Part shown: one piece after another, positions 1-64,000 of the stretch
How the letters are laid out: the number at the start of each line of letters is the position of its first letter
Position numbering within the stretch: position 1 is the first letter of the stretch
DNA from: an uncultured Leptolyngbyaceae cyanobacterium
Lineage (GTDB): Bacteria > Cyanobacteriota > Cyanobacteriia > Leptolyngbyales > Leptolyngbyaceae
Direction of reading: 5' to 3'
DNA: 64,000 nt
Assembly: GCA_938023035.1 (NCBI GenBank)
Contig: CALIDI010000031.1
Span: forward strand, 1-64,000
Notes under the pieces: model-generated
Told to the model about the DNA's origin: nothing
The model's database searches: none
Seen by the model: only the letters and a program-made list of their open reading frames with translations
Made by a program: the position numbers and the translations under genes

Positions 1-23
1 AGCACGATGCCAGGTCGATTCTC

Positions 24-64
24 AAAAAGTGCTCTTCACTACTCTGGGTGAGGGGCACTTTTTG
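24..64 (+). terminator. Rho-independent-type hairpin of an upstream gene
   Basis: A 9-bp perfect stem (24-32 with 55-63) closes with AAAAAGTGC against GCACTTTTT, so the 3' arm is itself a T-run. It lies just before the first gene and probably ends a transcript entering from the left edge. Confidence 0.6.
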
Positions 65-169
65 TTGTCCCCATCAGTCCTCCCCTCACACCTGCTTGCC
101 GAAGTGTTGATATTCCTAGAAAAAAATCTATAGCAGATATATTTGATTGATTCAGGTTGAGTTGTTTTT

Positions 170-1090
170 ATGGAAGTTTGCCAGATACCTGACTCGCTGA
201 AACCAGGAGATCGGTTGCGAGTGATTTTACCTAGCGGTGCTTTACGGGAGCGTACAAGTTTTGATCAGGGGGTTGAGGTTTGGCGATCGCGGGGTTATCA
301 AATTGATATCAACTCTGAGAGTGAGTGGCGTTGGGGGTATTTAGCAGGTACTGATGAACAACGGCGACAACAGTTGTTTGAGGCGCTTGATGATCCAACC
401 TGTAGAGGAATTCTCTGTGGACGCGGAGGGTGGGGATGTGCCCGACTGCTGGAGGATTGGCACTGGCACTGGAGCAGGCCAAAATGGCTGATTGGGTTTT
501 CAGATATTACTAGTCTATTGCTGAGTTTGGCGCAGCGAGGAGTATCTGGGGTTCATGGACCGTTGTTGACCACTATTGCGAATGAACCTGCTTGGTCATT
601 ACAGCGATTGTTCGATTGGGTGGAAGGCCGCCCTTTGCCTTCTTTGGAGGGAAAGGGTTGGAATCAACGGGTAGCCAAGGGGGTGTTATTACCGATTAAC
701 TTGACGGTTGCCACAAGCTTGATTGGAACGCCGATTCAACCCGATTTTAATGGGGCCATTTTGGCGATTGAAGACGTGGGTGAGTCTCCCTATCGGATTG
801 ATCGAATGCTAACCCAGTGGCGGTTGGCGGGATTATTAAAGCAAATTAAAGGGATTGCCATTGGGCGTTTTAGTCAGTGCGATGCTCCGGTGCATATTCC
901 TAGCTTTACAGCGGCAGAAGTTTTGCGCGATCGCTTAGGCGATTTAAACATCCCAATTGTTTCTGAGCTTCCCTTTGGGCATGACGGAGTGAATGCGGCT
1001 TTGCCTGTGGGGGTAATGGCTGAATTGGATGCTGCTCAGGGATTACTCACCCTTTTGTCAAATTCAGGTGATGTTTCTTCTATTGCTTAG
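170..1090 (+). CDS. LD-carboxypeptidase, peptidase family S66 (LdcA/MccF-like)
   Basis: A 306-residue cytoplasmic serine peptidase of the S66 family. Members cut the L,D bond before the terminal D-Ala of murein tetrapeptides during wall recycling, or detoxify microcin-like nucleotide peptides. The nucleophile motif GFSD is seen with Ser about residue 111, followed by the family's IEDVGE segment around residue 200 and the C-terminal PFGHDGVNAALPVG block carrying the catalytic His. Length is normal for the family. There is no signal peptide, so it acts inside the cell. It stands alone, convergent with the WD40 gene 12 bases downstream. LdcA versus MccF specificity cannot be decided from the sequence. 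Confidence 0.88.
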   Translation: MEVCQIPDSLKPGDRLRVILPSGALRERTSFDQGVEVWRSRGYQIDINSESEWRWGYLAGTDEQRRQQLFEALDDPTCRGILCGRGGWGCARLLEDWHWHWSRPKWLIGFSDITSLLLSLAQRGVSGVHGPLLTTIANEPAWSLQRLFDWVEGRPLPSLEGKGWNQRVAKGVLLPINLTVATSLIGTPIQPDFNGAILAIEDVGESPYRIDRMLTQWRLAGLLKQIKGIAIGRFSQCDAPVHIPSFTAAEVLRDRLGDLNIPIVSELPFGHDGVNAALPVGVMAELDAAQGLLTLLSNSGDVSSIA

Positions 1091-1102
1091 GTGGCTCTAG
1101 GC

Positions 1103-1981
1103 TTAGGCAACTCCCCAAAGACGGACAGTCCCCCCTTTGCAACCACTGATTAAGAATAGCCCTGTTGAGTCGAGGGCGATCGCAGTGACGGGTCGAGTGT
1201 GTCCATTTAAGTAGGCGAGTTCTTTCCCAGTTTCTAGTTCCCATACTTTGATGCTAGTTCGGCTACCACTTAATAGGTATTGATATTGAAGATAGGGATG
1301 TTTGCCCACTAGGGTAACGGATGGAATTGAGCGAAACTGAGTGGCAGGAGGTTCAAGCTCCTGGCCATTTTTTAGACTCCAGGCGATTACTTTTTGTCTG
1401 GTTGTGCTCAGAATTAGGCTATCACTGTTGGAATCAATTGCGAGTGCTTGCACAATAGATTCAGTCTTGAGGGTGAAACAGCGCTCTGCGGATACTAAAT
1501 CCCAAAGATTGACTTGACCATCTCGACTGGCGCTAGCAGCGATTAACTGAGCCGGACGGTAGCGAAAGCTGCGATAGCCAATAGCGATTGCGGTGATGCT
1601 AGTCTGATGCCCCTGTAATATTGAGAGGCATTCAAAAATAGGGTAAGGGCAAAAAGCTTGAACCGCTTGTTGTGCTTCGGCTTCTGGACAATCTCGTAAA
1701 ACTTGATAGGCTGCTTTTTTGACCTGAGGGGAGCGATCGTCTAGTGCCTGGATCACCAGGGCGATTCCTTTGTGCCCGTAGGTAAGTGCTGCCTGTATGG
1801 CAACGATTTTTTCCTTTACCTTGCCTGTTTTAATTTTTTGGCGCAAATTTTCTATGCCTCCTAAGACAACGGAACCAGGGGCTGCATTGAATGAATTACC
1901 CAGCACTGCATCAAATTCCTGAGGCTGGCTTTCTGATGTAGCTGGAGGCATAATCGGGCAATCAAATAGCGCTCTGGTCAA
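1103..1981 (-). CDS. WD40-repeat protein with N-terminal helical segment
   Basis: A 292-residue protein. The N-terminal 110 residues look like short helical HEAT-type repeats (IQAALTYGHKGIALVIQALDDRSPQVKKAAYQVL). The remainder holds recognisable WD40 blades ending in NLWDL, KVWEL and RLWGV, each with upstream GH-type starts. About four blades are visible, fewer than a full seven-blade propeller, so it may oligomerise or contain diverged blades. Cyanobacteria carry many such HEAT/WD40 combinations as protein interaction scaffolds. No catalytic motif is seen and the partner is unknown. It is transcribed in the same direction as the LCP gene, which lies upstream with a 42-base gap, so co-transcription is possible. 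Confidence 0.75.
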   Translation of the reverse strand: MTRALFDCPIMPPATSESQPQEFDAVLGNSFNAAPGSVVLGGIENLRQKIKTGKVKEKIVAIQAALTYGHKGIALVIQALDDRSPQVKKAAYQVLRDCPEAEAQQAVQAFCPYPIFECLSILQGHQTSITAIAIGYRSFRYRPAQLIAASASRDGQVNLWDLVSAERCFTLKTESIVQALAIDSNSDSLILSTTRQKVIAWSLKNGQELEPPATQFRSIPSVTLVGKHPYLQYQYLLSGSRTSIKVWELETGKELAYLNGHTRPVTAIALDSTGLFLISGCKGGTVRLWGVA

Positions 1982-2023
1982 CTGGTTCAGTCAAAGCAAA
2001 AGAAGAGGAGACCTTAAAGGTTT

Positions 2024-3400
2024 CTACTGCTTTTGTTGCCAATCTTGACCTAATTGAATTGTAATGTCAGAATCTAGGATTCCTGTACTATCGACGCGGA
2101 TTTCGCCAAATCCCAGAGCCTGTCGAACTTGGCGGGCAGCAGTCTCATCTCCTTGTTGAGCAATAATTCGCGTTATTTTGATTGGTTCCTGGAGGCCATC
2201 ATCAGTGCTAATGCGGCTAAAACCGGCGGAATGGAGACGTTCTAGTAAAAATTCGACGCTTCCTAGTTGTTTCGTGCTGTCTTGGATGGCGATACGCGTC
2301 CCAGAAGTATCTTCTGGCTGATTCGCATGACCAAAATCAAAGTATTGCGCCATCATATTCTGAATGCGGCTATGGGAGGGCAGCCAGTAGCTAGTCTTAT
2401 ATTGTTTGACGTCTCCAAAGGTGCCCGGAATGGTTAACATCTGCACGTCATTGCGTTGCACCTGAGTTGCAAAACCCACAAGGGCAACGAGTTCTTCAAC
2501 ACTTAAGTTAGTATCAACATGGGACTGCACCACAGATAAAATTTTAGGTAATCGTCCGATGATGGATGGTTTAAGCGCTTGCTCCATAATGGCCCGCATC
2601 ACCATTTGCTGCCGCTGAATCCGCCCGATATCACCGTAGCGGTCGTAACGAAAACGCAGAAGCTGTAGGGTTTGTTCCCCATTGAGGTGTTGCTTACCGG
2701 CTTTCAGATTGATATAGAGGTGCTGACTATCATCCCGATATTTCATATCTTTGGGAACATAGACTGTGACTCCACCAAGGGCCTCTACTAGAGCCTGTAC
2801 TCCTTGTACGTTAATGGTGACGTAACGATCAATGCCCACGCCGCCTAAGAGATGACTGACCGATCTCGCACTCAGGGCGGGGCCACCCTGGGCATTAGCA
2901 GCGTTAATCTTGGAAATGCCACGACCGGGAATCTCGATGCGGGTATCTCTGGGAATGGATAGAACCACGAGCTTTTTCGTATCTGGGCTAAACCGAAGCA
3001 GCAACATTGTGTCGGTCAATCCATCGAATGAGTTAACCAGGGCATGGTAGCCCAAATTTTTTAGTTCTGGTGGCGGGTCGTCTAAATCTGAAGAGAGTAC
3101 TTTTGTGCCAAGTACCAGGATGTTAACTGGTCGGGTCAGTTCTGGCATTTGCAGATTGCTGCTGGAGATGCGATCGCCCTTAGAGAAAACCGAGGCGTCA
3201 GCGGCGTCAAACTTCCGCTGCATGAGCGGTGTACTCGTTAACCCGACAGCAAACAAAGCCCCTGCCGTAGCAGAGACAGCGGCAACCCCTAATAAGCCAA
3301 AGGAAACGGAGAGCCAGCGTTGTTTTTTCTGCTTAGGACGCTTTTTGTAAGCTGATTGAGGCTTTTTTTTACGAGGGGAAGAAGGGCGCGAAACGTTCAC
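2024..3400 (-). CDS. LytR-CpsA-Psr (LCP) family envelope glycopolymer transferase
   Basis: A 458-residue protein with a basic cytoplasmic N-terminus, one membrane anchor at about residues 30-53, and an extracytoplasmic LCP domain from about 90 to 310. The LCP signature is visible: DTMLLLRFSPDTKK, then SIPRDTRIEIPG with its pair of arginines, then KINAANAQGG. A C-terminal LytR_C-type domain spans about 370-455 (IQDSTKQLGSVEFLLERLHSAG). LCP enzymes move lipid-linked glycopolymers onto peptidoglycan or other acceptors at the outer membrane face. The same window carries dTDP-sugar synthesis genes that could feed such polymers, although they are not linked. Confidence 0.88.
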   Translation of the reverse strand: MNVSRPSSPRKKKPQSAYKKRPKQKKQRWLSVSFGLLGVAAVSATAGALFAVGLTSTPLMQRKFDAADASVFSKGDRISSSNLQMPELTRPVNILVLGTKVLSSDLDDPPPELKNLGYHALVNSFDGLTDTMLLLRFSPDTKKLVVLSIPRDTRIEIPGRGISKINAANAQGGPALSARSVSHLLGGVGIDRYVTINVQGVQALVEALGGVTVYVPKDMKYRDDSQHLYINLKAGKQHLNGEQTLQLLRFRYDRYGDIGRIQRQQMVMRAIMEQALKPSIIGRLPKILSVVQSHVDTNLSVEELVALVGFATQVQRNDVQMLTIPGTFGDVKQYKTSYWLPSHSRIQNMMAQYFDFGHANQPEDTSGTRIAIQDSTKQLGSVEFLLERLHSAGFSRISTDDGLQEPIKITRIIAQQGDETAARQVRQALGFGEIRVDSTGILDSDITIQLGQDWQQKQ

Positions 3401-4028
3401 TAATTTTCTCTACTTACCAACATAAACGATTGGTGAATGGCAAAACTATCGTACCGGGAGAGTGGATTTATTGAGCCATTGTGTCGGCGGTTCGCCATAA
3501 CTCATCAACCTAACTCCATAGTGTATTTACCGTGCCTGTATTTACCTTGCCAGGTGCCCTAACAATTGCTTTGAACACCAAAATGACAGGGAATTAGAAA
3601 TGACAGGGAATTAGACCAAAGTTCAGCTCAAAACTTGCCGTTTCTTTGTAGATAACCCTTCCCATCTAGAGTTGGACAGGGTTCATTGGTGGATGCAACT
3701 GAGGAAAGGTTCGATTTAGTATAGATGCTGAATCGGATAGTTGACTGATTTTTTCAGCATTGACTGGTTGAATCTAAATAAAACATGCAGCTTTGGTGAG
3801 CTTAAGGGGGCAGAGTTTTTACAGGCGAAGGCTGCGCCTGTGAGATAGTTGAGTGCATCAAACTGTAGGCGATTTCTAGGTTTGTATCGCTAGCGCCCGG
3901 TTGCTTGGTGCACTAGGGGGTAAGCGGGTGCGGGGCCGCGGTTCCCAGTCAAGGGGGGAACCCCTGCCCCCCGCTCTAGATTAGGTCGCTATGGCGATTT
4001 GTCAGAACCTTGGCGGTTCTGGCGATCG
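3401..4028. other. Intergenic region with tandem 17-mer and GC-rich element
   Basis: About 630 bases without a credible gene. It holds a perfect 17-bp tandem duplication at 3581-3614 (AAATGACAGGGAATTAG twice) and a G/C-run segment at about 3895-3975 containing GGTTCCC/GGGAACC arms. The right part lies downstream of the PhoX-like gene and may terminate it; the left part should contain the promoter of the LCP gene. Confidence 0.5.
3581..3614. repeat. 17-bp perfect tandem duplication
   Basis: AAATGACAGGGAATTAG occurs twice head to tail with no mismatch, in the upstream region of the LCP gene. Confidence 0.85.
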
Positions 4029-6269
4029 CTAAACGACCAGTTCCCCTGGCGTTGTTTTACGAATTACAACGACGGATGGTTTCGGTGGGTCGTTGGCTTG
4101 TTTGCTGGGCCAGTTAGAACCAATAGGCACTTTTCGGGTTTGCATAAATTCTTGCCCAGATGTGGTGCGCAGGGCAAACTGGCGCTCTTCCATGGCCATG
4201 TCTTTACGAATTCCCTGCGTCTCGCCGGGGTGCTGCACTGATAGAAACAGCGTCGAACCATCTTGTGTAAAACAGGGGCCGGTTAGCTCTGATTCCATTG
4301 GCCCATAGCCAAACAGATAGGCCTCTCCGGCTCCATCGCCGGTCATTGGCATGCACCAGATGGAGTTGTTGCCATAGATACCGCGCAAACTGCTAGGTCG
4401 AATTGGTGCGCCTGATTTTTCTAGACGATTGGCTCCGACCTCTCGGTTAAGGCGATCAGACGACATATCTGTCACCATCCAAAGGTTGCCCTTCGGGTCA
4501 AAGGTGAGGTTATCCGGGTTGGCGAAACCCATCCCCCCTTCGACAGGTTCTCCGCCTGTTGCTGTCATTTCCCACTTAAAGGTCGTGGCGTCTGGGGCGT
4601 TGTCTGTCTCCGTGAGATGCATTACCCAGCCATATTCGTAGCCAGTTTCTCCTTTGGGACCCTTAAAGACGCGAATATCAGAACTACCATTTTCCCGGTG
4701 CGCCGAGCCAGAGGTAAAGGCAATGAATAGAGAGCCATCGGGCGCAATGACCGTATCTTCGGGGCGGGCGGCGCAGGTGGCTCCGATCGCATTGGCCGCA
4801 TAGTGGGCATCAATCAAAATGGCTCCCTGCTTCTCTACCACGTTGCCAGTGTAGAGGTCACCCAATTGTTTGAACCGTTGTCGAAAAGCTACGACTTGCT
4901 CATCTTTTTCAGCCTTGAAGATACCCCCTTCTGGTCGCTGGGGCAGCGGTAGCATCACCCCGGCGAGAAAGCTCGGTGGAGTGGGGTTGATGGGGGTATC
5001 GGGTGCGAGCGGCAGCCACTTACCGGTACCGTCAGGATTAAACTGAGCTACGTAGAGCATGCCTGTTTCAAGCAATTTGGAATTGCTCTTAGCCGTTGGG
5101 TCGATGACCGGTTCCTGACTGACAAATTTGTAGATATGCCCTCCCTGGCGATCGCAGCCAGAGTAAAAAGCAAGTTTCTTGCCGGCTTCAACGCGCACGC
5201 CTACAGCCTCATGACGATAGCGCCCCAGCCAAGTGTGTTTGGTGCCATAATCCGTGGGGTTCATCGGATCCACTTCTATAATCCAGCCATACTTATTTCC
5301 TGCCAGGCCAAACACATTGCCCAAACCCGTGAGTTCTTCATCGGTGATGTTAAAAGGGCGATGGATGGGGTCAAGAGATGTGCCATCGGCATAGACTGGT
5401 TCAGGAACCTGAACTTGAATATTTTCTTCGGCGCTCAGTACTGTCCCCCAGGGGGTTGTTCCCCCGGCGCAGTTTTGAAAGGTGCCGATGATTTTTTCCC
5501 CTAACTGATCGACATAGCCCTGCCCCTTGGTTTTGCGAAAGACCGCCACAGCCGGGCCGGTTGCCTTTAAGTAATGGCCATCGCGTAGGCCAGAGATGCC
5601 GCTGACTCGCCTATCTAGCTTTGAGGCGGTGCGTTCCCAGCGGCCTTCGGTGGTCTTGCGCACCGAAATGATGCCTAACCCCTGATCAATCAAAGCTTCG
5701 GCACAAACAGCTTGCACCTGTTGCTTGATGGGATCTTGGTCGCTCAGGCGAAACGCATTTAAGCCGGGAACTTTGTCATCTTTAATGGCCTTAACGGCCT
5801 GACGTACCGCCCGGTCTACCTCCCGTAGGGGCAGAGTTTTGCCGATGACTCGTTCGTAGCTCTGCTGCCAGGGTACTGCGCTGACATATTCAAAGTTAAC
5901 CACCAGTAGCCCTTCGTTTTCTCCAGTGGGAATGAACGAGAGGTAATCGTTGTTGTAACCAAAGCGCGAATCGCCGACCTTATCTCCCCAACTGGCCAAA
6001 ATGTCGTAGGTGTAGCCGGCAGGCAAGACTAAATCATCTGCCACTTCGTAGAACTGATAGATTTGGGGTTGCTGATTGGCCGCGATCGCCTCAACGGCCA
6101 GCGGCATTGGCCCACGCACCGGCTGAAACGCCAACTTCATCCCTGCGGAACTGCGAGTTGCAGGGGCTTGCTGAGTCTGAGGAAAGCGGCCACAGGCAAC
6201 AGTGCCAAACCCTGCTGCCAAAAACGTTAAAAAATGTCTGCGATTTAGCCCCATTGTTGCCGACTCCAT
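4029..6269 (-). CDS. PhoX-family alkaline phosphatase (DUF839), Tat-exported
   Basis: A 746-residue secreted phosphatase of the PhoX/DUF839 family, which releases phosphate from organic phosphate esters in the periplasm or outside the cell using iron and calcium. The N-terminus carries a twin-arginine signal (NRRHFLTFLAAGFGTVACG). The Cys after TVA could be a lipobox, though Thr at -3 is unusual. The segment NCAGGTTPWGTVLSAEEN at about 265-285 contains the Cys and Glu that bind the iron pair in characterised PhoX. An alternative ATG five codons in (6254) sits closer to the RR motif. A PHO-box-like repeat lies upstream on the same strand. It is transcribed alone, after the J-domain gene. Confidence 0.87.
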   Translation of the reverse strand: MESATMGLNRRHFLTFLAAGFGTVACGRFPQTQQAPATRSSAGMKLAFQPVRGPMPLAVEAIAANQQPQIYQFYEVADDLVLPAGYTYDILASWGDKVGDSRFGYNNDYLSFIPTGENEGLLVVNFEYVSAVPWQQSYERVIGKTLPLREVDRAVRQAVKAIKDDKVPGLNAFRLSDQDPIKQQVQAVCAEALIDQGLGIISVRKTTEGRWERTASKLDRRVSGISGLRDGHYLKATGPAVAVFRKTKGQGYVDQLGEKIIGTFQNCAGGTTPWGTVLSAEENIQVQVPEPVYADGTSLDPIHRPFNITDEELTGLGNVFGLAGNKYGWIIEVDPMNPTDYGTKHTWLGRYRHEAVGVRVEAGKKLAFYSGCDRQGGHIYKFVSQEPVIDPTAKSNSKLLETGMLYVAQFNPDGTGKWLPLAPDTPINPTPPSFLAGVMLPLPQRPEGGIFKAEKDEQVVAFRQRFKQLGDLYTGNVVEKQGAILIDAHYAANAIGATCAARPEDTVIAPDGSLFIAFTSGSAHRENGSSDIRVFKGPKGETGYEYGWVMHLTETDNAPDATTFKWEMTATGGEPVEGGMGFANPDNLTFDPKGNLWMVTDMSSDRLNREVGANRLEKSGAPIRPSSLRGIYGNNSIWCMPMTGDGAGEAYLFGYGPMESELTGPCFTQDGSTLFLSVQHPGETQGIRKDMAMEERQFALRTTSGQEFMQTRKVPIGSNWPSKQANDPPKPSVVVIRKTTPGELVV

Positions 6270-6341
6270 TGTTCTGGTAAATGCTCAATCCCTTGTACAG
6301 AAGCTGTTTGAAGCACCCACTGGCTCGACTGTAGCCTCGCA

Positions 6342-6360
6342 GGATTAAGGAAAGGTAAAA
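6342..6360 (-). promoter_or_regulatory. Candidate PHO box (SphR/PhoB site) upstream of the PhoX-like gene
   Basis: On the minus strand the sequence reads TTTTACCT, three bases, then CTTAATCC. This matches the cyanobacterial PHO box layout of 8-bp repeats close to CTTAACCT with 3-bp spacers. It ends 73 bases before the ATG at 6269. The motif match is seen directly; binding by the phosphate response regulator is inference. Confidence 0.5.
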
Positions 6361-6403
6361 ACAGAGAGGCAACCCTAGCAGAACTAGGCTCGGCTTTAGT
6401 GAG

Positions 6404-7117
6404 TTATTGCAACCCTCGCACAGCGGCTTGGGCTTCTCGCCGCAGGCCGGTCGCAATCCGAAATAACTCCTGACCAGTGTGGAGATAGTGGTCATCGTAG
6501 CTGTAGGTAAACTGCTCTAACTGCTCTAGACCGTCTCCCAATTGGCTGATGCAGTAGTAAAGATGAGCCGCCACCCCAGCAGCAGTGGATGGATTGGGTT
6601 GAGACTTAAAGGTGGTCTCGGCACGGTTGAGTAATGCGCGGCAATCTTCCAGATAGGTTTGAAACGCTTCCATCAACTCATCATCAAAGGGATCTGCGGC
6701 CAGGTCATTGAGCTGGCCCTTCAGGGGTTTTATGATTTGGTTGAGGACACGGGTGACGGGTGTGTAGACCTGTCGTAGCCAGCGCCGGAGGTCATCATCG
6801 GCCTGTTGAGACTGCTGTTGCTGGCAACGATAACTGACTTGGGCGGCAGCGGTTCGCTTTTGCCGACTTTCTTGGCTACCTCTAGATGCCTCTAGCTGGT
6901 CGTAGTAAGAGCGCTGTTGATCGTAGTGGCGGCGGCGCTCAGGGTCGCCTAAAACTTCGTAGGCTGCATTTACACGGGCAATGTTTTCATGGCTGCCATC
7001 GGTCTTGTTTCTGTCTGGGTGATGCAACTTTGCCAGGCGTCGATACGCCTGCTTAATCTCAGTGTGGGTTGCCTCTGGACTCACATCCAGGGTGTGATAG
7101 TGATCGGGAGTAGCCAT
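6404..7117 (-). CDS. J-domain (DnaJ-class) co-chaperone protein
   Basis: A 237-residue protein with an N-terminal J domain (about residues 5-70) including the HPD tripeptide at 33-35, needed to stimulate Hsp70 ATPase activity. There is no Gly/Phe-rich linker, no zinc-finger repeats and no classical substrate domain, so it is a type III J protein and not the housekeeping DnaJ. The C-terminal 150 residues are helical, Q-rich between 75 and 105, and unassigned. It probably recruits DnaK to a particular client. Transcribed toward the PhoX-like gene with a gap of about 135 bases that contains the candidate PHO box. Confidence 0.85.
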   Translation of the reverse strand: MATPDHYHTLDVSPEATHTEIKQAYRRLAKLHHPDRNKTDGSHENIARVNAAYEVLGDPERRRHYDQQRSYYDQLEASRGSQESRQKRTAAAQVSYRCQQQQSQQADDDLRRWLRQVYTPVTRVLNQIIKPLKGQLNDLAADPFDDELMEAFQTYLEDCRALLNRAETTFKSQPNPSTAAGVAAHLYYCISQLGDGLEQLEQFTYSYDDHYLHTGQELFRIATGLRREAQAAVRGLQ

Positions 7118-7161
7118 GTTCCTATTTTACCCAGAGGCTACCGCTTGTTGGTGTTTCGGCC

Positions 7162-8103
7162 TTACCTTTGTAGCGGAGTTGCCTGCTGGTAAAGAATGGC
7201 TTGGGTGCTAATTACGAAATCTTGATCAACCCACACGAGGGTCACCTGCTGAACAACCCCTGCAACGAGGGAGACCAGAGTAAAGTTGCGGCGGCAATGA
7301 CTAATCTGGCGTATGATCCGAGGAACACAGGCGGCGTTTACATAAACGGTACCACTCGCATCGGTAACCAGAGCCTGTCGCAAGTGGGTTTTGGTATGGC
7401 GTAACTGATGGTGCATGTGACCAAAGGCCACCAGAGGAATTTGTTTGCCGAGTTGGCGCACCTTTGCGATCGCCGCTGCAAAGTCAGGATCGCCGTGATC
7501 ACCTCCAAGGGGCTGCCAATCTCTGCCACAAATATCTTCTGGGCGATCGCCGAGACCAAAAGGGCCACAATGCCCCAAAAAGATGAGTGAATTCGTTGTG
7601 GTTTGTTGGGCTGAGGCCACAATGCGGTCAGTGGAAGCCGCAAAGTCGGATATTCCATAACGGGTCAGGTAAAACTCAGGTGTTTTCCAGTCAGAGCCAC
7701 CCCAACTGAAGGGGCGTGCGCCCACAACCGATACGCCAAATTCTGGAAAGTCGAGTTTGCTGTAGCCCACATGAGTAGGGCCGAGGAGATCGAGCTGTTG
7801 CTGGACGCGATCTTCCCGACTGCGATCATAGGGGCATTTCTTTCTGCCCCAGTCTGTCGCACTGTACCAGGCGTCGTGGTTGCCTAAAACAGCTGCTTTA
7901 GGCAAGTTCAAATTGGCGACCTGGCGCACGACTTCAACCGCCTCATTGCCAAAGTCACCCACAAACAACACCAAATCAACGCCAAGATGCTTGAGTGTGT
8001 CTTCGTCGTCAGCATCCCAGGCATCATGGATATCGCCAATCACAGCAATTGTGAGAGACTGTGGTGGACTTGTTCGCTTGAGGATGGACTCGCGTTGCAC
8101 CAT
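7162..8103 (-). CDS. Calcineurin-like metallophosphoesterase (TIGR04168-type)
   Basis: A dinuclear metal phosphoesterase. The full motif set is seen: GDIHDAWD near the N-terminus, FVGDFGNE, LGNHDAWY, LGHCGPFG and FGHMHHQLR. The domain begins about 15 residues after the ATG at 8103. The frame stays open to a GTG at 8184, but that would add 27 residues without family character. The combination resembles the cyanobacterial/plant TIGR04168 group, whose substrate is not established. It is divergent from the JAMM protease gene across about 140 bases, a probable two-way promoter region. Confidence 0.83.
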   Translation of the reverse strand: MVQRESILKRTSPPQSLTIAVIGDIHDAWDADDEDTLKHLGVDLVLFVGDFGNEAVEVVRQVANLNLPKAAVLGNHDAWYSATDWGRKKCPYDRSREDRVQQQLDLLGPTHVGYSKLDFPEFGVSVVGARPFSWGGSDWKTPEFYLTRYGISDFAASTDRIVASAQQTTTNSLIFLGHCGPFGLGDRPEDICGRDWQPLGGDHGDPDFAAAIAKVRQLGKQIPLVAFGHMHHQLRHTKTHLRQALVTDASGTVYVNAACVPRIIRQISHCRRNFTLVSLVAGVVQQVTLVWVDQDFVISTQAILYQQATPLQR

Positions 8104-8239
8104 GGAATCAGAGTTAGAAGACACTAACCCCAATAGTACAGGACATTTTTTCCCGATCTGGCCTCTGTTGGCCGAGTGTTGCACAAGACAGTCGTAGAAT
8201 CTTGATCCTGTCTTAGAATAAGAGATCTAAAATTCTTGT

Positions 8240-8743
8240 TTGGCTCTTAATTCAGTGATTCTTCAGATCAGCGCCAGCCAATTGCAAATCATTGTTGCCC
8301 AGGCAGAAGACATTTATCCCCAGGAGTGCTGCGGGTTGCTACTGGGGCAAGTACCATCGGCTGAGCCATGGCAGGTACAGCAGGTCTGGCCGATGGCAAA
8401 TGCTTGGAATGATCAGATTGCTGGTGATTTGGGAATGGACTGCTCCCATGGAAAGGGCGATCGCTACTGGATGGATCCGGCTGAAATGCTACAAGTGATG
8501 CGCGAAGCCCGCAGTCGAAGCCAGGAGATTGTGGGCGTTTACCATTCTCATCCCGATCATGAGGCGGTTCCCTCTGAGTGCGATCGCCAGCTTGCGTGGC
8601 CTGATTACGTCTACCTGATTGTATCTGTCAAGCGGGGGAAGGTGATTGCTCAAAATGCCTGGGTACTCGACAATTACCATGCTTTTCAGGCAGTTCCTTT
8701 GCTGGTAGATGCTCAGACGACCAAAGGGATCTGCGTGCCCTAG
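8240..8743 (+). CDS. JAMM/MPN+ metalloprotease (Mov34 family), Mec+-like
   Basis: A 167-residue single-domain zinc protease. The JAMM ligands are present: Glu about 29 (YPQECCGLLLG), the HSHPD motif about 102-106, and Ser/Asp of SECD about 112-115. Bacterial stand-alone JAMM proteins such as mycobacterial Mec+ remove an amino acid or extension from the C-terminus of a ubiquitin-like sulfur carrier. The MoeZ-like activating enzyme directly downstream (67-base gap) supports that role. The start is uncertain: TTG at 8240 and GTG at 8255 are both possible, and neither has a clear Shine-Dalgarno sequence. No sulfur carrier gene (CysO/ThiS/MoaD) is seen in the pair itself. Confidence 0.85.
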   Translation: MALNSVILQISASQLQIIVAQAEDIYPQECCGLLLGQVPSAEPWQVQQVWPMANAWNDQIAGDLGMDCSHGKGDRYWMDPAEMLQVMREARSRSQEIVGVYHSHPDHEAVPSECDRQLAWPDYVYLIVSVKRGKVIAQNAWVLDNYHAFQAVPLLVDAQTTKGICVP

Positions 8744-8809
8744 CTCTAGCCCTGGTAACGATCCCTGATAGTTCATGTTGACCTTTTGATTTCTTCTTGC
8801 TTACTTACC

Positions 8810-9985
8810 ATGTTGAATCCTGACTTGGATCAAGTCCAACTGACAAAAGATGACTACGAACGATACTCGCGCCACCTGATCTTGCCCGAGGTTGGGTTAG
8901 AAGGGCAGAAGCGGCTTAAAGCCGCGAGCGTCCTTTGCATTGGCACGGGTGGCTTAGGCTCTCCCCTACTGCTGTATCTGGCTGCTGCTGGTATTGGCCG
9001 GGTTGGGATTGTTGATTTCGATGTGGTTGATCGTTCAAACCTCCAGCGCCAGGTGATTCACGGCACCTCGTGGGTGGGTAAACCTAAAATTGAATCGGCC
9101 AAGCACCGCATCCTAGAAATTAACCCCCATTGCCAGGTGGATTTGTACGAAACCCGACTCAGCGCCGAAAATGCCCTACAAATTGCCGAACCCTATGACA
9201 TTGTGGTGGATGGCACGGATAACTTCCCTACCCGTTATCTGGTGAACGATACTTGCGTCTTGTTGAATAAGCCCAATGTTTATGGCTCCATCTTTCGATT
9301 TGAGGGGCAGGCAACGGTGTTTAACTACGAGGGTGGCCCCAACTATCGCGACCTCTATCCCGAACCGCCCCCACCAGGGATGGTGCCTTCCTGTGCAGAG
9401 GGCGGAGTGCTGGGGATTCTCCCTGGTATTATTGGTGTGATTCAAGCGACAGAAACCGTCAAGATTATCCTAGGCAAAGGCACTACCTTGAGTGGCCGAT
9501 TGTTACTGTTTAATGCGCTGGATATGACCTTCCGGGAGCTAAAGCTGCGCCCAAATCCGGAGCGCCCGGTGATTGACAAACTGATTGATTACGAAATGTT
9601 TTGTGGGATTCCCCAAGCAAAAGCAGCGGAAGCGGAGGCAAAGCAAGGTATGCAAGAAATCACAGTGCAGGAGCTGAAGCAGATTCTTGACAGTGGCTCT
9701 GATGAGTATGTGGTGATTGATGTGCGCAACCCCCATGAATATGAAATTGCGAGGATTCCTGGAACGGTGCTGATTCCTCTCCCAGAGATTGAGAATGGGC
9801 GCGGTGTTGAGCAAGTGAAGGAATTGCTGAATGGGCATCAGTTGATTGCTCACTGTAAGATGGGTGGGCGATCGGCGAAGGCTCTGGGTATTCTCAAGGA
9901 ACAGGCTGGGATTGAAGGCATCAATGTAAAAGGCGGCATTACTGCCTGGAGCCGTGAAATCGATGCCTCGGTGCCAGAGTATTAA
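8810..9985 (+). CDS. moeB: MoeZ/MoeB-like sulfur-carrier adenylyltransferase with rhodanese domain
   Basis: A 391-residue E1-like enzyme. The N-terminal ThiF/MoeB domain has the nucleotide loop GTGGLGSP near residue 45 and the R(Q)xxxH-type segment NLQRQVIH. The C-terminal rhodanese domain (about 285-390) has an active-site loop starting at Cys in AHCKMGGRS. Such enzymes adenylate the C-terminal Gly of MoaD/CysO/ThiS-type carriers and then pass sulfur to form a thiocarboxylate. The paired CxxC zinc sites of E. coli MoeB are absent (single Cys in PSCAEGG and FCGIP), as in mycobacterial MoeZ. ATG at 8810 is preferred over the TTG at 8786. Follows the JAMM gene, probably co-transcribed. Confidence 0.9.
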   Translation: MLNPDLDQVQLTKDDYERYSRHLILPEVGLEGQKRLKAASVLCIGTGGLGSPLLLYLAAAGIGRVGIVDFDVVDRSNLQRQVIHGTSWVGKPKIESAKHRILEINPHCQVDLYETRLSAENALQIAEPYDIVVDGTDNFPTRYLVNDTCVLLNKPNVYGSIFRFEGQATVFNYEGGPNYRDLYPEPPPPGMVPSCAEGGVLGILPGIIGVIQATETVKIILGKGTTLSGRLLLFNALDMTFRELKLRPNPERPVIDKLIDYEMFCGIPQAKAAEAEAKQGMQEITVQELKQILDSGSDEYVVIDVRNPHEYEIARIPGTVLIPLPEIENGRGVEQVKELLNGHQLIAHCKMGGRSAKALGILKEQAGIEGINVKGGITAWSREIDASVPEY

Positions 9986-10563
9986 GCTAATTGCCAAAAG
10001 CTTCTTGGGGCTTGTGTCTTCTTGGTGACAGATGTGGCCGTAGCCACCTGATATTCACCTGATATTTAGGATGGGGGCAGGGACAGCACCTTTACTTGGG
10101 GGCATTGCCCCTTAACCCCTAATGAAATGAGCACTCTGGCGATCAAGCTGATTCTCAAGGTAGTTGGGTCATTTGGATTGTTTAGAATTGGATTGTTTGG
10201 AAAGGGAGAAAGGTTACTTACGCTACTTTTCTCCCTGCTAATCTGGAAGCGTTATTGCTTGTCTGGGTGTTCCGGCTTCTTCCGGAAGTTGAAGCCCTTT
10301 GGGTTGCGATCGCACCTGCGGCGATTTCTAGGAAAAAACTGCCTCTTTAAGGTAGAGTCTCTCGGCATCGTTCGGTGGCTTGCGACGGTGCTTAAGACAA
10401 ATCGCTCAAGGCAAGTTGTCTAAGGTGCGATTGGCTAAGCCTTGGTGCCTGTGTCGTCTTTCTCAAACAGAAACAGCCAGCCTGTCATTTGTTGGCTGCA
10501 ACCTGCTTAGGATCGAGGCTGTAATCACCTGTAAAACTCACCACAAAGACACAAAAGAAGCGC
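9986..10563. other. Intergenic region without a credible gene
   Basis: Around 10075-10125 there is a G-run/C-run segment (TTGGGGGCATTGCCCC) of the type also seen near 3950, 44650 and 59490. A 98-codon frame beginning at 10127 has no family character. No RNA gene was recognised. Confidence 0.4.
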
Positions 10564-10755
10564 TTGGGGTCTTGGAGTTTTGTTCTAGGACGACCACTTC
10601 ACCGGAAAGATCCTCGTTTTTACAGCGATGCACCCCAGCGCAGCTATCCTCAAGGTTATGCACTCACTGACTTAGGCCCTCCCAAGATGTTGCCAGAATT
10701 AAATGCGGCAGAGCCAGCGCATTGGGTTGCTCCTCTCCCAGAGAAATCGGGTTAA
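10564..10755 (+). CDS. Small hypothetical protein or C-terminal gene remnant
   Basis: A 63-codon frame from a TTG, ending 52 bases before the propeller protein gene. The composition is protein-like and not shadow-like: it contains GRPLHRKDPRFYSDAPQRSY and a Pro-rich end (LGPPKMLPELN). The frame is open upstream to a stop near 10522, giving a Lys/Thr-rich lead (KLTTKTQKKR) that begins at a GTA codon and not at a start. It could be a small gene starting at the TTG, or the remnant of a gene that lost its start. I do not recognise a family. Confidence 0.33.
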   Translation: MGSWSFVLGRPLHRKDPRFYSDAPQRSYPQGYALTDLGPPKMLPELNAAEPAHWVAPLPEKSG

Positions 10756-10807
10756 ATTTAAAAAACTCGGCTATGCTGGCTCAGTGGAATTCGCTTGACC
10801 GCTGCCT

Positions 10808-12781
10808 ATGACTGAAATCGACCTAATTCACCGCGCTCAAGAGGGTGATGCTGAGGCGATCGCCGCCCTAATGAATGCCTCACTCCAGGAAATTGGTGCT
10901 TCTGCGAAAGCGTCGATTGAAGCTGGCTGTTTGCATGTTTTATTAGAGGCGGATAAACCCCTCGATCCGAATGCCTGCATTGAGTTTGTCAGTAAGGGCA
11001 TTGAACAGCTTAAGGTGCGGCATCTTGCAGCTTTTGTGATTTATGGGCGCATGACTGGCCATAGCCACCCTGATTGGATAGAAGCGGTGGAACTAGCAGC
11101 TTCTCCGTCTCTCTGGGGAGAGGCTCCTAATTCTCAAACGATTTCGGATCCAGCGGCGGATCCCTTTGGCATGAACTCCCAAGCTGCTTCAGGAAAGGCG
11201 AGTTCTCGATCCCTTTATGCGGTTGTGTCAACGACCTATCCGCCGCTGGCTCTGCCACCGCCTTTACCAAAAGGTGGCTTAACTGGAGACTTCAAGATTT
11301 TGCCTCCAGAGCCTGTTCAGGGTTCGGCTCCTAAGCTGCCTGCGCCGCTCAATCCGGCAATTCCTGCGGTGGAAGCCGTTAGTCCCCCGATGGCGGCTAC
11401 CCCACGGCGGCGATCGCCCAGAAAGCCCCACCGTCATCTCCTGGCTCGCGGCATGCTGTTGTTGTTTCCTCTGCTGTTAGCTTTAGGGGTGATCCACATC
11501 TGGAATCGCTATCTGATGGCTAGCGATTCGGCAGCGAACCGATCTGCTGGCCCTGGGGCGACTGACGATTTAGGTGATTTCTTTGGGGCAGCTCGTGAGC
11601 AGGCGTTGCAGGCAGTTGACTTGGGGCGTACAGCTAAAACAAAGGCAGACTGGCAACAGGCGGCAGACCAATGGCAGCAGGCGATCGCTCTGCTGCAAAA
11701 GGTTCCTGAAAACGACCCCAAACGAGCAGATGCCCAGAAAAAAATTTCAGAATATGAAGGGCAATTACGCTCAATTCAGTCAAAGTGGCTGACGGATTTG
11801 AAGCGGGTTGAGGTGTTTACTGGCGAATACGCTCCCCTGTCAATTGCCTATGACGGGCGAGAGCGCTTCTTGATTGCGAATGGCCAGAATAAACGGAGCT
11901 TGAGCGCAATTCACCGTAACTTTGACTTGATTGGCCACTTCTCTGACCAGGTGCGTTTAGCGAATTATGGTGTGGCCGGGGGTGGGTTGCAGTCCCTAGC
12001 CCCCGTGCAGGTGGCGATCGCCCAAAATGGCACGATTTGGGTTTCCCATCAATCGGCTCCGGTAAACCCCAAGCAATCGCTCGATCAGGAGCAGTGTCGC
12101 CCCGGTGATGGCCAACCAGCCGGTTTTTTGCAACGGCTACGGGGTGATCGGCTGCAAATCAATGGAGTGGTGCAGGTAGGTGCGGTGCCACGCGCGATCG
12201 CCGTGACCCCCGATAATCGCTATGTCTTGGTGAGTAACTGGTGCAGTTGGGATCTCAGTATTGTGAATCCCAAAACCCTACGGGAGGTGCGCCGACTCCA
12301 GTTGGGGCCTTACCCCGCAGGCATTGTGGTTGATGCTCGGTCGCAAAAAGCCTATGTTGCGATTTCTGGAGCGGATCGGATTGCCGTCATTCATCTACCC
12401 ACCTTTGCTGTGAGCTGGTTAGAGTCAGTCGGGCGATCGCCAACGCATTTAGCCCTCTCCCCCGATGGCAAATGGCTCTATGCCACCCTCAAAACCGACG
12501 GACAACTGGCAAAAATTGACTTAAGCCAACCGAGTCTAGTGCAGCGGGTTGCCACGGGCGCAAAACCTCAAAGCTTCGCCCTCTCTGCCGATGGCCGGTT
12601 TGCCTATGTCGCTAACGTTGGTGCTGATTCCCTCAGTAAGGTGCAAACCGATAACCTGCAACGGCTCGAAACCATCGCTGTGCCACCTGTCCCTGTCGGC
12701 GTAGCCTACGACCCTAAAACCAATCGCCTTTGGGTTGCCAGTGCCTCCGGGCGCATTACCGTTTTGCAAGACACCCATTAA
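10808..12781 (+). CDS. Membrane-anchored YVTN/WD40-type beta-propeller protein
   Basis: A 657-residue protein. The first 95 residues form a compact alpha/beta module (GDAEAIAALMNASL; CIEFVSKGIEQL). A Pro-rich linker follows, then one membrane helix at about 212-232 (LLLFPLLLALGVIHIW), a Gln/Ala-rich helical stretch at about 255-325 resembling a TPR or coiled coil, and a C-terminal propeller from about 340. Its blades carry YVTN-type signatures (TPDNRYVLVSNW, DGKWLYATLK, DGRFAYVANVGADS). The propeller should face the periplasm. Function is unknown; propellers of this kind bind proteins or cofactors. Convergent with the glycosyltransferase gene 12 bases away. Confidence 0.72.
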   Translation: MTEIDLIHRAQEGDAEAIAALMNASLQEIGASAKASIEAGCLHVLLEADKPLDPNACIEFVSKGIEQLKVRHLAAFVIYGRMTGHSHPDWIEAVELAASPSLWGEAPNSQTISDPAADPFGMNSQAASGKASSRSLYAVVSTTYPPLALPPPLPKGGLTGDFKILPPEPVQGSAPKLPAPLNPAIPAVEAVSPPMAATPRRRSPRKPHRHLLARGMLLLFPLLLALGVIHIWNRYLMASDSAANRSAGPGATDDLGDFFGAAREQALQAVDLGRTAKTKADWQQAADQWQQAIALLQKVPENDPKRADAQKKISEYEGQLRSIQSKWLTDLKRVEVFTGEYAPLSIAYDGRERFLIANGQNKRSLSAIHRNFDLIGHFSDQVRLANYGVAGGGLQSLAPVQVAIAQNGTIWVSHQSAPVNPKQSLDQEQCRPGDGQPAGFLQRLRGDRLQINGVVQVGAVPRAIAVTPDNRYVLVSNWCSWDLSIVNPKTLREVRRLQLGPYPAGIVVDARSQKAYVAISGADRIAVIHLPTFAVSWLESVGRSPTHLALSPDGKWLYATLKTDGQLAKIDLSQPSLVQRVATGAKPQSFALSADGRFAYVANVGADSLSKVQTDNLQRLETIAVPPVPVGVAYDPKTNRLWVASASGRITVLQDTH

Positions 12782-12793
12782 AAGCGCCCTGTT

Positions 12794-13921
12794 CTATGGG
12801 AAGGGTATCTCCTTATCCTGTTGACTCGAGTCAATCGCCTGGGCAATCAACCACTTGAACCGATCAATAAAAATTGCTTCGGCAAATTCTTCAGCCCGCT
12901 GAATGCAAGCGTGGGAAAAAAAGCGAAGTCCCTCAAATTGGGTAAGGGTTTGGCACAGACCCGCCACTGTTGCTTCGGCAAATAGTAGGCCAGTGCGATA
13001 GTTCAGCACCACTTCACAAATTCCACTCTGGGCTGAGGCGATCACCGGCACCCCGTAGCCCATCGCTTCTACAGGGGTAAACCCAAAATCGGCATCGGTT
13101 CGAGGAAAAATAAGTGCCCGCGTGTTGGCATAGATTTGGGCCATTTCGACCGTTGAGGGATTATCGATGAACTGAACCGTTCCGCCTAATTGCCGTAAAT
13201 ACGATTGGTAGGTCTGATAGTCAGGCGCTTGGGCGTTGCCCAGCCCGACTACCACCAAGGGCCGCTGCAATTCGCGACAGGCTTGCACGACTAAGTCGAC
13301 CTGTTGCTGGGGGGCTAACTCTCCAGCATAGAGGTAGTAGCGCTCTCCTGCTTTGCCAGTAGCTGCAACCTTAACGGGGGGCACTACGACTGTTGCCGTA
13401 CGTCGGTAATATTTTTGAATTCGCCGGGCAACAGTTTCTGAATTGGTGAACACCTGATCAACCCGTTGCATGGCATAAAAGTCATACTGCCGCAGCGCCG
13501 GATCAATCCATTTGCCGAATTGATTTGGGCGATGGACATAGGTGGCGGGTTCCCAGAGAGAACGGGAGGGTGTATGGCAGTAGCATAGATGCACGGCATC
13601 AGCGCGGGTCAGCACACTATGACTCAAATAGCCGCCAGAGGAGGAAAGAACTAAATCAAAGGCCGATAAGTCTAAAGCTTCCCAAAAGTAGGGACAAAGA
13701 CCCCGATAGCCCCAGTAGTAGCGGGCGATCGCCGGTAGTCGCTGCGCCCAACTGGTGCAAATCTGCCAATCGGCAAAATGCTGCCAATCATCTCCCAAGC
13801 GATGCCGGTCAATAAAGGCCGTAAATACCGGCGCTTGGGGGTATATCTGATGAATCACAGTAAGGATGCGCTCTGCATCCCCATAGGTGCGTAGGCAATC
13901 GTGAACCAAAGCGACCTTCAT
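12794..13921 (-). CDS. Glycosyltransferase family 4 protein
   Basis: A 375-residue GT-B fold retaining glycosyltransferase. The N-terminal acceptor domain starts MKVALVHDCLRTYGDAERIL, with the Gly loop of GT4 replaced by YGDAE. The C-terminal donor domain contains PRTDADFGFTPVEAMGYGVPVIAS, the GT4 EX7E region that binds the nucleotide-sugar. The C-terminal helix follows. The donor sugar and acceptor are not predictable; envelope polysaccharide or glycolipid synthesis is usual for this family in cyanobacteria. No signal peptide. Separated from the DUF3146 gene upstream by 38 bases, so the three minus-strand genes here may share a transcript. Confidence 0.85.
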   Translation of the reverse strand: MKVALVHDCLRTYGDAERILTVIHQIYPQAPVFTAFIDRHRLGDDWQHFADWQICTSWAQRLPAIARYYWGYRGLCPYFWEALDLSAFDLVLSSSGGYLSHSVLTRADAVHLCYCHTPSRSLWEPATYVHRPNQFGKWIDPALRQYDFYAMQRVDQVFTNSETVARRIQKYYRRTATVVVPPVKVAATGKAGERYYLYAGELAPQQQVDLVVQACRELQRPLVVVGLGNAQAPDYQTYQSYLRQLGGTVQFIDNPSTVEMAQIYANTRALIFPRTDADFGFTPVEAMGYGVPVIASAQSGICEVVLNYRTGLLFAEATVAGLCQTLTQFEGLRFFSHACIQRAEEFAEAIFIDRFKWLIAQAIDSSQQDKEIPFP

Positions 13922-13959
13922 GCTAATGCCCTCTTTGCTTCAGCGAAGCAGGCATTCAC

Positions 13960-14223
13960 CTAGACTTCACCGCGAATGGTAAAGGAGTAATCGCCACCGG
14001 GTTCAAGCTGGTAATCTTTTTGCTCTAGAAAGCGGCTCAGGGGTTCTCGAATCAGTGCGCGCCCCAAAGAAGGTTGCACGGATAAGATGCCCTGGCGAAA
14101 CGACCACTCAAATCGCCACTCGTAATGATTGGCTCTAACCTCACCTTCGAGCTTACCCTGCTGCCAGCATTGACGGGTAATTCGAACGTAGGCGGTAGTT
14201 TCAGGCAATCGCCGATTAGCCAA
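13960..14223 (-). CDS. Conserved cyanobacterial protein, DUF3146-like
   Basis: An 87-residue soluble protein, rich in aromatic and basic residues (YVRITRQCWQQGKLEGEV; NHYEWRFEWSFRQG). I match it to the cyanobacteria-restricted DUF3146 family by its length and its repeated beta-strand pattern. No catalytic motif or membrane segment is seen. Function unknown. It sits between the glycosyltransferase and another small conserved gene on the same strand. Confidence 0.65.
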   Translation of the reverse strand: MANRRLPETTAYVRITRQCWQQGKLEGEVRANHYEWRFEWSFRQGILSVQPSLGRALIREPLSRFLEQKDYQLEPGGDYSFTIRGEV

Positions 14224-14246
14224 AGTGCTCTCCCTGGGTAGCCTAC

Positions 14247-14531
14247 CTATGCCAGTCGGGCATCAGGCTCAGAAACCCACAATACCAGACCCTTTGGCAC
14301 TCGCGTCAAGACTACCCGATTGCCACGCTCTAGCAATCGCTGCGCGCCGCGCTGGGCAGCAGCATGATCGGTGTAGAGCCGCACGCAGCTATAAAACTGG
14401 CCACTGTAGGCGATCGCCCCAACCGGTTTCGGCAAACCCGGCAAGTAGATGTGGCAGTTTTTGAAGGTACCTTTCTCTAAAGTCAACACTTGATGGGGAA
14501 ATGATGGTGCGATGTTAGGGTTTCCGAGCAT
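14247..14531 (-). CDS. Small conserved hypothetical protein
   Basis: A 94-residue protein starting at the ATG at 14531 (a GTG at 14567 is also in frame). The sequence has an N-terminal strand-rich part (GTFKNCHIYLPGLPKPVGAIAY) and a helical AAQRGAQRLLERGN segment followed by a strand (RVVLTRVPKGLVLWV), the look of a compact alpha/beta fold. I know of no function. It lies 23 bases upstream of the DUF3146 gene and is probably in the same operon. Confidence 0.6.
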   Translation of the reverse strand: MLGNPNIAPSFPHQVLTLEKGTFKNCHIYLPGLPKPVGAIAYSGQFYSCVRLYTDHAAAQRGAQRLLERGNRVVLTRVPKGLVLWVSEPDARLA

Positions 14532-14567
14532 AAGTTTACGTTTAGGTGCTAAACGGGGATAGAACAC

Positions 14568-14841
14568 TCACAATCCAGAACCTCTAATGTAAAGAATTCT
14601 GCAACGTTTGACCACGGTTAAACTACAGAAACAAACCGCTTAATAACCGTTTCGATGGATTTTAGGCCGATTTTCTGAGGCTGGTTGCAGGGGGTAGGCG
14701 ATCCCACCTATGGTTTCTTGATGGCGACCATGTATTCACGTCTCGGCTACAGCTCTTAAACCCCTGCGGGAAGAGGTTTCCTCTAAATCAACACCTCCTT
14801 GGCGGCGCAGTGTGATCGTCAAGGCATTACTTGTAGAAATA
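14568..14841. other. Intergenic region, no gene seen
   Basis: It contains the promoter side of the small conserved gene and the 3' flank of pth. A short imperfect inverted repeat (AAACC...GGTTT near 14758-14780) is visible but not convincing as a terminator. No RNA gene recognised. Confidence 0.4.
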
Positions 14842-14862
14842 TATTCCTTTTCCTTAGGAATA
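14842..14862 (-). terminator. Possible terminator of pth
   Basis: A 7-bp perfect stem, TATTCCT (14842-14848) with AGGAATA (14856-14862), lies immediately after the pth stop. On the minus strand it is followed by an A/T-rich stretch and not a clean T-run, so confidence is limited. Confidence 0.35.
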
Positions 14863-14868
14863 AAACCC

Positions 14869-15498
14869 CTACTGAAGGGTCTCTAGGTCAATGCTGCGGT
14901 GATTGTAGCGACTCATCGTTTTCTCGATCCCGCGCTGCAAAATTGATTCCACCAGTTCGACCGCCAGGTTGATGACTTCACGCGCAACCCCAGCTTCCTG
15001 TGGAGTAAATCTTCCCAAAACATGAGCAACGGTATCTTTTTCGGGATGAATGGCTTTGGCGCTACCAATTCCAATTCTCAAGCGAGGAAAAGCCTGGGTT
15101 CCCAGGTGGGCGATCGCTGATTTCATGCCATTGTGGCCCCCCGCTGAACCCGATTGGCGCAGGCGGAGTTTGCCTAGCGGCAAATCCATGTCATCGTAAA
15201 CCACCAGCACAGACGTTGGCTCTAACTTATACCAATCCAGCACCGCCCGAATCGACTGACCGGAGTGGTTCATATAAGTCAGGGGTTTAAGTAGACGCAC
15301 CCGCTGCTGCCCCCTGTAGCCCTCTCCGACTTCTCCTTGAAATTTGCGCTGCTGTGTGAGCAAAACCTGCCAACTTTGAGCTAGGGCATCGATTACATCA
15401 AACCCAATATTATGGCGGGTGTGGGCATACTGACTGCCAGGATTCCCCAGACCCACGATCAGACTGGGGATAGCGGATGATTCAGGCGCGACGGTCAT
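14869..15498 (-). CDS. pth: Peptidyl-tRNA hydrolase
   Basis: A 209-residue enzyme that recycles tRNA by cleaving the ester bond in peptidyl-tRNAs released from stalled ribosomes. Conserved motifs are seen: VGLGNPGSQYAHTRHNIGFDVID with the catalytic His in TRHN, LLKPLTYMNHSGQS, and DDMDLPLGKLRLRQSGSAGGHNGMKS. The ATG at 15498 has an AAGG-type ribosome binding site; the frame extends to 15540 but those residues are not conserved. Divergent from a DUF2007-like gene. Confidence 0.96.
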   Translation of the reverse strand: MTVAPESSAIPSLIVGLGNPGSQYAHTRHNIGFDVIDALAQSWQVLLTQQRKFQGEVGEGYRGQQRVRLLKPLTYMNHSGQSIRAVLDWYKLEPTSVLVVYDDMDLPLGKLRLRQSGSAGGHNGMKSAIAHLGTQAFPRLRIGIGSAKAIHPEKDTVAHVLGRFTPQEAGVAREVINLAVELVESILQRGIEKTMSRYNHRSIDLETLQ

Positions 15499-15634
15499 AT
15501 CCCTTGATAGATAAACAGCCCACTCTCCATCCTCACCCACAAACGTGGCCCTGACAACTGATAATAGGTTTATATTCGCTCAGCAAAGGGTGGGATTGCG
15601 TCGCGTGTCAGCTTCATTTGATAGAATCAACGAT

Positions 15635-15883
15635 GTGACATGGATCACACTTAAAACGGTGCCCTTTCGTTGGGAGGCGGAGCTGTCGCAACAGTTGCTA
15701 GAGAGCCAGGGTATTGCTGCTCGACTAGTCGATTTGGGTTTGTCTGCCTATCTAGGGGTTGGCAGCTTAACGGCTTTACAGGTGCAACTCCACTCTTATC
15801 AGAGTGCCCTTGATTTATTAGCTGCGATCAAGGTTGACTCTGACGCTATTTCTGCCGAATCAGAATCTGAAGACGGCTCTTAA
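15635..15883 (+). CDS. DUF2007-like small protein
   Basis: The conserved core (VPFRWEAELSQQLLESQGIAARL, then VQLHSYQSALDLLAAI) matches the small ferredoxin-like DUF2007 fold, formerly described as a putative signal-transducing domain. The frame is open from a GTG at 15545 (112 aa), but the domain begins right after the GTG at 15635 (82 aa), which I prefer. The C-terminus is a short acidic Ser/Glu tail. Function unknown. It precedes accD by about 160 bases on the same strand. Confidence 0.6.
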   Translation: MTWITLKTVPFRWEAELSQQLLESQGIAARLVDLGLSAYLGVGSLTALQVQLHSYQSALDLLAAIKVDSDAISAESESEDGS

Positions 15884-16044
15884 ACAATGCCAGAACCCAC
15901 AATCGGCAATTTCTTCAAGGCACTGACAAGGGCCGCGACTGCTTGACAAATTCAGGCAATGACATACAAAGAGAATCAATTTTTAGAAAACTTCTTCTGG
16001 AAAAAATTGTCTAATTGCTTATTGATTGAGGAAAAACAGCATCA

Positions 16045-16995
16045 ATGTCTTTATTTGACTGGTTTGCAAATCGCCGAAAAGAGGGGCCGACGTTACGAGA
16101 GGGCCAGGAGCGAGAAATTGCCGATGGCCTGTGGTCAAAGTGTGAAGCGTGTGGGGTCTTAACTTACACCAAGGATTTGCGGGCGAATCAGATGGTTTGC
16201 CTAGAATGTGGGCATCATATGCGGGTTTACAGCGATGAGCGCATTCGCCAACTGGTGGATTCAGGGAGTTGGCTGCCGCTGGATGAGGGTCTGCAAGCAA
16301 CGGATCCGTTGAAGTTTCGCGATCGCAAATCCTACAGCGATCGTCTGCGGGAAATGCAGGACAAGCTTAAGCTGAAGGATGCCGTACAAACTGGGATTGG
16401 TCAGATTGACGGACAGCCCCTTGGTCTGGGCGTGATGGATTTTCGCTTTATGGGGGGCAGCATGGGGTCTGTTGTGGGTGAGAAACTGACTCGCCTGATT
16501 GAGCGCGCTACCCGTGAACGTCTGCCCGTTGTGATTGTGTGTGCTTCTGGAGGAGCCAGAATGCAGGAAGGGATGCTGAGCTTGATGCAAATGGCTAAGA
16601 TCTCAGCCGCCTTAGAGCGTCACCGAGAAGCCCGCTTGCTATACATTCCGGTGTTGACCCATCCCACAACGGGTGGGGTGACGGCTAGTTTTGCAATGCT
16701 GGGAGACTTGATCTTGGCAGAGCCAAAGGCCACCATTGGCTTTGCCGGGCGGCGTGTGGTTGAGCAAACCCTGCGCGAAAAATTACCCGATGACTTTCAG
16801 ACGGCAGAGTATTTGCTTCAGCATGGCTTCGTGGATGCGATCGTTCCCCGCACTCAATTGAAAAAGACGTTGTCGCAGTTGATTCGGCTGCATCGCCCCC
16901 AATCAATGACGGGTTCGTTTTCCCACCACCGTTCATCAGAAGTAGAGAGGGCAAATTCCCTCTATCCAATAGAGGGAATTGGGAGTCGAGAATAG
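16045..16995 (+). CDS. accD: Acetyl-CoA carboxylase carboxyltransferase subunit beta
   Basis: A 316-residue beta subunit of the carboxyltransferase that moves the carboxyl group from biotin to acetyl-CoA, the first step of fatty acid synthesis. The N-terminal four-Cys zinc ribbon is seen (CEAC at about 31-34 and CLEC at about 50-53). The crotonase-like core includes [11 protein letters not shown] and [19 protein letters not shown]. Its partner accA is not in the window, as is usual in cyanobacteria. The poorly conserved C-terminal tail is encoded over a perfect 12-bp hairpin (16954-16980). Confidence 0.97.
16954..16980 (+). other. Perfect 12-bp hairpin inside the 3' end of accD
   Basis: AATTCCCTCTAT (16954-16965) pairs with ATAGAGGGAATT (16969-16980) across a 3-base loop. 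It lies in the last codons of accD and has no T-run. It may stabilise the mRNA end or be an inserted palindrome. Confidence 0.7.
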
Positions 16996-17016
16996 TTGCT
17001 CGGAAATGAGTTAAGG

Positions 17017-17922
17017 TTATTGCAATTTCAAAAACTTTTCTAGAGCAGCTACCATTTTGGGTGGCCAATGGCGCACATTCGCTACCCAGTCAATGTCTTT
17101 ATAGCGAGCATCGGTACCAACGGCGGAAACCCACTGACTTTCTGCTTCACCTTGATTGCCATTCACCCACAGAACTGCCGTCAGTGCTGCCCGCATATCT
17201 GCAAAGGTGGGGTATTTGCGCACCAGATGCCGCATATTGCGAATAGCGTCTTCGGTTTTGCCGAGCTGATAGAGAGCAAGGGCATAGTTCGCACGGGCAA
17301 ATACGTACTGGGGGGCTAAATCAGCCGCCTTTTTGAAATCGGCTAGGGCGGTTTCCCAGTCTCCCATTTTGCCTTCTGCGTTGCCCCGATTACTGTAGGC
17401 GACGGGATCCTGGGGGTCGAGTTCGAGGACATGGTTGTAGTTTGCGATCGCCGCTTCGTACTGCCCTAGCCCCTCTAGGGCTGCCCCCTTATTCAGGTAG
17501 GGGTCGGGTGCGTTTGGAGCCAGTTCAATCGCCTTATCGTAGTCAGCGATGGCGGCTTCCAACTTGTTTTGGCTAACCCGTGAGTTGCCCCGGTTGCTCC
17601 AAATGGCAGGGTTCTGAGGAAAGCGATCAATTAACTTTGTCCAAAGGGTTTCAGCGGTGGTGAAATCCCCCTTGTTGGTGGCTTCAAAGGCTTCGTCTGC
17701 GATCGCGTCTAGTTCTTGTACAAAGTTCAAGAGATCCGGGGCCACCGTGACTGGCTCATCCCCCGCTGAGGCCGGAGACGGAACCACAACCGCCGCAGGA
17801 TGATCGGGTGCAACTGGCTCAGGTGATGGAGTCACCGCTTCTGCGGCAAGAACCGACAAGGACATTAACCAGCAACAGCTAGCAAGGAAAAAAGCAAGTA
17901 ATGAGCGAAACATGGAAGGCAT
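17017..17922 (-). CDS. Secreted tetratricopeptide repeat protein
   Basis: A 301-residue protein with an N-terminal signal peptide (SLLAFFLASCCWLMSLSVLAAEA), a Pro/Val-rich linker, and about four TPR units from residue 95 to 240 (for example WSNRGNSRVSQNKLEAAIADYDKAIEL and AYSNRGNAEGKMGDWETALADFKKA). A final segment is less regular. TPR proteins of this class in cyanobacteria often help assemble photosystems at the thylakoid lumen side; here that is inference only. The start may be this Met or the one three codons later. Convergent with accD, 21 bases apart. Confidence 0.8.
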   Translation of the reverse strand: MPSMFRSLLAFFLASCCWLMSLSVLAAEAVTPSPEPVAPDHPAAVVVPSPASAGDEPVTVAPDLLNFVQELDAIADEAFEATNKGDFTTAETLWTKLIDRFPQNPAIWSNRGNSRVSQNKLEAAIADYDKAIELAPNAPDPYLNKGAALEGLGQYEAAIANYNHVLELDPQDPVAYSNRGNAEGKMGDWETALADFKKAADLAPQYVFARANYALALYQLGKTEDAIRNMRHLVRKYPTFADMRAALTAVLWVNGNQGEAESQWVSAVGTDARYKDIDWVANVRHWPPKMVAALEKFLKLQ

Positions 17923-17960
17923 AGTTAGACAAAGATAGAGGAATCAAAAGAGCAAGAAAG

Positions 17961-18000
17961 TCCAGAAACTGGAGTTGAACCAGTGACAAGACGGGTTGAG
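17961..18000 (-). pseudogene. tRNA-Phe-like 3' fragment (relic)
   Basis: On the minus strand the sequence contains a perfect 5-bp T-stem ACTGG/CCAGT around a 7-base TTCAACT loop (17968-17984), preceded by a variable-loop-like TTGTC and followed by an acceptor-like TTCTGGA. Order and spacing resemble the 3' half of a cyanobacterial tRNA-Phe. No D arm, intact anticodon arm or 5' acceptor strand is found, so this is at most a remnant. Confidence 0.35.
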
Positions 18001-18079
18001 AGGGTTGAGTGATCGAAGCGGCTGAGGCAGGAGAGAGCAGCTTTCCCCATATGGGTACCCATCGATTTAATCCCCAGTC

Positions 18080-19204
18080 CTAAGACAACAGCGGTAATTG
18101 GTGATTAGGTGGCGGATAACCCAAGTGTCGATACCCTGCCGCTGTGACTACCCGCCCCCGTAGTGTGCGGTTGAGGTAACCAATCTGAAGTAAGTAGGGT
18201 TCATAGACTTCCTCAATCGTTTGGGTATCTTCTCCTGTTGCCGCTGCCATCGTATCAAGCCCAACCGGGCCGCCGCCAAAGTTTTCAATCATTAGACTCA
18301 GGAGGCGGCGATCTGTCCAATCTAAACCACAGGGATCGACGTTATAGAGTTCTAATGCCTCCGCCGCGATCGCTGCTGTGATTGTCCCAGATTTTTTTAC
18401 CTGTACATAGTCGCGCACACGGCGAAGCAGGCGATTGGCAATCCGGGGTGTGCCCCGCGATCGCCGGGCAATTTCTGTCGCCCCCGAGTCGGTAACTGGC
18501 GTATCCAGTAATTTCGCCGTGCGCAGAACGATTTGAGTGAGTTCATCCAGCTCATAGAACCGCAGGCGTTGAATTAGACCAAAGCGATCGCGCAGGGGAG
18601 AGGTTAAAGCCCCCACCCGAGTAGTGGCTCCTACCAGCGTAAAGGGTTGCAGTGGAATGGAGCGGGTGCGGGCACCGGTACCCTTACCAATCGTCACATC
18701 AACCCGAAAGTCTTCCATCGCTGGATAAAGCAGCTCTTCGGTTACCCGCGGAAGACGATGAATTTCATCAATGAATAGCACATCACCCCGTTGTAGATTG
18801 ACCAGCAGGCCCATGATATCGCGGGGGCGCTCTAAAGCTGGAGCAGTTGTAATTTTGCAATTGACTCCCATTTCTGCCGCCAAAATCAATGCCATCGTCG
18901 TTTTTCCGAGACCGGGCGGCCCGTAGAGCAGCAAGTGGTCTAGACTTTCATTCCGTACTTTGCTGGCCTGAATCGCGATTCCCAGAACTTCCTTCAAATC
19001 TTTCTGACCCAGGTATTCAGCGAGCCGCTGGGGGCGAAGCTGTTCTTCCTGGTTGCCCTGTTCCTCTGGCTCGGCATTGGGTTTCAGTAAGGTGTTTTCA
19101 GATTGGTCTTTACCGGTGGCAGGGGTTGCCTTGGGGGCGGCACTAGGGCTTTCTGCGGGGGGATTGGTCGGCTCAGGAAACTGTTTTGACGAAATAATAG
19201 CCAT
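18080..19204 (-). CDS. ruvB: Holliday junction branch migration DNA helicase RuvB
   Basis: A 374-residue AAA+ motor that, with RuvA, drives Holliday junction branch migration. Walker [10 protein letters not shown] is at about 95-103, Walker [10 protein letters not shown] follows, then the sensor/arginine finger region ([11 protein letters not shown]) and the C-terminal winged helix ([23 protein letters not shown]). The N-terminus is about 50 residues longer than E. coli RuvB and is Pro/Ser/Ala-rich, as in other cyanobacteria. The ATG at 19204 is the only good start. No ruvA or ruvC nearby. Confidence 0.97.
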
Positions 19205-19531
19205 GGCGATGGGTTTGAAGACTTTGAGGGCAGAGACTGATGGTGGGGTTTCTGAAAGACTGGGCGGTCAAATCGCCTCACCAACGCTGAGTTTATCGAT
19301 GGTAGGCTGCAAGATCGCGATGTCACTGCTCGTTGTCGGCGCAGAGCACCACGGCAAAGAGCGAAGGAAATCCATGGAAAATTTGAGGTTCTGATCCAGA
19401 AGGTCAAGTGGTAGGTCGTTATCGAAGACAGGTACTTTGTACTATACACAATCGCTTCTCAGCCGTTAGATGTTGGCGATCGCACCTAAATTTTGTTAAG
19501 TTTTTTAACAAAGTTAATAGAGCCGTTTAAG

Positions 19532-20380
19532 ATGACCATTAACGGGGGGCAGCCCCAATTATTGCGATCGCCCTTTGACTCAATGATTTTTTCGCCTGGT
19601 GATGAGCTGAACCTGCCCCGTCTTCCTGACGGTCAGCCTGATTTGGGGCAATGTTCTGACCCAGAATTGCAAGCAGCCCTCTTAGAGAATCTTGCGTTGA
19701 GGGAGCAAATTGCGACTCAAACCCAGCTTTTGCAGTTAATGACGCATCAACTGGCGACTCCCCTGACTTCTCTGAGCGGGGCGCTGGGTCTGCTCACAGA
19801 GGCTGACTTAAGCGCAGATCATCGGCAAGAGTTTTTAGACCAGGTGCGTCAGGATATTGGGCGAATGCGCCATCTCTTGTCCGATCTAGGGGCCATTCGC
19901 CATGTGGAGACCGGAAAGCTTCAGACCCGGTCTGAGCCGCTCTCTGTCATTCAAATTGTGACTGAGGTGATGCAGGGCTTTAGCAATTGTTCTGTAACGT
20001 ATCACTTTGATCCTTCGTTGCCGCTGGTCTGGGGCGATCGCTGGCAGACCTCCCAGGTGCTGGTGAATCTAATTTCGAATGCTGTTAAATATTCGCCAGC
20101 CGGCTGTGTGCTGGAGGTGGGAGCGACGCAGATCCACCCCGATTGGCTAGAGGTTTGGGTGCGCGACCATGGGTTAGGCATTCCCGCAGCTGATCAACCC
20201 CATATCTTTGATCGGTTTTATCGGGTTAAGCATGGCGATCGCCACCATATTCAAGGAACAGGGCTGGGATTGGCACTTTGCAAACTCCTGGTTGAAAACC
20301 AGGGCGGGCAACTTGGGTTTGAATCCACCCATGGGAAGGGGAGTCGATTTTTCTTTACCCTGCCGACCCGGGCGCGCTAA
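19532..20380 (+). CDS. Sensor histidine kinase, orphan
   Basis: A 282-residue soluble kinase without membrane segments. The H-box is [12 protein letters not shown] with His about 72, followed by the N-box [16 protein letters not shown]1 [10 protein letters not shown]-box FDRFYRVK and G2 [10 protein letters not shown]. There is no recognisable sensor domain: only about 60 residues precede the dimerisation helices, ending in a short coiled coil ([14 protein letters not shown]). No response regulator is adjacent. ATG at 19532 is preferred; a TTG at 19493 would add 13 hydrophobic residues. Its 3' end overlaps the convergent ddl gene by 26 bases. Confidence 0.9.
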
Positions 20381-21467
20381 CCTGACCGGCGTGGCGTTCT
20401 AGGGCAAACTGCACTAATTGATCGACAAGATCGGGAAACGGTACACCGCTGGCGGCCCAAAGCTGAGGATACATGCTGGTCGAGGTAAAACCTGGAAGCG
20501 TATTAATTTCGTTAATCAAGATTTCGCTGGTATTTTCCACATAGAAAAAATCAACTCTTGCCAGCCCTGCCGCGTCGATCGCTTGAAACGCTTGAATCGC
20601 AGCTGCACGAATTTGTTCGCTAACGGCAGCCGGTAAATCTGCTGGAATAATTAGATTTGCTTGCCCTTCTGTATATTTGGTTTCGTAGTCGTAGAAATCG
20701 CTTTGGTAAGTGATTTCTCCAACAACAGAGGCTTTGGGGTTGTCATTGCCTAAAACAGCGCATTCCACTTCACGAGCAAGCACACCCGCTTCAACAATAA
20801 TGCGGCGGTCATAACTAGCGGCATTATCCAGAGCGGCTTCCAGTTGAGTACGGTTGCGCGCCTTAGAAATCCCTACAGAAGAACCCAGGTTGGCGGGTTT
20901 GATAAAGCAGGGATAACCCAACGTGGCTTCAATTTGGTCGCACAATTTCGGAAAAACGCAGGGGTTTGACCAAATCTGAGCGCGGGTGACCGCAAGGTAT
21001 CGCACTTGGGGCAGACCGGCCTGGGCAAAGGCCGTTTTCATGGCGAGCTTGTCCATACCGGTGGCAGATCCCAATACGCCAGAACCGACAAACGGTACCT
21101 GGAGAAGTTTGAGTAACCCCTGAATTGTGCCATCCTCGCCATTTGGCCCATGCAAAATCGGGAACCAGACGTCGACTTCTGCGGCCTCCACCGGAAATTG
21201 CCAGCGAGCCAGTCGCTGCTGAGCGATGTGTGTTGTCGAGTCATCTATGGTTTTTGGGGGCACAGCGATCGCAGATTCCAGCACCGCCTGGGCGATCGCG
21301 GGGTTACACCAATCCCCATTTTTTTGAATATAAAACGGTAGCAGGTCATATTTTTCGCGGTTTGCACCGGTCGCCAGGGCACGGGCGATCGCCCCCGCCG
21401 AGCGAATCGAGACTTCATGCTCTCCAGAGCGCCCGCCGAACAACAGCCCAACTTTTTGCTTTGCCAT
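20355..21467 (-). CDS. ddl: D-alanine--D-alanine ligase
   Basis: A 370-residue ATP-grasp ligase that makes the D-Ala-D-Ala dipeptide of peptidoglycan. Seen: [17 protein letters not shown] at the N-terminus, [21 protein letters not shown] in the ATP-grasp region, and the C-terminal metal-binding [17 protein letters not shown]. Length matches the longer cyanobacterial Ddl type. The C-terminal tail lies over the end of the kinase gene. Confidence 0.96.
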
Positions 21468-21709
21468 AACCTGCTTACCTTCTCAATCAAATCGTTATCA
21501 CTGCGGCTAGGCCGCCATAGCCAGTAATCTACCCTGAAGCCGGGTTATACAAAAATTAACCTTTCCAAGAACATAAAAGTATTGGAATCAGCGCCAGTCC
21601 TGTCAAGATAGAACCGGTGAGTTATAAAACTACATTAAACTCATTGCTAACATCAGGTCGTCTATTCATTCCTTTTTTGGTGCGCTCCTTCTAACTCCAA
21701 CCTGAAGCT

Positions 21710-22345
21710 ATGCAACGACCGAGCTCTCCCTTCAATCCTGATCGCATCCAGAATGATCCCCAGCCGTTGTTCTTGTTCCCTCCCCAGGGAAGGGCGGTAG
21801 CGGTAGATCGAGCGCTAGAAAGTGAGGCCACTGGACGACGACGTTATTCTACAGAAAGACGAGGTGTCTACGCAGACAACGAGGTTGATTGGCTCCGTCG
21901 GGGCGAGGTACTGGCCAATCAAGGGATGTATGCAGAAGCCTTGGAGCATTTCGACCAGGCGATTGCCCTTAATCCTGAGGCCGCAGAGGCCTGGGTTTTT
22001 CGAGGCGTAATGCTGATCCACCTGGGTGAATACCAGGTGGCATTGGAAAGTTGCGATCGCGCCATTCAACTGGCTCCTGATCATCAGGAGGCCTGGATTT
22101 TTCGAGGAGTCGCCCTCCATCGTTTAGGTTCTTACCAATTGGCTTATAAAAGCTATCAACAGGCCATCGGGGTGCCTCAGACTCACTGGCAACAAGTGTT
22201 AAAGCAAATCGGGCAATTTCTTCTCAGGTTTTTAGAGAGAGTGCCACTGGTTCAGCACATCTTGGATTCTCGACCACAAGATCCGGATAATCCTGAGTCT
22301 TTTAGAGAAAGGACCAGAGGAAAGGACTTGAACTGTAAACCCTGA
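21710..22345 (+). CDS. Tetratricopeptide repeat protein
   Basis: A 211-residue protein with two clear TPR units and part of a third between about 65 and 160 (LANQGMYAEALEHFDQAIAL; WVFRGVMLIHLGEYQVALESCDRAIQL; WIFRGVALHRLGSYQLAYKSYQQAIG). The N-terminal 60 residues are polar, Pro/Arg-rich and probably disordered. The C-terminal part has a short amphipathic helix (ILRFLERVP-like) and a charged tail. There is no signal peptide. Function not predictable. It stands alone, divergent from ddl. Confidence 0.75.
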   Translation: MQRPSSPFNPDRIQNDPQPLFLFPPQGRAVAVDRALESEATGRRRYSTERRGVYADNEVDWLRRGEVLANQGMYAEALEHFDQAIALNPEAAEAWVFRGVMLIHLGEYQVALESCDRAIQLAPDHQEAWIFRGVALHRLGSYQLAYKSYQQAIGVPQTHWQQVLKQIGQFLLRFLERVPLVQHILDSRPQDPDNPESFRERTRGKDLNCKP

Positions 22346-22799
22346 CTGTTCTCAGCTATTTTTGAAGAGAGGTAACCAACCTCTAACTGCCACAGGCCAG
22401 GGCGTATCACGAGGCGGAGTTCAAAATGAAAAATGCTTAGTAGGCATAAGGGGGCAGGCTGAACTGGGCTGCAAGTAATTTTTGTTACTGCGTTCTTCAA
22501 AACTTCGTAAACCAATCATTCATGTAGGGAGCTTGGCAAAGGCCAGAAATGAAAGTGTTTACTTGAGTTCTCAGACGGTAATTGGGCATCTTTGTGTTGA
22601 TGTTTTGGTGAAGTCGTAGAAGCACAATTGAATCCAGAGGCCAGCAAAAGTTATAAGCTGTGTTAAAGCCCTGCCTTAGTTAGAAAAAGTTGCTCTAAAG
22701 GGGAGGGTTGGCTCTGCTGATCCGTTAAAAATTTCAGCTAGGCAGGCAATCAAAGAACTGTACAGTTGGTTGGGTGTAGTAGGTTAAGGAATTAAATGA
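22346..22799. other. Intergenic region before the dTDP-sugar cluster
   Basis: About 450 bases without a credible gene. A short inverted repeat GAGGT...ACCTC after the TPR stop lacks a T-run. The promoter of rfbC should lie at the right end; an AAGGA ribosome binding site is seen just before 22800. Confidence 0.45.
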
Positions 22800-23345
22800 A
22801 TGAATGTCATCTCGACAGCAATTCCTGAAGTGCTGATTATTGAGCCTCGTGTCTTTGGCGACGAACGGGGCTTTTTTATGGAGAGCTATAACCAGCAGGC
22901 CTTTGCTGATAAAGCAGGAATCACGGCCCACTTTGTGCAGGATAATCACTCGCGCTCTAGTAAAAACGTCCTTCGAGGATTACATTATCAAATTCAGCAG
23001 GCCCAGGGTAAGCTTGTGCGGGCCATTGTGGGAACAATATTGGATGTTGCTGTTGATATTCGGCGGAGTTCTCCGACCTTCGGTCAATGGGTCAGTTGTG
23101 AGCTGAGTGCTGAAAACAAGCGGATGCTTTGGGTTCCGGCTGGTTTTGCGCACGGCTTTCTGGTGACTTCAGAGGTTGCAGAAGTGCTGTACAAAGCAAC
23201 CGATTTCTATGCTCCCCAGTACGAGCGCTCGATTTTGTGGAACGACCCAGACCTGGCGATCGCCTGGAACCTAGATGGAGAACCCGTCCTCTCTGCCAAA
23301 GATCTGGCAGGGAAACCCCTGAAAGATGCCGAAGTTTACTCTTAG
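22800..23345 (+). CDS. rfbC: dTDP-4-dehydrorhamnose 3,5-epimerase
   Basis: A 181-residue RmlC cupin that epimerises dTDP-4-keto-6-deoxyglucose at C3 and C5 in dTDP-L-rhamnose synthesis. Seen: EPRVFGDERGFFMESYN, the catalytic His in VLRGLHYQ, the active Lys in GKLVRAIVG, VAVDIRRSSPTFG, and the Tyr-containing ATDFYAPQYERSILWNDP. First gene of a four-gene block, 27 bases ahead of rfbA. Confidence 0.95.
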   Translation: MNVISTAIPEVLIIEPRVFGDERGFFMESYNQQAFADKAGITAHFVQDNHSRSSKNVLRGLHYQIQQAQGKLVRAIVGTILDVAVDIRRSSPTFGQWVSCELSAENKRMLWVPAGFAHGFLVTSEVAEVLYKATDFYAPQYERSILWNDPDLAIAWNLDGEPVLSAKDLAGKPLKDAEVYS

Positions 23346-23372
23346 CCCACTTCTTCTATCTCTCTAACCCCT

Positions 23373-24449
23373 ATGAAAGCAATCATTCTCAGTGGCGGTA
23401 AAGGTACTCGGTTACGACCTCTCACCTACACTGGTGCCAAACAACTGGTACCCGTTGCCAATAAGCCCATCCTCTGGTACGGCATTGAATCTATCGTAGC
23501 GGCTGGCATTACCGATATTGGTATTATCATTAGCCCCGAAACGGGTGAAGAGGTGAAAACCAAGACCGGCAATGGGGAACAGTTTGGCGCTAATATCACT
23601 TATATCTTGCAGGATAAGCCTGCGGGGTTGGCCCACGCAGTGAAAACGGCTCGTCCTTTCTTGGGCGATTCTCCCTTTGTGATGTACCTAGGGGATAACC
23701 TGATTCAAGATCGGCTAAGTCCCCTGCTGAATATCTTCAAAGAGCAGCATATGGATGCCCTGATTATGCTGCGCCCAGTCCCTAACCCTACGGCCTTTGG
23801 CGTGGCTGAAGTCGATTCCCAGGGCAAAGTTCTACGACTGGTCGAAAAGCCCAAGGTGCCGCCTTCAAACCTGGCCTTAGTGGGCATTTATTTCTTTGAT
23901 AAAAGTATCCATGCGGCCATTGATCGCATCCAGCCCTCTGCAAGGGGTGAATTAGAAATCACCGATGCAATCCAAAACCTGATTGATCACAACTTGCATG
24001 TCGAAGCAAGTCAAATCGAGGGCTGGTGGCTTGATACAGGAAAGAAAGATGATTTGCTGAGTGCTAACCAAATTATCCTAGATACCTGTTTGCTTCAGCC
24101 CGTCGTTGCAGGCAATATCGATGAGAAGAGTCAAATCTCTGGCCGGGTGCAAGTTGGCGAGGGTTCCACCTTAATTAATTGCACAGTGCGTGGCCCGGTG
24201 ACCATCGGTAAGGGATGCCATCTCGAAAACTGCTTTATTGGCCCCTATAGCAGTATTGCGGATCAGGTTCATCTGGTCGATGTCGATGTGGAACACAGTG
24301 TGATTTTACAAGGGGCTAAAATTTCTGGCATTCATCAACGCATTGTTGATAGTGTGATTGGGCAACGCGCTCAGCTCCATGCGGCGCCTCCACGCCCTAA
24401 AGCACTACGGTTTATGATTGGCGATGATTGTCAAATTGAGTTGACTTAG
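23373..24449 (+). CDS. rfbA: Glucose-1-phosphate thymidylyltransferase, long form (StrD-type)
   Basis: A 358-residue enzyme that makes dTDP-glucose from glucose-1-phosphate and dTTP. The N-terminal nucleotidyltransferase fold has GGKGTRLRPLTYTGAKQLVPVANKP, the DNLI metal site (YLGDNLI) and VEKPKVPPSN. The C-terminal 100 residues form a left-handed beta-helix (hexapeptide-like GRVQVGEG, NCTVRGPVTIGKGCHLENC). This is the long rmlA type typical of StrD relatives and archaea, not the roughly 290-residue E. coli form. Directly follows rfbC. Confidence 0.92.
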   Translation: MKAIILSGGKGTRLRPLTYTGAKQLVPVANKPILWYGIESIVAAGITDIGIIISPETGEEVKTKTGNGEQFGANITYILQDKPAGLAHAVKTARPFLGDSPFVMYLGDNLIQDRLSPLLNIFKEQHMDALIMLRPVPNPTAFGVAEVDSQGKVLRLVEKPKVPPSNLALVGIYFFDKSIHAAIDRIQPSARGELEITDAIQNLIDHNLHVEASQIEGWWLDTGKKDDLLSANQIILDTCLLQPVVAGNIDEKSQISGRVQVGEGSTLINCTVRGPVTIGKGCHLENCFIGPYSSIADQVHLVDVDVEHSVILQGAKISGIHQRIVDSVIGQRAQLHAAPPRPKALRFMIGDDCQIELT

Positions 24450-24848
24450 ATCGTCTCTGCACCGTTCATGATAGCGGGTGAGAGGGCGATCGCTAACCGC
24501 AAAACCGACGCTGTGCTACGAAATTTTAGTTGGCTCAGGCTCTTGCATGGGTGGTGCTAGATCAATGGTGCTGAAATCAGCGAAATGGAGTGCCCAGAAT
24601 TCTGGATTTTAAGGAATCTAGGAATTGGCCGATCCTGAGTCTAGTGACCCTGGATCTGATACCGTTTTGGACTCAGGGCTTGCAATTTTGGATCGCAGAA
24701 CCCCCGCAACGCCAAATGCTCAGTCGAAGAGTTGGCGTGCCCTCCGCTGCAATTGGGATGAGGTCACTCAATGACATCTGAAGCCCTTTGCCTATCGAAC
24801 TGCGCCTTGCCGTGGGCGTGTTGTAAAAAAATCAGCGAACTACCGTGT
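24450..24848. other. Intergenic gap within the sugar cluster
   Basis: About 400 bases. A long-range inverted repeat CCTGAGTC (near 24631) with GACTCAGG (near 24670) is visible. A 63-codon frame here has no family character. The gap suggests that the glycosyltransferase has its own promoter. Confidence 0.4.
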
Positions 24849-26285
24849 ATGAGCAATGACAAAACCACCGATAGTACAAGTGCCATGCAAGGCATTCACC
24901 CCCGGATTTTAATTGTGGCCGAAAATGCATCGGCAAAGTTTGGCGGAGAAGCCGCTCTGCCAATGCACTATTTCCGCAAATTTCGGGCAGCTCAACTGGA
25001 AACCTGGTTAATTGCGCATGAACGCACACGGGCAGAATTAAGCAGTCTGTTTCCTCAAGATTTTGACCGGATCTATTTTGTTCCCGATACGATCTGGCAT
25101 CGCCTTCTTTGGAATCTGGGCAGCCTCTTACCCCGTAAGCTTGCCAATATGACCCTTGGCTTTTTAATGAGTTTATTGAGTCAGATGATTCAGCGCCAAC
25201 TCATCCGCCGGGTGGTGCGTCAACATCAGGTGGATATCATCCACCAACCGATTCCGGTCTCTCCGAAGGAACCTTCGATGATTTTTGGCATGGGGGTGCC
25301 CGTTGTGATTGGACCTATGAATGGAGGGATGAATTATCCTCCGGCCTTTCAAGCAATGGAGAGTCGGTTGGTGCGTTCTGCGGTTGGTATGGGTCGGTTC
25401 TTCGCAGATTGGATGAATGTGCTGATTCCTGGAAAGCGGCAGGCGGCCCTGCTGCTAGTGGCTAATCAGCGTACCAGGGCGGCCCTCCCAAAGGGGATTG
25501 GCTCAAGGGTGGTTGAGCTGGTTGAGAATGGGGTGGATTTAGCTATCTGGCAGCCGAAGCCAGAGATTGTGGGCTTATCCAATGAATCGAAATCCAATGA
25601 ATCGAAATCGCTACTAGCGGCTGGAGCAGCGCCCCAACCCATTCGATTTATTTTTGTGGGGCGGTTAGTTGCTTGGAAGGCTGTTGATTTACTCATTGAG
25701 GCATTTAGCCGGCTTGCGCCAGAACTACCAATCAGTCTAGAAATTATTGGCGATGGGGTGGAGCGATCGCGCCTGGAAATGCAGGCCCATCACTTGGGTT
25801 TGTGGACAAAGACTGAGGCCAGCTTGACCCAAGCAAATCCCAGCCCGAATCGGGTTGAGTTTTTAGGCTGGCTTTCTCAGGTAGAGTGCGCCCGGCACTT
25901 GCAACGGGCTGACGTCATGGTCTTACCCAGCCTGTGGGAGTGTGGCGGGGCGGTTGTGCTGGAAGCAATGGCCGTCGGGCTACCTGTGATTGCCACCAAC
26001 TGGGGTGGCCCTGCTGACTACCTGAATGAAAGTTGTGGAATCTTGGTTGATCCAGTGAGTCGAGAAGGCTTGATTGCTGGATTAGCCAGCGCGATGCGGC
26101 AACTAGCGGTGGCTCCTGAATTACGCCTGGCTATGGGAAAAGCCGGTCGGGAACGGGTGGTGCAACAGTTTAATTGGGATGTTAAAGCAGAGCAAATGCT
26201 GCGTCTTTATCAAAGTGTTCTAGAGACATCCCCAGATTTGGCAGAAGCCCTGGTGACTGAACCAGTGCAATCGGCTCAGGGTTGA
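24849..26285 (+). CDS. Glycosyltransferase family 4 protein
   Basis: A 478-residue GT-B glycosyltransferase. The donor domain shows FVGRLVAWKAVDLLIEAF, LEIIGDGVERSRL, EFLGWLSQ and the EX7E motif in PSLWECGGAVVLEAMAVGLPVI. The acceptor domain begins RILIVAENASAKFGGEAALP, a common cyanobacterial variant. ATG at 24849 is preferred; the frame is open to an ATG at 24771 whose first 26 residues are Cys-rich and unlike the family. Between the two domains a perfect 15-bp tandem repeat encodes SNESK twice. It lies between rfbA and rfbB, so it probably uses a dTDP-6-deoxysugar or acts in the same glycan pathway. Confidence 0.87.
   Translation: MSNDKTTDSTSAMQGIHPRILIVAENASAKFGGEAALPMHYFRKFRAAQLETWLIAHERTRAELSSLFPQDFDRIYFVPDTIWHRLLWNLGSLLPRKLANMTLGFLMSLLSQMIQRQLIRRVVRQHQVDIIHQPIPVSPKEPSMIFGMGVPVVIGPMNGGMNYPPAFQAMESRLVRSAVGMGRFFADWMNVLIPGKRQAALLLVANQRTRAALPKGIGSRVVELVENGVDLAIWQPKPEIVGLSNESKSNESKSLLAAGAAPQPIRFIFVGRLVAWKAVDLLIEAFSRLAPELPISLEIIGDGVERSRLEMQAHHLGLWTKTEASLTQANPSPNRVEFLGWLSQVECARHLQRADVMVLPSLWECGGAVVLEAMAVGLPVIATNWGGPADYLNESCGILVDPVSREGLIAGLASAMRQLAVAPELRLAMGKAGRERVVQQFNWDVKAEQMLRLYQSVLETSPDLAEALVTEPVQSAQG
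25578..25607 (+). repeat. 15-bp tandem repeat inside the glycosyltransferase gene
   Basis: TCCAATGAATCGAAA is present twice in direct succession, in frame, encoding SNESK twice in the linker between the two Rossmann domains. Confidence 0.85.
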
Positions 26286-26323
26286 GTCCTTTGTCCTTAT
26301 TTGTTGATGAAAGAGGTAAAACC

Positions 26324-27415
26324 ATGACAGAGCAGTTAGGAATCCGAACCCCCCGACGTTTGATTGTGACCGGTGGTGCCGGGTTTATTGGGGCCAATTT
26401 TGTTCACTATTGGTGTGGCAAATATCCTGGCGATCGCGTGGTTGTGCTGGATGCTCTCACCTACGCGGGTAACCGAGCTACGATTGCCCCCCTGGAGGGC
26501 AAAGCGAATTTGCGCTTTGTGCAGGGAGATATTTGCGATCGCCCCTTAATTGATCAGTTACTTAAAGAAGAAGACATTGATCTTCTAGTGCACTTCGCCG
26601 CAGAATCTCATGTGGATCGCTCCATCCTGGGGCCAGGAGCGTTTGTCCAGACGAACGTTGTCGGAACCTTCACCCTGCTGGAGGCCTTTCGGCAGCATTG
26701 GCTGGCTCATGATCAGCCTGATACTTTTCGCTTCCATCACGTTTCCACGGATGAGGTTTATGGCAGTTTGGAACCAGACGATCCTGCCTTTACGGAGACA
26801 ACTCCCTACGCGCCCAACAGCCCCTACTCGGCATCAAAGGCTGGTAGCGACCACCTTGTGCGGGCCTACCATCATACCTATGGGTTGCCGACGTTGATGA
26901 CCAATTGTTCCAATAACTACGGACCTTACCATTTCCCCGAAAAGCTGATCCCGTTGATGTGCATCAATATTCTTTTAGGGAAACCTTTGCCGGTCTATGG
27001 GGATGGCCAAAATGTACGGGATTGGCTATATGTCGAAGACCACTGTAGCGCCATTGATGCGGTTATCCATGGGAGCAAGCCAGGTGAAACCTATAATGTT
27101 GGCGGCAACAACGAGGTGAAAAACCTTGATCTTGTTCATAAGCTCTGTGATCTGATGGATGAACTAGCGCCTGATCTTCCGGTTCGTCCGGCCAAACAAC
27201 TGATTACCTTTGTCAAAGATCGTCCCGGCCACGACCGTCGTTATGCGATCAATGCCACCAAGCTGAAAACAGACCTGGGCTGGACTCCGGCGCAAACGGT
27301 TGATAGTGGCCTGCGGCAAACCGTACTCTGGTATCTCAATCACCGGGATTGGTGGCAACCGCTCTTATCTCAGGAATACCAGGCGTACTACCAAAAGGTT
27401 TATGCCTCTGTATAG
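26324..27415 (+). CDS. rfbB: dTDP-glucose 4,6-dehydratase
   Basis: A 363-residue short-chain dehydrogenase/reductase that converts dTDP-glucose to dTDP-4-keto-6-deoxyglucose. Seen: NAD loop GGAGFIGANF, active-site STDEVYGS, YSASKAGSDH with the Tyr/Lys pair, and NNYGPYHFPEKLIPLM. ATG at 26324 has an AGAGG ribosome binding site; the frame is open to a GTG at 26282 overlapping the previous gene. The final rhamnose gene rfbD does not follow. Confidence 0.96.
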   Translation: MTEQLGIRTPRRLIVTGGAGFIGANFVHYWCGKYPGDRVVVLDALTYAGNRATIAPLEGKANLRFVQGDICDRPLIDQLLKEEDIDLLVHFAAESHVDRSILGPGAFVQTNVVGTFTLLEAFRQHWLAHDQPDTFRFHHVSTDEVYGSLEPDDPAFTETTPYAPNSPYSASKAGSDHLVRAYHHTYGLPTLMTNCSNNYGPYHFPEKLIPLMCINILLGKPLPVYGDGQNVRDWLYVEDHCSAIDAVIHGSKPGETYNVGGNNEVKNLDLVHKLCDLMDELAPDLPVRPAKQLITFVKDRPGHDRRYAINATKLKTDLGWTPAQTVDSGLRQTVLWYLNHRDWWQPLLSQEYQAYYQKVYASV

Positions 27416-27744
27416 AGTGATAGGGATAATAGAGTGATAGGGCCAGGGGGGTTGTGTTGTCTTCTGCTTTTTCTTTTGGCCCTAGGGGACGTTTACTTCT
27501 ATGGTGAAGCCCTGTGCAAAACCTGGCGGGTCTGGCATCCAAATTGTCTCTAGACGGAGTAGTTAAGGCGGGATAAGCACCTCTTTCCTTGATTTCCCTT
27601 GATTTCCCTTGATTTCTAAGGAAGGGGGAGGGATTGAAGCAAGCCACGAGCTTTTAGACGGGCGAATTTTGCAAATCAGCGGAATGGTCTCTGCCTGAGT
27701 ACGAGATTAACCCATCTCTTGGTCGTCTAGTTACATTCATGTTC
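27416..27744. other. Intergenic region with decamer tandem repeat
   Basis: About 330 bases between convergent genes. It contains a tandem repeat of CCTTGATTTC, three perfect copies at 27587-27616, and a duplicated TAGAGTGATAGG immediately after the rfbB stop. No gene or clear terminator recognised. Confidence 0.5.
27587..27616. repeat. Three-copy decamer tandem repeat
   Basis: CCTTGATTTC is repeated three times exactly between the convergent rfbB and aminotransferase genes. Copy number of such short arrays often varies between strains. Confidence 0.85.
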
Positions 27745-28962
27745 CTAAACTTCGGGACTGGAAACAAGGTTCGCATTGCTGCTGTAGGCAATGCCTGCCT
27801 GCTGAAAGCGGCGTAGAACCTCTGCCAGGCGATCACACTCAGCAATTAGGCTAATCCGCACATAACCTTCGCCGCCGCTACCAAAAGCATTACCGGGAGT
27901 CACGACTACCCCTGTTTGCTGCAAGACTGATAGGGCAAAATCGGTGGAGTTTGTCGCGGGGGGGCAGGGCACCCAAAGGTACATCGTGGCTTTTGTTTTG
28001 GGAACATTCCACCCTAGTTCTGCCAGACCTGCAATCAAAAAATCTCGGCGCGTGCGATACCGGGCTTGAACCTCGTGGAGATAGACATCGGGCAAACGTA
28101 AAGCCGTCTCTGCGGCTGTTTGTAAAGCGGCAAAGATGCCATAGTCCAGATTGGTCTTAAGGGTACGCAACCCTTGGATAATGTGGCGATTGCCCACAAC
28201 AAAACCAACCCGCCAGCCGGCCATGTTGTAGGTTTTAGACATGGTGTGAAACTCAACCCCAAGCTCTTTCGCACCGGGAATTTCTAACAAGCTGGTGGGC
28301 TGATAGCCATCAAAGGCTAGCTCTGCGTAGGCCTGATCATGCACTAGCAAAATCTCATACTTGCGGGCAAAAGCCACGATTTCCTCAAAAAACTCTCTGG
28401 GAGCCGTTGCTGCCGTGGGGTTACTGGGATAGTTGAAGTAGAGAATTTTAGCCCGCTCGGCGATCGCATCGGGAATGGCAGCTAAGTCAATTAACCAATC
28501 ATTGTCGGGGCGCAGCACCAGACTGTAAATCTCCGCCCCCGCAATCAAGGGGCCACGGAAATGGGCGGGATAGGCGGGGCTGGGTACCAGCACCAAATCC
28601 CCTGGGTTGATATAGGCGAGGGCCAGATGGGTCAGCCCTTCCTTTGAACCAAGCAGCGGCAGGGCTTCGCTTTCGGGGTCAAGCTGCACCCCATACCGGC
28701 GATGATACCATTCTGTAATCGCCCGCCGAAAATTAGCCGTACCTTCAAAGGGGGGATAACCATGATTCTTGGGATTTTGCAGTGCCGCGATCGCCGCTGC
28801 GACAACCGGTTCAGGAGTGGCTCCGTCGGGATTTCCCATCCCCAAATCAATTAAATCTAACCCCTGCTCGCGCGCCCGTGCCTTTAGCTCATCCAACCGA
28901 GCAAACACGTAGGGGGGTAAAGAACTCAGGCGAGCAGCAGGACTGAGCCAGTCAAGTTTCAT
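27745..28962 (-). CDS. Class I/II aminotransferase, LL-diaminopimelate aminotransferase-like
   Basis: A 405-residue PLP enzyme of fold type I. Seen: LDLGMGNPDGATPEPVV, GYPPFEGTANFRRAI, the PLP-contacting FNYPSNPTAATAP and VHDQAYAELAFDGYQP, and the Schiff-base Lys in SKTYNMAGWRVGF. It resembles the LL-DAP/alanine/aspartate aminotransferase group; the exact substrate cannot be read from sequence. Its start overlaps the stop of the upstream iron-ADH gene by 4 bases, so the two are translationally coupled and perhaps act on the same metabolite. Confidence 0.85.
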   Translation of the reverse strand: MKLDWLSPAARLSSLPPYVFARLDELKARAREQGLDLIDLGMGNPDGATPEPVVAAAIAALQNPKNHGYPPFEGTANFRRAITEWYHRRYGVQLDPESEALPLLGSKEGLTHLALAYINPGDLVLVPSPAYPAHFRGPLIAGAEIYSLVLRPDNDWLIDLAAIPDAIAERAKILYFNYPSNPTAATAPREFFEEIVAFARKYEILLVHDQAYAELAFDGYQPTSLLEIPGAKELGVEFHTMSKTYNMAGWRVGFVVGNRHIIQGLRTLKTNLDYGIFAALQTAAETALRLPDVYLHEVQARYRTRRDFLIAGLAELGWNVPKTKATMYLWVPCPPATNSTDFALSVLQQTGVVVTPGNAFGSGGEGYVRISLIAECDRLAEVLRRFQQAGIAYSSNANLVSSPEV

Positions 28963-30155
28963 CCCGACACCTCCTCAGTCATCACAGGGACAAAGGGCGT
29001 GGTTGTTTCCAAGAGTTGTCCACTCCCATCCAGTTTTCTGTCGTCAGAGCGGTTGGGTGACTGGGTAGAGACCATGGCCGCAATGAGATGCAGCGGATCT
29101 ACCTTAAAGGGCAGGTGATGAATGTCTGAGGTTGGCTGACACGCGATCACGGCGGCTTGCTGGAGTTCTGCCAAGGTCACCTGGGCTAACCCTAACGCCT
29201 CTAGGTTTTGGGGGAGACCAATTGTTTCATAAAACTTGAGGAGTTGCTGCCGGGCTGTTGCCGCCAGTTGGCTCCCCTGGAGCATTTCTTCTAAACGCAA
29301 CTGGACGAGAATCCCATAGGCCACTTTTTCGCCATGGAGCGCCCCATGGCAAGCTGGAAGATGGGTCAGGCCATTGTGCACGGCATGGGCTGCCACAGTA
29401 CGACATTGGGCACCCCCTAGACCCCCAATCACCCCCGCCAGCAGCACGGTAGCATCGACCACCTCTTGCCAGACAGGGCCTCCTGGTTCTGCTAGGGCGA
29501 TCGCAGCCTTTTGCAGCAAAATATCTCGCAGCACTCTTGCCTGTTGGACAGCGGCAATGATCAATGTTTGTTCCGAATGTCCACTACTAACGGACGCCTC
29601 ATACCATTTCGCGATCGCATCCCCGATACCTGCGACCAGCGTTCGGGTTGGGGCTGACTGAATCAAGCCATAATCTAAGACCAACAAATCTGGACAGTGC
29701 GGCAGCGGCACATCATAGAGAAAAGCCCCCCGATCAGAGTAGACATTGGATAATGCCGTCCAAGCGGCACAGGTTGCCGCCGAAGAGGGAATCGTCACGA
29801 TGGGAAGCTGGCACTGATGGGCTAATAACTTAGCTGCATCCAGAGCTTTGCCGCCTCCTAGCCCAACGATCACATCGGCTCGATGCTGCATCACAGACTG
29901 CCGCATTTTTGCCAGTGTTGCTTCACTACAATCTGGACTGTAGGTAACCGTTACCCCTTCACAAGATTCGGCCTGCAACGCAGGTAGTACGTTGGCCTTG
30001 GCCAGTACCATCGTTTGGCGACCACTGACCACCAAGGGGCGATGGCCTAAAGTCGCGATTGCAGGCCCAACCTGGGCCAAAATCCCCCAACCGCGCATCA
30101 CTTGAGCCGGGGCAACTGTGAGGAAGGGTAAAGCCGTGACAGTCATAGACAACAC
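28959..30155 (-). CDS. Iron-containing alcohol dehydrogenase family protein (glycerol dehydrogenase-like)
   Basis: A 398-residue group III dehydrogenase. The NAD(P)-binding GLGGGKALDAAK loop is at about 98-109. Candidate metal ligands are Asp in AGIGDAIAKWYEA (about 178) and the two His in AAHAVHNGL and HGALHGEKVAYG. It resembles GldA-type enzymes more than butanol dehydrogenases. The actual start may be ATG at residue 4 (MTVTALPFLT). It is the first gene of the pair with the aminotransferase. Substrate unknown. Confidence 0.83.
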   Translation of the reverse strand: MLSMTVTALPFLTVAPAQVMRGWGILAQVGPAIATLGHRPLVVSGRQTMVLAKANVLPALQAESCEGVTVTYSPDCSEATLAKMRQSVMQHRADVIVGLGGGKALDAAKLLAHQCQLPIVTIPSSAATCAAWTALSNVYSDRGAFLYDVPLPHCPDLLVLDYGLIQSAPTRTLVAGIGDAIAKWYEASVSSGHSEQTLIIAAVQQARVLRDILLQKAAIALAEPGGPVWQEVVDATVLLAGVIGGLGGAQCRTVAAHAVHNGLTHLPACHGALHGEKVAYGILVQLRLEEMLQGSQLAATARQQLLKFYETIGLPQNLEALGLAQVTLAELQQAAVIACQPTSDIHHLPFKVDPLHLIAAMVSTQSPNRSDDRKLDGSGQLLETTTPFVPVMTEEVSG

Positions 30156-30230
30156 TCACAAAAAGAAACGCAAAACTTTCTCAGTAGCCCGCTCCTTCTG
30201 ACTTCTGAGAGGGCTTTGATATCTACACCC

Positions 30231-30746
30231 TCAAGTTGCCGAGGCGGCCTGCACTTCGGCAAGACGAGCAGCATCAATGGTCACCTCAACAGTTTGGGTT
30301 GGCCCAGTCAAGGATCGCTGCGCTTGTCCCAAGTAGACAGGCTGAGAAACTCCCGGTGCTGGATGTAGAACAACCCGCGCCCGTACCGTTAAAGTACCAT
30401 CAGCCGATAAACGCCCCGGCGAAGCCAAATCCACAGCCGCCTGTTGCAAGGTGGCTTGTAGTTGCTCTGCTGTAATTTTGGGGGGAACCGTGACCACAAC
30501 CTGATTCGCCCCCGTATCGTAAACCCGTGTAAACCGCAAAGCGTTGGGAATGGAGGGGCGATCATGGAGACCTAGGCTGAGAGCAAAAAAACCAGCCGTT
30601 AAGACCCCCATAAAACTGGTGACCCCTACCAATCGAAATCGCACCCCCCATTGAAAAATCCAGGCGGCAATGGTTATAGCCAACATTGCCAGCGTGGCAT
30701 AGCCAAACCATTGGGCATCGGTAACCAATTGATGGATAGATAACAT
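30231..30746 (-). CDS. ycf51: Ycf51-family membrane protein
   Basis: A 171-residue protein with two predicted membrane helices near the N-terminus (YATLAMLAITIAAWIFQWGV and FMGVLTAGFFALSLGL) and a soluble C-terminal domain of about 100 residues (VVVTVPPKITAEQLQATLQQAAVDL). The layout matches Ycf51 (DUF2518), conserved in cyanobacteria and red algal plastids, function unknown. The C-terminal domain probably faces the lumen or periplasm. Confidence 0.75.
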   Translation of the reverse strand: MLSIHQLVTDAQWFGYATLAMLAITIAAWIFQWGVRFRLVGVTSFMGVLTAGFFALSLGLHDRPSIPNALRFTRVYDTGANQVVVTVPPKITAEQLQATLQQAAVDLASPGRLSADGTLTVRARVVLHPAPGVSQPVYLGQAQRSLTGPTQTVEVTIDAARLAEVQAASAT

Positions 30747-31058
30747 GGATTCACCTGGAGTAGAGATGACAAGTCAGCTCCTGGGCAAGTCGTTGGTAGA
30801 ACCTTAATCAGGAGAATACGAATTATAGCTTTGGCCAGACACCTTCGGATCGCTGCAATCGCTCAAAACCCACGAGGAGTCAATTATTTGGCTAGACCTC
30901 AACCGTAGCGATACGGCTTTGTTGTCGCCCAAAGATTGGTGAATGCGTTGTCAATTATTTGGCTAGATCTCAACTGTAACGATACTTCCAAGTGTCTTCC
31001 GCGTCCGATGTGGGTTGGTGAGTACGCCTACGTTGCTCTCCGCGCTATTCTTCAAATC
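30747..31058. other. Intergenic region with a paired 36-bp direct repeat
   Basis: About 310 bases. Two copies of a 36-bp sequence starting GTCAATTATTTGGCTAGA lie at 30879-30914 and 30950-30985, differing at three positions and separated by 35 bases. No gene seen. Confidence 0.55.
30879..30985. repeat. Imperfect 36-bp direct repeat pair, 71-bp period
   Basis: 33 of 36 positions agree between the two copies. The sequence after the second copy still resembles the spacer (GGTGA..CG near the end), so this looks like an old tandem duplication and not a CRISPR array. There is no third copy and no cas gene. Confidence 0.6.
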
Positions 31059-31481
31059 TTATTCTTCAAACAACCAGGTCTTCACGCGCTCCAAACTTTT
31101 CCAACCCGGCTTACGAGCGAGGCCATCAGCAATATTTTGCTCGACCTCTTCTCTTAATTCTGCCGAAATCATGACAATCTGCTGAACAAGCTCAATATGA
31201 GGACGAACCCCTTTTTTCCCGGCGTCTAACATCGCTACCGCTAAGTTAACCCGGGACTGGGGATCTTGAGGATTCAGTTTGACTGCCTTGGTGGCTGCAT
31301 CTACAGCTTGGTTAGGCTTATCAGTGAGCAGGTATAGCCAGGCCAAACAAGTCCAGGCCGCGCTAGCCTTCCTGGAACGATCGCAAATTTCCTTAAACAC
31401 AGGAATAAGCTGCCCCGGAGCTTCACCCGCCTTATAGCGTTCAATCGCCTGATCAAATAAGTCTTCTACAGTTTGCGTCAT
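31059..31481 (-). CDS. Small tetratricopeptide repeat protein
   Basis: A 140-residue soluble protein. One good TPR pair lies between about 35 and 95 (AWTCLAWLYLLTDKPNQAVDAATKAVKL, then VNLAVAMLDAGKKG). The C-terminal third (ISAELREEVEQNIADGLARKPGWKSLERVKTWLFE) is a conserved helical tail common in short cyanobacterial TPR proteins. It probably mediates a protein contact; partner unknown. It stands alone. Confidence 0.72.
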   Translation of the reverse strand: MTQTVEDLFDQAIERYKAGEAPGQLIPVFKEICDRSRKASAAWTCLAWLYLLTDKPNQAVDAATKAVKLNPQDPQSRVNLAVAMLDAGKKGVRPHIELVQQIVMISAELREEVEQNIADGLARKPGWKSLERVKTWLFEE

Positions 31482-31751
31482 GAGCCTATATTAAGGGTGT
31501 CGTTGTGGTGCCCAATCCAGACCCTGCGTCAGCTTTCCGAATCGAAAAAAACAGCAATAGCCAGACACTCTCACGCTGGCACCCTAGCACGTTCACGCTG
31601 TCTGAGCTTCTCTCATAAACAGATGATTGGCGCTTCAGTGATCAGCGCAGGCTGACCAAAAGATCCAGTCAACTCGAACTGACACAAGCATCTGAATCAG
31701 ATTGAACATTCAGTTCTCTAGACTAGCAACGATCTGCCCCAAGCTCCAACT

Positions 31752-32108
31752 TTAAGCCGAGAATGACTTGCCACAGCCACAGGTTTGACTAGCGTTAGGG
31801 TTTGTAAACTGAAAGCCGCCCCCAATCAAAGCATCGCTATAATCCAGCACCATGCCATAGAGGTAGAGCAAGCTTTTAGGGTCGCAAACCACCTTAAACC
31901 CCTCATAGTCGTAAACTTCATCATCGGGCTGAATATTGTCAGCCTCTTCAAAATTCATCGTGTAGGACATGCCAGAGCACCCCCCGCCCCGTACACCGAC
32001 TCGCAGACAGAGGTCTCTACCTTGCTGCTCACGTAACCGCAAAACATGACGAAGCGCTGCATCGGTCATCAGAATGCCGCGTTTTGGGGTCTCAGTGGCT
32101 TGTGTCAT
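31752..32108 (-). CDS. A-type iron-sulfur cluster carrier (IscA/SufA/ErpA family)
   Basis: A 118-residue HesB-fold protein that carries Fe-S clusters from the SUF machinery to apoproteins. The three cluster-binding cysteines are seen: one in [10 protein letters not shown] (about 44) and two in the C-terminal TCGCGKSF (about 110 and 112). Length is standard. No suf genes are adjacent, as often in cyanobacteria. Confidence 0.93.
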
Positions 32109-32479
32109 AGCTACTAAAGTTACTCCTTAGTCTAGGAATCTATCACTGACCAGGTTTGGCTCAACTTCTTGAGCGTGTTAGTCACTCCCTATCTTACCAA
32201 GAATCCCCAGGTCTGTAAGGTTGGCTCCAATCTACGAGGTAAGAGGCATTGATTGCTTGTGGCAGGCTAAAACAGGGGCAGAAGGGTCGGTGGAAAAAGC
32301 TGCAAAATAACGTCGGCAGCGCTAGCCTGCGCCCCTAGCAAAGGTGAATGATCCTTGCTGTTTTCAGCAGTTCCTTATCGAAAAGGAACTGCCCGGTTAA
32401 GATGAATATCTATCGCCCTTCAAGCGTGCTTCCCGGAGTACAGGCTTGCCCTGTTTTCCTTTCCAGAAGGTTAATTGCT
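32109..32479. other. Divergent intergenic region
   Basis: About 370 bases holding the promoters of the Fe-S carrier (minus) and the large unknown protein (plus). An in-frame TTG-type start near 32348 exists for the latter but encodes no conserved sequence. No RNA gene recognised. Confidence 0.4.
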
Positions 32480-34114
32480 ATGACTAAGTTGAATCAGACA
32501 ACGCGTCGTCGTTTGCTCGGTTTGCCGCAAATTCCCAGCGTGTGGGAAGGGGATCGCCGGGCACTTGTGCGCGGGGCCGGGCAGCTTGGCGCACCGGAGT
32601 GGGGCAGTGAGGCGAACGGGCCAGAGGGGGATTGCATTTTGTGGGTGGATGGCTCCCAGGGCATTGTCCGAGCGATGGATGTGGTGCCTCCAGAGGTGGG
32701 GACAGAAGCAGTGGTGCGTACTCTGTTGCGGGGGATGGAGCAACCCCACAGTCCAGGAATGCCGGCTCGTCCGCAAAAGATTGTAGTGCGCGATCGCGAG
32801 CTTTTATTTTTTCTGCGTGGAGTCTTACAAGGGCTAGACATTAATCTCGATTATGTGCCCGATTTGCCCCTCATCGACGAAATCTTTCGCGGATTTCAAG
32901 AGGCCCTGGGGAGCCGTCCACCCCAACTCCCTGAAGCCTATCTGCAAAGCTTACCCACCAAAGCGATGGACTTGTGGGCAGTGGCGCCCTGGCAGCGGTT
33001 GGAAGATCACCAAATTATTTCGATTGAACTGAATCAATGGGATATTGCCACCCTCTACGTTTCTATTATGGGCAAATTGGGCATGGAATATGGGGTGCTG
33101 TTTTATCGCTCCCTAGAGTCGTTGCAGCGCTTTCGCCAACAGGCTATGGCGGCCAACGAATCTACAGAAGCCATGGAAGAGGCCTTTTTGGGTCAAGACT
33201 GTCTATTTGTAACTTTTGATGCGGTTGCCAATATAGATGAACCCCTGAACCTCGCCCTGTTGCCCGATAGCGAAATTGAGCCAACCTTTGGTAGCTTACA
33301 TCCCCTGGAGGGAATGCGAGCAAACCTGTGCGAAGAGGAAGCAGCTGCTTTGCAAGTTGCCCTAGAAGCCCTTTGCCGCTTCTTTAAGCAACATGGGCGT
33401 AAATTTGACCATGGCGAATTCCCGGCTCTGAGTGCCCGCTTTCGGATCGCGTCTCCTGACCTGGGGGGGGCGAGTAAGACCGTGAGTGTGACAGTGGCCA
33501 CCCGGCCAGATTTGGCGGCAGAAATGCTAGAGATGGGCGAACCCGATGGTGCAGATCCGAGTCAAATGCCCTATATTCGCGATGACCTTGTTCCAGAAAA
33601 CTCTTTTTTAAGTTTGGGGGTCGTTCCCTGGGAAACCTTAGATTTGGTGCGATCAGGGGCTGAACATCATCAGGTTGCAGAAAAAATGACTCAGGCTGGA
33701 GACGGGCTACCCGTCATTATGATTCAGACATCGCGTCCCAAAGCAAAAATCTTGATCCAAAACCTGAAGGAGGCCGGGGGGCTACAGGGGATTTGCTTTA
33801 ACCCTGGGGAAGACCCCTACGGTGGCGATCACTATGACCTGGGGCTACTTCAGGCTGGTAGCGGTGATCTTTACCTGTTTGGCGAGTTTAGTGAGGAAGA
33901 CCCAACCCATGCAGCAGCTCGTAAAAAGTGGGAGCAACGCTGTAAGAAAACGAAGGGTTATTGTGGGCTGATTATCGCTAAGGGATTAACGGGTGCAAGT
34001 CGGGGTAAGCCAAAGCTGGGTGACATGATTGGTTTGTTTGAAGCGCGGGCACTATCCCCAAAGGATTTGGGCCTAGGCACCTTGCAATTGACCCTGGCGG
34101 TTGACTGGATGTAG
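32480..34114 (+). CDS. Conserved cyanobacterial protein of unknown function
   Basis: A 544-residue soluble protein. I do not recognise a catalytic motif. The N-terminal half holds an alpha/beta domain (LWVDGSQGIVRAMDVVPP; PQKIVVRDRELLFFLRGVL; LPLIDEIFRGFQE), with a possible helical middle and a C-terminal domain (LPVIMIQTSRPKAKILIQNLKEAGGLQGICF; KGYCGLIIAKG). The regular strand-helix spacing suggests two or three compact domains. ATG at 32480 is preferred; the frame is open to 32348 over low-similarity sequence. It stands alone before the PTPS gene. Confidence 0.7.
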   Translation: MTKLNQTTRRRLLGLPQIPSVWEGDRRALVRGAGQLGAPEWGSEANGPEGDCILWVDGSQGIVRAMDVVPPEVGTEAVVRTLLRGMEQPHSPGMPARPQKIVVRDRELLFFLRGVLQGLDINLDYVPDLPLIDEIFRGFQEALGSRPPQLPEAYLQSLPTKAMDLWAVAPWQRLEDHQIISIELNQWDIATLYVSIMGKLGMEYGVLFYRSLESLQRFRQQAMAANESTEAMEEAFLGQDCLFVTFDAVANIDEPLNLALLPDSEIEPTFGSLHPLEGMRANLCEEEAAALQVALEALCRFFKQHGRKFDHGEFPALSARFRIASPDLGGASKTVSVTVATRPDLAAEMLEMGEPDGADPSQMPYIRDDLVPENSFLSLGVVPWETLDLVRSGAEHHQVAEKMTQAGDGLPVIMIQTSRPKAKILIQNLKEAGGLQGICFNPGEDPYGGDHYDLGLLQAGSGDLYLFGEFSEEDPTHAAARKKWEQRCKKTKGYCGLIIAKGLTGASRGKPKLGDMIGLFEARALSPKDLGLGTLQLTLAVDWM

Positions 34115-34304
34115 GCAGGTCGGTGTCGTGTACTCAACCCAGCGTTTACCGACGGCTCCCAGCAAGCTGCTGAGCTTGTCGATGGTGATTCAAGAAAAAA
34201 GCCATTCTTCTACCGGGTGAGTTCAGACACAGCAGGCCCGCGATCGCGCTATTCTGATGGGAGCGCCAAGTTACAGAACTTAACGGGTTCTCCCTCTTTT
34301 TTCT

Positions 34305-35177
34305 ATGCAATGCATCATTAATCGCCGTGCTCAATTTTCTGCTAGCCACCGTTATTGGTTACCGGAGTTAAACGAAGCAGAGAATCAATGCCGGTTTGGA
34401 GTCTGCGCGAATGCGCCCGGTCATGGGCATAATTATGTGCTCTATGTTTCAATGCTAGGAGACCTCGACGAATACGGCATGGTTTTGAACCTGTCGAACG
34501 TTAAGCATGTGATCAAACGTGAGGTTACTAGTCAATTAGACTTTTCCTATCTCAATCAGGTTTGGCCAGAGTTTCAGCAAACCCTACCGACCACAGAAAA
34601 TGTCGCACGGGTAATCTGGCAACGCCTAGTTCCTCACCTGCCGCTAATTCGCATTCAATTGTTTGAGAGTCCTGAACTTTGGGCCGATTATTACGGAGAT
34701 GATATGGAAGCTTATCTCACAATTAGCACTCATTTTAGTGCTGCCCACCGCCTCGCTCGGCCTGATCTGAGCTACGAAGAAAATTGCGAGATTTACGGCA
34801 AGTGTGCCCGCCCCCACGGACATGGGCATAACTATCACCTAGAGGTAACGATTAAGGGCAACATTGACCCCCGCACTGGGATGATTGTCGACCTTGTAGA
34901 CTTTCAAAAAATTGTTGATGACTATGTGGTTGAACCCTTTGACCACACGTTCTTAAACAAGGATATTTCTTACTTTGCGGAAGTGGTACCGACAGCAGAG
35001 AATATTGCTGTTCACATCCGCGACCTTTTGCTACAGCCTATTCGAGCCATTGGGGCGGAACTGCACAAAGTTAAGCTCATTGAAAGCCCTAACAATTCCT
35101 GTGAGGTCTATGCAACTAGCGCAATTGAGCCATTGCCAACTGTCGCAGAGCGGCAACCTGTTTTGGCAAGCTGTTGA
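34305..35177 (+). CDS. Tandem-domain 6-pyruvoyl-tetrahydropterin synthase / QueD-family protein
   Basis: A 290-residue protein with two successive T-fold PTPS domains (about 1-130 and 140-275). Domain 1 shows FSASHRYW, the Cys in FGVCANAP and GHGHNY. Domain 2 shows FSAAHRLARP, YGKCARPHGHGHNYHLEV and ENIAVHI. Each domain thus has three candidate zinc His and one Cys. The family makes 6-pyruvoyl- or 6-carboxy-tetrahydropterin from dihydroneopterin triphosphate, for pteridine or queuosine synthesis. The two-domain arrangement would let one chain form half of the oligomer. Which reaction it performs cannot be decided here. petL follows 82 bases downstream. Confidence 0.88.
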   Translation: MQCIINRRAQFSASHRYWLPELNEAENQCRFGVCANAPGHGHNYVLYVSMLGDLDEYGMVLNLSNVKHVIKREVTSQLDFSYLNQVWPEFQQTLPTTENVARVIWQRLVPHLPLIRIQLFESPELWADYYGDDMEAYLTISTHFSAAHRLARPDLSYEENCEIYGKCARPHGHGHNYHLEVTIKGNIDPRTGMIVDLVDFQKIVDDYVVEPFDHTFLNKDISYFAEVVPTAENIAVHIRDLLLQPIRAIGAELHKVKLIESPNNSCEVYATSAIEPLPTVAERQPVLASC

Positions 35178-35259
35178 TTGCGTCAAGCTCCCTCCTTCAG
35201 TACTCTAGATAGGGAGATTGTTACGGTTCCTTTCCCTCAACCCTTTTTGGAGAAAAGCA

Positions 35260-35355
35260 ATGGCAGGAGTGGTTTCTTTTGTGTTGATTCTTGGTGCAGC
35301 CGCAGCTCTGGCAATTGGGCTTTATTATGGCTTTCGGACAATTAAGTTGATCTAG
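35260..35355 (+). CDS. petL: Cytochrome b6f complex subunit PetL
   Basis: A 31-residue single-helix protein. The membrane segment is FVLILGAAAALAIGLYYG and the C-terminus FRTIKLI matches the PetL ending (xxIKLI) of the b6f complex, where it stabilises the dimer in the thylakoid membrane. GGAGA lies 8 bases upstream of the ATG, a good ribosome binding site. A hairpin follows at 35440-35465. Confidence 0.78.
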   Translation: MAGVVSFVLILGAAAALAIGLYYGFRTIKLI

Positions 35356-35439
35356 CTACGCAGTTGACCTGGCTTAAGTTAACTGGGTAAGGTTGCTGCT
35401 GAGCTAGCAGAGTTTCCTTTGGGTACTCAGTTGAGTATT

Positions 35440-35465
35440 GCGGGCTGACTGTAGCCACAGCCCGC
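35440..35465. terminator. Hairpin between convergent petL and aldehyde dehydrogenase genes
   Basis: GCGGGCTG (35440-35447) pairs perfectly with CAGCCCGC (35458-35465) over a 10-base loop. It lies between two convergent genes and could end both transcripts, although no strong T-run follows on either strand. Confidence 0.5.
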
Positions 35466-35512
35466 GATCTTCTAAGTGATATGAAGTGATGTAACGCCCC
35501 TATCCAGATTCT

Positions 35513-37147
35513 CTAAGCCTTTTGCAGCGAGGCCTTGATTGTTGCTAGCAGTGTTTTTACGCTGGGGTTAGCCTGTAGGGCTGTATAGTGGCGTGCCAGA
35601 GCAAGTAAGTTCGGGTGGCGAGCAAACCAGGGGGGCAAAACCGGCCTACGTACGGGCGATCGCAGTACTGATTTTTGCGGATAGTCAAACAGATAGCCGT
35701 TGTGAACGGTTCCACAGCCCGACTGAATATCATTCACTGAATTTGCTGGAAAGGCGCCCCAGGTAAGGCTGGGTACTCCAAAGATAACCCCCGACCAAAT
35801 ATTGATCCCGATCGCTCCATAGCGCAGGTGGGTAATGGCTTGCTCAATGATATGCTGCTGCTGCCGTTCAGTCATTGGGTCAACGAGTACTGTGCAGGAG
35901 AGGTTACCCCACACCTGCTCATTCACAAAGGGTATAGCCTGTTGCAAAAAATCCGCGGCGGTGGCGGCAGGCAGGTTGACATGAGCCAATACTCCACAAA
36001 ACGCCTCCTGGGTGAGGGCGTATTCTCCTAATTGTGGGGGAATATCCTCAATCCAGAGCCACTCTAACTCATCTGTATCCGCGGTAGAGGGGGCCAGTCG
36101 CTGAGCCTGGGGATAACGCTCAACGAATTGTTGGTAGCGATCGCGCGCGCCAGGGTAATAGGCAGTTCGTAATGGTGTTTGGGCTAATTCTTGTTGCACC
36201 AGAGCCAAAAACTGGGATCGTTGTGGCCAATCCCTAGCGGTGACTAGAACTTTAGCGGCCGCACAGTTAAAACTGGCATTGTGTACGACCATACTGGCCA
36301 CCTGACGGGCTTGATAGGCGAGATCAGGGAGTGCCCAATCGCCAGGAACAACCAGTACTGGGGTAACGCAGCCTAACTCCGCAGTGATCGGTTTGGGCTG
36401 ATTTTTGAGTTGTTGGGCGATCGCTTCATAGGTGAGGTGAGAACCCGTAACATGGACACTCTCCACCAGCGGATGCTGACAAAGATCGCGGCCAACCTCA
36501 GCCCCACCATAAACAATGGCCAAATAGCCTTGGTCACACAGGGGTTTCAACGCCTTTTCTAAGATGCCCCCCATGTAGTCATTCACCGGGTTAAGCTTCA
36601 GTAAGACCACCGCATTTTCTGCAAAGAGCTTGGAAAGAGCATCTAGAGGGGCGATCGCTGAAACGTTTCCCGCACCCAATACCAACGCCAGGTGCCCGGC
36701 TGGATTGGCCTGCTTGAGAGAGGTGGCTTGGGTAGGCGGCTGCCCCGGTTGCAGCCATACTTCTCCCCTTAAACCTAGCCAAAACAGCCGATCCAGCCAA
36801 TTGTCAGGAAATACCTGGGCAATCCATTGGCCATGGCGCTGATACAGCTTAGGAGGGCGGGGTTGCCCCTCAGCCTCTAGCGTCCGAATCAACCGTTGCA
36901 GATAAGTGAGCACAGCAACTGGTCCAATCATCCATTCCTCCCCTGCTAGGGGGCTGGCTGGGTCAATTCCCTTTGCCAGGCAGGCAGCCGTGGCCCATTC
37001 TGAGGCTGTTGCCGCAACCGTCGTCAGGCAACGCCGTAGAGATTGCAACCGTTGCACTTGACTTTGCTGCACCCAGGCGGCTTTTTGCCCAGCGAGTTGC
37101 TGCACGATTGCTTCCACGGAGGTCTCGATAGTGGTGCTGTCCGTCAT
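35513..37147 (-). CDS. Aldehyde dehydrogenase superfamily protein
   Basis: A 544-residue member of the NAD(P)-dependent aldehyde dehydrogenase superfamily. Seen: the Rossmann region LVLGAGNVSAIAPLDALSKLF, VTGSHLTY, the general-base Glu in ITAELGCVTPVLV, and the nucleophile Cys in NASFNCAAAKVLV. At about 545 residues it is longer than classic ALDH, and sequence around the Cys (NCAAAK) is atypical (FxxxGQxCxA is replaced). It may be a divergent acyl/aldehyde reductase. ATG at 37147 is preferred over 37189. Substrate not predictable. Confidence 0.8.
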   Translation of the reverse strand: MTDSTTIETSVEAIVQQLAGQKAAWVQQSQVQRLQSLRRCLTTVAATASEWATAACLAKGIDPASPLAGEEWMIGPVAVLTYLQRLIRTLEAEGQPRPPKLYQRHGQWIAQVFPDNWLDRLFWLGLRGEVWLQPGQPPTQATSLKQANPAGHLALVLGAGNVSAIAPLDALSKLFAENAVVLLKLNPVNDYMGGILEKALKPLCDQGYLAIVYGGAEVGRDLCQHPLVESVHVTGSHLTYEAIAQQLKNQPKPITAELGCVTPVLVVPGDWALPDLAYQARQVASMVVHNASFNCAAAKVLVTARDWPQRSQFLALVQQELAQTPLRTAYYPGARDRYQQFVERYPQAQRLAPSTADTDELEWLWIEDIPPQLGEYALTQEAFCGVLAHVNLPAATAADFLQQAIPFVNEQVWGNLSCTVLVDPMTERQQQHIIEQAITHLRYGAIGINIWSGVIFGVPSLTWGAFPANSVNDIQSGCGTVHNGYLFDYPQKSVLRSPVRRPVLPPWFARHPNLLALARHYTALQANPSVKTLLATIKASLQKA

Positions 37148-37712
37148 GCTTTTTCCTGCTAATGCTTTTAGGTTTCTGGAATCTCCCATGTGAATGGTGA
37201 TACCATTCTGGACTTTGACGGCTGGCGAGCTTGTCGAACGATTGACGATTTTGGCCGCAACAGCCCGGCAGCACCAAAGCGTTCAATCGGGTATCTACCG
37301 CATTTGTTGTTTAAATAAATTGGTACGAGAAAGGGTGTGCGAAAAGGATTTTAAGTGACTGTTCTGATTCCCAAAATCATCCAGAAGGCTGTACCGCAAG
37401 GCGGAAATTTCTGGACTCGTCGCAGCCACCCGTACCCCCTTTTCTTGAATGCCCGCTAGGGCTATGCTCCTGCTCCCATTGAGGCAGAAAGATGGATGCC
37501 TTAGTCTACTCGCTTTCTTAAACATGGGCGTTATTAAGCACCTAGAACGCGGAAAACCAAGTTTTTGTAAACTGGTGTGGCATAAAACAGCGATCGCGAC
37601 AACCTCCGACCAATACCGTCGATTTTACGCAGTCAATTAAAATAAGGCGATCAGTCCCCCTTTCTTTTCTCAAGTCCTGTTTCAACCGCGCCGATCAGCC
37701 AGGAGAACCTTT
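37148..37712. other. Divergent intergenic region
   Basis: About 560 bases between the divergent aldehyde dehydrogenase and AAA+ genes. Frames of 60-76 codons are present on both strands without family character. It should hold both promoters. AGGAGA before 37713 is the ribosome binding site of the AAA+ gene. Confidence 0.4.
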
Positions 37713-39140
37713 GTGGATAATAGCGAAATTAAGAAAGAAGCCAATATCTTCTACAAGGAGCTGGCTCCCCTGCTGCAATTCGATCATTCCCTAGAGCCAA
37801 TTGTTCTACAAGACCTAGCCAGGATTATCCAAATTTGTGGGCAAAGCAGTGGCAAAGTTACAGCCAATGAGTTGTTAGCCTTTTTATCTGTTTACGCGCT
37901 GATTAAGAACGATCGTGATAAGCTCTACGCCGTGATGTACCTGTGGGATTTGCCAGGAGAAAAACGGCGCGATTATCAAAAAGAGGCAATGCGTCTGTTG
38001 TTAGAGTTGGTTGGTCAGCCAAAACAGCAGGCAGGGCTACAACTTCCGGCCCTCCTCCAAAAAATAGACCGGGAGAAACAGACCCACTATCGCGAGCAAG
38101 TCATCAATGCGTTTTATCGCTTTGCCCAGGTGATTGTCAAAGCAGACGACCTGATCACCCTAGCCGATCTGGATGCCCTTTCTCAAATTTGGCGAGCTTT
38201 ACATGGCTATGCCGTCGATACCCAAACCCCAGACAACCCGGCTAAGCCATCAGCGACCCCAGCAGCACCCGATTCATCCCCCGAAGAGACCCTAGAGCAG
38301 GTATTAGCCGAGTTAAATGATTTGGTAGGTATGGATAATATCAAAACGGAGGTGCAGACCCTAACCAATTTTCTCAAGGTGCAAAAAGTACGGGTTGAGC
38401 GTGGGCTGGCAACCACCAGTGTTTCACTCCATTGTGTTTTTTGTGGTCCGCCTGGGACTGGTAAAACCACGGTTGCTCGCTTGATGGGGCGCATCTTTAA
38501 GACGCTGGGTTTTCTCAATAAGGGTCACTTGATCGAAACGGATCGCGCTGGTATGGTGGCATCCCATATTGGTGGCACGGCAGAAAAGGTGAGCAAGCTA
38601 GTCGAAGCCGCCTTGGATGGTCTGCTGTTTGTAGATGAGGCCTATGCGTTAAAAGGGGGCAACTCTAGCCAGGATTTTGGTCAGGAGGCGATTGATACCC
38701 TGCTGAAGCGCATGGAAGATTATCGCGATCGCCTCGTGGTCATTGCAGCGGGCTACACCGATCAGATGGCGACCTTTATTGAGTCCAATCCAGGTTTGAA
38801 GTCTCGCTTTAACCGGTATTTCTACTTTAACGACTACACCCCAACAGAACTTGTCGCTATCTTTAAGCGCTTCTGCAAGAACGGCAACTTTCAACTGGTA
38901 GATGCTGCAACTGAAAAGTTACAAGCATTATTCACTGACCTGTATGAACATCGAGACAAAACCTTTGGCAATGCTCGTTTAGCCCGTAACCTGTTTGAGA
39001 AAACGATTGAGCAACAGGCTAATCGGTTAGCGGTGTTGTCTGATAACCTAACCGATGAGGTGTTGACTTCTATTTTACCAGAGGATATTCCCGATGCTTT
39101 GGTGGCACCTCCCCGCATGCCGACTAACGATTTGGCTTAG
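37713..39140 (+). CDS. AAA+ ATPase, CbbX/SpoVK-like
   Basis: A 475-residue ATPase with a GTG start preceded by AGGAGA. The N-terminal 170 residues are helical and contain a segment resembling TerB-type domains (LDRIIQ-like ARIIQICGQSSGKVTANELLAFLSVYALI). A linker rich in Pro/Ala/Ser follows. The AAA+ domain has Walker A GPPGTGKTT at 245-253, Walker B LLFVDEAYAL near 305, and the sensor/Arg-finger stretch IESNPGLKSRFNRYF. The closest group is CbbX/SpoVK. CbbX activates red-type Rubisco, which is not expected in cyanobacteria, so the remodelling target is unknown. It stands alone. Confidence 0.85.
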   Translation: MDNSEIKKEANIFYKELAPLLQFDHSLEPIVLQDLARIIQICGQSSGKVTANELLAFLSVYALIKNDRDKLYAVMYLWDLPGEKRRDYQKEAMRLLLELVGQPKQQAGLQLPALLQKIDREKQTHYREQVINAFYRFAQVIVKADDLITLADLDALSQIWRALHGYAVDTQTPDNPAKPSATPAAPDSSPEETLEQVLAELNDLVGMDNIKTEVQTLTNFLKVQKVRVERGLATTSVSLHCVFCGPPGTGKTTVARLMGRIFKTLGFLNKGHLIETDRAGMVASHIGGTAEKVSKLVEAALDGLLFVDEAYALKGGNSSQDFGQEAIDTLLKRMEDYRDRLVVIAAGYTDQMATFIESNPGLKSRFNRYFYFNDYTPTELVAIFKRFCKNGNFQLVDAATEKLQALFTDLYEHRDKTFGNARLARNLFEKTIEQQANRLAVLSDNLTDEVLTSILPEDIPDALVAPPRMPTNDLA

Positions 39141-39168
39141 GAATGAGGCGTTGACTAAGTATCGTAGA

Positions 39169-40254
39169 TTAAGGACAGATTGCTCTAAGCTGGCCTGCAG
39201 CACCTCCCCTGGAGCAAAGGTACGAGCGTGATACAGAGGCCCTATCAGCGCTGCGAGTGCCTGAATACATCAGGTAAACGCTGGCTTGAATACTATCATC
39301 GGCGGCCTGCTCAATCCATAAAGCTTGGTAGTTATCACTATTCCCAGCACGGTTATCAATTAGAACTTCGATCCAAGGGCGTTCGTCACCGAGACTTTCA
39401 AGAATTTCGCCATCCACCCAGCCCGATGATTGAATTTTGCCTGCTTGTTTGGCCAGACTTCGCACCATGCCGTAAACCCGACCATTGGCCTGGTTAGGGT
39501 TTTGGAACTCTTCCCACGGTGCAAACTCCAGATCGATAGAGCGCTCATCTGTCCAATGCTCGCCTTCTCCCATAAATTCGATTTCGGCACAACCAATGCC
39601 AATGCCGCAATCCTGTGGATTTTGACTAACATTCGATTGCGATCTCTGCACAGAGTCTGGCAAAAGTTCTGCAGCGACATTCATCACCGGCCTAAAAGTC
39701 ATCTCAAAATGTTGGTGGGGAGAGCGATCAGCCAGGCTACGAGCAACATTTTCTTGACCGTAGGATTCTACAAGCTCACGGTACAAGGCGGGTGAAAGGT
39801 TGTAGTGATCGACCTTGACTCGATAGCTCAAGCTGTTATTTCCCCCCGTATTTTCTGGATATAGACGTAGGCGAATGCGCCAGGCCTCAGTTTTTGGAAT
39901 CCCTGTAAGCCGAGCAGCATATTCCAATGGTCCCATTCCTTGAAAGTAACGCAACTCCAGCGGGCTGAGGTTATCTGCTCCACCGGGAGGAACGGGATTG
40001 AGCCTGACGGTGTTAGATGTGTTGGCTCCATTCCCCGTTGCGATCGCTGCTCCTCGTTGAACTAATGGCGGAGCCGTCGGTTTAACCCTAGGATTGGCAT
40101 TGGTTCGTTGTTCTGGCTTCTGGCTCGAATGAGCTGAAGGCACGGTTTCAGCCGTCTGATTAACACTGACTTGCTTACAGGCGTTCCCTAACAAAAACAC
40201 ACCGCCCATCAGCATCAGGAACTCTAAGTTTTGATAGCGCAACATTCGAGTCAT
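39169..40254 (-). CDS. Hypothetical exported protein
   Basis: A 361-residue protein with an N-terminal hydrophobic segment (FLMLMGGVFLLGNAC). The Cys after GNA suggests a lipoprotein, though the lipobox is not canonical. The linker is Pro/Thr/Asn-rich (about 30-95). The remaining sequence is soluble (LSPLELRYFQGMGPLEYAARLTGIPKTEAW) and ends with several Cys. I know no family. ATG at 40254 is preferred; the frame is open to 40326. Convergent with the AAA+ gene. Confidence 0.6.
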   Translation of the reverse strand: MTRMLRYQNLEFLMLMGGVFLLGNACKQVSVNQTAETVPSAHSSQKPEQRTNANPRVKPTAPPLVQRGAAIATGNGANTSNTVRLNPVPPGGADNLSPLELRYFQGMGPLEYAARLTGIPKTEAWRIRLRLYPENTGGNNSLSYRVKVDHYNLSPALYRELVESYGQENVARSLADRSPHQHFEMTFRPVMNVAAELLPDSVQRSQSNVSQNPQDCGIGIGCAEIEFMGEGEHWTDERSIDLEFAPWEEFQNPNQANGRVYGMVRSLAKQAGKIQSSGWVDGEILESLGDERPWIEVLIDNRAGNSDNYQALWIEQAADDSIQASVYLMYSGTRSADRASVSRSYLCSRGGAAGQLRAICP

Positions 40255-40672
40255 GGTCGTTTGCTCTAGAAGACACTGTCCAAATCGAACGAACAAAGCC
40301 CAGACCAAAACCTTGCATCTTTCCACAGTTGGAACGCACGCTGGCTCTGAACAGAGCTGAATCTGTCAACTTTGTTTTTAATCGGCTTTTCCTAACTTGC
40401 TCCGTTGAGCCAAAACAAAGTCACCCCATAGAGGCAAATGCGCCCAATCGCACCATATGTTTCGTTGGAGGAAAAAAGCTGGCCTTCACAAGCCTTCTAT
40501 AGGAATCAACAGAAGCGTTGCCTTATCCGGATTGTTTGCAACAGGAAACCCTCTCAGGCTGTTCGAGAAAGCTAAAAACAAAGCTGAGCAGTCAAACAGA
40601 CTACCCAGCAAATGCTTGCCATCATTACAAAGACTGAATCAGAAATGATTCTAAGCCTAAACAGAAAATTGG
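40255..40672. other. Intergenic region downstream of rpmA
   Basis: About 420 bases with no supported gene. A 63-codon plus-strand frame at 40457 lacks a ribosome binding site and any conserved feature. A small GGCT/AGCC stem overlaps the rpmA stop. Confidence 0.4.
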
Positions 40673-40936
40673 CTATTCAGCCGCTACCGGATAAACGCTA
40701 ACCTTCTTACGCGACTTTCCATAGCGTTCAAAGGTAACGACACCATTGACTAAGGCAAATAAAGTATCATCACTCCCACGACCAACGTTTTCACCAGCGT
40801 GAATCTTTGTGCCGCGTTGACGAATTAAAATGTTACCCGCCTGAACGACCTGGCCACCGTAGCGCTTCACTCCTAAACGCTTTGCATTAGAGTCGCGTCC
40901 ATTGCGAGTACTGCCTGTTCCTTTCTTATGAGCCAT
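40673..40936 (-). CDS. rpmA: 50S ribosomal protein L27
   Basis: An 87-residue ribosomal protein located near the peptidyl transferase centre. Seen: [41 protein letters not shown] and [18 protein letters not shown] at 40936 is the conserved start; the frame runs open to 41011. It follows rplU by 77 bases, the usual L21-L27 operon order. Confidence 0.97.
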
Positions 40937-41013
40937 GTCTGACCTCTCTAGCTTTTTTCCTAAACAGTAAAACCACCTGATAGCCAGTGTAACCAACTTG
41001 TGTGGTTGCAATC

Positions 41014-41454
41014 CTATTCCTCTACAGCGCCCGCTTCTACAGTGACGTCTTCCACGATAGGTTCGATTACAACGTCGGGCTTTGGCTGAGACTCTATAAC
41101 CTTTTCCTCAACCGGTGCTGCGCCAATCGTTGTGCTGCCAATCGTAATGCTATTGATCATCAAGCGAGTTAGTTCTTGACGGTGCCCCTTCTTGCGGCGA
41201 GTCTTTTTCTTGGGCTTCATCTTGTAGACAATGACTTTAGGCCCGCGTAAGTGCCTCAGAACCGTTCCTTCTACCCTTGCTCCACCAACCAAAGGCTGCC
41301 CAACGCTAATTTCCCCTTCATTATGAACAAAAAGTACCTTGTCAATCGTGATTGTGGTGGCTTCATCAGCCGCAATTCGATTGACATCATAGAATCTACC
41401 TGGTTCGACTCGCAGTTGCTTGCCACCCGTTTCAATAATTGCGTAGGACGTCAT
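41014..41454 (-). CDS. rplU: 50S ribosomal protein L21
   Basis: A 146-residue L21 that binds 23S rRNA. Core: [53 protein letters not shown]. It is about 40 residues longer than E. coli L21 because of an acidic Val/Glu-rich C-terminal tail ([19 protein letters not shown]), seen in some cyanobacteria. First gene of the L21-L27 operon. Confidence 0.97.
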
Positions 41455-41626
41455 GACTGTTACCTCAAGTGCCGTACAGGTAGCTCTAAAGCCCGCTCTT
41501 TACGGAGCTTAGCATGCTTTGGCTAATAACCTGATCCGAGCTGTATAAATTGCCGATCTCCCATTTTGCATGCCTGGCGCTTGAGTGTCAACCCGTGTAT
41601 CAAGTTATCAAGCTTTTTAAGGAGTC

Positions 41627-42169
41627 TTAGTCTCCATAGCGGACAAGTTCTAAAGATAGCGATCGCTGAAATTCAGCTACTTCATCTCGATGAGCTTTTA
41701 AATGCACTAAATTTTGAAGTGCAGCACCGGGCTGTGGGTCTACTTCTACTTTCAGGAAGACCTGTTCAATTCGTCCTGCGCCTTGCCAATAGAACCAACC
41801 AGCTAGGGGAGCCAGTAGTCCCAGCCCAAACCAAAAGGGCGTTACGTCTGGCAAGAGTGTCAGCAGCACCAAGGAAAGACATAGGGTACCAACCCCTGCC
41901 ATCAAAGATAGAAAAATGGCAAGGAAAACACTCGGACGCACAAACCCCTCAAAGCAGACTTGCTCCTGATTGGGGTCGATCGCCACCAAACGATAGGCGC
42001 GCTGCTCAAAGTAGCGTTGAATCGCCGCTAAAAGCTCTGCTTGCGTTTGCTCCGACCGAAATAAAACGATTTCAGTGCGGTCTTTCACAGAAGCCCGGAT
42101 AAAGAAAAATAACCCTACTAGCATGAGTAAGGTCAGAAAAAAGGTCGATATCAAAACAGAAAATTCCAT
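41627..42169 (-). CDS. CCB2/CCB4-like cofactor assembly of complex C protein (DUF2930)
   Basis: A 180-residue membrane protein. The first helix is VLISTFFLTLLMLVGLFFFI, followed by ASVKDRTEIVLF, and a helical pair lies at about 85-130 (LSLMAGVGTLCLSLVLLTLLPDVTPFWFGLGLLAPLAGW). The pattern matches the CCB2/CCB4 family, needed in plants for covalent attachment of heme ci to cytochrome b6 of the b6f complex. In cyanobacteria a single homologue is common. The assignment rests on overall pattern, not on a catalytic motif. Confidence 0.65.
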   Translation of the reverse strand: MEFSVLISTFFLTLLMLVGLFFFIRASVKDRTEIVLFRSEQTQAELLAAIQRYFEQRAYRLVAIDPNQEQVCFEGFVRPSVFLAIFLSLMAGVGTLCLSLVLLTLLPDVTPFWFGLGLLAPLAGWFYWQGAGRIEQVFLKVEVDPQPGAALQNLVHLKAHRDEVAEFQRSLSLELVRYGD

Positions 42170-42308
42170 AATTCAAAGCCTACGCTATGGAACCCAGATC
42201 TTGTCTAACATGAGGCTAAACCTGCATGGAGAAAGATGCCATCGTGAATCAGCGTAGGCTTCCAGTTGCTTTAAGTGCAACCCATCTTGCAAAAGTCGAA
42301 GTGATACG

Positions 42309-42692
42309 TCAAGTCGTACTTATGGCATAAGCCGGCTGAGAAGCTACTGAAGGCTGGCGGCTCACGTAGTTGTGCCAGAGGCGGGTTAGCTCCTGAGATT
42401 TTTGTAATGCCTCTGAACGAATTTGGTACATTCTTCGGGGCCTGCCGCGACCCTCTACCTTCTTCCAGTACCCCGTGATGACACCTTCATCTTCTAAGAA
42501 CTTAAGGGCACTGTACAACACCGTATCTGACAGGCGATAGGTCGGATATTCGGTTTCTAAAAGACTGATTAACTCGGTGCCGTAGGAATCGCCTCGAGCC
42601 AATACAGAGAGAACGTAGCACACCGCCAGTTCCTTGTTTAGGTAAAATGGCGGGGGAGCGTTGAAGAACTGATAGATATCCTCAAATTTCAT
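42309..42692 (-). CDS. PadR-family transcriptional regulator (Pex-like)
   Basis: A 127-residue winged-helix regulator. Seen: CYVLSVLARGDSYGTELISLLETEYP (helices 1-2), YRLSDTVLYSALKFLEDEGVITGYWKKVEGRGRPRRMYQI (recognition helix and wing). The circadian protein Pex of Synechococcus has this PadR fold and similar length, so a clock-input role is possible but unproven. ATG at 42692 has GGAAAG upstream; an in-frame GTG at 42746 has GAGGAG too close to it to be used well. Confidence 0.82.
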   Translation of the reverse strand: MKFEDIYQFFNAPPPFYLNKELAVCYVLSVLARGDSYGTELISLLETEYPTYRLSDTVLYSALKFLEDEGVITGYWKKVEGRGRPRRMYQIRSEALQKSQELTRLWHNYVSRQPSVASQPAYAISTT

Positions 42693-43123
42693 CTTTCCAT
42701 CCAGCGATTTATTCAGTACAACTTCAGTAGCCGACTTGGCGAGCACCTCCTCGACTGCTTTCCTCTAGCTTAGTCATTAAAGTAACGCTCAGCATCATCC
42801 TGTAGCGTTATTTTTCTCAGACTACAAAAATACGAAAAACTGACCATCATCTGTATCCGCCCTTTGGCAGATTTAGTCTGATGATCGAATCTCTTGGTTT
42901 CGTAAGAGTTTCGTTCTGAGGAAAAAGCACTTGATTGGGCAGTCATAGAGTACATTCCAAACAATAATAAACAATATTTTCTCTAAAAGGGTCTATGTAA
43001 AAAAAACGCTATGACTTCAGTGAAATTGCTAAGTCGGGGAAATGAGAAATTTGGTGAGGTCTTGGCTCAGAATAACCACTCTTTGAGACCAGGGTAGAGG
43101 GTCTATGCCAGTTTTGCAAACGG
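42693..43123. other. Intergenic region, no gene seen
   Basis: About 430 bases, A/T-rich near 42960-43000. It contains the promoter of the PadR gene on the minus strand. A 64-codon minus-strand frame has no recognisable features. Confidence 0.4.
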
Positions 43124-43163
43124 GTGAAGGCTAGAGAAAACGGCTACCTCGTCTAGCCTTCAC
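43124..43163 (-). terminator. Strong hairpin after the SH3-repeat gene
   Basis: A 12-bp perfect stem: GTGAAGGCTAGA (43124-43135) with TCTAGCCTTCAC (43152-43163), 16-base loop. It lies 42 bases beyond the stop of the broken SH3 gene and probably ended its transcript. Confidence 0.5.
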
Positions 43164-43204
43164 TCATTCTACGATGCGTCAAAGCTGCATGAAACGCGGC
43201 CCCA

Positions 43205-44053
43205 TTAGCGTGGCGAGGGTTCTAGGATCCGATTAGAATTGATCCATCCTTCCTGGCCCCGCGAGCTGCGAATGAGATACCAGGTAATGCGACTACTGCT
43301 TTCGTAGTAGGTGCGCAAAACAGTGACTGACTCATTCCGAGACACGCGCTCAACGTCCCGCTTGTTGCTGCGGTTAGGGCGATTCACAATGGTGGTGTCA
43401 TCCGAGCCAATAACTGCCCGATAGGGGCGCACAGCGTCACCCCAATAGGTTTCCACATCGCTATCTTGGTCAAAGTCGTCATCCTCATCCTGCCATTGAT
43501 CATCAACTCGATCTGCGTTAATCCAACCGCGTTGACGGCGCGATCCTTCGATTAAATACCACGTGATCCGACGGCTGCTCTTATAATAAGTGCGATAGAC
43601 GGTGAGGCTCTCGTTGCGGCGTACCTCGCCAATATCGCGCTTATTGCGGTGATCAGGGCGGTTGACGATGGTTGTATCGTCTGAAGTAATCCTTGCCCGA
43701 TAGGGGCGGACAGGATCACCCCAGTTGGTTTCAAGATTTCCTGCGATATTTCCACTGCCGGAGTTTTGGGTAATCCGAAACTCGGTAACCCGCCCGCGCC
43801 GATCTACAATGCAATAGCCGGTAGCATTGTGTATGCGGTTAATGCGCCAGTATACAAAGGCTCTCCCGAAACTACTAGAGTCTCGCTCAAAGACTTGAAT
43901 GGCTGAGTAGGGAATGCCTTGAAACTCTCTGCGAGAGGCAACATAGTCGCGGCAGGCTCGCAGTTAACCGACAGATTGGGCGATCGCGGCGTTGAGCGGT
44001 GCCAATGTTGCTACCGTTGTAATGGCCAGACTAATAATGGTGACTGGTTTCAT
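43205..44053 (-). pseudogene. Exported protein with two SH3-like repeats, interrupted by an in-frame TAA
   Basis: From the ATG at 44053 the first 29 codons give a signal peptide (MKPVTIISLAITTVATLAP...AIAQSVG). A TAA follows at 43966-43964, and the same frame then continues open for 252 codons to 43205. The downstream part begins LRACRDYVASRREFQG, has a strand-rich domain with YCIVDRRGRVTEFRI, then two near-identical repeats of about 75 residues each (WGDxVRPYRA, SDDTTIVNRP, WYLI, GWIN). CAA to TAA is a single transition, and Gln fits the position. Only a GTG at 43456, within the second repeat, could start a truncated product. The coding frame is otherwise intact, so the stop is recent or a base-call error. 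Confidence 0.8.
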
Positions 44054-45040
44054 CGGTATTTTCAGTTGCCTCAGGGGATAAAAAGTTCAAGTAAAATTAC
44101 TCAGTCGCCACGTGTAAACCGAGTTCATTGCCCTGCTAGTCGCTATTGCCAGGAAACTAAGAACGGGATGGAGCCTGAATCAAATACTTCTATCTTACGG
44201 CTTAATTATTGGGAATGGGTCTCCCGGTGACTGAGAACAGGATGGATCTCAAATCAATCAAACGTTGAGGGGAATTCCGCCGTTGGCTGAAGAACTTGAA
44301 TGCCCTGTCTCCGAAGATGCTCTATTCAAATAGTCATGCCAGCAACGCTGATGGTGACCTTCAATTTGGCGAATTCTGAACAAAGGAGGATTTTAATGGA
44401 GGAAAGTTTTCTCCTATTGCTACAGAATTTAGTGATGTTCTGAGACTTCTGCCTGTTCCCATGGTGGTAAAGAAAGTGTCACCCCTGCTCTTATCATGGA
44501 GCGCGGAGCGTCCTGGGCTAACTTACCTGGGCTAACTTAATGGGTGTTGCGTATCTAAACGTAGATTTCTGGTACAGAAACTGTTCCAGAGTAATGGGCG
44601 ATCGCCAGCTTGCTAAGTCTTTTGAGAGGTAATGGGATGTGAAGGCGCCGCCCCTAGCCAAGGGGGCTAACCCTGCACCCTGTCCAATCAAACAGCGATG
44701 GCAATCATCACGAATGTCAGTGGTCAAAGACGAGGCGAGCTTGGCAAAAATCAGCCGCTTGTTTAGAGTGCCTCAACCGTAGACGCACTGAGAACTTTTA
44801 CGGTGCGCTTTGGTCTTTTGCCTTCCCTGTAGCAAGACGGATGCAGAGATAAAGGGAAGAACTAGGGTTGGTTGTCAGTGCTCTAGTGCTGCCGACAAGC
44901 CTAAAGTATCCCCTTTAACATTCATCCCCTTTAAAATTCGATATTTGACATTTGACGAAAAACCATCAAGCACGCTTGTCATGCATCTGCCAAAAAACAG
45001 CGTCTTCTCCAACTTTCTTTCCAGACTGTTGCTGAGAAAG
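44054..45040. other. Long intergenic region without a supported gene
   Basis: About 990 bases. It contains an imperfect direct repeat (ACTAAGAACGGGATGGA at 44156 and ACTGAGAACAGGATGGA at 44230), a 15-codon frame with an exceptionally good ribosome binding site (AAAGGAGG at 44382-44389, ATG at 44396, stop at 44443), and a GC-rich segment near 44640-44680. Frames of 69 and 79 codons have no family features. Confidence 0.45.
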
Positions 45041-45112
45041 AGCCCGTGACGAGGATTGAACTCGTGACCTCACCCTTACCAAGGGTGTGCTCTACCACTG
45101 AGCCACACGGGC
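45041..45112 (-). tRNA. tRNA-Thr (GGT)
   Basis: A 72-base cloverleaf on the minus strand. The acceptor GCCCGTG pairs with CACGGGC, the D loop is GGCTCAGTGGTAGAGC, the anticodon loop contains GGT within CCTTGGTAAGG, and the T arm is CGAGTTCAATCCTCG. No CCA is encoded. Confidence 0.95.
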
Positions 45113-45123
45113 AAAATCTTGGA

Positions 45124-45205
45124 TGGGCCGGGCTGGATTTGAACCAGCGTAGGCATAGCCAGCGGATTTACAGTCCGCCCCCATTAACCACTCGGGCACC
45201 GACCC
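45124..45205 (-). tRNA. tRNA-Tyr (GTA)
   Basis: An 82-base class II tRNA on the minus strand, 11 bases upstream of tRNA-Thr. The acceptor GGGTCGG pairs with CCGGCCC (one G-U), the anticodon loop is CTGTAAA with GTA, a long variable arm follows, and the T arm is CTGGTTCAAATCCAG. CCA is not encoded. Confidence 0.95.
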
Positions 45206-45408
45206 ATTCATTCCATGGATAATGATGTTAACACAAGGATAGGATAAGAATACAAATGCTGGGCAAAAATCTTCTGGTTTAGTGAGATTATGCCATTCCT
45301 GCTGCCCAAACACTCCTGGGCGATCGCTCAGATCTCTGGATTAGCTGTGATAAAATTAGAAACTGCGGCTTTTCAAAACTATTCAGTTACTAGGAACATA
45401 ATCGACCC

Positions 45409-45678
45409 ATGGCTCTGCTGCAACAGCGCAAACAAGAACTAATTTCGGAATACCAGATTCACGAGACGGATACAGGATCTGCCGATTTGCAGGTAGCAAT
45501 GCTTTCTGAGCGAATTAATCGCCTCAGCTTACATCTGAGAAGCAATAAGAAAGATCATGCCTCTCGGATGGGCTTGATGAAAATGATCGGAACTCGCAAG
45601 CGCCTCCTTAGCTACATTCAAAAGCAAGATGAGAAGCGCTACCGAGCCTTAATTGCCAAATTAGGCATTCGCGGATAG
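45409..45678 (+). CDS. rpsO: 30S ribosomal protein S15
   Basis: An 89-residue primary 16S rRNA-binding protein. Seen: HETDTGSADLQVAMLSERINRLSLHLR, NKKDHASRMGLMKMIGTRKRLLSYI. Length is standard. It is followed after 12 bases by the PAM68-like gene, probably in one operon. Confidence 0.97.
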   Translation: MALLQQRKQELISEYQIHETDTGSADLQVAMLSERINRLSLHLRSNKKDHASRMGLMKMIGTRKRLLSYIQKQDEKRYRALIAKLGIRG

Positions 45679-45690
45679 GAACGTTGGGCT

Positions 45691-46212
45691 ATGTCCTCTA
45701 ACGCCAAGAACCCGTCTGGTAATGACGCACCTAAAGAGGTGACTTCGTCAGAACGCTTGCCCTTCGAGCCAGCTTCTACCAAGAAGAAAAGCGGTAAGAA
45801 GCCTGTTTCAACATCGGTTAAGACCGCCGTATCTGCTCCGTCCTCTCCAAGAGCTACTCCTAAAGGGGCTGTGCCGGAAGTGGTGAGCCGCCGCATGGTG
45901 CGTCGCATGGCAGCCTTTTCGGGTATTCCTAGCCTCTTTGGGATGTTGACCTTTGTGGTGAGCTACCTAATTGTTTCAAATCATCTCTTTAAGTTGCCGA
46001 ACACCGCTGTTTTGTTGGTGAGTTTAGGGTTTTTTGGTTTAGGAGTTTTGGGGTTGAGCTACGGGGTGTTTTCTGCCTCTTGGGAAGAGTCGCGCGAAGG
46101 CACTTGGCTAGGTTGGGGTGAATTTAAACTCAACATTGGGCGCACTATAACTTCTTGGCAAGAAGCCCGTCAGCAGGCCCGTGTTCCGATGTCTAACAGA
46201 AATGAGGAATAA
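45691..46212 (+). CDS. PAM68-family photosystem II assembly protein (DUF3464)
   Basis: A 173-residue protein. A basic, disordered N-terminus (about 1-65, Lys/Ser/Pro-rich) precedes the conserved VVSRRMVRRMAAFSGIPSLFGM motif and two membrane helices (FGMLTFVVSYLIVSNH and TAVLLVSLGFFGLGVLGLSYGVF), then the conserved SASWEESREGTWLGWGEF. PAM68/Sll0933 proteins assist early photosystem II assembly in the thylakoid membrane. Directly follows rpsO. Confidence 0.87.
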   Translation: MSSNAKNPSGNDAPKEVTSSERLPFEPASTKKKSGKKPVSTSVKTAVSAPSSPRATPKGAVPEVVSRRMVRRMAAFSGIPSLFGMLTFVVSYLIVSNHLFKLPNTAVLLVSLGFFGLGVLGLSYGVFSASWEESREGTWLGWGEFKLNIGRTITSWQEARQQARVPMSNRNEE

Positions 46213-46213
46213 T

Positions 46214-46260
46214 TGAAGGAGTTGCTTTCAGCGTGACTTGTACTAATTCCTTCAGTTTTT
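46214..46260 (+). terminator. Terminator of the rpsO-PAM68 operon
   Basis: TGAAGGA (46214-46220) pairs with TCCTTCA (46248-46254) and is followed by GTTTTTC. It starts two bases after the stop codon. The loop of 27 bases is long. Confidence 0.5.
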
Positions 46261-46494
46261 CAGTTCAGGGCGATTTGGCTAATTTTTAGTTCCTCTTTCT
46301 AAGGCATTTGGTTTGGCTTGGTAGAGGGTTTCAATTCTTTAAAAAGTTGGCTTGATGTGATTTCTTGTGATGACTAATGGTTGTGGCCTGGTGTTTTTCT
46401 TGGAATTAATGCCCTATCTGTCATGGATCACCTTAATAAAACCGCCTAACCCAGTAACCGATTAAACTCACTCTAAGCGACAGGAACAGATGAC

Positions 46495-47556
46495 ATGATT
46501 GTTGTGATGAAGGTCGGCTCCCCGGAGCCAGAAATTGCACGGATTTGTGAAGACTTGGCGGGCTGGGGGCTAAACCCAGAGAAAATTGTTGGAAAGCATA
46601 AAGTTGTCATAGGGTTAGTAGGTGAAACAGCGGCCCTTGATCCCCTCCAGATTCAGGAAATTAGCCCCTGGATAGAGGAGGTGCTGCGGGTTGAAAAACC
46701 TTATAAGCGGGCCAGTCGTGAGTATCGTCACGGTGAGCCGAGTGATGTTGTGGTGCAAACCCCCAATGGCCCTGTTCACTTCGGTGAACAGCAGCCAATT
46801 TCAGTGGTGGCAGGGCCATGCTCGGTTGAGAACGAGTCGATGATTATCGAGACGGCAAAACGGGTTAAGGCCGCAGGTGCGCAGTTTCTCCGGGGTGGAG
46901 CCTTCAAACCCCGGACTTCGCCCTATGCCTTTCAAGGTCATGGGGAAAGTGCGCTGGCTCTGCTCCAGGCAGCTAAGGATGCAACTGGTTTGGGCATTAT
47001 TACAGAACTGATGGATGCAGCGGATTTGGATGCTCTAGCTGAGGTGGCTGATGTGATCCAAATTGGGGCGCGGAATATGCAAAATTTCTCTTTGCTGAAG
47101 CGGGTTGGCGCTCAGGGTAAGCCAATTTTGCTGAAGCGGGGAATGGCTGCAACGATTGAAGATTGGTTGATGGCAGCAGAGTATATCCTGGCAGCAGGTA
47201 ACCCAAACGTGATTCTCTGTGAACGAGGGATTCGTACGTTTGACAGTAAATACACTCGCAATACGCTGGATTTATCTTGTATTCCAGTGTTGCGAGCGTT
47301 GACTCATCTTCCAATCATGATCGATCCTAGCCATGGTACAGGCCGCTGGGAGTATGTTCCGGCAATGGCACGAGCGGCGATCGCAGCAGGTGCTGATTCC
47401 CTTATGATTGAAGTGCATCCTAACCCAGCCAAAGCGCTTTCTGATGGGCCTCAGTCACTGACGCCAGAGCGTTTCGATCTGTTGATGCAGGAGCTCGCTG
47501 TGTTTGGCCAGGCGACAGGCCGTTGGTTACCCCAAGTTGAGATGGCAGTGGTTTAA
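46495..47556 (+). CDS. aroF: 3-deoxy-7-phosphoheptulonate synthase (DAHP synthase), type I-beta
   Basis: A 353-residue enzyme that condenses PEP and erythrose-4-phosphate at the entry of aromatic amino acid synthesis. An N-terminal ferredoxin-like regulatory domain (about 1-70) precedes a KDSA-type barrel (VVAGPCSVENESMI, FLRGGAFKPRTSPYAFQG, LMIDPSHGTGR, MIEVHPNPAKALSDGPQSL). The N-terminal domain is the allosteric feedback site in the Thermotoga-like subfamily. It stands alone. Confidence 0.95.
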   Translation: MIVVMKVGSPEPEIARICEDLAGWGLNPEKIVGKHKVVIGLVGETAALDPLQIQEISPWIEEVLRVEKPYKRASREYRHGEPSDVVVQTPNGPVHFGEQQPISVVAGPCSVENESMIIETAKRVKAAGAQFLRGGAFKPRTSPYAFQGHGESALALLQAAKDATGLGIITELMDAADLDALAEVADVIQIGARNMQNFSLLKRVGAQGKPILLKRGMAATIEDWLMAAEYILAAGNPNVILCERGIRTFDSKYTRNTLDLSCIPVLRALTHLPIMIDPSHGTGRWEYVPAMARAAIAAGADSLMIEVHPNPAKALSDGPQSLTPERFDLLMQELAVFGQATGRWLPQVEMAVV

Positions 47557-47582
47557 ATTTGTTCTGTAGTGGGAGCATCGAT

Positions 47583-47624
47583 AAATGGAAAGGTGCCTAT
47601 GTTGATGGTGTTGCCTTTCCATTT
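47583..47624 (+). promoter_or_regulatory. 11-bp perfect hairpin enclosing RBS and start codon of a small ORF
   Basis: AAATGGAAAGG (47583-47593) pairs perfectly with CCTTTCCATTT (47614-47624) across a 20-base loop. The left arm contains GGAAAGG, the best ribosome binding site of the small ORF, and its ATG (47599) lies in the loop. It could act as the aroF terminator or as a translational switch. Confidence 0.5.
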
Positions 47625-47742
47625 GCACTTGTTCTGCTCTATTGCATTGGTTGTGGGACTGACGGTCGCATTATTGTGGCTTGTCAATTACTTTGATTTC
47701 TTCCTAGCAAAATTGGCTGAGTTACTTGCTTATGTCCGTTAA
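47599..47742 (+). CDS. Candidate small single-helix membrane protein
   Basis: A 47-codon frame with ATG at 47599 and AAAGG 6 bases upstream. The product is largely hydrophobic: LFCSIALVVGLTVALLWLV forms one membrane helix, followed by an amphipathic tail (FFLAKLAELLAYVR). I do not match it to known small photosystem, b6f or NDH subunits. It lies between aroF and the LOG gene in a gap that is otherwise empty. The hairpin over its start is either regulatory or coincidental. Confidence 0.4.
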   Translation: MLMVLPFHLHLFCSIALVVGLTVALLWLVNYFDFFLAKLAELLAYVR

Positions 47743-47783
47743 ATTCTGTAAAAGTGAAGCGAGGTTCACTAACGCGATATAAC

Positions 47784-48365
47784 ATGAAGCGCATTTCCGT
47801 CTTTTGTGGCTCTAATCTGGGAGCACGTACTACCTACGTCACAGCGGCTCACGAATTAGGTGAACTCCTAGCCCGCCGGGGAATCGGTATTGTCTATGGT
47901 GGCGGCAATATTGGTCTCATGGGGATTTTAGCCGATGCTGCTTTAGAGTCGGGGGGAGAGGTGATTGGAGTCGTTCCAGAATCTCTTGTGGATAAAGAGT
48001 TGGCTCATCGAGGTTTGACTGAGTTACATATTGTGCCATCGCTCCATGATCGCCGAGCCAAGATGATGGAGCTAGGCGATGGCTTTATTGCTCTGCCAGG
48101 GGGTTATAGCACGATTAACGAGTTTTGTGATGTGTTGACATGGGCGCAGTATGGGTTTCATCAAAAGCCTTGTGGTTTGCTGAATTTAGACGGCTACTTT
48201 TACCACATGCTGGCCATGTTTGATCATGCAGTTGGTGAGCGGTTTATGCGTCCCCATCTTCGTTCTCTAATCCTCGAAGATTGGAATCCCAATGACCTTT
48301 TGGAGAAATTGCTGGCCTACGAGCCAGTGCCTCTTTCTCCCTTAGCAGAAGCAATTAGACGCTAA
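47784..48365 (+). CDS. LOG-family protein (TIGR00730), nucleoside 5'-monophosphate phosphoribohydrolase-like
   Basis: A 193-residue Rossmann-fold enzyme. Seen: CVFCGSN-type ISVFCGSNLGA, VYGGGNIGLMGILADAAL, GVVPESL, and the signature LPGGYSTINEFCDVLTWAQYGFH (PGGxGTxxE with Ser in place of Gly). In plants LOG releases active cytokinins; bacterial members hydrolyse AMP-like nucleotides. ATG at 47784 is preferred over the open frame from 47754. Confidence 0.88.
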   Translation: MKRISVFCGSNLGARTTYVTAAHELGELLARRGIGIVYGGGNIGLMGILADAALESGGEVIGVVPESLVDKELAHRGLTELHIVPSLHDRRAKMMELGDGFIALPGGYSTINEFCDVLTWAQYGFHQKPCGLLNLDGYFYHMLAMFDHAVGERFMRPHLRSLILEDWNPNDLLEKLLAYEPVPLSPLAEAIRR

Positions 48366-48860
48366 ACCGGTTTTTCTTGGGTACCCCTAAAAACTTGGGC
48401 ACCCCTAAAAAGGGGTGTGCCGAACAAAAGAGTCTTTTTGTTTTAACTTAGAGAGCATTTGATAAAGTGTCCAGCAGTTAGAACTGCGACGGCATGAGTC
48501 AAGCCTATCTATGGAAACTTAAACCAATAGCAACCTACCTTCGCCAGCGAAGGTAGGTTTGGTCTATATAGCCGCGACTTTAGGAGATTTTCAATAGAGG
48601 CTATACCAAAATGACCGCAAAGCAGGGTGTGCGTGCCCATCACCAAATGTTGAAGCAGGCCAGCAGAGAACTTTACCTACATCTATTTATAACTATTGAA
48701 TGACTTAAATGATTTAACTGTTGGATGATTACTTTCGTGGCAATCGCTTTATTGCCCCTTTTACTCTTTTGGGTGTTGTTGGTTTTGGGTATGAAGCGAA
48801 TGTTGTATAAATTGAAACTTTACTTCAATTCGTCAGGCTACTCAGCACCACTTAATTTCT
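48366..48860. other. Intergenic region with multiple hairpins
   Basis: It contains CACCCCT/AGGGGTG (near 48402-48419), then AACAAAA/TTTTGTT followed by TT (48424-48444), probably ending the LOG gene, and a perfect hairpin at 48532-48559. A 68-codon hydrophobic frame from 48725 overlaps the ABC1 gene end and lacks a ribosome binding site. Confidence 0.5.
48532..48559. other. Perfect 13-bp palindromic hairpin
   Basis: AACCTACCTTCGC (48532-48544) and GCGAAGGTAGGTT (48547-48559) are exact complements separated by two bases. It has no T-run on the plus strand. It could be a bidirectional terminator, a binding site or a dispersed palindrome. Confidence 0.6.
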
Positions 48861-50900
48861 CTAGCGAGAAGATGGCAAGGCTTTGGGATATTCAGCCCGA
48901 GGAAACTGAGCGGGTTCATCAGGTACTGTAGGCAACAAAAATTCTCGAATAAACCGGGCGATCGCTCGTTGAACGAGACCATTAGCAATTTGCTGCCCCA
49001 TTTGATGAGCTTCTGGCTTAAACAATAACCTGGGAATCAAGGGCAGAAGTCGCGTTGCATCAAATCCTGGGGTTTGTTGCAAGATTACCCAAATACGTTG
49101 GAATTGCTCTAGGCTTTGCTGATTTAGAGCCGCCGTAGGTTCCGGTCTTTGGATGGTCAACCCCAACCATTCCGACAGGGTATAACTAATGCCATTCAAC
49201 GCATGGTTACCGAGGGTATCCACACCCTTCACAATCTCATCAACCAGATGATTCCGGATAAATTCGCCCCGCTCTGAGAAAAGATAATCCAGCGATTGAT
49301 CGATAGCCTGACTCAAGTTGTAGTCCGAGTTATTACGAGCATTGCGGAGCAAATTTTCCAATCGATTCCAGCGGAAATTGCCATCCTTAAACAGCAAATC
49401 TCGCAGAGAAGAACGTAATTGAGGCACTGGATCGGTGAGAAGCCGTTTTGCCACGTAGGGGTAGGCTTTGCTCAAAACCTTGAAGTTGGGGTCAACATTG
49501 ATCGCAATGCCCTCCAGGGTGACCAGTGAGCGGATAATCAGAGCGTAGTAGGCTGGTACCCGAAACGGGTACTCATACATCAAAGCGGATAGCTTATCGG
49601 TGATGCTCTTCATATTAATTTCGGCAACTGATGCCCCCAGAGCATCCTCAAACACCTCAGCAAAGGCTGGAATAATAGGAGTGAGATCCGTATCAGGGGT
49701 CAGAAACTCAAGCTTGACATAGTCTTGGGCTAACCCTTCAAAGTCGCGGTTAACTAGGTGCACAATCGCCTCAATCAAGCCGTAGCGCTGCTCAGGCTTG
49801 ACCTCGCTCATCATGCCAAAATCAAGATAGGCGAGTTTACCCTCTGGGGTTGCCAGCAGGTTACCAGGATGGGGGTCAGCATGAAAAAAGCCATGCTCTA
49901 ACAATTGCCGCAGCGAGCATTGCACCCCAATTTCAATGAGGTAGGTAGCTTCTACTCCTTGAGCACGAACGGCCTCTGGTTTTGTCAGTTTTGTGCCGTT
50001 GATCCACTCCATTGTTAGCACTCGCCGCCCAGTATATTCCCAATAGATACGAGGAACGTAAATGTCGGGTAGATGGCCATAAAGCTGGGCAAAGCGCTCC
50101 GCATTGCGTCCCTCTTGGGAGTAATCCATTTCTTCAAAGATACGGCTGGCAAACTCATCAATAATGCCTACCAGGTCGCTCCGAATGCGGGAGATGTAAC
50201 GCATGGCTAAGGCCGCTAGGTTACGCAAGATGTAGGTATCAAGGGCGATACTTTCGGCCAATCCTGGGCGCTGCACTTTAACAGCAACCTCTTCACCAGT
50301 CTTTAAGCGGCCCTTGTATACCTGACCCAGGGATGCGGCGGCGATCGGGTGTTCGGTTAGCTCGGCATAGATATCGTCGGGGTGGCTACCTAGTTCTTCT
50401 TGGATAAACCGAAAAGCGGTTTCGTTATCAAAGGGGGGCAATTGATCTTGAAGCTTTGTCAATTCTTCCAGGTAAATTGGAGGCACTAGATCGGGCCGGG
50501 TGGAAAGAGCCTGTCCCACTTTAATAAAAGCTGGCCCTAACTTGGTTAGGATCTCCCGCAGGCGGGTTGCTTGTCGGCGCTGGAAAGCCTTGTCCTGGGA
50601 GCGGTTTCGATTTCGCCAGAGGGCAAGGGCAAAACTAAAGAGCGGTAAAAAGATCTGAAGAGTTCTTCCCCATACCTGGAAGGAACGGCGACGGTAGCGC
50701 TCAGCGATCGCTTCCGGGTTGTAGCGCAGGTTATCGTCAGGAGCCGCTGGCGCATAGCGCAGATGCTCCTCCACGGCTGGCGGAATCTCTGACTCAATGA
50801 CTACGGGCACTGGTTTCTCATGGGTAACGACCAGTGGCGAATGTGCCCTATCTTGAGGATCGGAGTGGGTTGACGAGGAAATCCTATTGGGAAGATTCAT
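48861..50900 (-). CDS. ABC1/AarF (UbiB/ADCK) family atypical kinase
   Basis: A 679-residue atypical kinase. Seen: the KxGQ motif in IKVGQALSTRPDLVPP (about 125), the Ala-rich nucleotide loop AAASLGQVYKG, AVKVQRPG with the ATP Lys, ILTMEW-like hinge (LTMEWINGTKL), and HADPHPGNLL plus DFGMM. The N-terminal 90 residues are polar. Family members regulate prenyl-quinone metabolism in thylakoid membranes and mitochondria. The C-terminal 200 residues are helical with hydrophobic stretches. No other gene is in the operon. Confidence 0.93.
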   Translation of the reverse strand: MNLPNRISSSTHSDPQDRAHSPLVVTHEKPVPVVIESEIPPAVEEHLRYAPAAPDDNLRYNPEAIAERYRRRSFQVWGRTLQIFLPLFSFALALWRNRNRSQDKAFQRRQATRLREILTKLGPAFIKVGQALSTRPDLVPPIYLEELTKLQDQLPPFDNETAFRFIQEELGSHPDDIYAELTEHPIAAASLGQVYKGRLKTGEEVAVKVQRPGLAESIALDTYILRNLAALAMRYISRIRSDLVGIIDEFASRIFEEMDYSQEGRNAERFAQLYGHLPDIYVPRIYWEYTGRRVLTMEWINGTKLTKPEAVRAQGVEATYLIEIGVQCSLRQLLEHGFFHADPHPGNLLATPEGKLAYLDFGMMSEVKPEQRYGLIEAIVHLVNRDFEGLAQDYVKLEFLTPDTDLTPIIPAFAEVFEDALGASVAEINMKSITDKLSALMYEYPFRVPAYYALIIRSLVTLEGIAINVDPNFKVLSKAYPYVAKRLLTDPVPQLRSSLRDLLFKDGNFRWNRLENLLRNARNNSDYNLSQAIDQSLDYLFSERGEFIRNHLVDEIVKGVDTLGNHALNGISYTLSEWLGLTIQRPEPTAALNQQSLEQFQRIWVILQQTPGFDATRLLPLIPRLLFKPEAHQMGQQIANGLVQRAIARFIREFLLPTVPDEPAQFPRAEYPKALPSSR

Positions 50901-51381
50901 GTTTAGAGGTCAAGCAACTGTTAACAATTGTAACAACCAGTGCTCCCATGAACCAGCATTTCCCCTCTCTGGTTTGAATCCAGGGTTGGAACCGATAGGA
51001 TAGGTGACTGTGATCCTTACCCGACAGGGGTAGAGCCTCGCTTAAAGAGGTTGGATGCGCCAATTCTGGCCAGTCTTGCTCTCAATCAGGAAACGGGTTA
51101 GCTGCTTCAAGAGGGGGAAAGTCTTGTGTTACGTTTTCAGCCTAGCCGGATTTAGAGCGCATGATACTACCGCATTTTCCCCCTGATTAAGGTAGGTTCT
51201 CCGTCAGTAGTGCCACTATTTTTAGCAAAAGCCGCATTTTTCCGGATATGTTATGTATAGCTTTGTTGATTTCCTGACAAAAAATTGTTCAGACAGTGTG
51301 AGCATCTGACATAAGTCACAATATTTGCCGCTAGACGATTGATAAGATCAAAGAGCTTAATTCATTGGGAGAAAGCATTCT
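50901..51381. other. Divergent intergenic region
   Basis: About 480 bases between the ABC1 kinase and the nucleotidyltransferase genes. A GGGAGAA ribosome binding site precedes 51382. TGTGA and TCACA are present near 51296-51320 but spaced 14 bases apart, too far for a cAMP-receptor site. No gene seen. Confidence 0.45.
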
Positions 51382-52542
51382 ATGAAAGCCATGATTTTGG
51401 CAGCAGGAAAGGGAACTCGTGTGCGCCCGATTACTTACACTATCCCGAAGCCGATGATTCCCATCCTGCAAAAGCCTGTGATGGAGTTCTTGCTGGAGTT
51501 GCTGCGCCAGCATGGCTTCAGCGAAATCATGGTGAATGTCAGCCATTTGGCCAATGAAATTGAAAGCTATTTTCGGGATGGGCAACGGTTTGGGGTGCAG
51601 ATTGCCTATTCCTTTGAAGGGCAGATTATTGATGGGGAGCTAGTCGGGAAGGCGCTTGGCTCTGCGGGGGGGATGAAGCGCATTCAGGATTTTTCACCCT
51701 TTTTTGACTCGACCTTTGTGGTGCTTTGTGGTGATGCCCTGATCGATCTGGATCTAACTGCAGCGGTAAAATTCCACAAAGAGAAAGGCGCGATCGCCAC
51801 AATTATCACCAAAACGGTTCCCCAGCAAGAGGTTTCTAGCTATGGGGTGGTGGTAACCGATGAAGAGGGGCGCGTCCAGGCGTTTCAGGAGAAGCCCAAG
51901 GTTGAGGAAGCTCTGAGCAACTGTATCAACACCGGGATTTACATTTTTGAACCCGAGGTGTTGGACTATATCCCTTCTAATCAGGAGTATGACATTGGTA
52001 GTCAACTCTTCCCTAAATTGGTCGAGATGGGCGCTCCTTTCTATGCCGTTACCATGGATTTTGAATGGGTTGATATTGGTAAAGTCCCTGACTACTGGCA
52101 TGCCATTCGGGCCGTGCTTCAGGGAGAGGTCAAAAATGTGCAGATCCCAGGGAAGATGGTCGCACCTGGCATTTACACGGGGTTAAATGTGTCGGTGAAC
52201 TGGGACAAGGTAGACATTCAAGGGCCAGTCTACATTGGTGGGATGACCCACATTGAGGATGGCGCTAAAATCATTGGCCCTACAATGATTGGGCCAAACT
52301 GTTGGATTTGTAGTGGTGCTGTGGTAGATAACAGCGTCATTTTTGACTATTCGCGGTTGGGGCCTGGTGTGCGGCTGGTGGATAAGTTAGTGTACGGGCG
52401 TTATTGTGTGGATAAAACAGGGTCCACGATTGATGTACAAGCCGCATCCCTGGATTGGCTGATTACCGATGCCCGGCAAGAAATTCCTTCCCATCCACCC
52501 GCTGAACGCCAAGCGATCGCAGAACTGCTGAAAAACGCTTGA
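51382..52542 (+). CDS. NDP-sugar pyrophosphorylase with left-handed beta-helix
   Basis: A 386-residue nucleotidyltransferase. Seen: the signature AGKGTRVRPITYTIPKPMIPI, the metal-binding LCGDALIDLDL, and FQEKPKVEEALSNCINTGIYIFEP. The C-terminal beta-helix repeats are visible (VNWDKVDIQGPVYIGG; IEDGAKIIGPTMIGPNCWICSGAVVDNSVI). It resembles the mannose-1-phosphate guanylyltransferase / GlmU-like group rather than RmlA; the nucleotide and sugar cannot be set from the sequence. It is about 24 kb from the rfb cluster. Confidence 0.88.
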   Translation: MKAMILAAGKGTRVRPITYTIPKPMIPILQKPVMEFLLELLRQHGFSEIMVNVSHLANEIESYFRDGQRFGVQIAYSFEGQIIDGELVGKALGSAGGMKRIQDFSPFFDSTFVVLCGDALIDLDLTAAVKFHKEKGAIATIITKTVPQQEVSSYGVVVTDEEGRVQAFQEKPKVEEALSNCINTGIYIFEPEVLDYIPSNQEYDIGSQLFPKLVEMGAPFYAVTMDFEWVDIGKVPDYWHAIRAVLQGEVKNVQIPGKMVAPGIYTGLNVSVNWDKVDIQGPVYIGGMTHIEDGAKIIGPTMIGPNCWICSGAVVDNSVIFDYSRLGPGVRLVDKLVYGRYCVDKTGSTIDVQAASLDWLITDARQEIPSHPPAERQAIAELLKNA

Positions 52543-52694
52543 GCCGGAGGGTTACTTAGGAACGTAGGGAAAATGCTACCTCAATCGACCAACGCGCGTT
52601 AGGACGCAAAGCAAGGAGTCGGCGTACTCTAACACGCTAACGTTAGTGCTAACTACAGGCTAGGGTGCTAACAACAGTTCCGGCCAAAGCACCC

Positions 52695-53162
52695 TTAGCG
52701 GTTTTTGAGTGCTCGTTGCATATTGCGCTGATCTTCGCGTCTCTTAATGTCTTCTCGCTTGTCATGGAGTTTCTTGCCTCGGGCTAGACCAATCACAACC
52801 TTAACCCAGCTACGTTTGAGGTACATTTTGAGTGGAACTAGCGTCAGACCCTGCTGCTGAACTTGCCCCGTCAGCTTGCGAATTTCGTCCTTATGCAACA
52901 GCAGCCGTCGAGTGCGGCGAGGGTCGTGATTAAACGACTGTCTGGTGGTTTCGTGGGCAGAAATTTGCACATTGAGGAGTAGCGCTTCTCCATTGCGAAT
53001 TAAGGCAAACCCATCTCTCAGGTTAACCTTACCCGCCCGCACCGACTTAACCTCTGTACCCATCAGCTCAATGCCGGCCTCATAGGTTTCTAAAATCTCG
53101 TACTGAAAGCGGGCTTGGCGATTGTCGCTAATCACTTTATAGCTGTCGTTATTGTCTCCCAT
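52695..53162 (-). CDS. smpB: SsrA-binding protein SmpB
   Basis: A 155-residue partner of tmRNA in ribosome rescue. Seen: [40 protein letters not shown], and the C-terminal basic tail [23 protein letters not shown] that enters the mRNA channel. ATG at 53162 is the conserved start; the frame is open to 53294. The tmRNA gene itself is not recognised in this window. Confidence 0.96.
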
Positions 53163-53447
53163 AATGCTTGCCAACCAAATCAATTCGAGGAACGTGTAAG
53201 AGCCTGCAGCCCAGAACGAGGCTGCTTTTCCAAGAGTCACGCATTCCCCAAAAACACTGACATTCAGGTGCTTGACTCTAGGGTTAGACGGCAAACGTGA
53301 TTGCGATCAAAGTCTCCTGAAGAATTGGAAGCTTGCTGTATTCCAAACCGAGCTAAGAGTTAAAGCCACTCATCAAGGATTATGGCTTTTGTAAAGCTGC
53401 CATGCTGCCCCTTCACCCAAGATAGCCGTGACCAAAATTAATGTTAA

Positions 53448-53528
53448 TGCGGATGGCGAGACTCGAACTCGCAAGGCAAAGCCACACGCCCCTCAAACGT
53501 GCGCGTATACCAATTCCGCCACATCCGC
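53448..53528 (-). tRNA. tRNA-Leu (GAG)
   Basis: An 81-base class II tRNA on the minus strand. The acceptor GCGGATG pairs with CATCCGC, the D loop is GGCGGAATTGGTATACGC, the anticodon loop TTTGAGG contains GAG, a long variable arm follows, and the T arm is GCGAGTTCGAGTCTCGC. CCA is not encoded. Confidence 0.95.
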
Positions 53529-54040
53529 GTGGAAATCGCCGACTGACTCAGAGGGATGATTGTGAATCAGTTTTACTACAATAGCAAAAGAAGCTAAAGG
53601 TTGGTGATTCTGTTGAGAAAATCTGAGAAAAATCCCTAGTAGATTAAAGCATTAGTCTGGTTACTCTTACCCCAGTGCTTCTCCCAAAGTGGGAGAGGCA
53701 CTTTGAGCCTTATCCCCTGCTCTTTTGATGGGAACTGGGACTGGGCGATGAGGGTGACTTGGGCGAGTCCAGAAATTTCTGCCATCTAGTACTAAAAGTG
53801 CCAAACGATAGAGGCGCAAGCAGGAAAACGCAACGAAAAGAGAGGATGGTAGCGTTTATGATTGCATATGCTTAGGCTAATCTTTTCTCTCTATTAAGGC
53901 GTTCTTCACAAAGACAAAATGAATGCTAATAATTGGATTAAATCTCAGGCCACGGGGCAATTTTGCCTGTAGTAATAGTTAAATCGGTCGTTATACTGGT
54001 TCGTTTTGCTTGACCAATCCCTTATTCTGCCGCTTTACCT
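53529..54040. other. Intergenic region with one strong hairpin
   Basis: About 510 bases. AGTGCTTCTCCCA (53674-53686) pairs with TGGGAGAGGCACT (53690-53702) with one G-U, 3-base loop. Its position does not mark the end of any identified gene; a short RNA ending there is possible. No protein gene seen. Confidence 0.45.
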
Positions 54041-54448
54041 GTGCCAACTCTTAAAGCCCAAAAAATCGAACTGAATCAGGAATACCCCTGTCCCTGCTGT
54101 CGTCGTGGTCAGCTGACTCCGATCACTTTGACGGAGGCTTTTGGGTGTAAGAAATGCCACCAAATTTTTGTGATCGAGCAGAGTGGTTTTGTTTTAGAGA
54201 AGCTTTCAACGACCTACCCCTACAAGAAGGCGTGGCGTTGGACCGGGCGACACTGGGTGCCGATTACTCCGGGGTTGAGTGATAATTACCTGCCAGTTTT
54301 AATGGGGGTGATGTTGGTATTGATGGGAATCTGGATTCCCCTTGCTCTCAAGGCTCCTCAAGCATCCAGTGCTACCCTTTGGATCATTATGGCGTTGCTG
54401 TTAGCTATCTTGCCTGCGTTAATGGTTTTGATGGCTTATCGACGTTAG
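54041..54448 (+). CDS. Small zinc-ribbon membrane protein, hypothetical
   Basis: A 135-residue protein with a GTG start. An N-terminal zinc ribbon (CPCC at about 17-20 and CKKC at about 36-39) is followed by a soluble segment (KKAWRWTGRHWVPI) and two C-terminal membrane helices (VLMGVMLVLMGIWIPLAL and TLWIIMALLLAILPALMVLMAY). Function unknown. It lies 4 bases upstream of proA, so the two are co-transcribed. Confidence 0.72.
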   Translation: MPTLKAQKIELNQEYPCPCCRRGQLTPITLTEAFGCKKCHQIFVIEQSGFVLEKLSTTYPYKKAWRWTGRHWVPITPGLSDNYLPVLMGVMLVLMGIWIPLALKAPQASSATLWIIMALLLAILPALMVLMAYRR

Positions 54449-54452
54449 CAGA

Positions 54453-55715
54453 ATGACCGTAAATCTCCTTCAGACGTTTCCTGATCCCGTCACTGCTGCC
54501 CAGCTTGCCCATGGCGCTTCGATTCATTTGGGCATGACAAAGGGGGGTGACCGCACTCAAGCGGTTCATGCTATTGCTGACGCTATTAGGCGGTATCAGG
54601 ATGAGATCCTGGAGGCAAATACGTTAGACCTAGAGGCCAGTCGGGAGATGGCAGTACCCGATTTAATGCTGGAATGGCTGAAACTTACGCCAGAACGGCT
54701 GCAAGCAACGGTGCAGTTACTTCATCGCCTGAGTGATTTGCCGGATCCCATTGGGCGAATTATGAGCACAACCCATCAGATTGAGCATTGTCAGACTTAC
54801 TCTCAACTGATGCCCCTCGGGGTGATTGCCTTTATCTATGAATCGTTGCCTGAGTTGGGGGCGATCGCAACTGGGCTATGCCTGAAAACTGGGAACAGCA
54901 TTATCTTGAAGGGGGGGAGCGAGGCTAGCTACTCGAATCAACTGATTGCCCAAGCGATTCGAGCAGGGATTGAGGAGGTTGACTTACCAGAGGGTTGTTT
55001 TCAAATGTTACCCTCTGACCAGGGCACCTCGATTCGAGATTTAGTTGTACAAGACCAATATGTGAACCTTATTATTCCCTACGGGAGAGCAGGTTTAGTG
55101 CAGCAGGTCACGCGTCAAGCCACTGCACCGGTGCTGCGCTCGGCCATTGGTAACTGTTATCTTTACTGGTCTCCTTCTGGGGGACTAGATGCTGTGCGCC
55201 ACATTATTCTAGATAGCCATTATGGCGAGCCAGATCCTGTGAATGCGATTGAAAAGGTGCTGGTGCATCGCGGCCATTCACCGTCTTCTCTGACAATGTT
55301 GTGGAATAGTCTGCGGGAACGAGGGTTTGAAATTCGCGGGGATGCATGTCTAGTGCAAGAATTTGCGGATTTGCGACTGGCGGAAGAAGTGGAATGGCGG
55401 CATCCCTACCTAGGCAAGATTGTGGCGTTTAAGGTTGTGGATACGATGGAAGCTGCGATCGCCTGGATTAATTTGCACAGCAGTGGGCATGCGGATTGCT
55501 TAGTGACCGAATCTTACCAGGAGAGCCGTCAGTTTGCCTTGAGTATTAACAGTGCCTCGACTTACATTAACGCTTCCCCACGATTTATGCGTAACTCCAA
55601 ACGGGGTGAAGTTTTTCTAGGGATGTCCAGCCAGAAGGGGTTGCGCCGAGGCCCAATTGGGATGCAAACCTTGACAACCTTAAAGCACATCGTCCAGGGA
55701 ACGGGGCAGGTTTAG
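54453..55715 (+). CDS. proA: Glutamate-5-semialdehyde dehydrogenase (gamma-glutamyl phosphate reductase)
   Basis: A 420-residue ALDH-fold enzyme that reduces gamma-glutamyl phosphate in proline synthesis. Seen: PLGVIAFIYESLPELGAIATGLCLKTGNSIILKGG, IIPYGRAG, and NSASTYINASPRFMRNSKRGEVFLGMS. The catalytic Cys region lies at GNCYLYW, a Tyr-containing variant. Its partner proB is not adjacent. A hairpin follows at 55854. Confidence 0.95.
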   Translation: MTVNLLQTFPDPVTAAQLAHGASIHLGMTKGGDRTQAVHAIADAIRRYQDEILEANTLDLEASREMAVPDLMLEWLKLTPERLQATVQLLHRLSDLPDPIGRIMSTTHQIEHCQTYSQLMPLGVIAFIYESLPELGAIATGLCLKTGNSIILKGGSEASYSNQLIAQAIRAGIEEVDLPEGCFQMLPSDQGTSIRDLVVQDQYVNLIIPYGRAGLVQQVTRQATAPVLRSAIGNCYLYWSPSGGLDAVRHIILDSHYGEPDPVNAIEKVLVHRGHSPSSLTMLWNSLRERGFEIRGDACLVQEFADLRLAEEVEWRHPYLGKIVAFKVVDTMEAAIAWINLHSSGHADCLVTESYQESRQFALSINSASTYINASPRFMRNSKRGEVFLGMSSQKGLRRGPIGMQTLTTLKHIVQGTGQV

Positions 55716-55853
55716 AGGCTGTTTTCAAGGTCGATCTCTTAGTAGCCCTGACGACTCAAGCCGCACTGATGCAGATAGACAAAACCTGCCGATGCAAGGG
55801 ATTGAAAACCTGAATTTGATTGAGACTGCGTCAAGCGAGGGGATTCAATCTGG

Positions 55854-55877
55854 CTCCCACTCTCCCTTGGTGGGAGA
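55854..55877 (+). terminator. Hairpin downstream of proA
   Basis: CTCCCAC (55854-55860) pairs with GTGGGAG (55870-55876), or alternatively TCTCCC (55861-55866) pairs with GGGAGA (55872-55877). No T-run follows. It is similar in layout to intergenic CTCTCCC...GGGAGAG elements common in cyanobacteria. Confidence 0.35.
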
Positions 55878-55930
55878 AAGGGCTAGGGGATTAGGATATA
55901 TGCCAGTTCAGAAGTTGCGGCCTTGCTATA

Positions 55931-57148
55931 CTAGGCGCTTCTGAGGGCTACAATTGGGTCGAGTTTAGCGGCCTGGCGAGCGGGAAACACGCCGAAGAAG
56001 AGGCCAATTCCCCCTGAAACGCTAACTGCTAGCGCGATCGCCAAGGGAGAAACGCTGGCCTTGAGGGGAGTCAGAGCGCTTACGGCCAAAATTCCCCCAA
56101 CGCCAACGCCAGTTCCCACAAGCCCACCTACAGAGGCCAAAATCACTGCCTCAATCATAAATTGCACCAAGATATCTTGCTGCGTGGCTCCGATCGCCTT
56201 ACGCAACCCGATTTCGGGCGTCCGCTCGGTAACAGAAACCAGCATAATATTCATAATGCCAATCCCACCTACCAACAGCGAAATACCCGCGATCGCAGCC
56301 AGCATTGCCGTTAAGCCACCGGTAATGGTGCCAACAATCCGCAAAATATCCTTTTGGGTTTGCACCGTAAAGTCATCATTATCGGTAATCTTATGGCGCA
56401 GACGTAATAGGTTTGCGACCTGAAACTCTGCTGCTGGAATGCTTTGCTCATCTTTCGCCGCAATTGAAATAAAGGTGAGATCGAGACCATAGGGAGAGGT
56501 GCGCCCCGTGAGTCGGTTCGCATGGGTCGTGATGGGGATATAGGCGGCATCATCCTGGTTGTTTCCCAAGAAAGCCCCCTTGGGTTGCATTACCCCAATC
56601 ACCTGAAAGCCAATCCCTTTGATTCGAACCTGCTCACCAATCGGGTCGCGGTTACCAAAAAAGCGCGTTGCTAGGTCAGAGCCGAGGGCCACGACCTGGG
56701 TATTTCGCTCCACATCTTGGTTAGAAATAAACCGCCCCCTCGCCATATCAAAACTGCGAACCGAGAGAAACTCTGGCGTAGTGCCCACAATGAGCGAACT
56801 GGTATTGAGATTCTGATACACCACCGGGAACTGATTTTGACGCTGTGCTGCCACCCCTGCAACAGAGGGTACCTGCGAGGCGATCGCCTTGGCATCTTCA
56901 AACACTAGGGTTTTAGGCAGGTCAAAGGTGCGGTTGCGGGCTTCCCGTGCGCCTGGACTGACAAACAACACATTCGGCCCTAGGGATTCAAACTGCTCAG
57001 AGGCCAATCGCTGTGCCCCCTGACCAACACCAATCATCCCAATTACAGAGGCATTGCCGATGATAATGCCGAGCATGGTGAGTGTACTGCGGAGCTTATT
57101 GGCGGTCAGCGTCTTAAACGCCATTTGGGTGCTTTCAAGAATATCCAT
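55931..57148 (-). CDS. MacB/DevC-like ABC transporter permease
   Basis: A 405-residue permease. Membrane helix near the N-terminus (LTMLGIIIGNASVIGMIGVG), a MacB_PCD-type periplasmic domain (about 50-250), then FtsX-type helices at about 265-400 (LTAMLAAIAGISLLVGGIGIMNIMLVSVTER; LASVGGLVGTGVGVGGILAV; ALAVSVSGGIGLFFGVFPA). It should pair with a MacB/LolD-type ATPase to drive export through a HlyD adaptor. No ATPase domain is fused or adjacent. ATG at 57148 is preferred over 57184. Last gene of the regulator-adaptor-permease block. Confidence 0.9.
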   Translation of the reverse strand: MDILESTQMAFKTLTANKLRSTLTMLGIIIGNASVIGMIGVGQGAQRLASEQFESLGPNVLFVSPGAREARNRTFDLPKTLVFEDAKAIASQVPSVAGVAAQRQNQFPVVYQNLNTSSLIVGTTPEFLSVRSFDMARGRFISNQDVERNTQVVALGSDLATRFFGNRDPIGEQVRIKGIGFQVIGVMQPKGAFLGNNQDDAAYIPITTHANRLTGRTSPYGLDLTFISIAAKDEQSIPAAEFQVANLLRLRHKITDNDDFTVQTQKDILRIVGTITGGLTAMLAAIAGISLLVGGIGIMNIMLVSVTERTPEIGLRKAIGATQQDILVQFMIEAVILASVGGLVGTGVGVGGILAVSALTPLKASVSPLAIALAVSVSGGIGLFFGVFPARQAAKLDPIVALRSA

Positions 57149-57383
57149 AGGTGGCCAAAGAAAAAACAAATAACCGAAATCCATGAAATGGGTTAAGTCC
57201 TCACACCAGTCACTGAATGATTGCTTTGCTCAGAAAGCCCAAGACACAACCAAGTGTGCAACCGCCAATGCTGAATAGGCTTGCTGAGTTGCGGTTGCCA
57301 TAGGAAACATCGCGACTGCGATAACGCTTCAACCAACCCAAGAAGACTTGACCCTAATCAGTCTCTTTCGCCAGCGGTTTCTA

Positions 57384-58730
57384 CTATTTTTGCTCCAGGC
57401 CTTTGACAATATCATCTAGCTTGACCCCCGTCGGTAACTCAACATAAACGCGATCGCCAGAACCCAGCCCCTCCAAAATCTGGGTTTGGTTACCAATGCT
57501 TGGCCCAATCGTTACCGCTTGAAACCGGGGCCTGCGATTGGCTCCCACCACCAGCACCCCAGTTTGGCCCCGATTCGTGACAATTGCCACTGTTGGCACA
57601 ATCAAAGCATTGTCAAGCTGACGGCCTAAAAAGGTGAGATCCGCATTCATTCCAGAGCGCAGTTGATCTAAGCCCGTCGTAATCTTGACCCGTACCTGAA
57701 AGAAGGTGACATTCTGCTCAACAACGGCCTCAGGTGCAATCAGGCGAACCGTTCCCTTAAAAACTCGATCTGGGTAAGCATCCGCGCGAATCTCAACCTC
57801 CTGGTTAAGATGAATCTGGCCAATATCTACCTCTGGGACTTTTGCCAGCACTTCTAGGTCACTGGCCAGGGCCACAATTGAGGTGGAGGTGGCCGAGGTG
57901 GTGGAAGAAGCCGAAGTTGTCGGGGTGACAAACGCCCCCTCCGTCGCATATTTCTGCGTAATGATGCCGGCAAAGGGTGCCCGAATCACTGTATCTGCCA
58001 GTTGGGTTTCAATGGATTGTAGGCGCGCTTGAGCGGCCGCCACCTGAGCGGCGGCCTGATCGATCTCTTGTACCCGAGCACCATTGCGTTGCTGCTCTAA
58101 CTGGGCCTGGGTATTGCGCAGTCGCGCTTCGGCTTGGGCTAAACTGGCACGAGCACTGCGCTCTTCGTTCAGTACTTCATCCAAGCGATCGCGGCTGATG
58201 GCTCCATCACTGTAAAGTGCACGGTTACGCTGGACGCGGGTGCTGGCTAAGTTGAGCCGCTCCTGAGCCGCCTGCACTTCTGCTCTGGCCTGCTGCACTG
58301 ACTGCTCTGCCTGCGCGATCGCTTCTGGGCGACTCCCCGCTTCCACGAGAGAAAGATTCGCAGTTGCCTGCGCGACTTCGGCTAAAACACGATTACGCTC
58401 TGCCTGCAAATCTTGATTTTCCATCCGGGCAATCACCTGACCTTGCTGCACCCGATCGCCTTGCTCCACCAGAAGGGCCAGCAAACGACCAGAAGTTTTA
58501 GGGCTGAGGTTGACCGTGCGCACGGGCACAATTGAACCCGTTGCCCCAATCCGCACGGTTAAATCCCTTTGCTCGGCGGCGACAGTCAGAGCTTCGAGGT
58601 TATCGCGCCCTGGCCTTGTGCGCAGCACTTGCGAACCGACCAGGGTAACCCCAACCAAACCAGCCGCCGATAGGCCAATCATCCAGGGAGCTGCCCCTTT
58701 GGAAACCTTACCAATGAGAGGAAGTTGCAT
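57384..58730 (-). CDS. HlyD/MFP-family efflux adaptor protein
   Basis: A 448-residue periplasmic adaptor with an N-terminal membrane anchor (MIGLSAAGLVGVTLVGSQVL). It has split biotinyl-lipoyl-like halves (LALLVEQGDRVQQGQVIARM and VIRAPFAGIITQKYATEGAF), a long coiled-coil hairpin at about 110-235 rich in Ala/Gln/Arg, and a beta-barrel domain (AEVDIGQIHLNQEVEIRADAYPD). It is the fusion partner for the MacB-like permease. The ATPase and outer-membrane factor must come from elsewhere. Confidence 0.92.
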   Translation of the reverse strand: MQLPLIGKVSKGAAPWMIGLSAAGLVGVTLVGSQVLRTRPGRDNLEALTVAAEQRDLTVRIGATGSIVPVRTVNLSPKTSGRLLALLVEQGDRVQQGQVIARMENQDLQAERNRVLAEVAQATANLSLVEAGSRPEAIAQAEQSVQQARAEVQAAQERLNLASTRVQRNRALYSDGAISRDRLDEVLNEERSARASLAQAEARLRNTQAQLEQQRNGARVQEIDQAAAQVAAAQARLQSIETQLADTVIRAPFAGIITQKYATEGAFVTPTTSASSTTSATSTSIVALASDLEVLAKVPEVDIGQIHLNQEVEIRADAYPDRVFKGTVRLIAPEAVVEQNVTFFQVRVKITTGLDQLRSGMNADLTFLGRQLDNALIVPTVAIVTNRGQTGVLVVGANRRPRFQAVTIGPSIGNQTQILEGLGSGDRVYVELPTGVKLDDIVKGLEQK

Positions 58731-58753
58731 TGCCTTTTGCCAATGAAAAGTGA

Positions 58754-59290
58754 TTAAGCAGTGGTCGGGTCTCGGTGCTTTTGACGACGTTCTTGTTCCC
58801 AGCGCTCTAGCATGGCAGGGAGTTCTCGTTTACAGAAGGCGTGCATGTCGTACATCTCTTCTAGGCGCGATCGCAGATGTTCTGGTTGATCGTGAAGTAG
58901 CTCTAGCCCGCGCTCGGCAATTGCCAAAAAGGCTGAATTTTGGGCAATGCGCAGGCGCATAATCTCAGACCAGGAGTGAGGCTTAATCCGAAAGTAATCC
59001 CGACGTTGGCCCGGCAGACTAAAGCGTTCAATTAACCCGATTTGTATCAGCAAACGCGTCATCGTACTGATTGAACCCTTACTGGCTTGCAACACCTTAG
59101 CTAACTCGCTATGGGATTGATAAACCGGATCAGAAATCAGCAGCCAGCCAAAAATTCGCCCTGCCATGCGAGGGAGACCGACCATTTCAAACAGCACACT
59201 GACATCCTCGATGTAATGACGCTGCTCAAATGAAGATGAATCAGGCGAGTCAGCCGCTGTAGTTGTTTGAGATGGGGCAGAAAGGTTCAT
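58754..59290 (-). CDS. GbsR/MarR-family transcriptional regulator
   Basis: A 178-residue winged-helix regulator. Seen: LFEMVGLPRMAGRIFGWLLISDP (helix 1-2), LAKVLQASKGSISTMTRLLIQIGLIERFSLPGQRRDYFRI (recognition helix and wing), and a C-terminal dimerisation helix. It lies 23 bases upstream of the adaptor gene, so it is the first gene of the efflux operon and probably its repressor. ATG at 59290 is preferred over the GTG-type start at 59365. TTCAG-repeat sequences in front of it are candidate operators. Confidence 0.88.
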   Translation of the reverse strand: MNLSAPSQTTTAADSPDSSSFEQRHYIEDVSVLFEMVGLPRMAGRIFGWLLISDPVYQSHSELAKVLQASKGSISTMTRLLIQIGLIERFSLPGQRRDYFRIKPHSWSEIMRLRIAQNSAFLAIAERGLELLHDQPEHLRSRLEEMYDMHAFCKRELPAMLERWEQERRQKHRDPTTA

Positions 59291-59360
59291 ACTTTGAAGA
59301 TAGCACGTGTGTTCAGAAATTACTGAACATTCTGAATCAACTGAATAACGGATTTCCCCA
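59291..59360 (-). promoter_or_regulatory. Candidate operator array in front of the efflux regulator
   Basis: On the minus strand TTCAG occurs three times at 9-base intervals, then a TTTCTGAAC. A perfect inverted repeat GTTCAG-N6-CTGAAC lies at 59311-59328. Spacing and position fit an autoregulatory operator of the GbsR/MarR protein. Confidence 0.45.
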
Positions 59361-59888
59361 ATCATTGGAGCGGTTTTTCCTCCCCAATCAGATTGAGTTC
59401 AAAGCTTGCGATTTTCCACGGGTAAGTTAAGTGGGTGCAATTAAATAGAAGGCGTAGAAGGCATGAGCAGAGCAAGGGTGGAGGGGGGAAACTCCTGCCT
59501 GGGGGCGTAGCCTCCAAACCCCTTTCTTACAACGCATTAGAGTTGGCTACTGAGAACTGTCTGTCTGAACTGAAACAGGGTTTATCTCTTTTTTCGACGC
59601 TCCCGTGTTAACAGTGAGAAATGCGACTTACGTTCCTTTTCTGAGTTCTCAAACAACTCAAAGGCTGCGATTTGCTTGAGACCAAGCATCACAAAGCATT
59701 GAGAATGTGCCATTTCCCTTTTTCTTTTAGCGATAAGCTTTTAAGTTTCAGGGCTGAACCTTTGAGCCAAGGCCCCTTTCTCTTAATCGTTGCATTCCAC
59801 CTCAGGTTGCCAGTTCTGTAAACAATGCTTTACAAAAGTATACTTTACTAAGAAAAACTAAGAAAACTGTCAGCAGGCCAGGAGAGCT
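59361..59888. other. Divergent intergenic region upstream of the CadD-like gene
   Basis: About 530 bases. It holds the operator-like repeats listed separately at 59817-59846 and a G/C-run segment near 59475-59525. No gene seen. Confidence 0.45.
59817..59846 (+). promoter_or_regulatory. Overlapping palindromes upstream of the CadD-like gene
   Basis: TGTAAA-N6-TTTACA (59817-59834) directly abuts the 12-bp palindrome AAAGTATACTTT (59835-59846). They lie about 45-70 bases before the CadD-like ATG, where a metal-responsive or other regulator could bind. Confidence 0.4.
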
Positions 59889-60536
59889 ATGGGTTGGTTT
59901 ATTGGGGCGATCGCCGTAGCTACATCAGCATTTATCGCCACAAATTTGGATGATATCGTTGTCCTGGTGATCTTTTTCTCCCAGGTTTCTGCTTGGTTTC
60001 GTCCTCACCATATCCTGATAGGCCAGTACCTGGGTTTTTCCGTTTTGGTGTTGGCCAGTTTGCCGGGTTATCTGGGGCGACAGGTGATTCCAGAAGCTTG
60101 GCTCAGTTGGTTGGGGGTGATTCCCATTGGGATGGGGATGTGGCTGCTATTGCAGCAGGACATGGATGAAACTGATGCCGATACGCTCCACTGGGTCTCT
60201 GAGCCAAGAGCAACAACAAAAAAAGTTCGGTGGAAACAAGTTCTGAGACGGTTGATTGCACCCGAAAGTCTCCAGGTTGCGGCAGTGACGGTCGCCAATG
60301 GAGGAGACAACATTAGTATCTATGTGCCCTTATTCGCTAGTACAAATGGGGCAGAGTTGGTTATCACCCTGGCTGTTTTTTATCTCTTAACGGCAGTGGA
60401 AAACGGGGCTGCCTATTGGGTGGCCTCTCACCCGGCGATCGCCTCCCTGATTCGTCGCTACGGTCAACGCCTGGTGCCCTTCGTCCTTATCGGTCTGGGT
60501 TTCTTCATCCTGACAGAACCTTGGTTATCTCGATAG
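59889..60536 (+). CDS. CadD-like cadmium resistance / cation transporter
   Basis: A 215-residue membrane protein with about five to six helices. Seen: AIAVATSAFIATNLDDIVVLVIFF with the family's NLDD, VLVLASLPGYLG, LSWLGVIPIGMGMWLLL, and VTVANGGDNISIYVPLFA. CadD proteins confer cadmium tolerance in Gram-positive bacteria; in cyanobacteria the ion is not established. A short hydrophilic loop containing DMDETDADTLHW precedes the second half. A terminator follows. Confidence 0.87.
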   Translation: MGWFIGAIAVATSAFIATNLDDIVVLVIFFSQVSAWFRPHHILIGQYLGFSVLVLASLPGYLGRQVIPEAWLSWLGVIPIGMGMWLLLQQDMDETDADTLHWVSEPRATTKKVRWKQVLRRLIAPESLQVAAVTVANGGDNISIYVPLFASTNGAELVITLAVFYLLTAVENGAAYWVASHPAIASLIRRYGQRLVPFVLIGLGFFILTEPWLSR

Positions 60537-60603
60537 GAAACAGGCGACCAGAAAGCCCTGGCGAAACCAGAAGACAATGGACTGGTAAAGACCTTGGGAA
60601 GTG

Positions 60604-60634
60604 GCTAGCCCACAAACGACCGGCTGGCTTTTTT
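60604..60634 (+). terminator. Rho-independent terminator of the CadD-like gene
   Basis: GCTAGCC (60604-60610) pairs with GGCTGGC (60622-60628), one G-U pair, followed by six T (60629-60634). Confidence 0.65.
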
Positions 60635-61010
60635 CTATGGGATATCCGAATTAATTGCGTTCAGCTATGGATTCGCCTGAATCTCATCAGATTGAACGCA
60701 GCGCTCTGGATGGTAGCATAAAGCACACATTGCGATTGCAACTTGGTCATAATGTAAAATTTACATCCTTAGGCAGTGTTTATCTTTGAGTTTGCGCAAG
60801 CGTTAGCACTACCTTGAAGTAGAGATTAAGCAAGACACAGCCATCCTGATTGATTTAGGAATGTGGCGACAGGAACGTTTTGCTAGCGCACAGGCGAGCT
60901 GCCCAAGCGAGGTTTACAGCGACGCAGATGCGCTGGTTTTCTTCATGAAATTTGATTCGCCATTGCCAGGGAATGGTCATTGATACTTTTGCTAACAGGG
61001 AGTTTTTACT
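60635..61010. other. Intergenic region before the desaturase cluster
   Basis: About 375 bases, no gene supported. CAGGGAG at about 60998 serves as the ribosome binding site for the desaturase GTG start. No RNA gene recognised. Confidence 0.4.
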
Positions 61011-61988
61011 GTGGTTCCCCACTCGACTCAATGTTCTGACGGTGCTCCGGAATGCTCTGAGGTTGTACCTGTCTCAACCTGGAGTCATCCCCGTCAGATT
61101 TTGTCTGCCCAGGTACTGGCTACGCTCAATCAACGGTCTAATGTTAAGGGCTTTGTGCACCTGTTGGGGCACCTCGCTATTTTGGCGGTTAGTGGGTATT
61201 TATGGGCAACGCAGCCCCACTGGGCGATCGCGCTTCCAGCGCTAGTTGTCTACGGCTTTGGTATTGCTACCATGTTTGCCCCATTACATGAGTGCGTCCA
61301 TCGTACGGCTTTTGCAAGCCAGGGGTTAAATGATGCGGTGGCCTGGTTGGCTGGTTTATTGTCTTTTTATAACAGCACCTTCTATCGCCGCTACCATAAG
61401 TGGCATCATCGCTATACGCAAATTCCTGGCAAAGATCCGGAGTTAGATGATCCAAAGCCGACAACCTTGAGGGCCTACCTTTTGGAGTTGAGTGGCCTAC
61501 CCTGGTGGCTGGGAAAACTGCGGGGGCACAGCAAAATTGCCCTGGGAAGAGTAGAAGATTATCCCTATCTATCTCAAACAGGGGCGAGCGAGGCGATTCG
61601 CTCAACCCGGCTACAACTTGCCGTCTATGGGGGGGCAATCGCCCTTTCTGTGGCGGCTGGCCACCCCTGGGCCGTTTGGCTTTACTGGGTATTGCCCCTA
61701 GCCGTGGGCCAACCCCTGCTGCGGTTCATTTTGCTGGCAGAGCATACGGGTTGCAGTCAGGATAACAACCCCCTTACAAATACTCGTACAACCTTTACCC
61801 TGCCGCCGCTACGCTTTTTGATGTGGAATATGCCTTATCATACCGAGCACCATCTTTACCCGTCGATTCCGTTTCATGCTCTGGCTGAAGCCCATCGGCA
61901 GCTTCGACCTAACCTTGCCCATGTCGCCACTGGTTATCTTCAGGTAAACCGGCAAATTATTGCAAACTTGCGGCAGCCAGCCGTATGA
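61011..61988 (+). CDS. Membrane fatty acid desaturase family protein
   Basis: A 325-residue di-iron membrane enzyme. The three His boxes are seen: HECVH (about 93), HKWHH (about 129) and HTEHH (about 283). Membrane helices flank them (FVHLLGHLAILAVSGYLW; LPALVVYGFGIATMF; LQLAVYGGAIALSVAAG; WAVWLYWVLPLAVG). GTG start with CAGGGAG upstream; the first 40 residues are polar. The substrate is not evident. It overlaps the MetX-like hydrolase by 4 bases (ATGA), so the two are translationally coupled. Confidence 0.87.
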   Translation: MVPHSTQCSDGAPECSEVVPVSTWSHPRQILSAQVLATLNQRSNVKGFVHLLGHLAILAVSGYLWATQPHWAIALPALVVYGFGIATMFAPLHECVHRTAFASQGLNDAVAWLAGLLSFYNSTFYRRYHKWHHRYTQIPGKDPELDDPKPTTLRAYLLELSGLPWWLGKLRGHSKIALGRVEDYPYLSQTGASEAIRSTRLQLAVYGGAIALSVAAGHPWAVWLYWVLPLAVGQPLLRFILLAEHTGCSQDNNPLTNTRTTFTLPPLRFLMWNMPYHTEHHLYPSIPFHALAEAHRQLRPNLAHVATGYLQVNRQIIANLRQPAV

Positions 61989-63010
61989 GTGAGGCGCTCA
62001 ACTGCTTTGTGTTACCAAACTTCACTCTCCAGTGTGGTGCGGTGTTGCCTGAGGCTCATTTGGTCTATCAAACCTATGGGGAGCTAAGCCGCGATCGCAG
62101 CAATGTGATTCTCTATCCCACCTCCTACGGGGCACAGCATTGGGATATCGACTGGCTTATTGATCCAGACGGCATTCTCGATCCCAGTCGCTGGTTTATC
62201 GTCGTGCCCAATATGTTTGGCAATGGTCTCTCTAGCTCGCCCAGCAATTGTGCTGATTGCCGTTTGAGTGAGACCGGTTTCTGGTTTAGCCATTGGGATA
62301 ATGTCCGCGCTCAGGAGCAATTGCTACGGCAGGTCTTTGGCATTGAGTATTTAGACCTGGTATATGGTTGGTCGATGGGGGCGCAGCAGGCTTATCACTG
62401 GGGAGCCATCTATCCCAATCGGGTCAAGCGGATTGTCGCTCTCTGTGGCACGGCTCGAACCACAGAACATAATCGCCTGTTTCTCCAAAGTCTACGGTTG
62501 GCGTTGACAACTGACCCAGCCTGGAATGGCACTTGTTTTGAAGCTCTGCCCGAGCGAGGTTATCGTGCCTTTGCCTACACCTACGCCAGTTGGGCGGCTT
62601 CCCAGGCATTTTACCGCGATCGCCTCTATACCAAGCTGGGGTATGACTCCCTAGAAACCTACATTCAGAAAGCGTGGGAACCCAGCTATCGCCGCCGTGA
62701 CCCCCATGACTTGCTGGCGATGATTGATACTTGGCTACGGTGTGACATTGGCAACCATCCCCGCTTTCAAGGAGATTACTTGGCCGCGTTGCAGGCGATT
62801 CAAGCAAAAACGTTGGTCATGGCAAGCACAACGGATTTGTACTTTCCCCCAGAAGATTGTCAACGGGAGGCAGCCCACATTCCAGGGGCGGTTTATCGCT
62901 CGATTCCGTCGATTTGGGGGCATCGGGCGGGGAACCCTTACCAAAATCCAGAAGATGCGGCGACGATTCGAGCAGCGGTGCAGGCCTGGTTAGAAGAGCC
63001 GCTGTCGTAA
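61985..63010 (+). CDS. MetX-like alpha/beta hydrolase (homoserine O-acetyltransferase family)
   Basis: A 341-residue alpha/beta hydrolase fold enzyme. The nucleophile elbow is GWSMGAQQAY (Ser about 132), with the acid residue in STTDLYFPPED (Asp about 284) and the His in IWGHRAGNP (about 313). It resembles MetX, but the homoserine-binding NGDNWV-type and conserved GGSMGG elements are replaced (PNMFGNGLSSSP; GWSMG), so it may be an acyltransferase or hydrolase on another substrate. It sits between the desaturase and a type III glutamine synthetase gene, 79 bases upstream of the latter. Confidence 0.78.
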   Translation: MSEALNCFVLPNFTLQCGAVLPEAHLVYQTYGELSRDRSNVILYPTSYGAQHWDIDWLIDPDGILDPSRWFIVVPNMFGNGLSSSPSNCADCRLSETGFWFSHWDNVRAQEQLLRQVFGIEYLDLVYGWSMGAQQAYHWGAIYPNRVKRIVALCGTARTTEHNRLFLQSLRLALTTDPAWNGTCFEALPERGYRAFAYTYASWAASQAFYRDRLYTKLGYDSLETYIQKAWEPSYRRRDPHDLLAMIDTWLRCDIGNHPRFQGDYLAALQAIQAKTLVMASTTDLYFPPEDCQREAAHIPGAVYRSIPSIWGHRAGNPYQNPEDAATIRAAVQAWLEEPLS

Positions 63011-63089
63011 GAAGTACTAAGCTGCCAGGAAACGGACAGGCTGCTGCCAGATTTGATGGGTTTGCGTTTTGCAAAGGTAGGAATAACCA

Positions 63090-64000
63090 ATGACCACTCC
63101 CTTGTCTGAAATTGCCCGCGATCGCGGTATCCGTTACTTCTTGATTTCATTTACGGATTTGCTTGGGGTGCAGCGGTCAAAACTGGTGCCTGCTGCTAGT
63201 ATTGACGAAATTGCCGCTGCCGGGGCCGGGTTTGCTGGGTTTGCCGCCTGGCTTGATATGACTCCGGCTGACCCGGATGTGCTGGCCATTCCCGACCCTG
63301 ACCGCGTGTTTCCGCTGCCGTGGCAGCCCGAGGTCGCCTGGATGCCTGCCGATCTCTATAGCATGGATGGGCAACCGCTGGAGCAAGCTCCGCGCCTAGT
63401 ATTGCAGCACGTTTTACAACAGGCAGAGGAGATGGGTTTTCGGGTAAAAACTGGCGTGGAGTGTGAGTATTTTCTGTTGTCTGGCGATGCCCATGAGATT
63501 TCTGATTGCCGCGATCGCCAGAGTAAGCCTTGCTACGACCAGCAAGCCCTCATGCGCCGTTATGAAGTGATTCGGGCGATTTGTGATGCCATGCTGGAGT
63601 TGGGCTGGGGAGCCTACCAAAACGACCATGAGGATGCGAATGGCCAATTTGAAATGAACTGGCTCTATGCCGATGCCCTAGTCACGGCGGATCGGCAGTC
63701 ATTTTTTAAGTACATGGTGAAGGCGATCGCAGAAAATCACGGACTGAGAGCCACCTTTATGCCAAAACCATTCATTCACCTAACGGGCAATGGTTGTCAT
63801 ACCCACCTTTCCTTGTGGGATACTGCCGGAAATCAAAACCGCTTCTATGACCCCCAAGGAGAATTAGGCCTCTCAGAATTGGCCTATCAATTCATTGCAG
63901 GGGTGCTCCATTCTGCCCCGGCCCTCTGTGCCTTTGCCAATCCCACGGTTAACTCTTACAAACGTCTGAATGCCCCAGTCACTCGGTCAGGAGCCACTTG
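63090..64000 (+). CDS. Type III glutamate-ammonia ligase (glutamine synthetase family), partial
   Basis: Start and the first 303 codons are in the window; the C-terminus lies beyond the right edge. ATG at 63090 follows GGTAGGA. Seen: YFLISFTDLLGVQRSK near the N-terminus, the metal-binding ECEYF-type VECEYFLL (about 130), NGQFEMNWLYADAL (about 188), HGLRATFMPKPF (about 220), and GNGCHTHLSL (about 235). The sequence resembles type III GlnT enzymes, some of which make gamma-glutamyl amides from amines other than ammonia. The housekeeping GS is expected elsewhere. Confidence 0.85.
   Translation, partial: MTTPLSEIARDRGIRYFLISFTDLLGVQRSKLVPAASIDEIAAAGAGFAGFAAWLDMTPADPDVLAIPDPDRVFPLPWQPEVAWMPADLYSMDGQPLEQAPRLVLQHVLQQAEEMGFRVKTGVECEYFLLSGDAHEISDCRDRQSKPCYDQQALMRRYEVIRAICDAMLELGWGAYQNDHEDANGQFEMNWLYADALVTADRQSFFKYMVKAIAENHGLRATFMPKPFIHLTGNGCHTHLSLWDTAGNQNRFYDPQGELGLSELAYQFIAGVLHSAPALCAFANPTVNSYKRLNAPVTRSGAT

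Follow-up and report, generated by a model that had tools for sequence, protein, structure and literature searches.

An exported protein with SH3b-like repeats is encoded on the reverse strand of the window, i.e., the whole stretch of 64,000 nucleotides of a Leptolyngbyaceae genome that was analysed here, and its gene is interrupted by one in-frame stop codon. The locus is probably a nonsense pseudogene of recent origin, and its intact form would have encoded a dispensable protein. The frame runs from 44053 to 43205 and counts 283 codons from ATG to the terminal stop, with a TAA at codon 30 (43964-43966, reverse strand) as sole interruption. Translation thereby bears out an earlier note on this DNA, which had described an 849-base frame that is intact apart from this TAA; the other 281 sense codons contain no further stop and no frameshift. 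The piece of 252 codons 3′ of the TAA is open and has a coding score of +29, against -25 to -44 for the remaining five frames. With an off-frame stop frequency of 0.0538 in the window, the chance of finding 252 open codons is approximately 9e-7. Moreover, residues 1-223 of the homologue in Leptolyngbyaceae cyanobacterium M33_DOE_097 (G001), a member of the same genus, align straight through the TAA with 53% identity. The signal peptide and the body of the protein thus belong to one frame.

The frame starts with a putative signal peptide at codons 1-25 (43979-44053, reverse strand), recognized by eye from a hydrophobic core and a cleavage site of the form AAIA|Q. Residues M1, K2, L9, L17, A23, and A25 of this peptide are common to the relatives. 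The earlier note placed the stop immediately after the signal peptide, which is a fair description, as the likely cleavage site A25|Q26, again assigned by eye, lies four codons upstream. The peptide is followed by a two-cysteine module at residues 31-97 (43763-43963, reverse strand; C34 and Y80-C81), which also occurs in other cyanobacterial exported proteins, either alone or with other partners. The C-terminal part consists of two SH3-like repeats. Repeat 1 spans residues 107-182 (43508-43735, reverse strand), as derived from the repeat alignment and from the strands in the predicted model, and repeat 2 spans residues 200-276 (43226-43456, reverse strand), where Pfam SH3_3 matches above its cut-off and the opening codon is the first in-frame GTG past the TAA.

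In the piece 3′ of the stop, SH3_3 matches a single stretch, located in repeat 2, and scores 35.5 bits (cut-off 27), while the last 83 residues on their own score 24.7 bits and remain under this cut-off. Repeat 1 is SH3-like through its resemblance to repeat 2, judging from their alignment. Over 76 codons, the two repeats show 48 differences at third positions and 10 at second positions. Because they are alike in protein and differ in this pattern, they are an old duplication that was maintained by selection, and the statement in the earlier note that they are well conserved with each other holds. Based on the domain type, the probable binding partner of the SH3b-like repeats is the cell wall or another polymer of the envelope. 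The GW-domain families do not reach their cut-offs in this protein (PF13457, 18.2 bits against 21; NF033202, 17.4 against 50) and the NCBIfam search returned no family above cut-off. The structure was predicted with low confidence (mean pLDDT 57). The model shows the repeats as strands and the module as one helix and four strands, the latter with low to moderate confidence. The best PDB matches that Foldseek finds for this low-confidence model include SH3b proteins, e.g., internalin B and SlpA, and no match spans the whole model with a good TM-score. A search of solved structures yielded only an antibody chain (E 0.097), which was taken as a chance match.

The two-cysteine module is not covered by any family in the Pfam search of the window protein, and it may be an undescribed domain. 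It measures about 65 residues, carries the pattern C..Y/F ... W ... GYC/FCxV and is found in assorted cyanobacterial exported proteins. Loci bearing the module are L025:1192-1776 (in the window's own genome, C5), L024:1483-2073, L021:1033-1848, L031:811-1758, and L033:1090-1869; the protein of L031 has three copies of it. Weak matches or a visible likeness to the module were seen in two exported proteins, one of 194 residues from the own genome and one of 196 residues from G001, and in proteins of the genomes G023, G284, and G209.

Matches to the protein are scarce. With the own genome included, they occur in 3 of 58 relatives, in 4 of 42 genomes of the family, one of which (G023) matches the module alone, and in 8 of 388 genomes of the class. 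The full-length architecture is present in four of these 388 genomes, namely the window's own, G001, Pantanalinema sp. GBBB05 (G012) and a more distant relative (G089). The searched viral contigs contain no relatives of the protein. A comparison with relatives at codon 30, as proposed in the earlier note, shows that the frame is intact in all three homologues, the residue in the stop column being glutamine in G001, glutamine in G012, and proline in G089. Among the genomes examined, with the genus sampled by two, the stop is private to the window's genome. The change from CAA to TAA that had been proposed requires one transition and is compatible with the glutamine codon of the same-genus homologue. 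Two separate matches in G001 raised the suspicion of a frameshift there; this was ruled out, as they belong to one frame of 369 codons with an extra repeat.

The substitution pattern gives an indication of the history of the gene. The window and G001 differ at 62% of the third codon positions against 28% of the second. This pattern, together with the one between the repeats, indicates that the gene was under purifying selection for a long time in the past. Saturation of the synonymous sites prevents a lineage-specific dN/dS estimate. Relative-rate counts, given as changes on the window side to changes on the G001 side, are 27:17 with G012 as outgroup and 24:23 with G089 as outgroup; neither is significant (chi-square by hand 2.3 and 0.02, respectively). 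The non-significant lean of the first count to faster change in the window lineage would suit an older loss. Of the 2529 possible single-base routes, 96 (about 4%) create a stop, so that roughly 26 random substitutions are expected per first stop, and after 40 random substitutions at most one stop is still present in 55% of cases. The presence of a single stop consequently dates the loss only loosely. Taken together, the clean frame, the selection pattern and the relative rates favor a recent loss, without giving it a date.

Several elements mark the gene as accessory. It is rare, its surroundings vary in the relatives that were checked, and it evolves fast: the identity to G001 is 57% for the protein of the broken gene, against 84% and 87% for the products of two neighboring genes, a frame that we take to be rpsO and a PadR-like gene. 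In G001 the gene lies beside queC, while the homologues of rpsO and PadR are on a different contig, which means that there is no fixed neighborhood. The loss is therefore probably tolerated. The own genome, a draft of 62 contigs, contains one full copy of the gene and 12 SH3_3 matches at an E-value of 0.01 or better, including that of the window.

An explanation that is unlikely, but that retains some weight, is that the stop is a wrong consensus base or a minority allele from a strain mixture, and that the gene is intact in the population. A single base suffices to account for the lesion, the sequence around the stop resembles a gene under selection and the assembly is a draft. The expected numbers point in the other direction. 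Wrong bases are uncommon in assembled contigs, and over the 43 kb of long frames in the window, about 0.02 stop-making errors are expected, assuming an error rate of 1e-5 per base of which about 4% create a stop. A coding-potential scan of the window, which is blind to stops near starts and hence also to codon 30, found no other gene broken mid-frame. Two of the three places named by the scan, at 28959-30746 and 22800-24449, are different neighboring genes according to Pfam, and a third, at 45676, falls between the rpsO-like frame and the next gene, as judged from position alone. For comparison with the expected errors, a report on Anabaena sp. 90 (PMC3542288) gives 227 pseudogenes, 10.1% of which arose through nonsense mutation. 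By our own arithmetic, this corresponds to about 23 nonsense pseudogenes in the 5.3 Mb, or to about 0.3 in a stretch of 64 kb, a base rate taken from one other, IS-rich cyanobacterium. The ratio of about 0.3 real nonsense pseudogenes to 0.02 errors favors a real stop, although these are rough estimates and the latter depends on an assumed error rate.

The earlier note additionally considered that the protein could be made in another way, an idea that finds no support here. Production in spite of the TAA, by readthrough or by reinitiation just downstream, would be in line with a downstream frame that is intact and was selected in the past, but it is very improbable. The in-frame ATG, GTG, and TTG codons past the TAA are at codons 200, 208, 223, 237, and 246. 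An internal start of these three types ahead of codon 200 is thereby ruled out, and a restart at codon 200 or later would give at most 83 residues that lack the export signal, the module and repeat 1. The stop is absent from all three intact homologues and hence is no programmed trait of this family, which speaks against programmed readthrough or recoding. The refuting case named in the earlier note, in which relatives would share the stop and start internally, is not what the relatives display. TAA is moreover an ordinary terminator that ends 14 of the 38 window frames of at least 600 bases, and the three tRNAs of the window (Thr, Tyr, and Leu) are ordinary as well. There is a very slight chance that low-rate readthrough, or a restart at a non-standard codon just past the TAA, lets the exported SH3b protein persist in trace amounts in this lineage. 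If true, this would be a cyanobacterial case of stop-codon bypass. Still more remote is the idea that a short frame resembling a signal peptide by chance precedes a separate gene that truly starts past the TAA. Some flags for stops inside genes are indeed caused by alignments running on before the true start: of the PadR paralogues of Pantanalinema, in which in-frame stops were flagged in three rows, the two that were inspected have these stops ahead of the true start and carry no lesion. For the window gene, no usable start is present between the TAA and codon 200, and in the relatives signal peptide and body are unbroken and align from residue 1. This two-gene reading is already contradicted by the alignments.

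Recent inactivation is the option that fits best among the three given in the earlier note. The ancestral product would have been an exported cyanobacterial protein composed of a signal peptide, the two-cysteine module and two SH3b-like repeats. A point change in the window lineage would then have turned codon 30 into a stop, and translation would end with a signal-peptide stub of 29 residues. No functional product would be expected, because the downstream starts all lack the export signal, and the loss was probably tolerated since the gene is accessory. The absence of further lesions and the retained pattern of past purifying selection suggest that it occurred recently.

Scans for promoters and terminators gave 2 and 1 hits, against 1.8 and 1.3 expected from shuffled sequences, and nothing beyond. 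The Rfam search returned the three tRNAs only. A long stretch, 44100-45000, separates the broken gene from the tRNA-Thr/tRNA-Tyr pair, and the open frames listed in it are short and unconvincing. Paralogous PadR-like genes lie at G012:C68:116056-119083 (L042, L043) in Pantanalinema. At 43205-43456 on the reverse strand, an 83-residue frame started by GTG simply represents repeat 2 of the broken gene. Annotators could call this C-terminal frame, with its GTG at 43456, as a gene, while it is actually a remnant. Besides this consequence for annotation, the apparent disappearance of an accessory exported SH3b protein in one lineage of the genus has little import.

One of the closest known counterparts is the homologue of G001 (L002, L026; contig DVDV01000016.1). 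Like the window gene, it encodes a putative signal peptide, the two-cysteine module and SH3-like repeats; unlike the window gene, it specifies 369 residues with three repeats, has no stop, and adjoins queC, apart from the neighbors found in the window. Bacterial SH3_3 proteins (Pfam PF08239) are a further counterpart, given the score of repeat 2 and the SH3b proteins among the Foldseek matches; the window gene departs from them in being interrupted. As to the lesion itself, the window gene resembles nonsense pseudogenes of other cyanobacteria, such as those of Anabaena sp. 90 (PMC3542288), in that the frame is intact save for a premature stop. It differs from that set in what appears to be a single and recent lesion.
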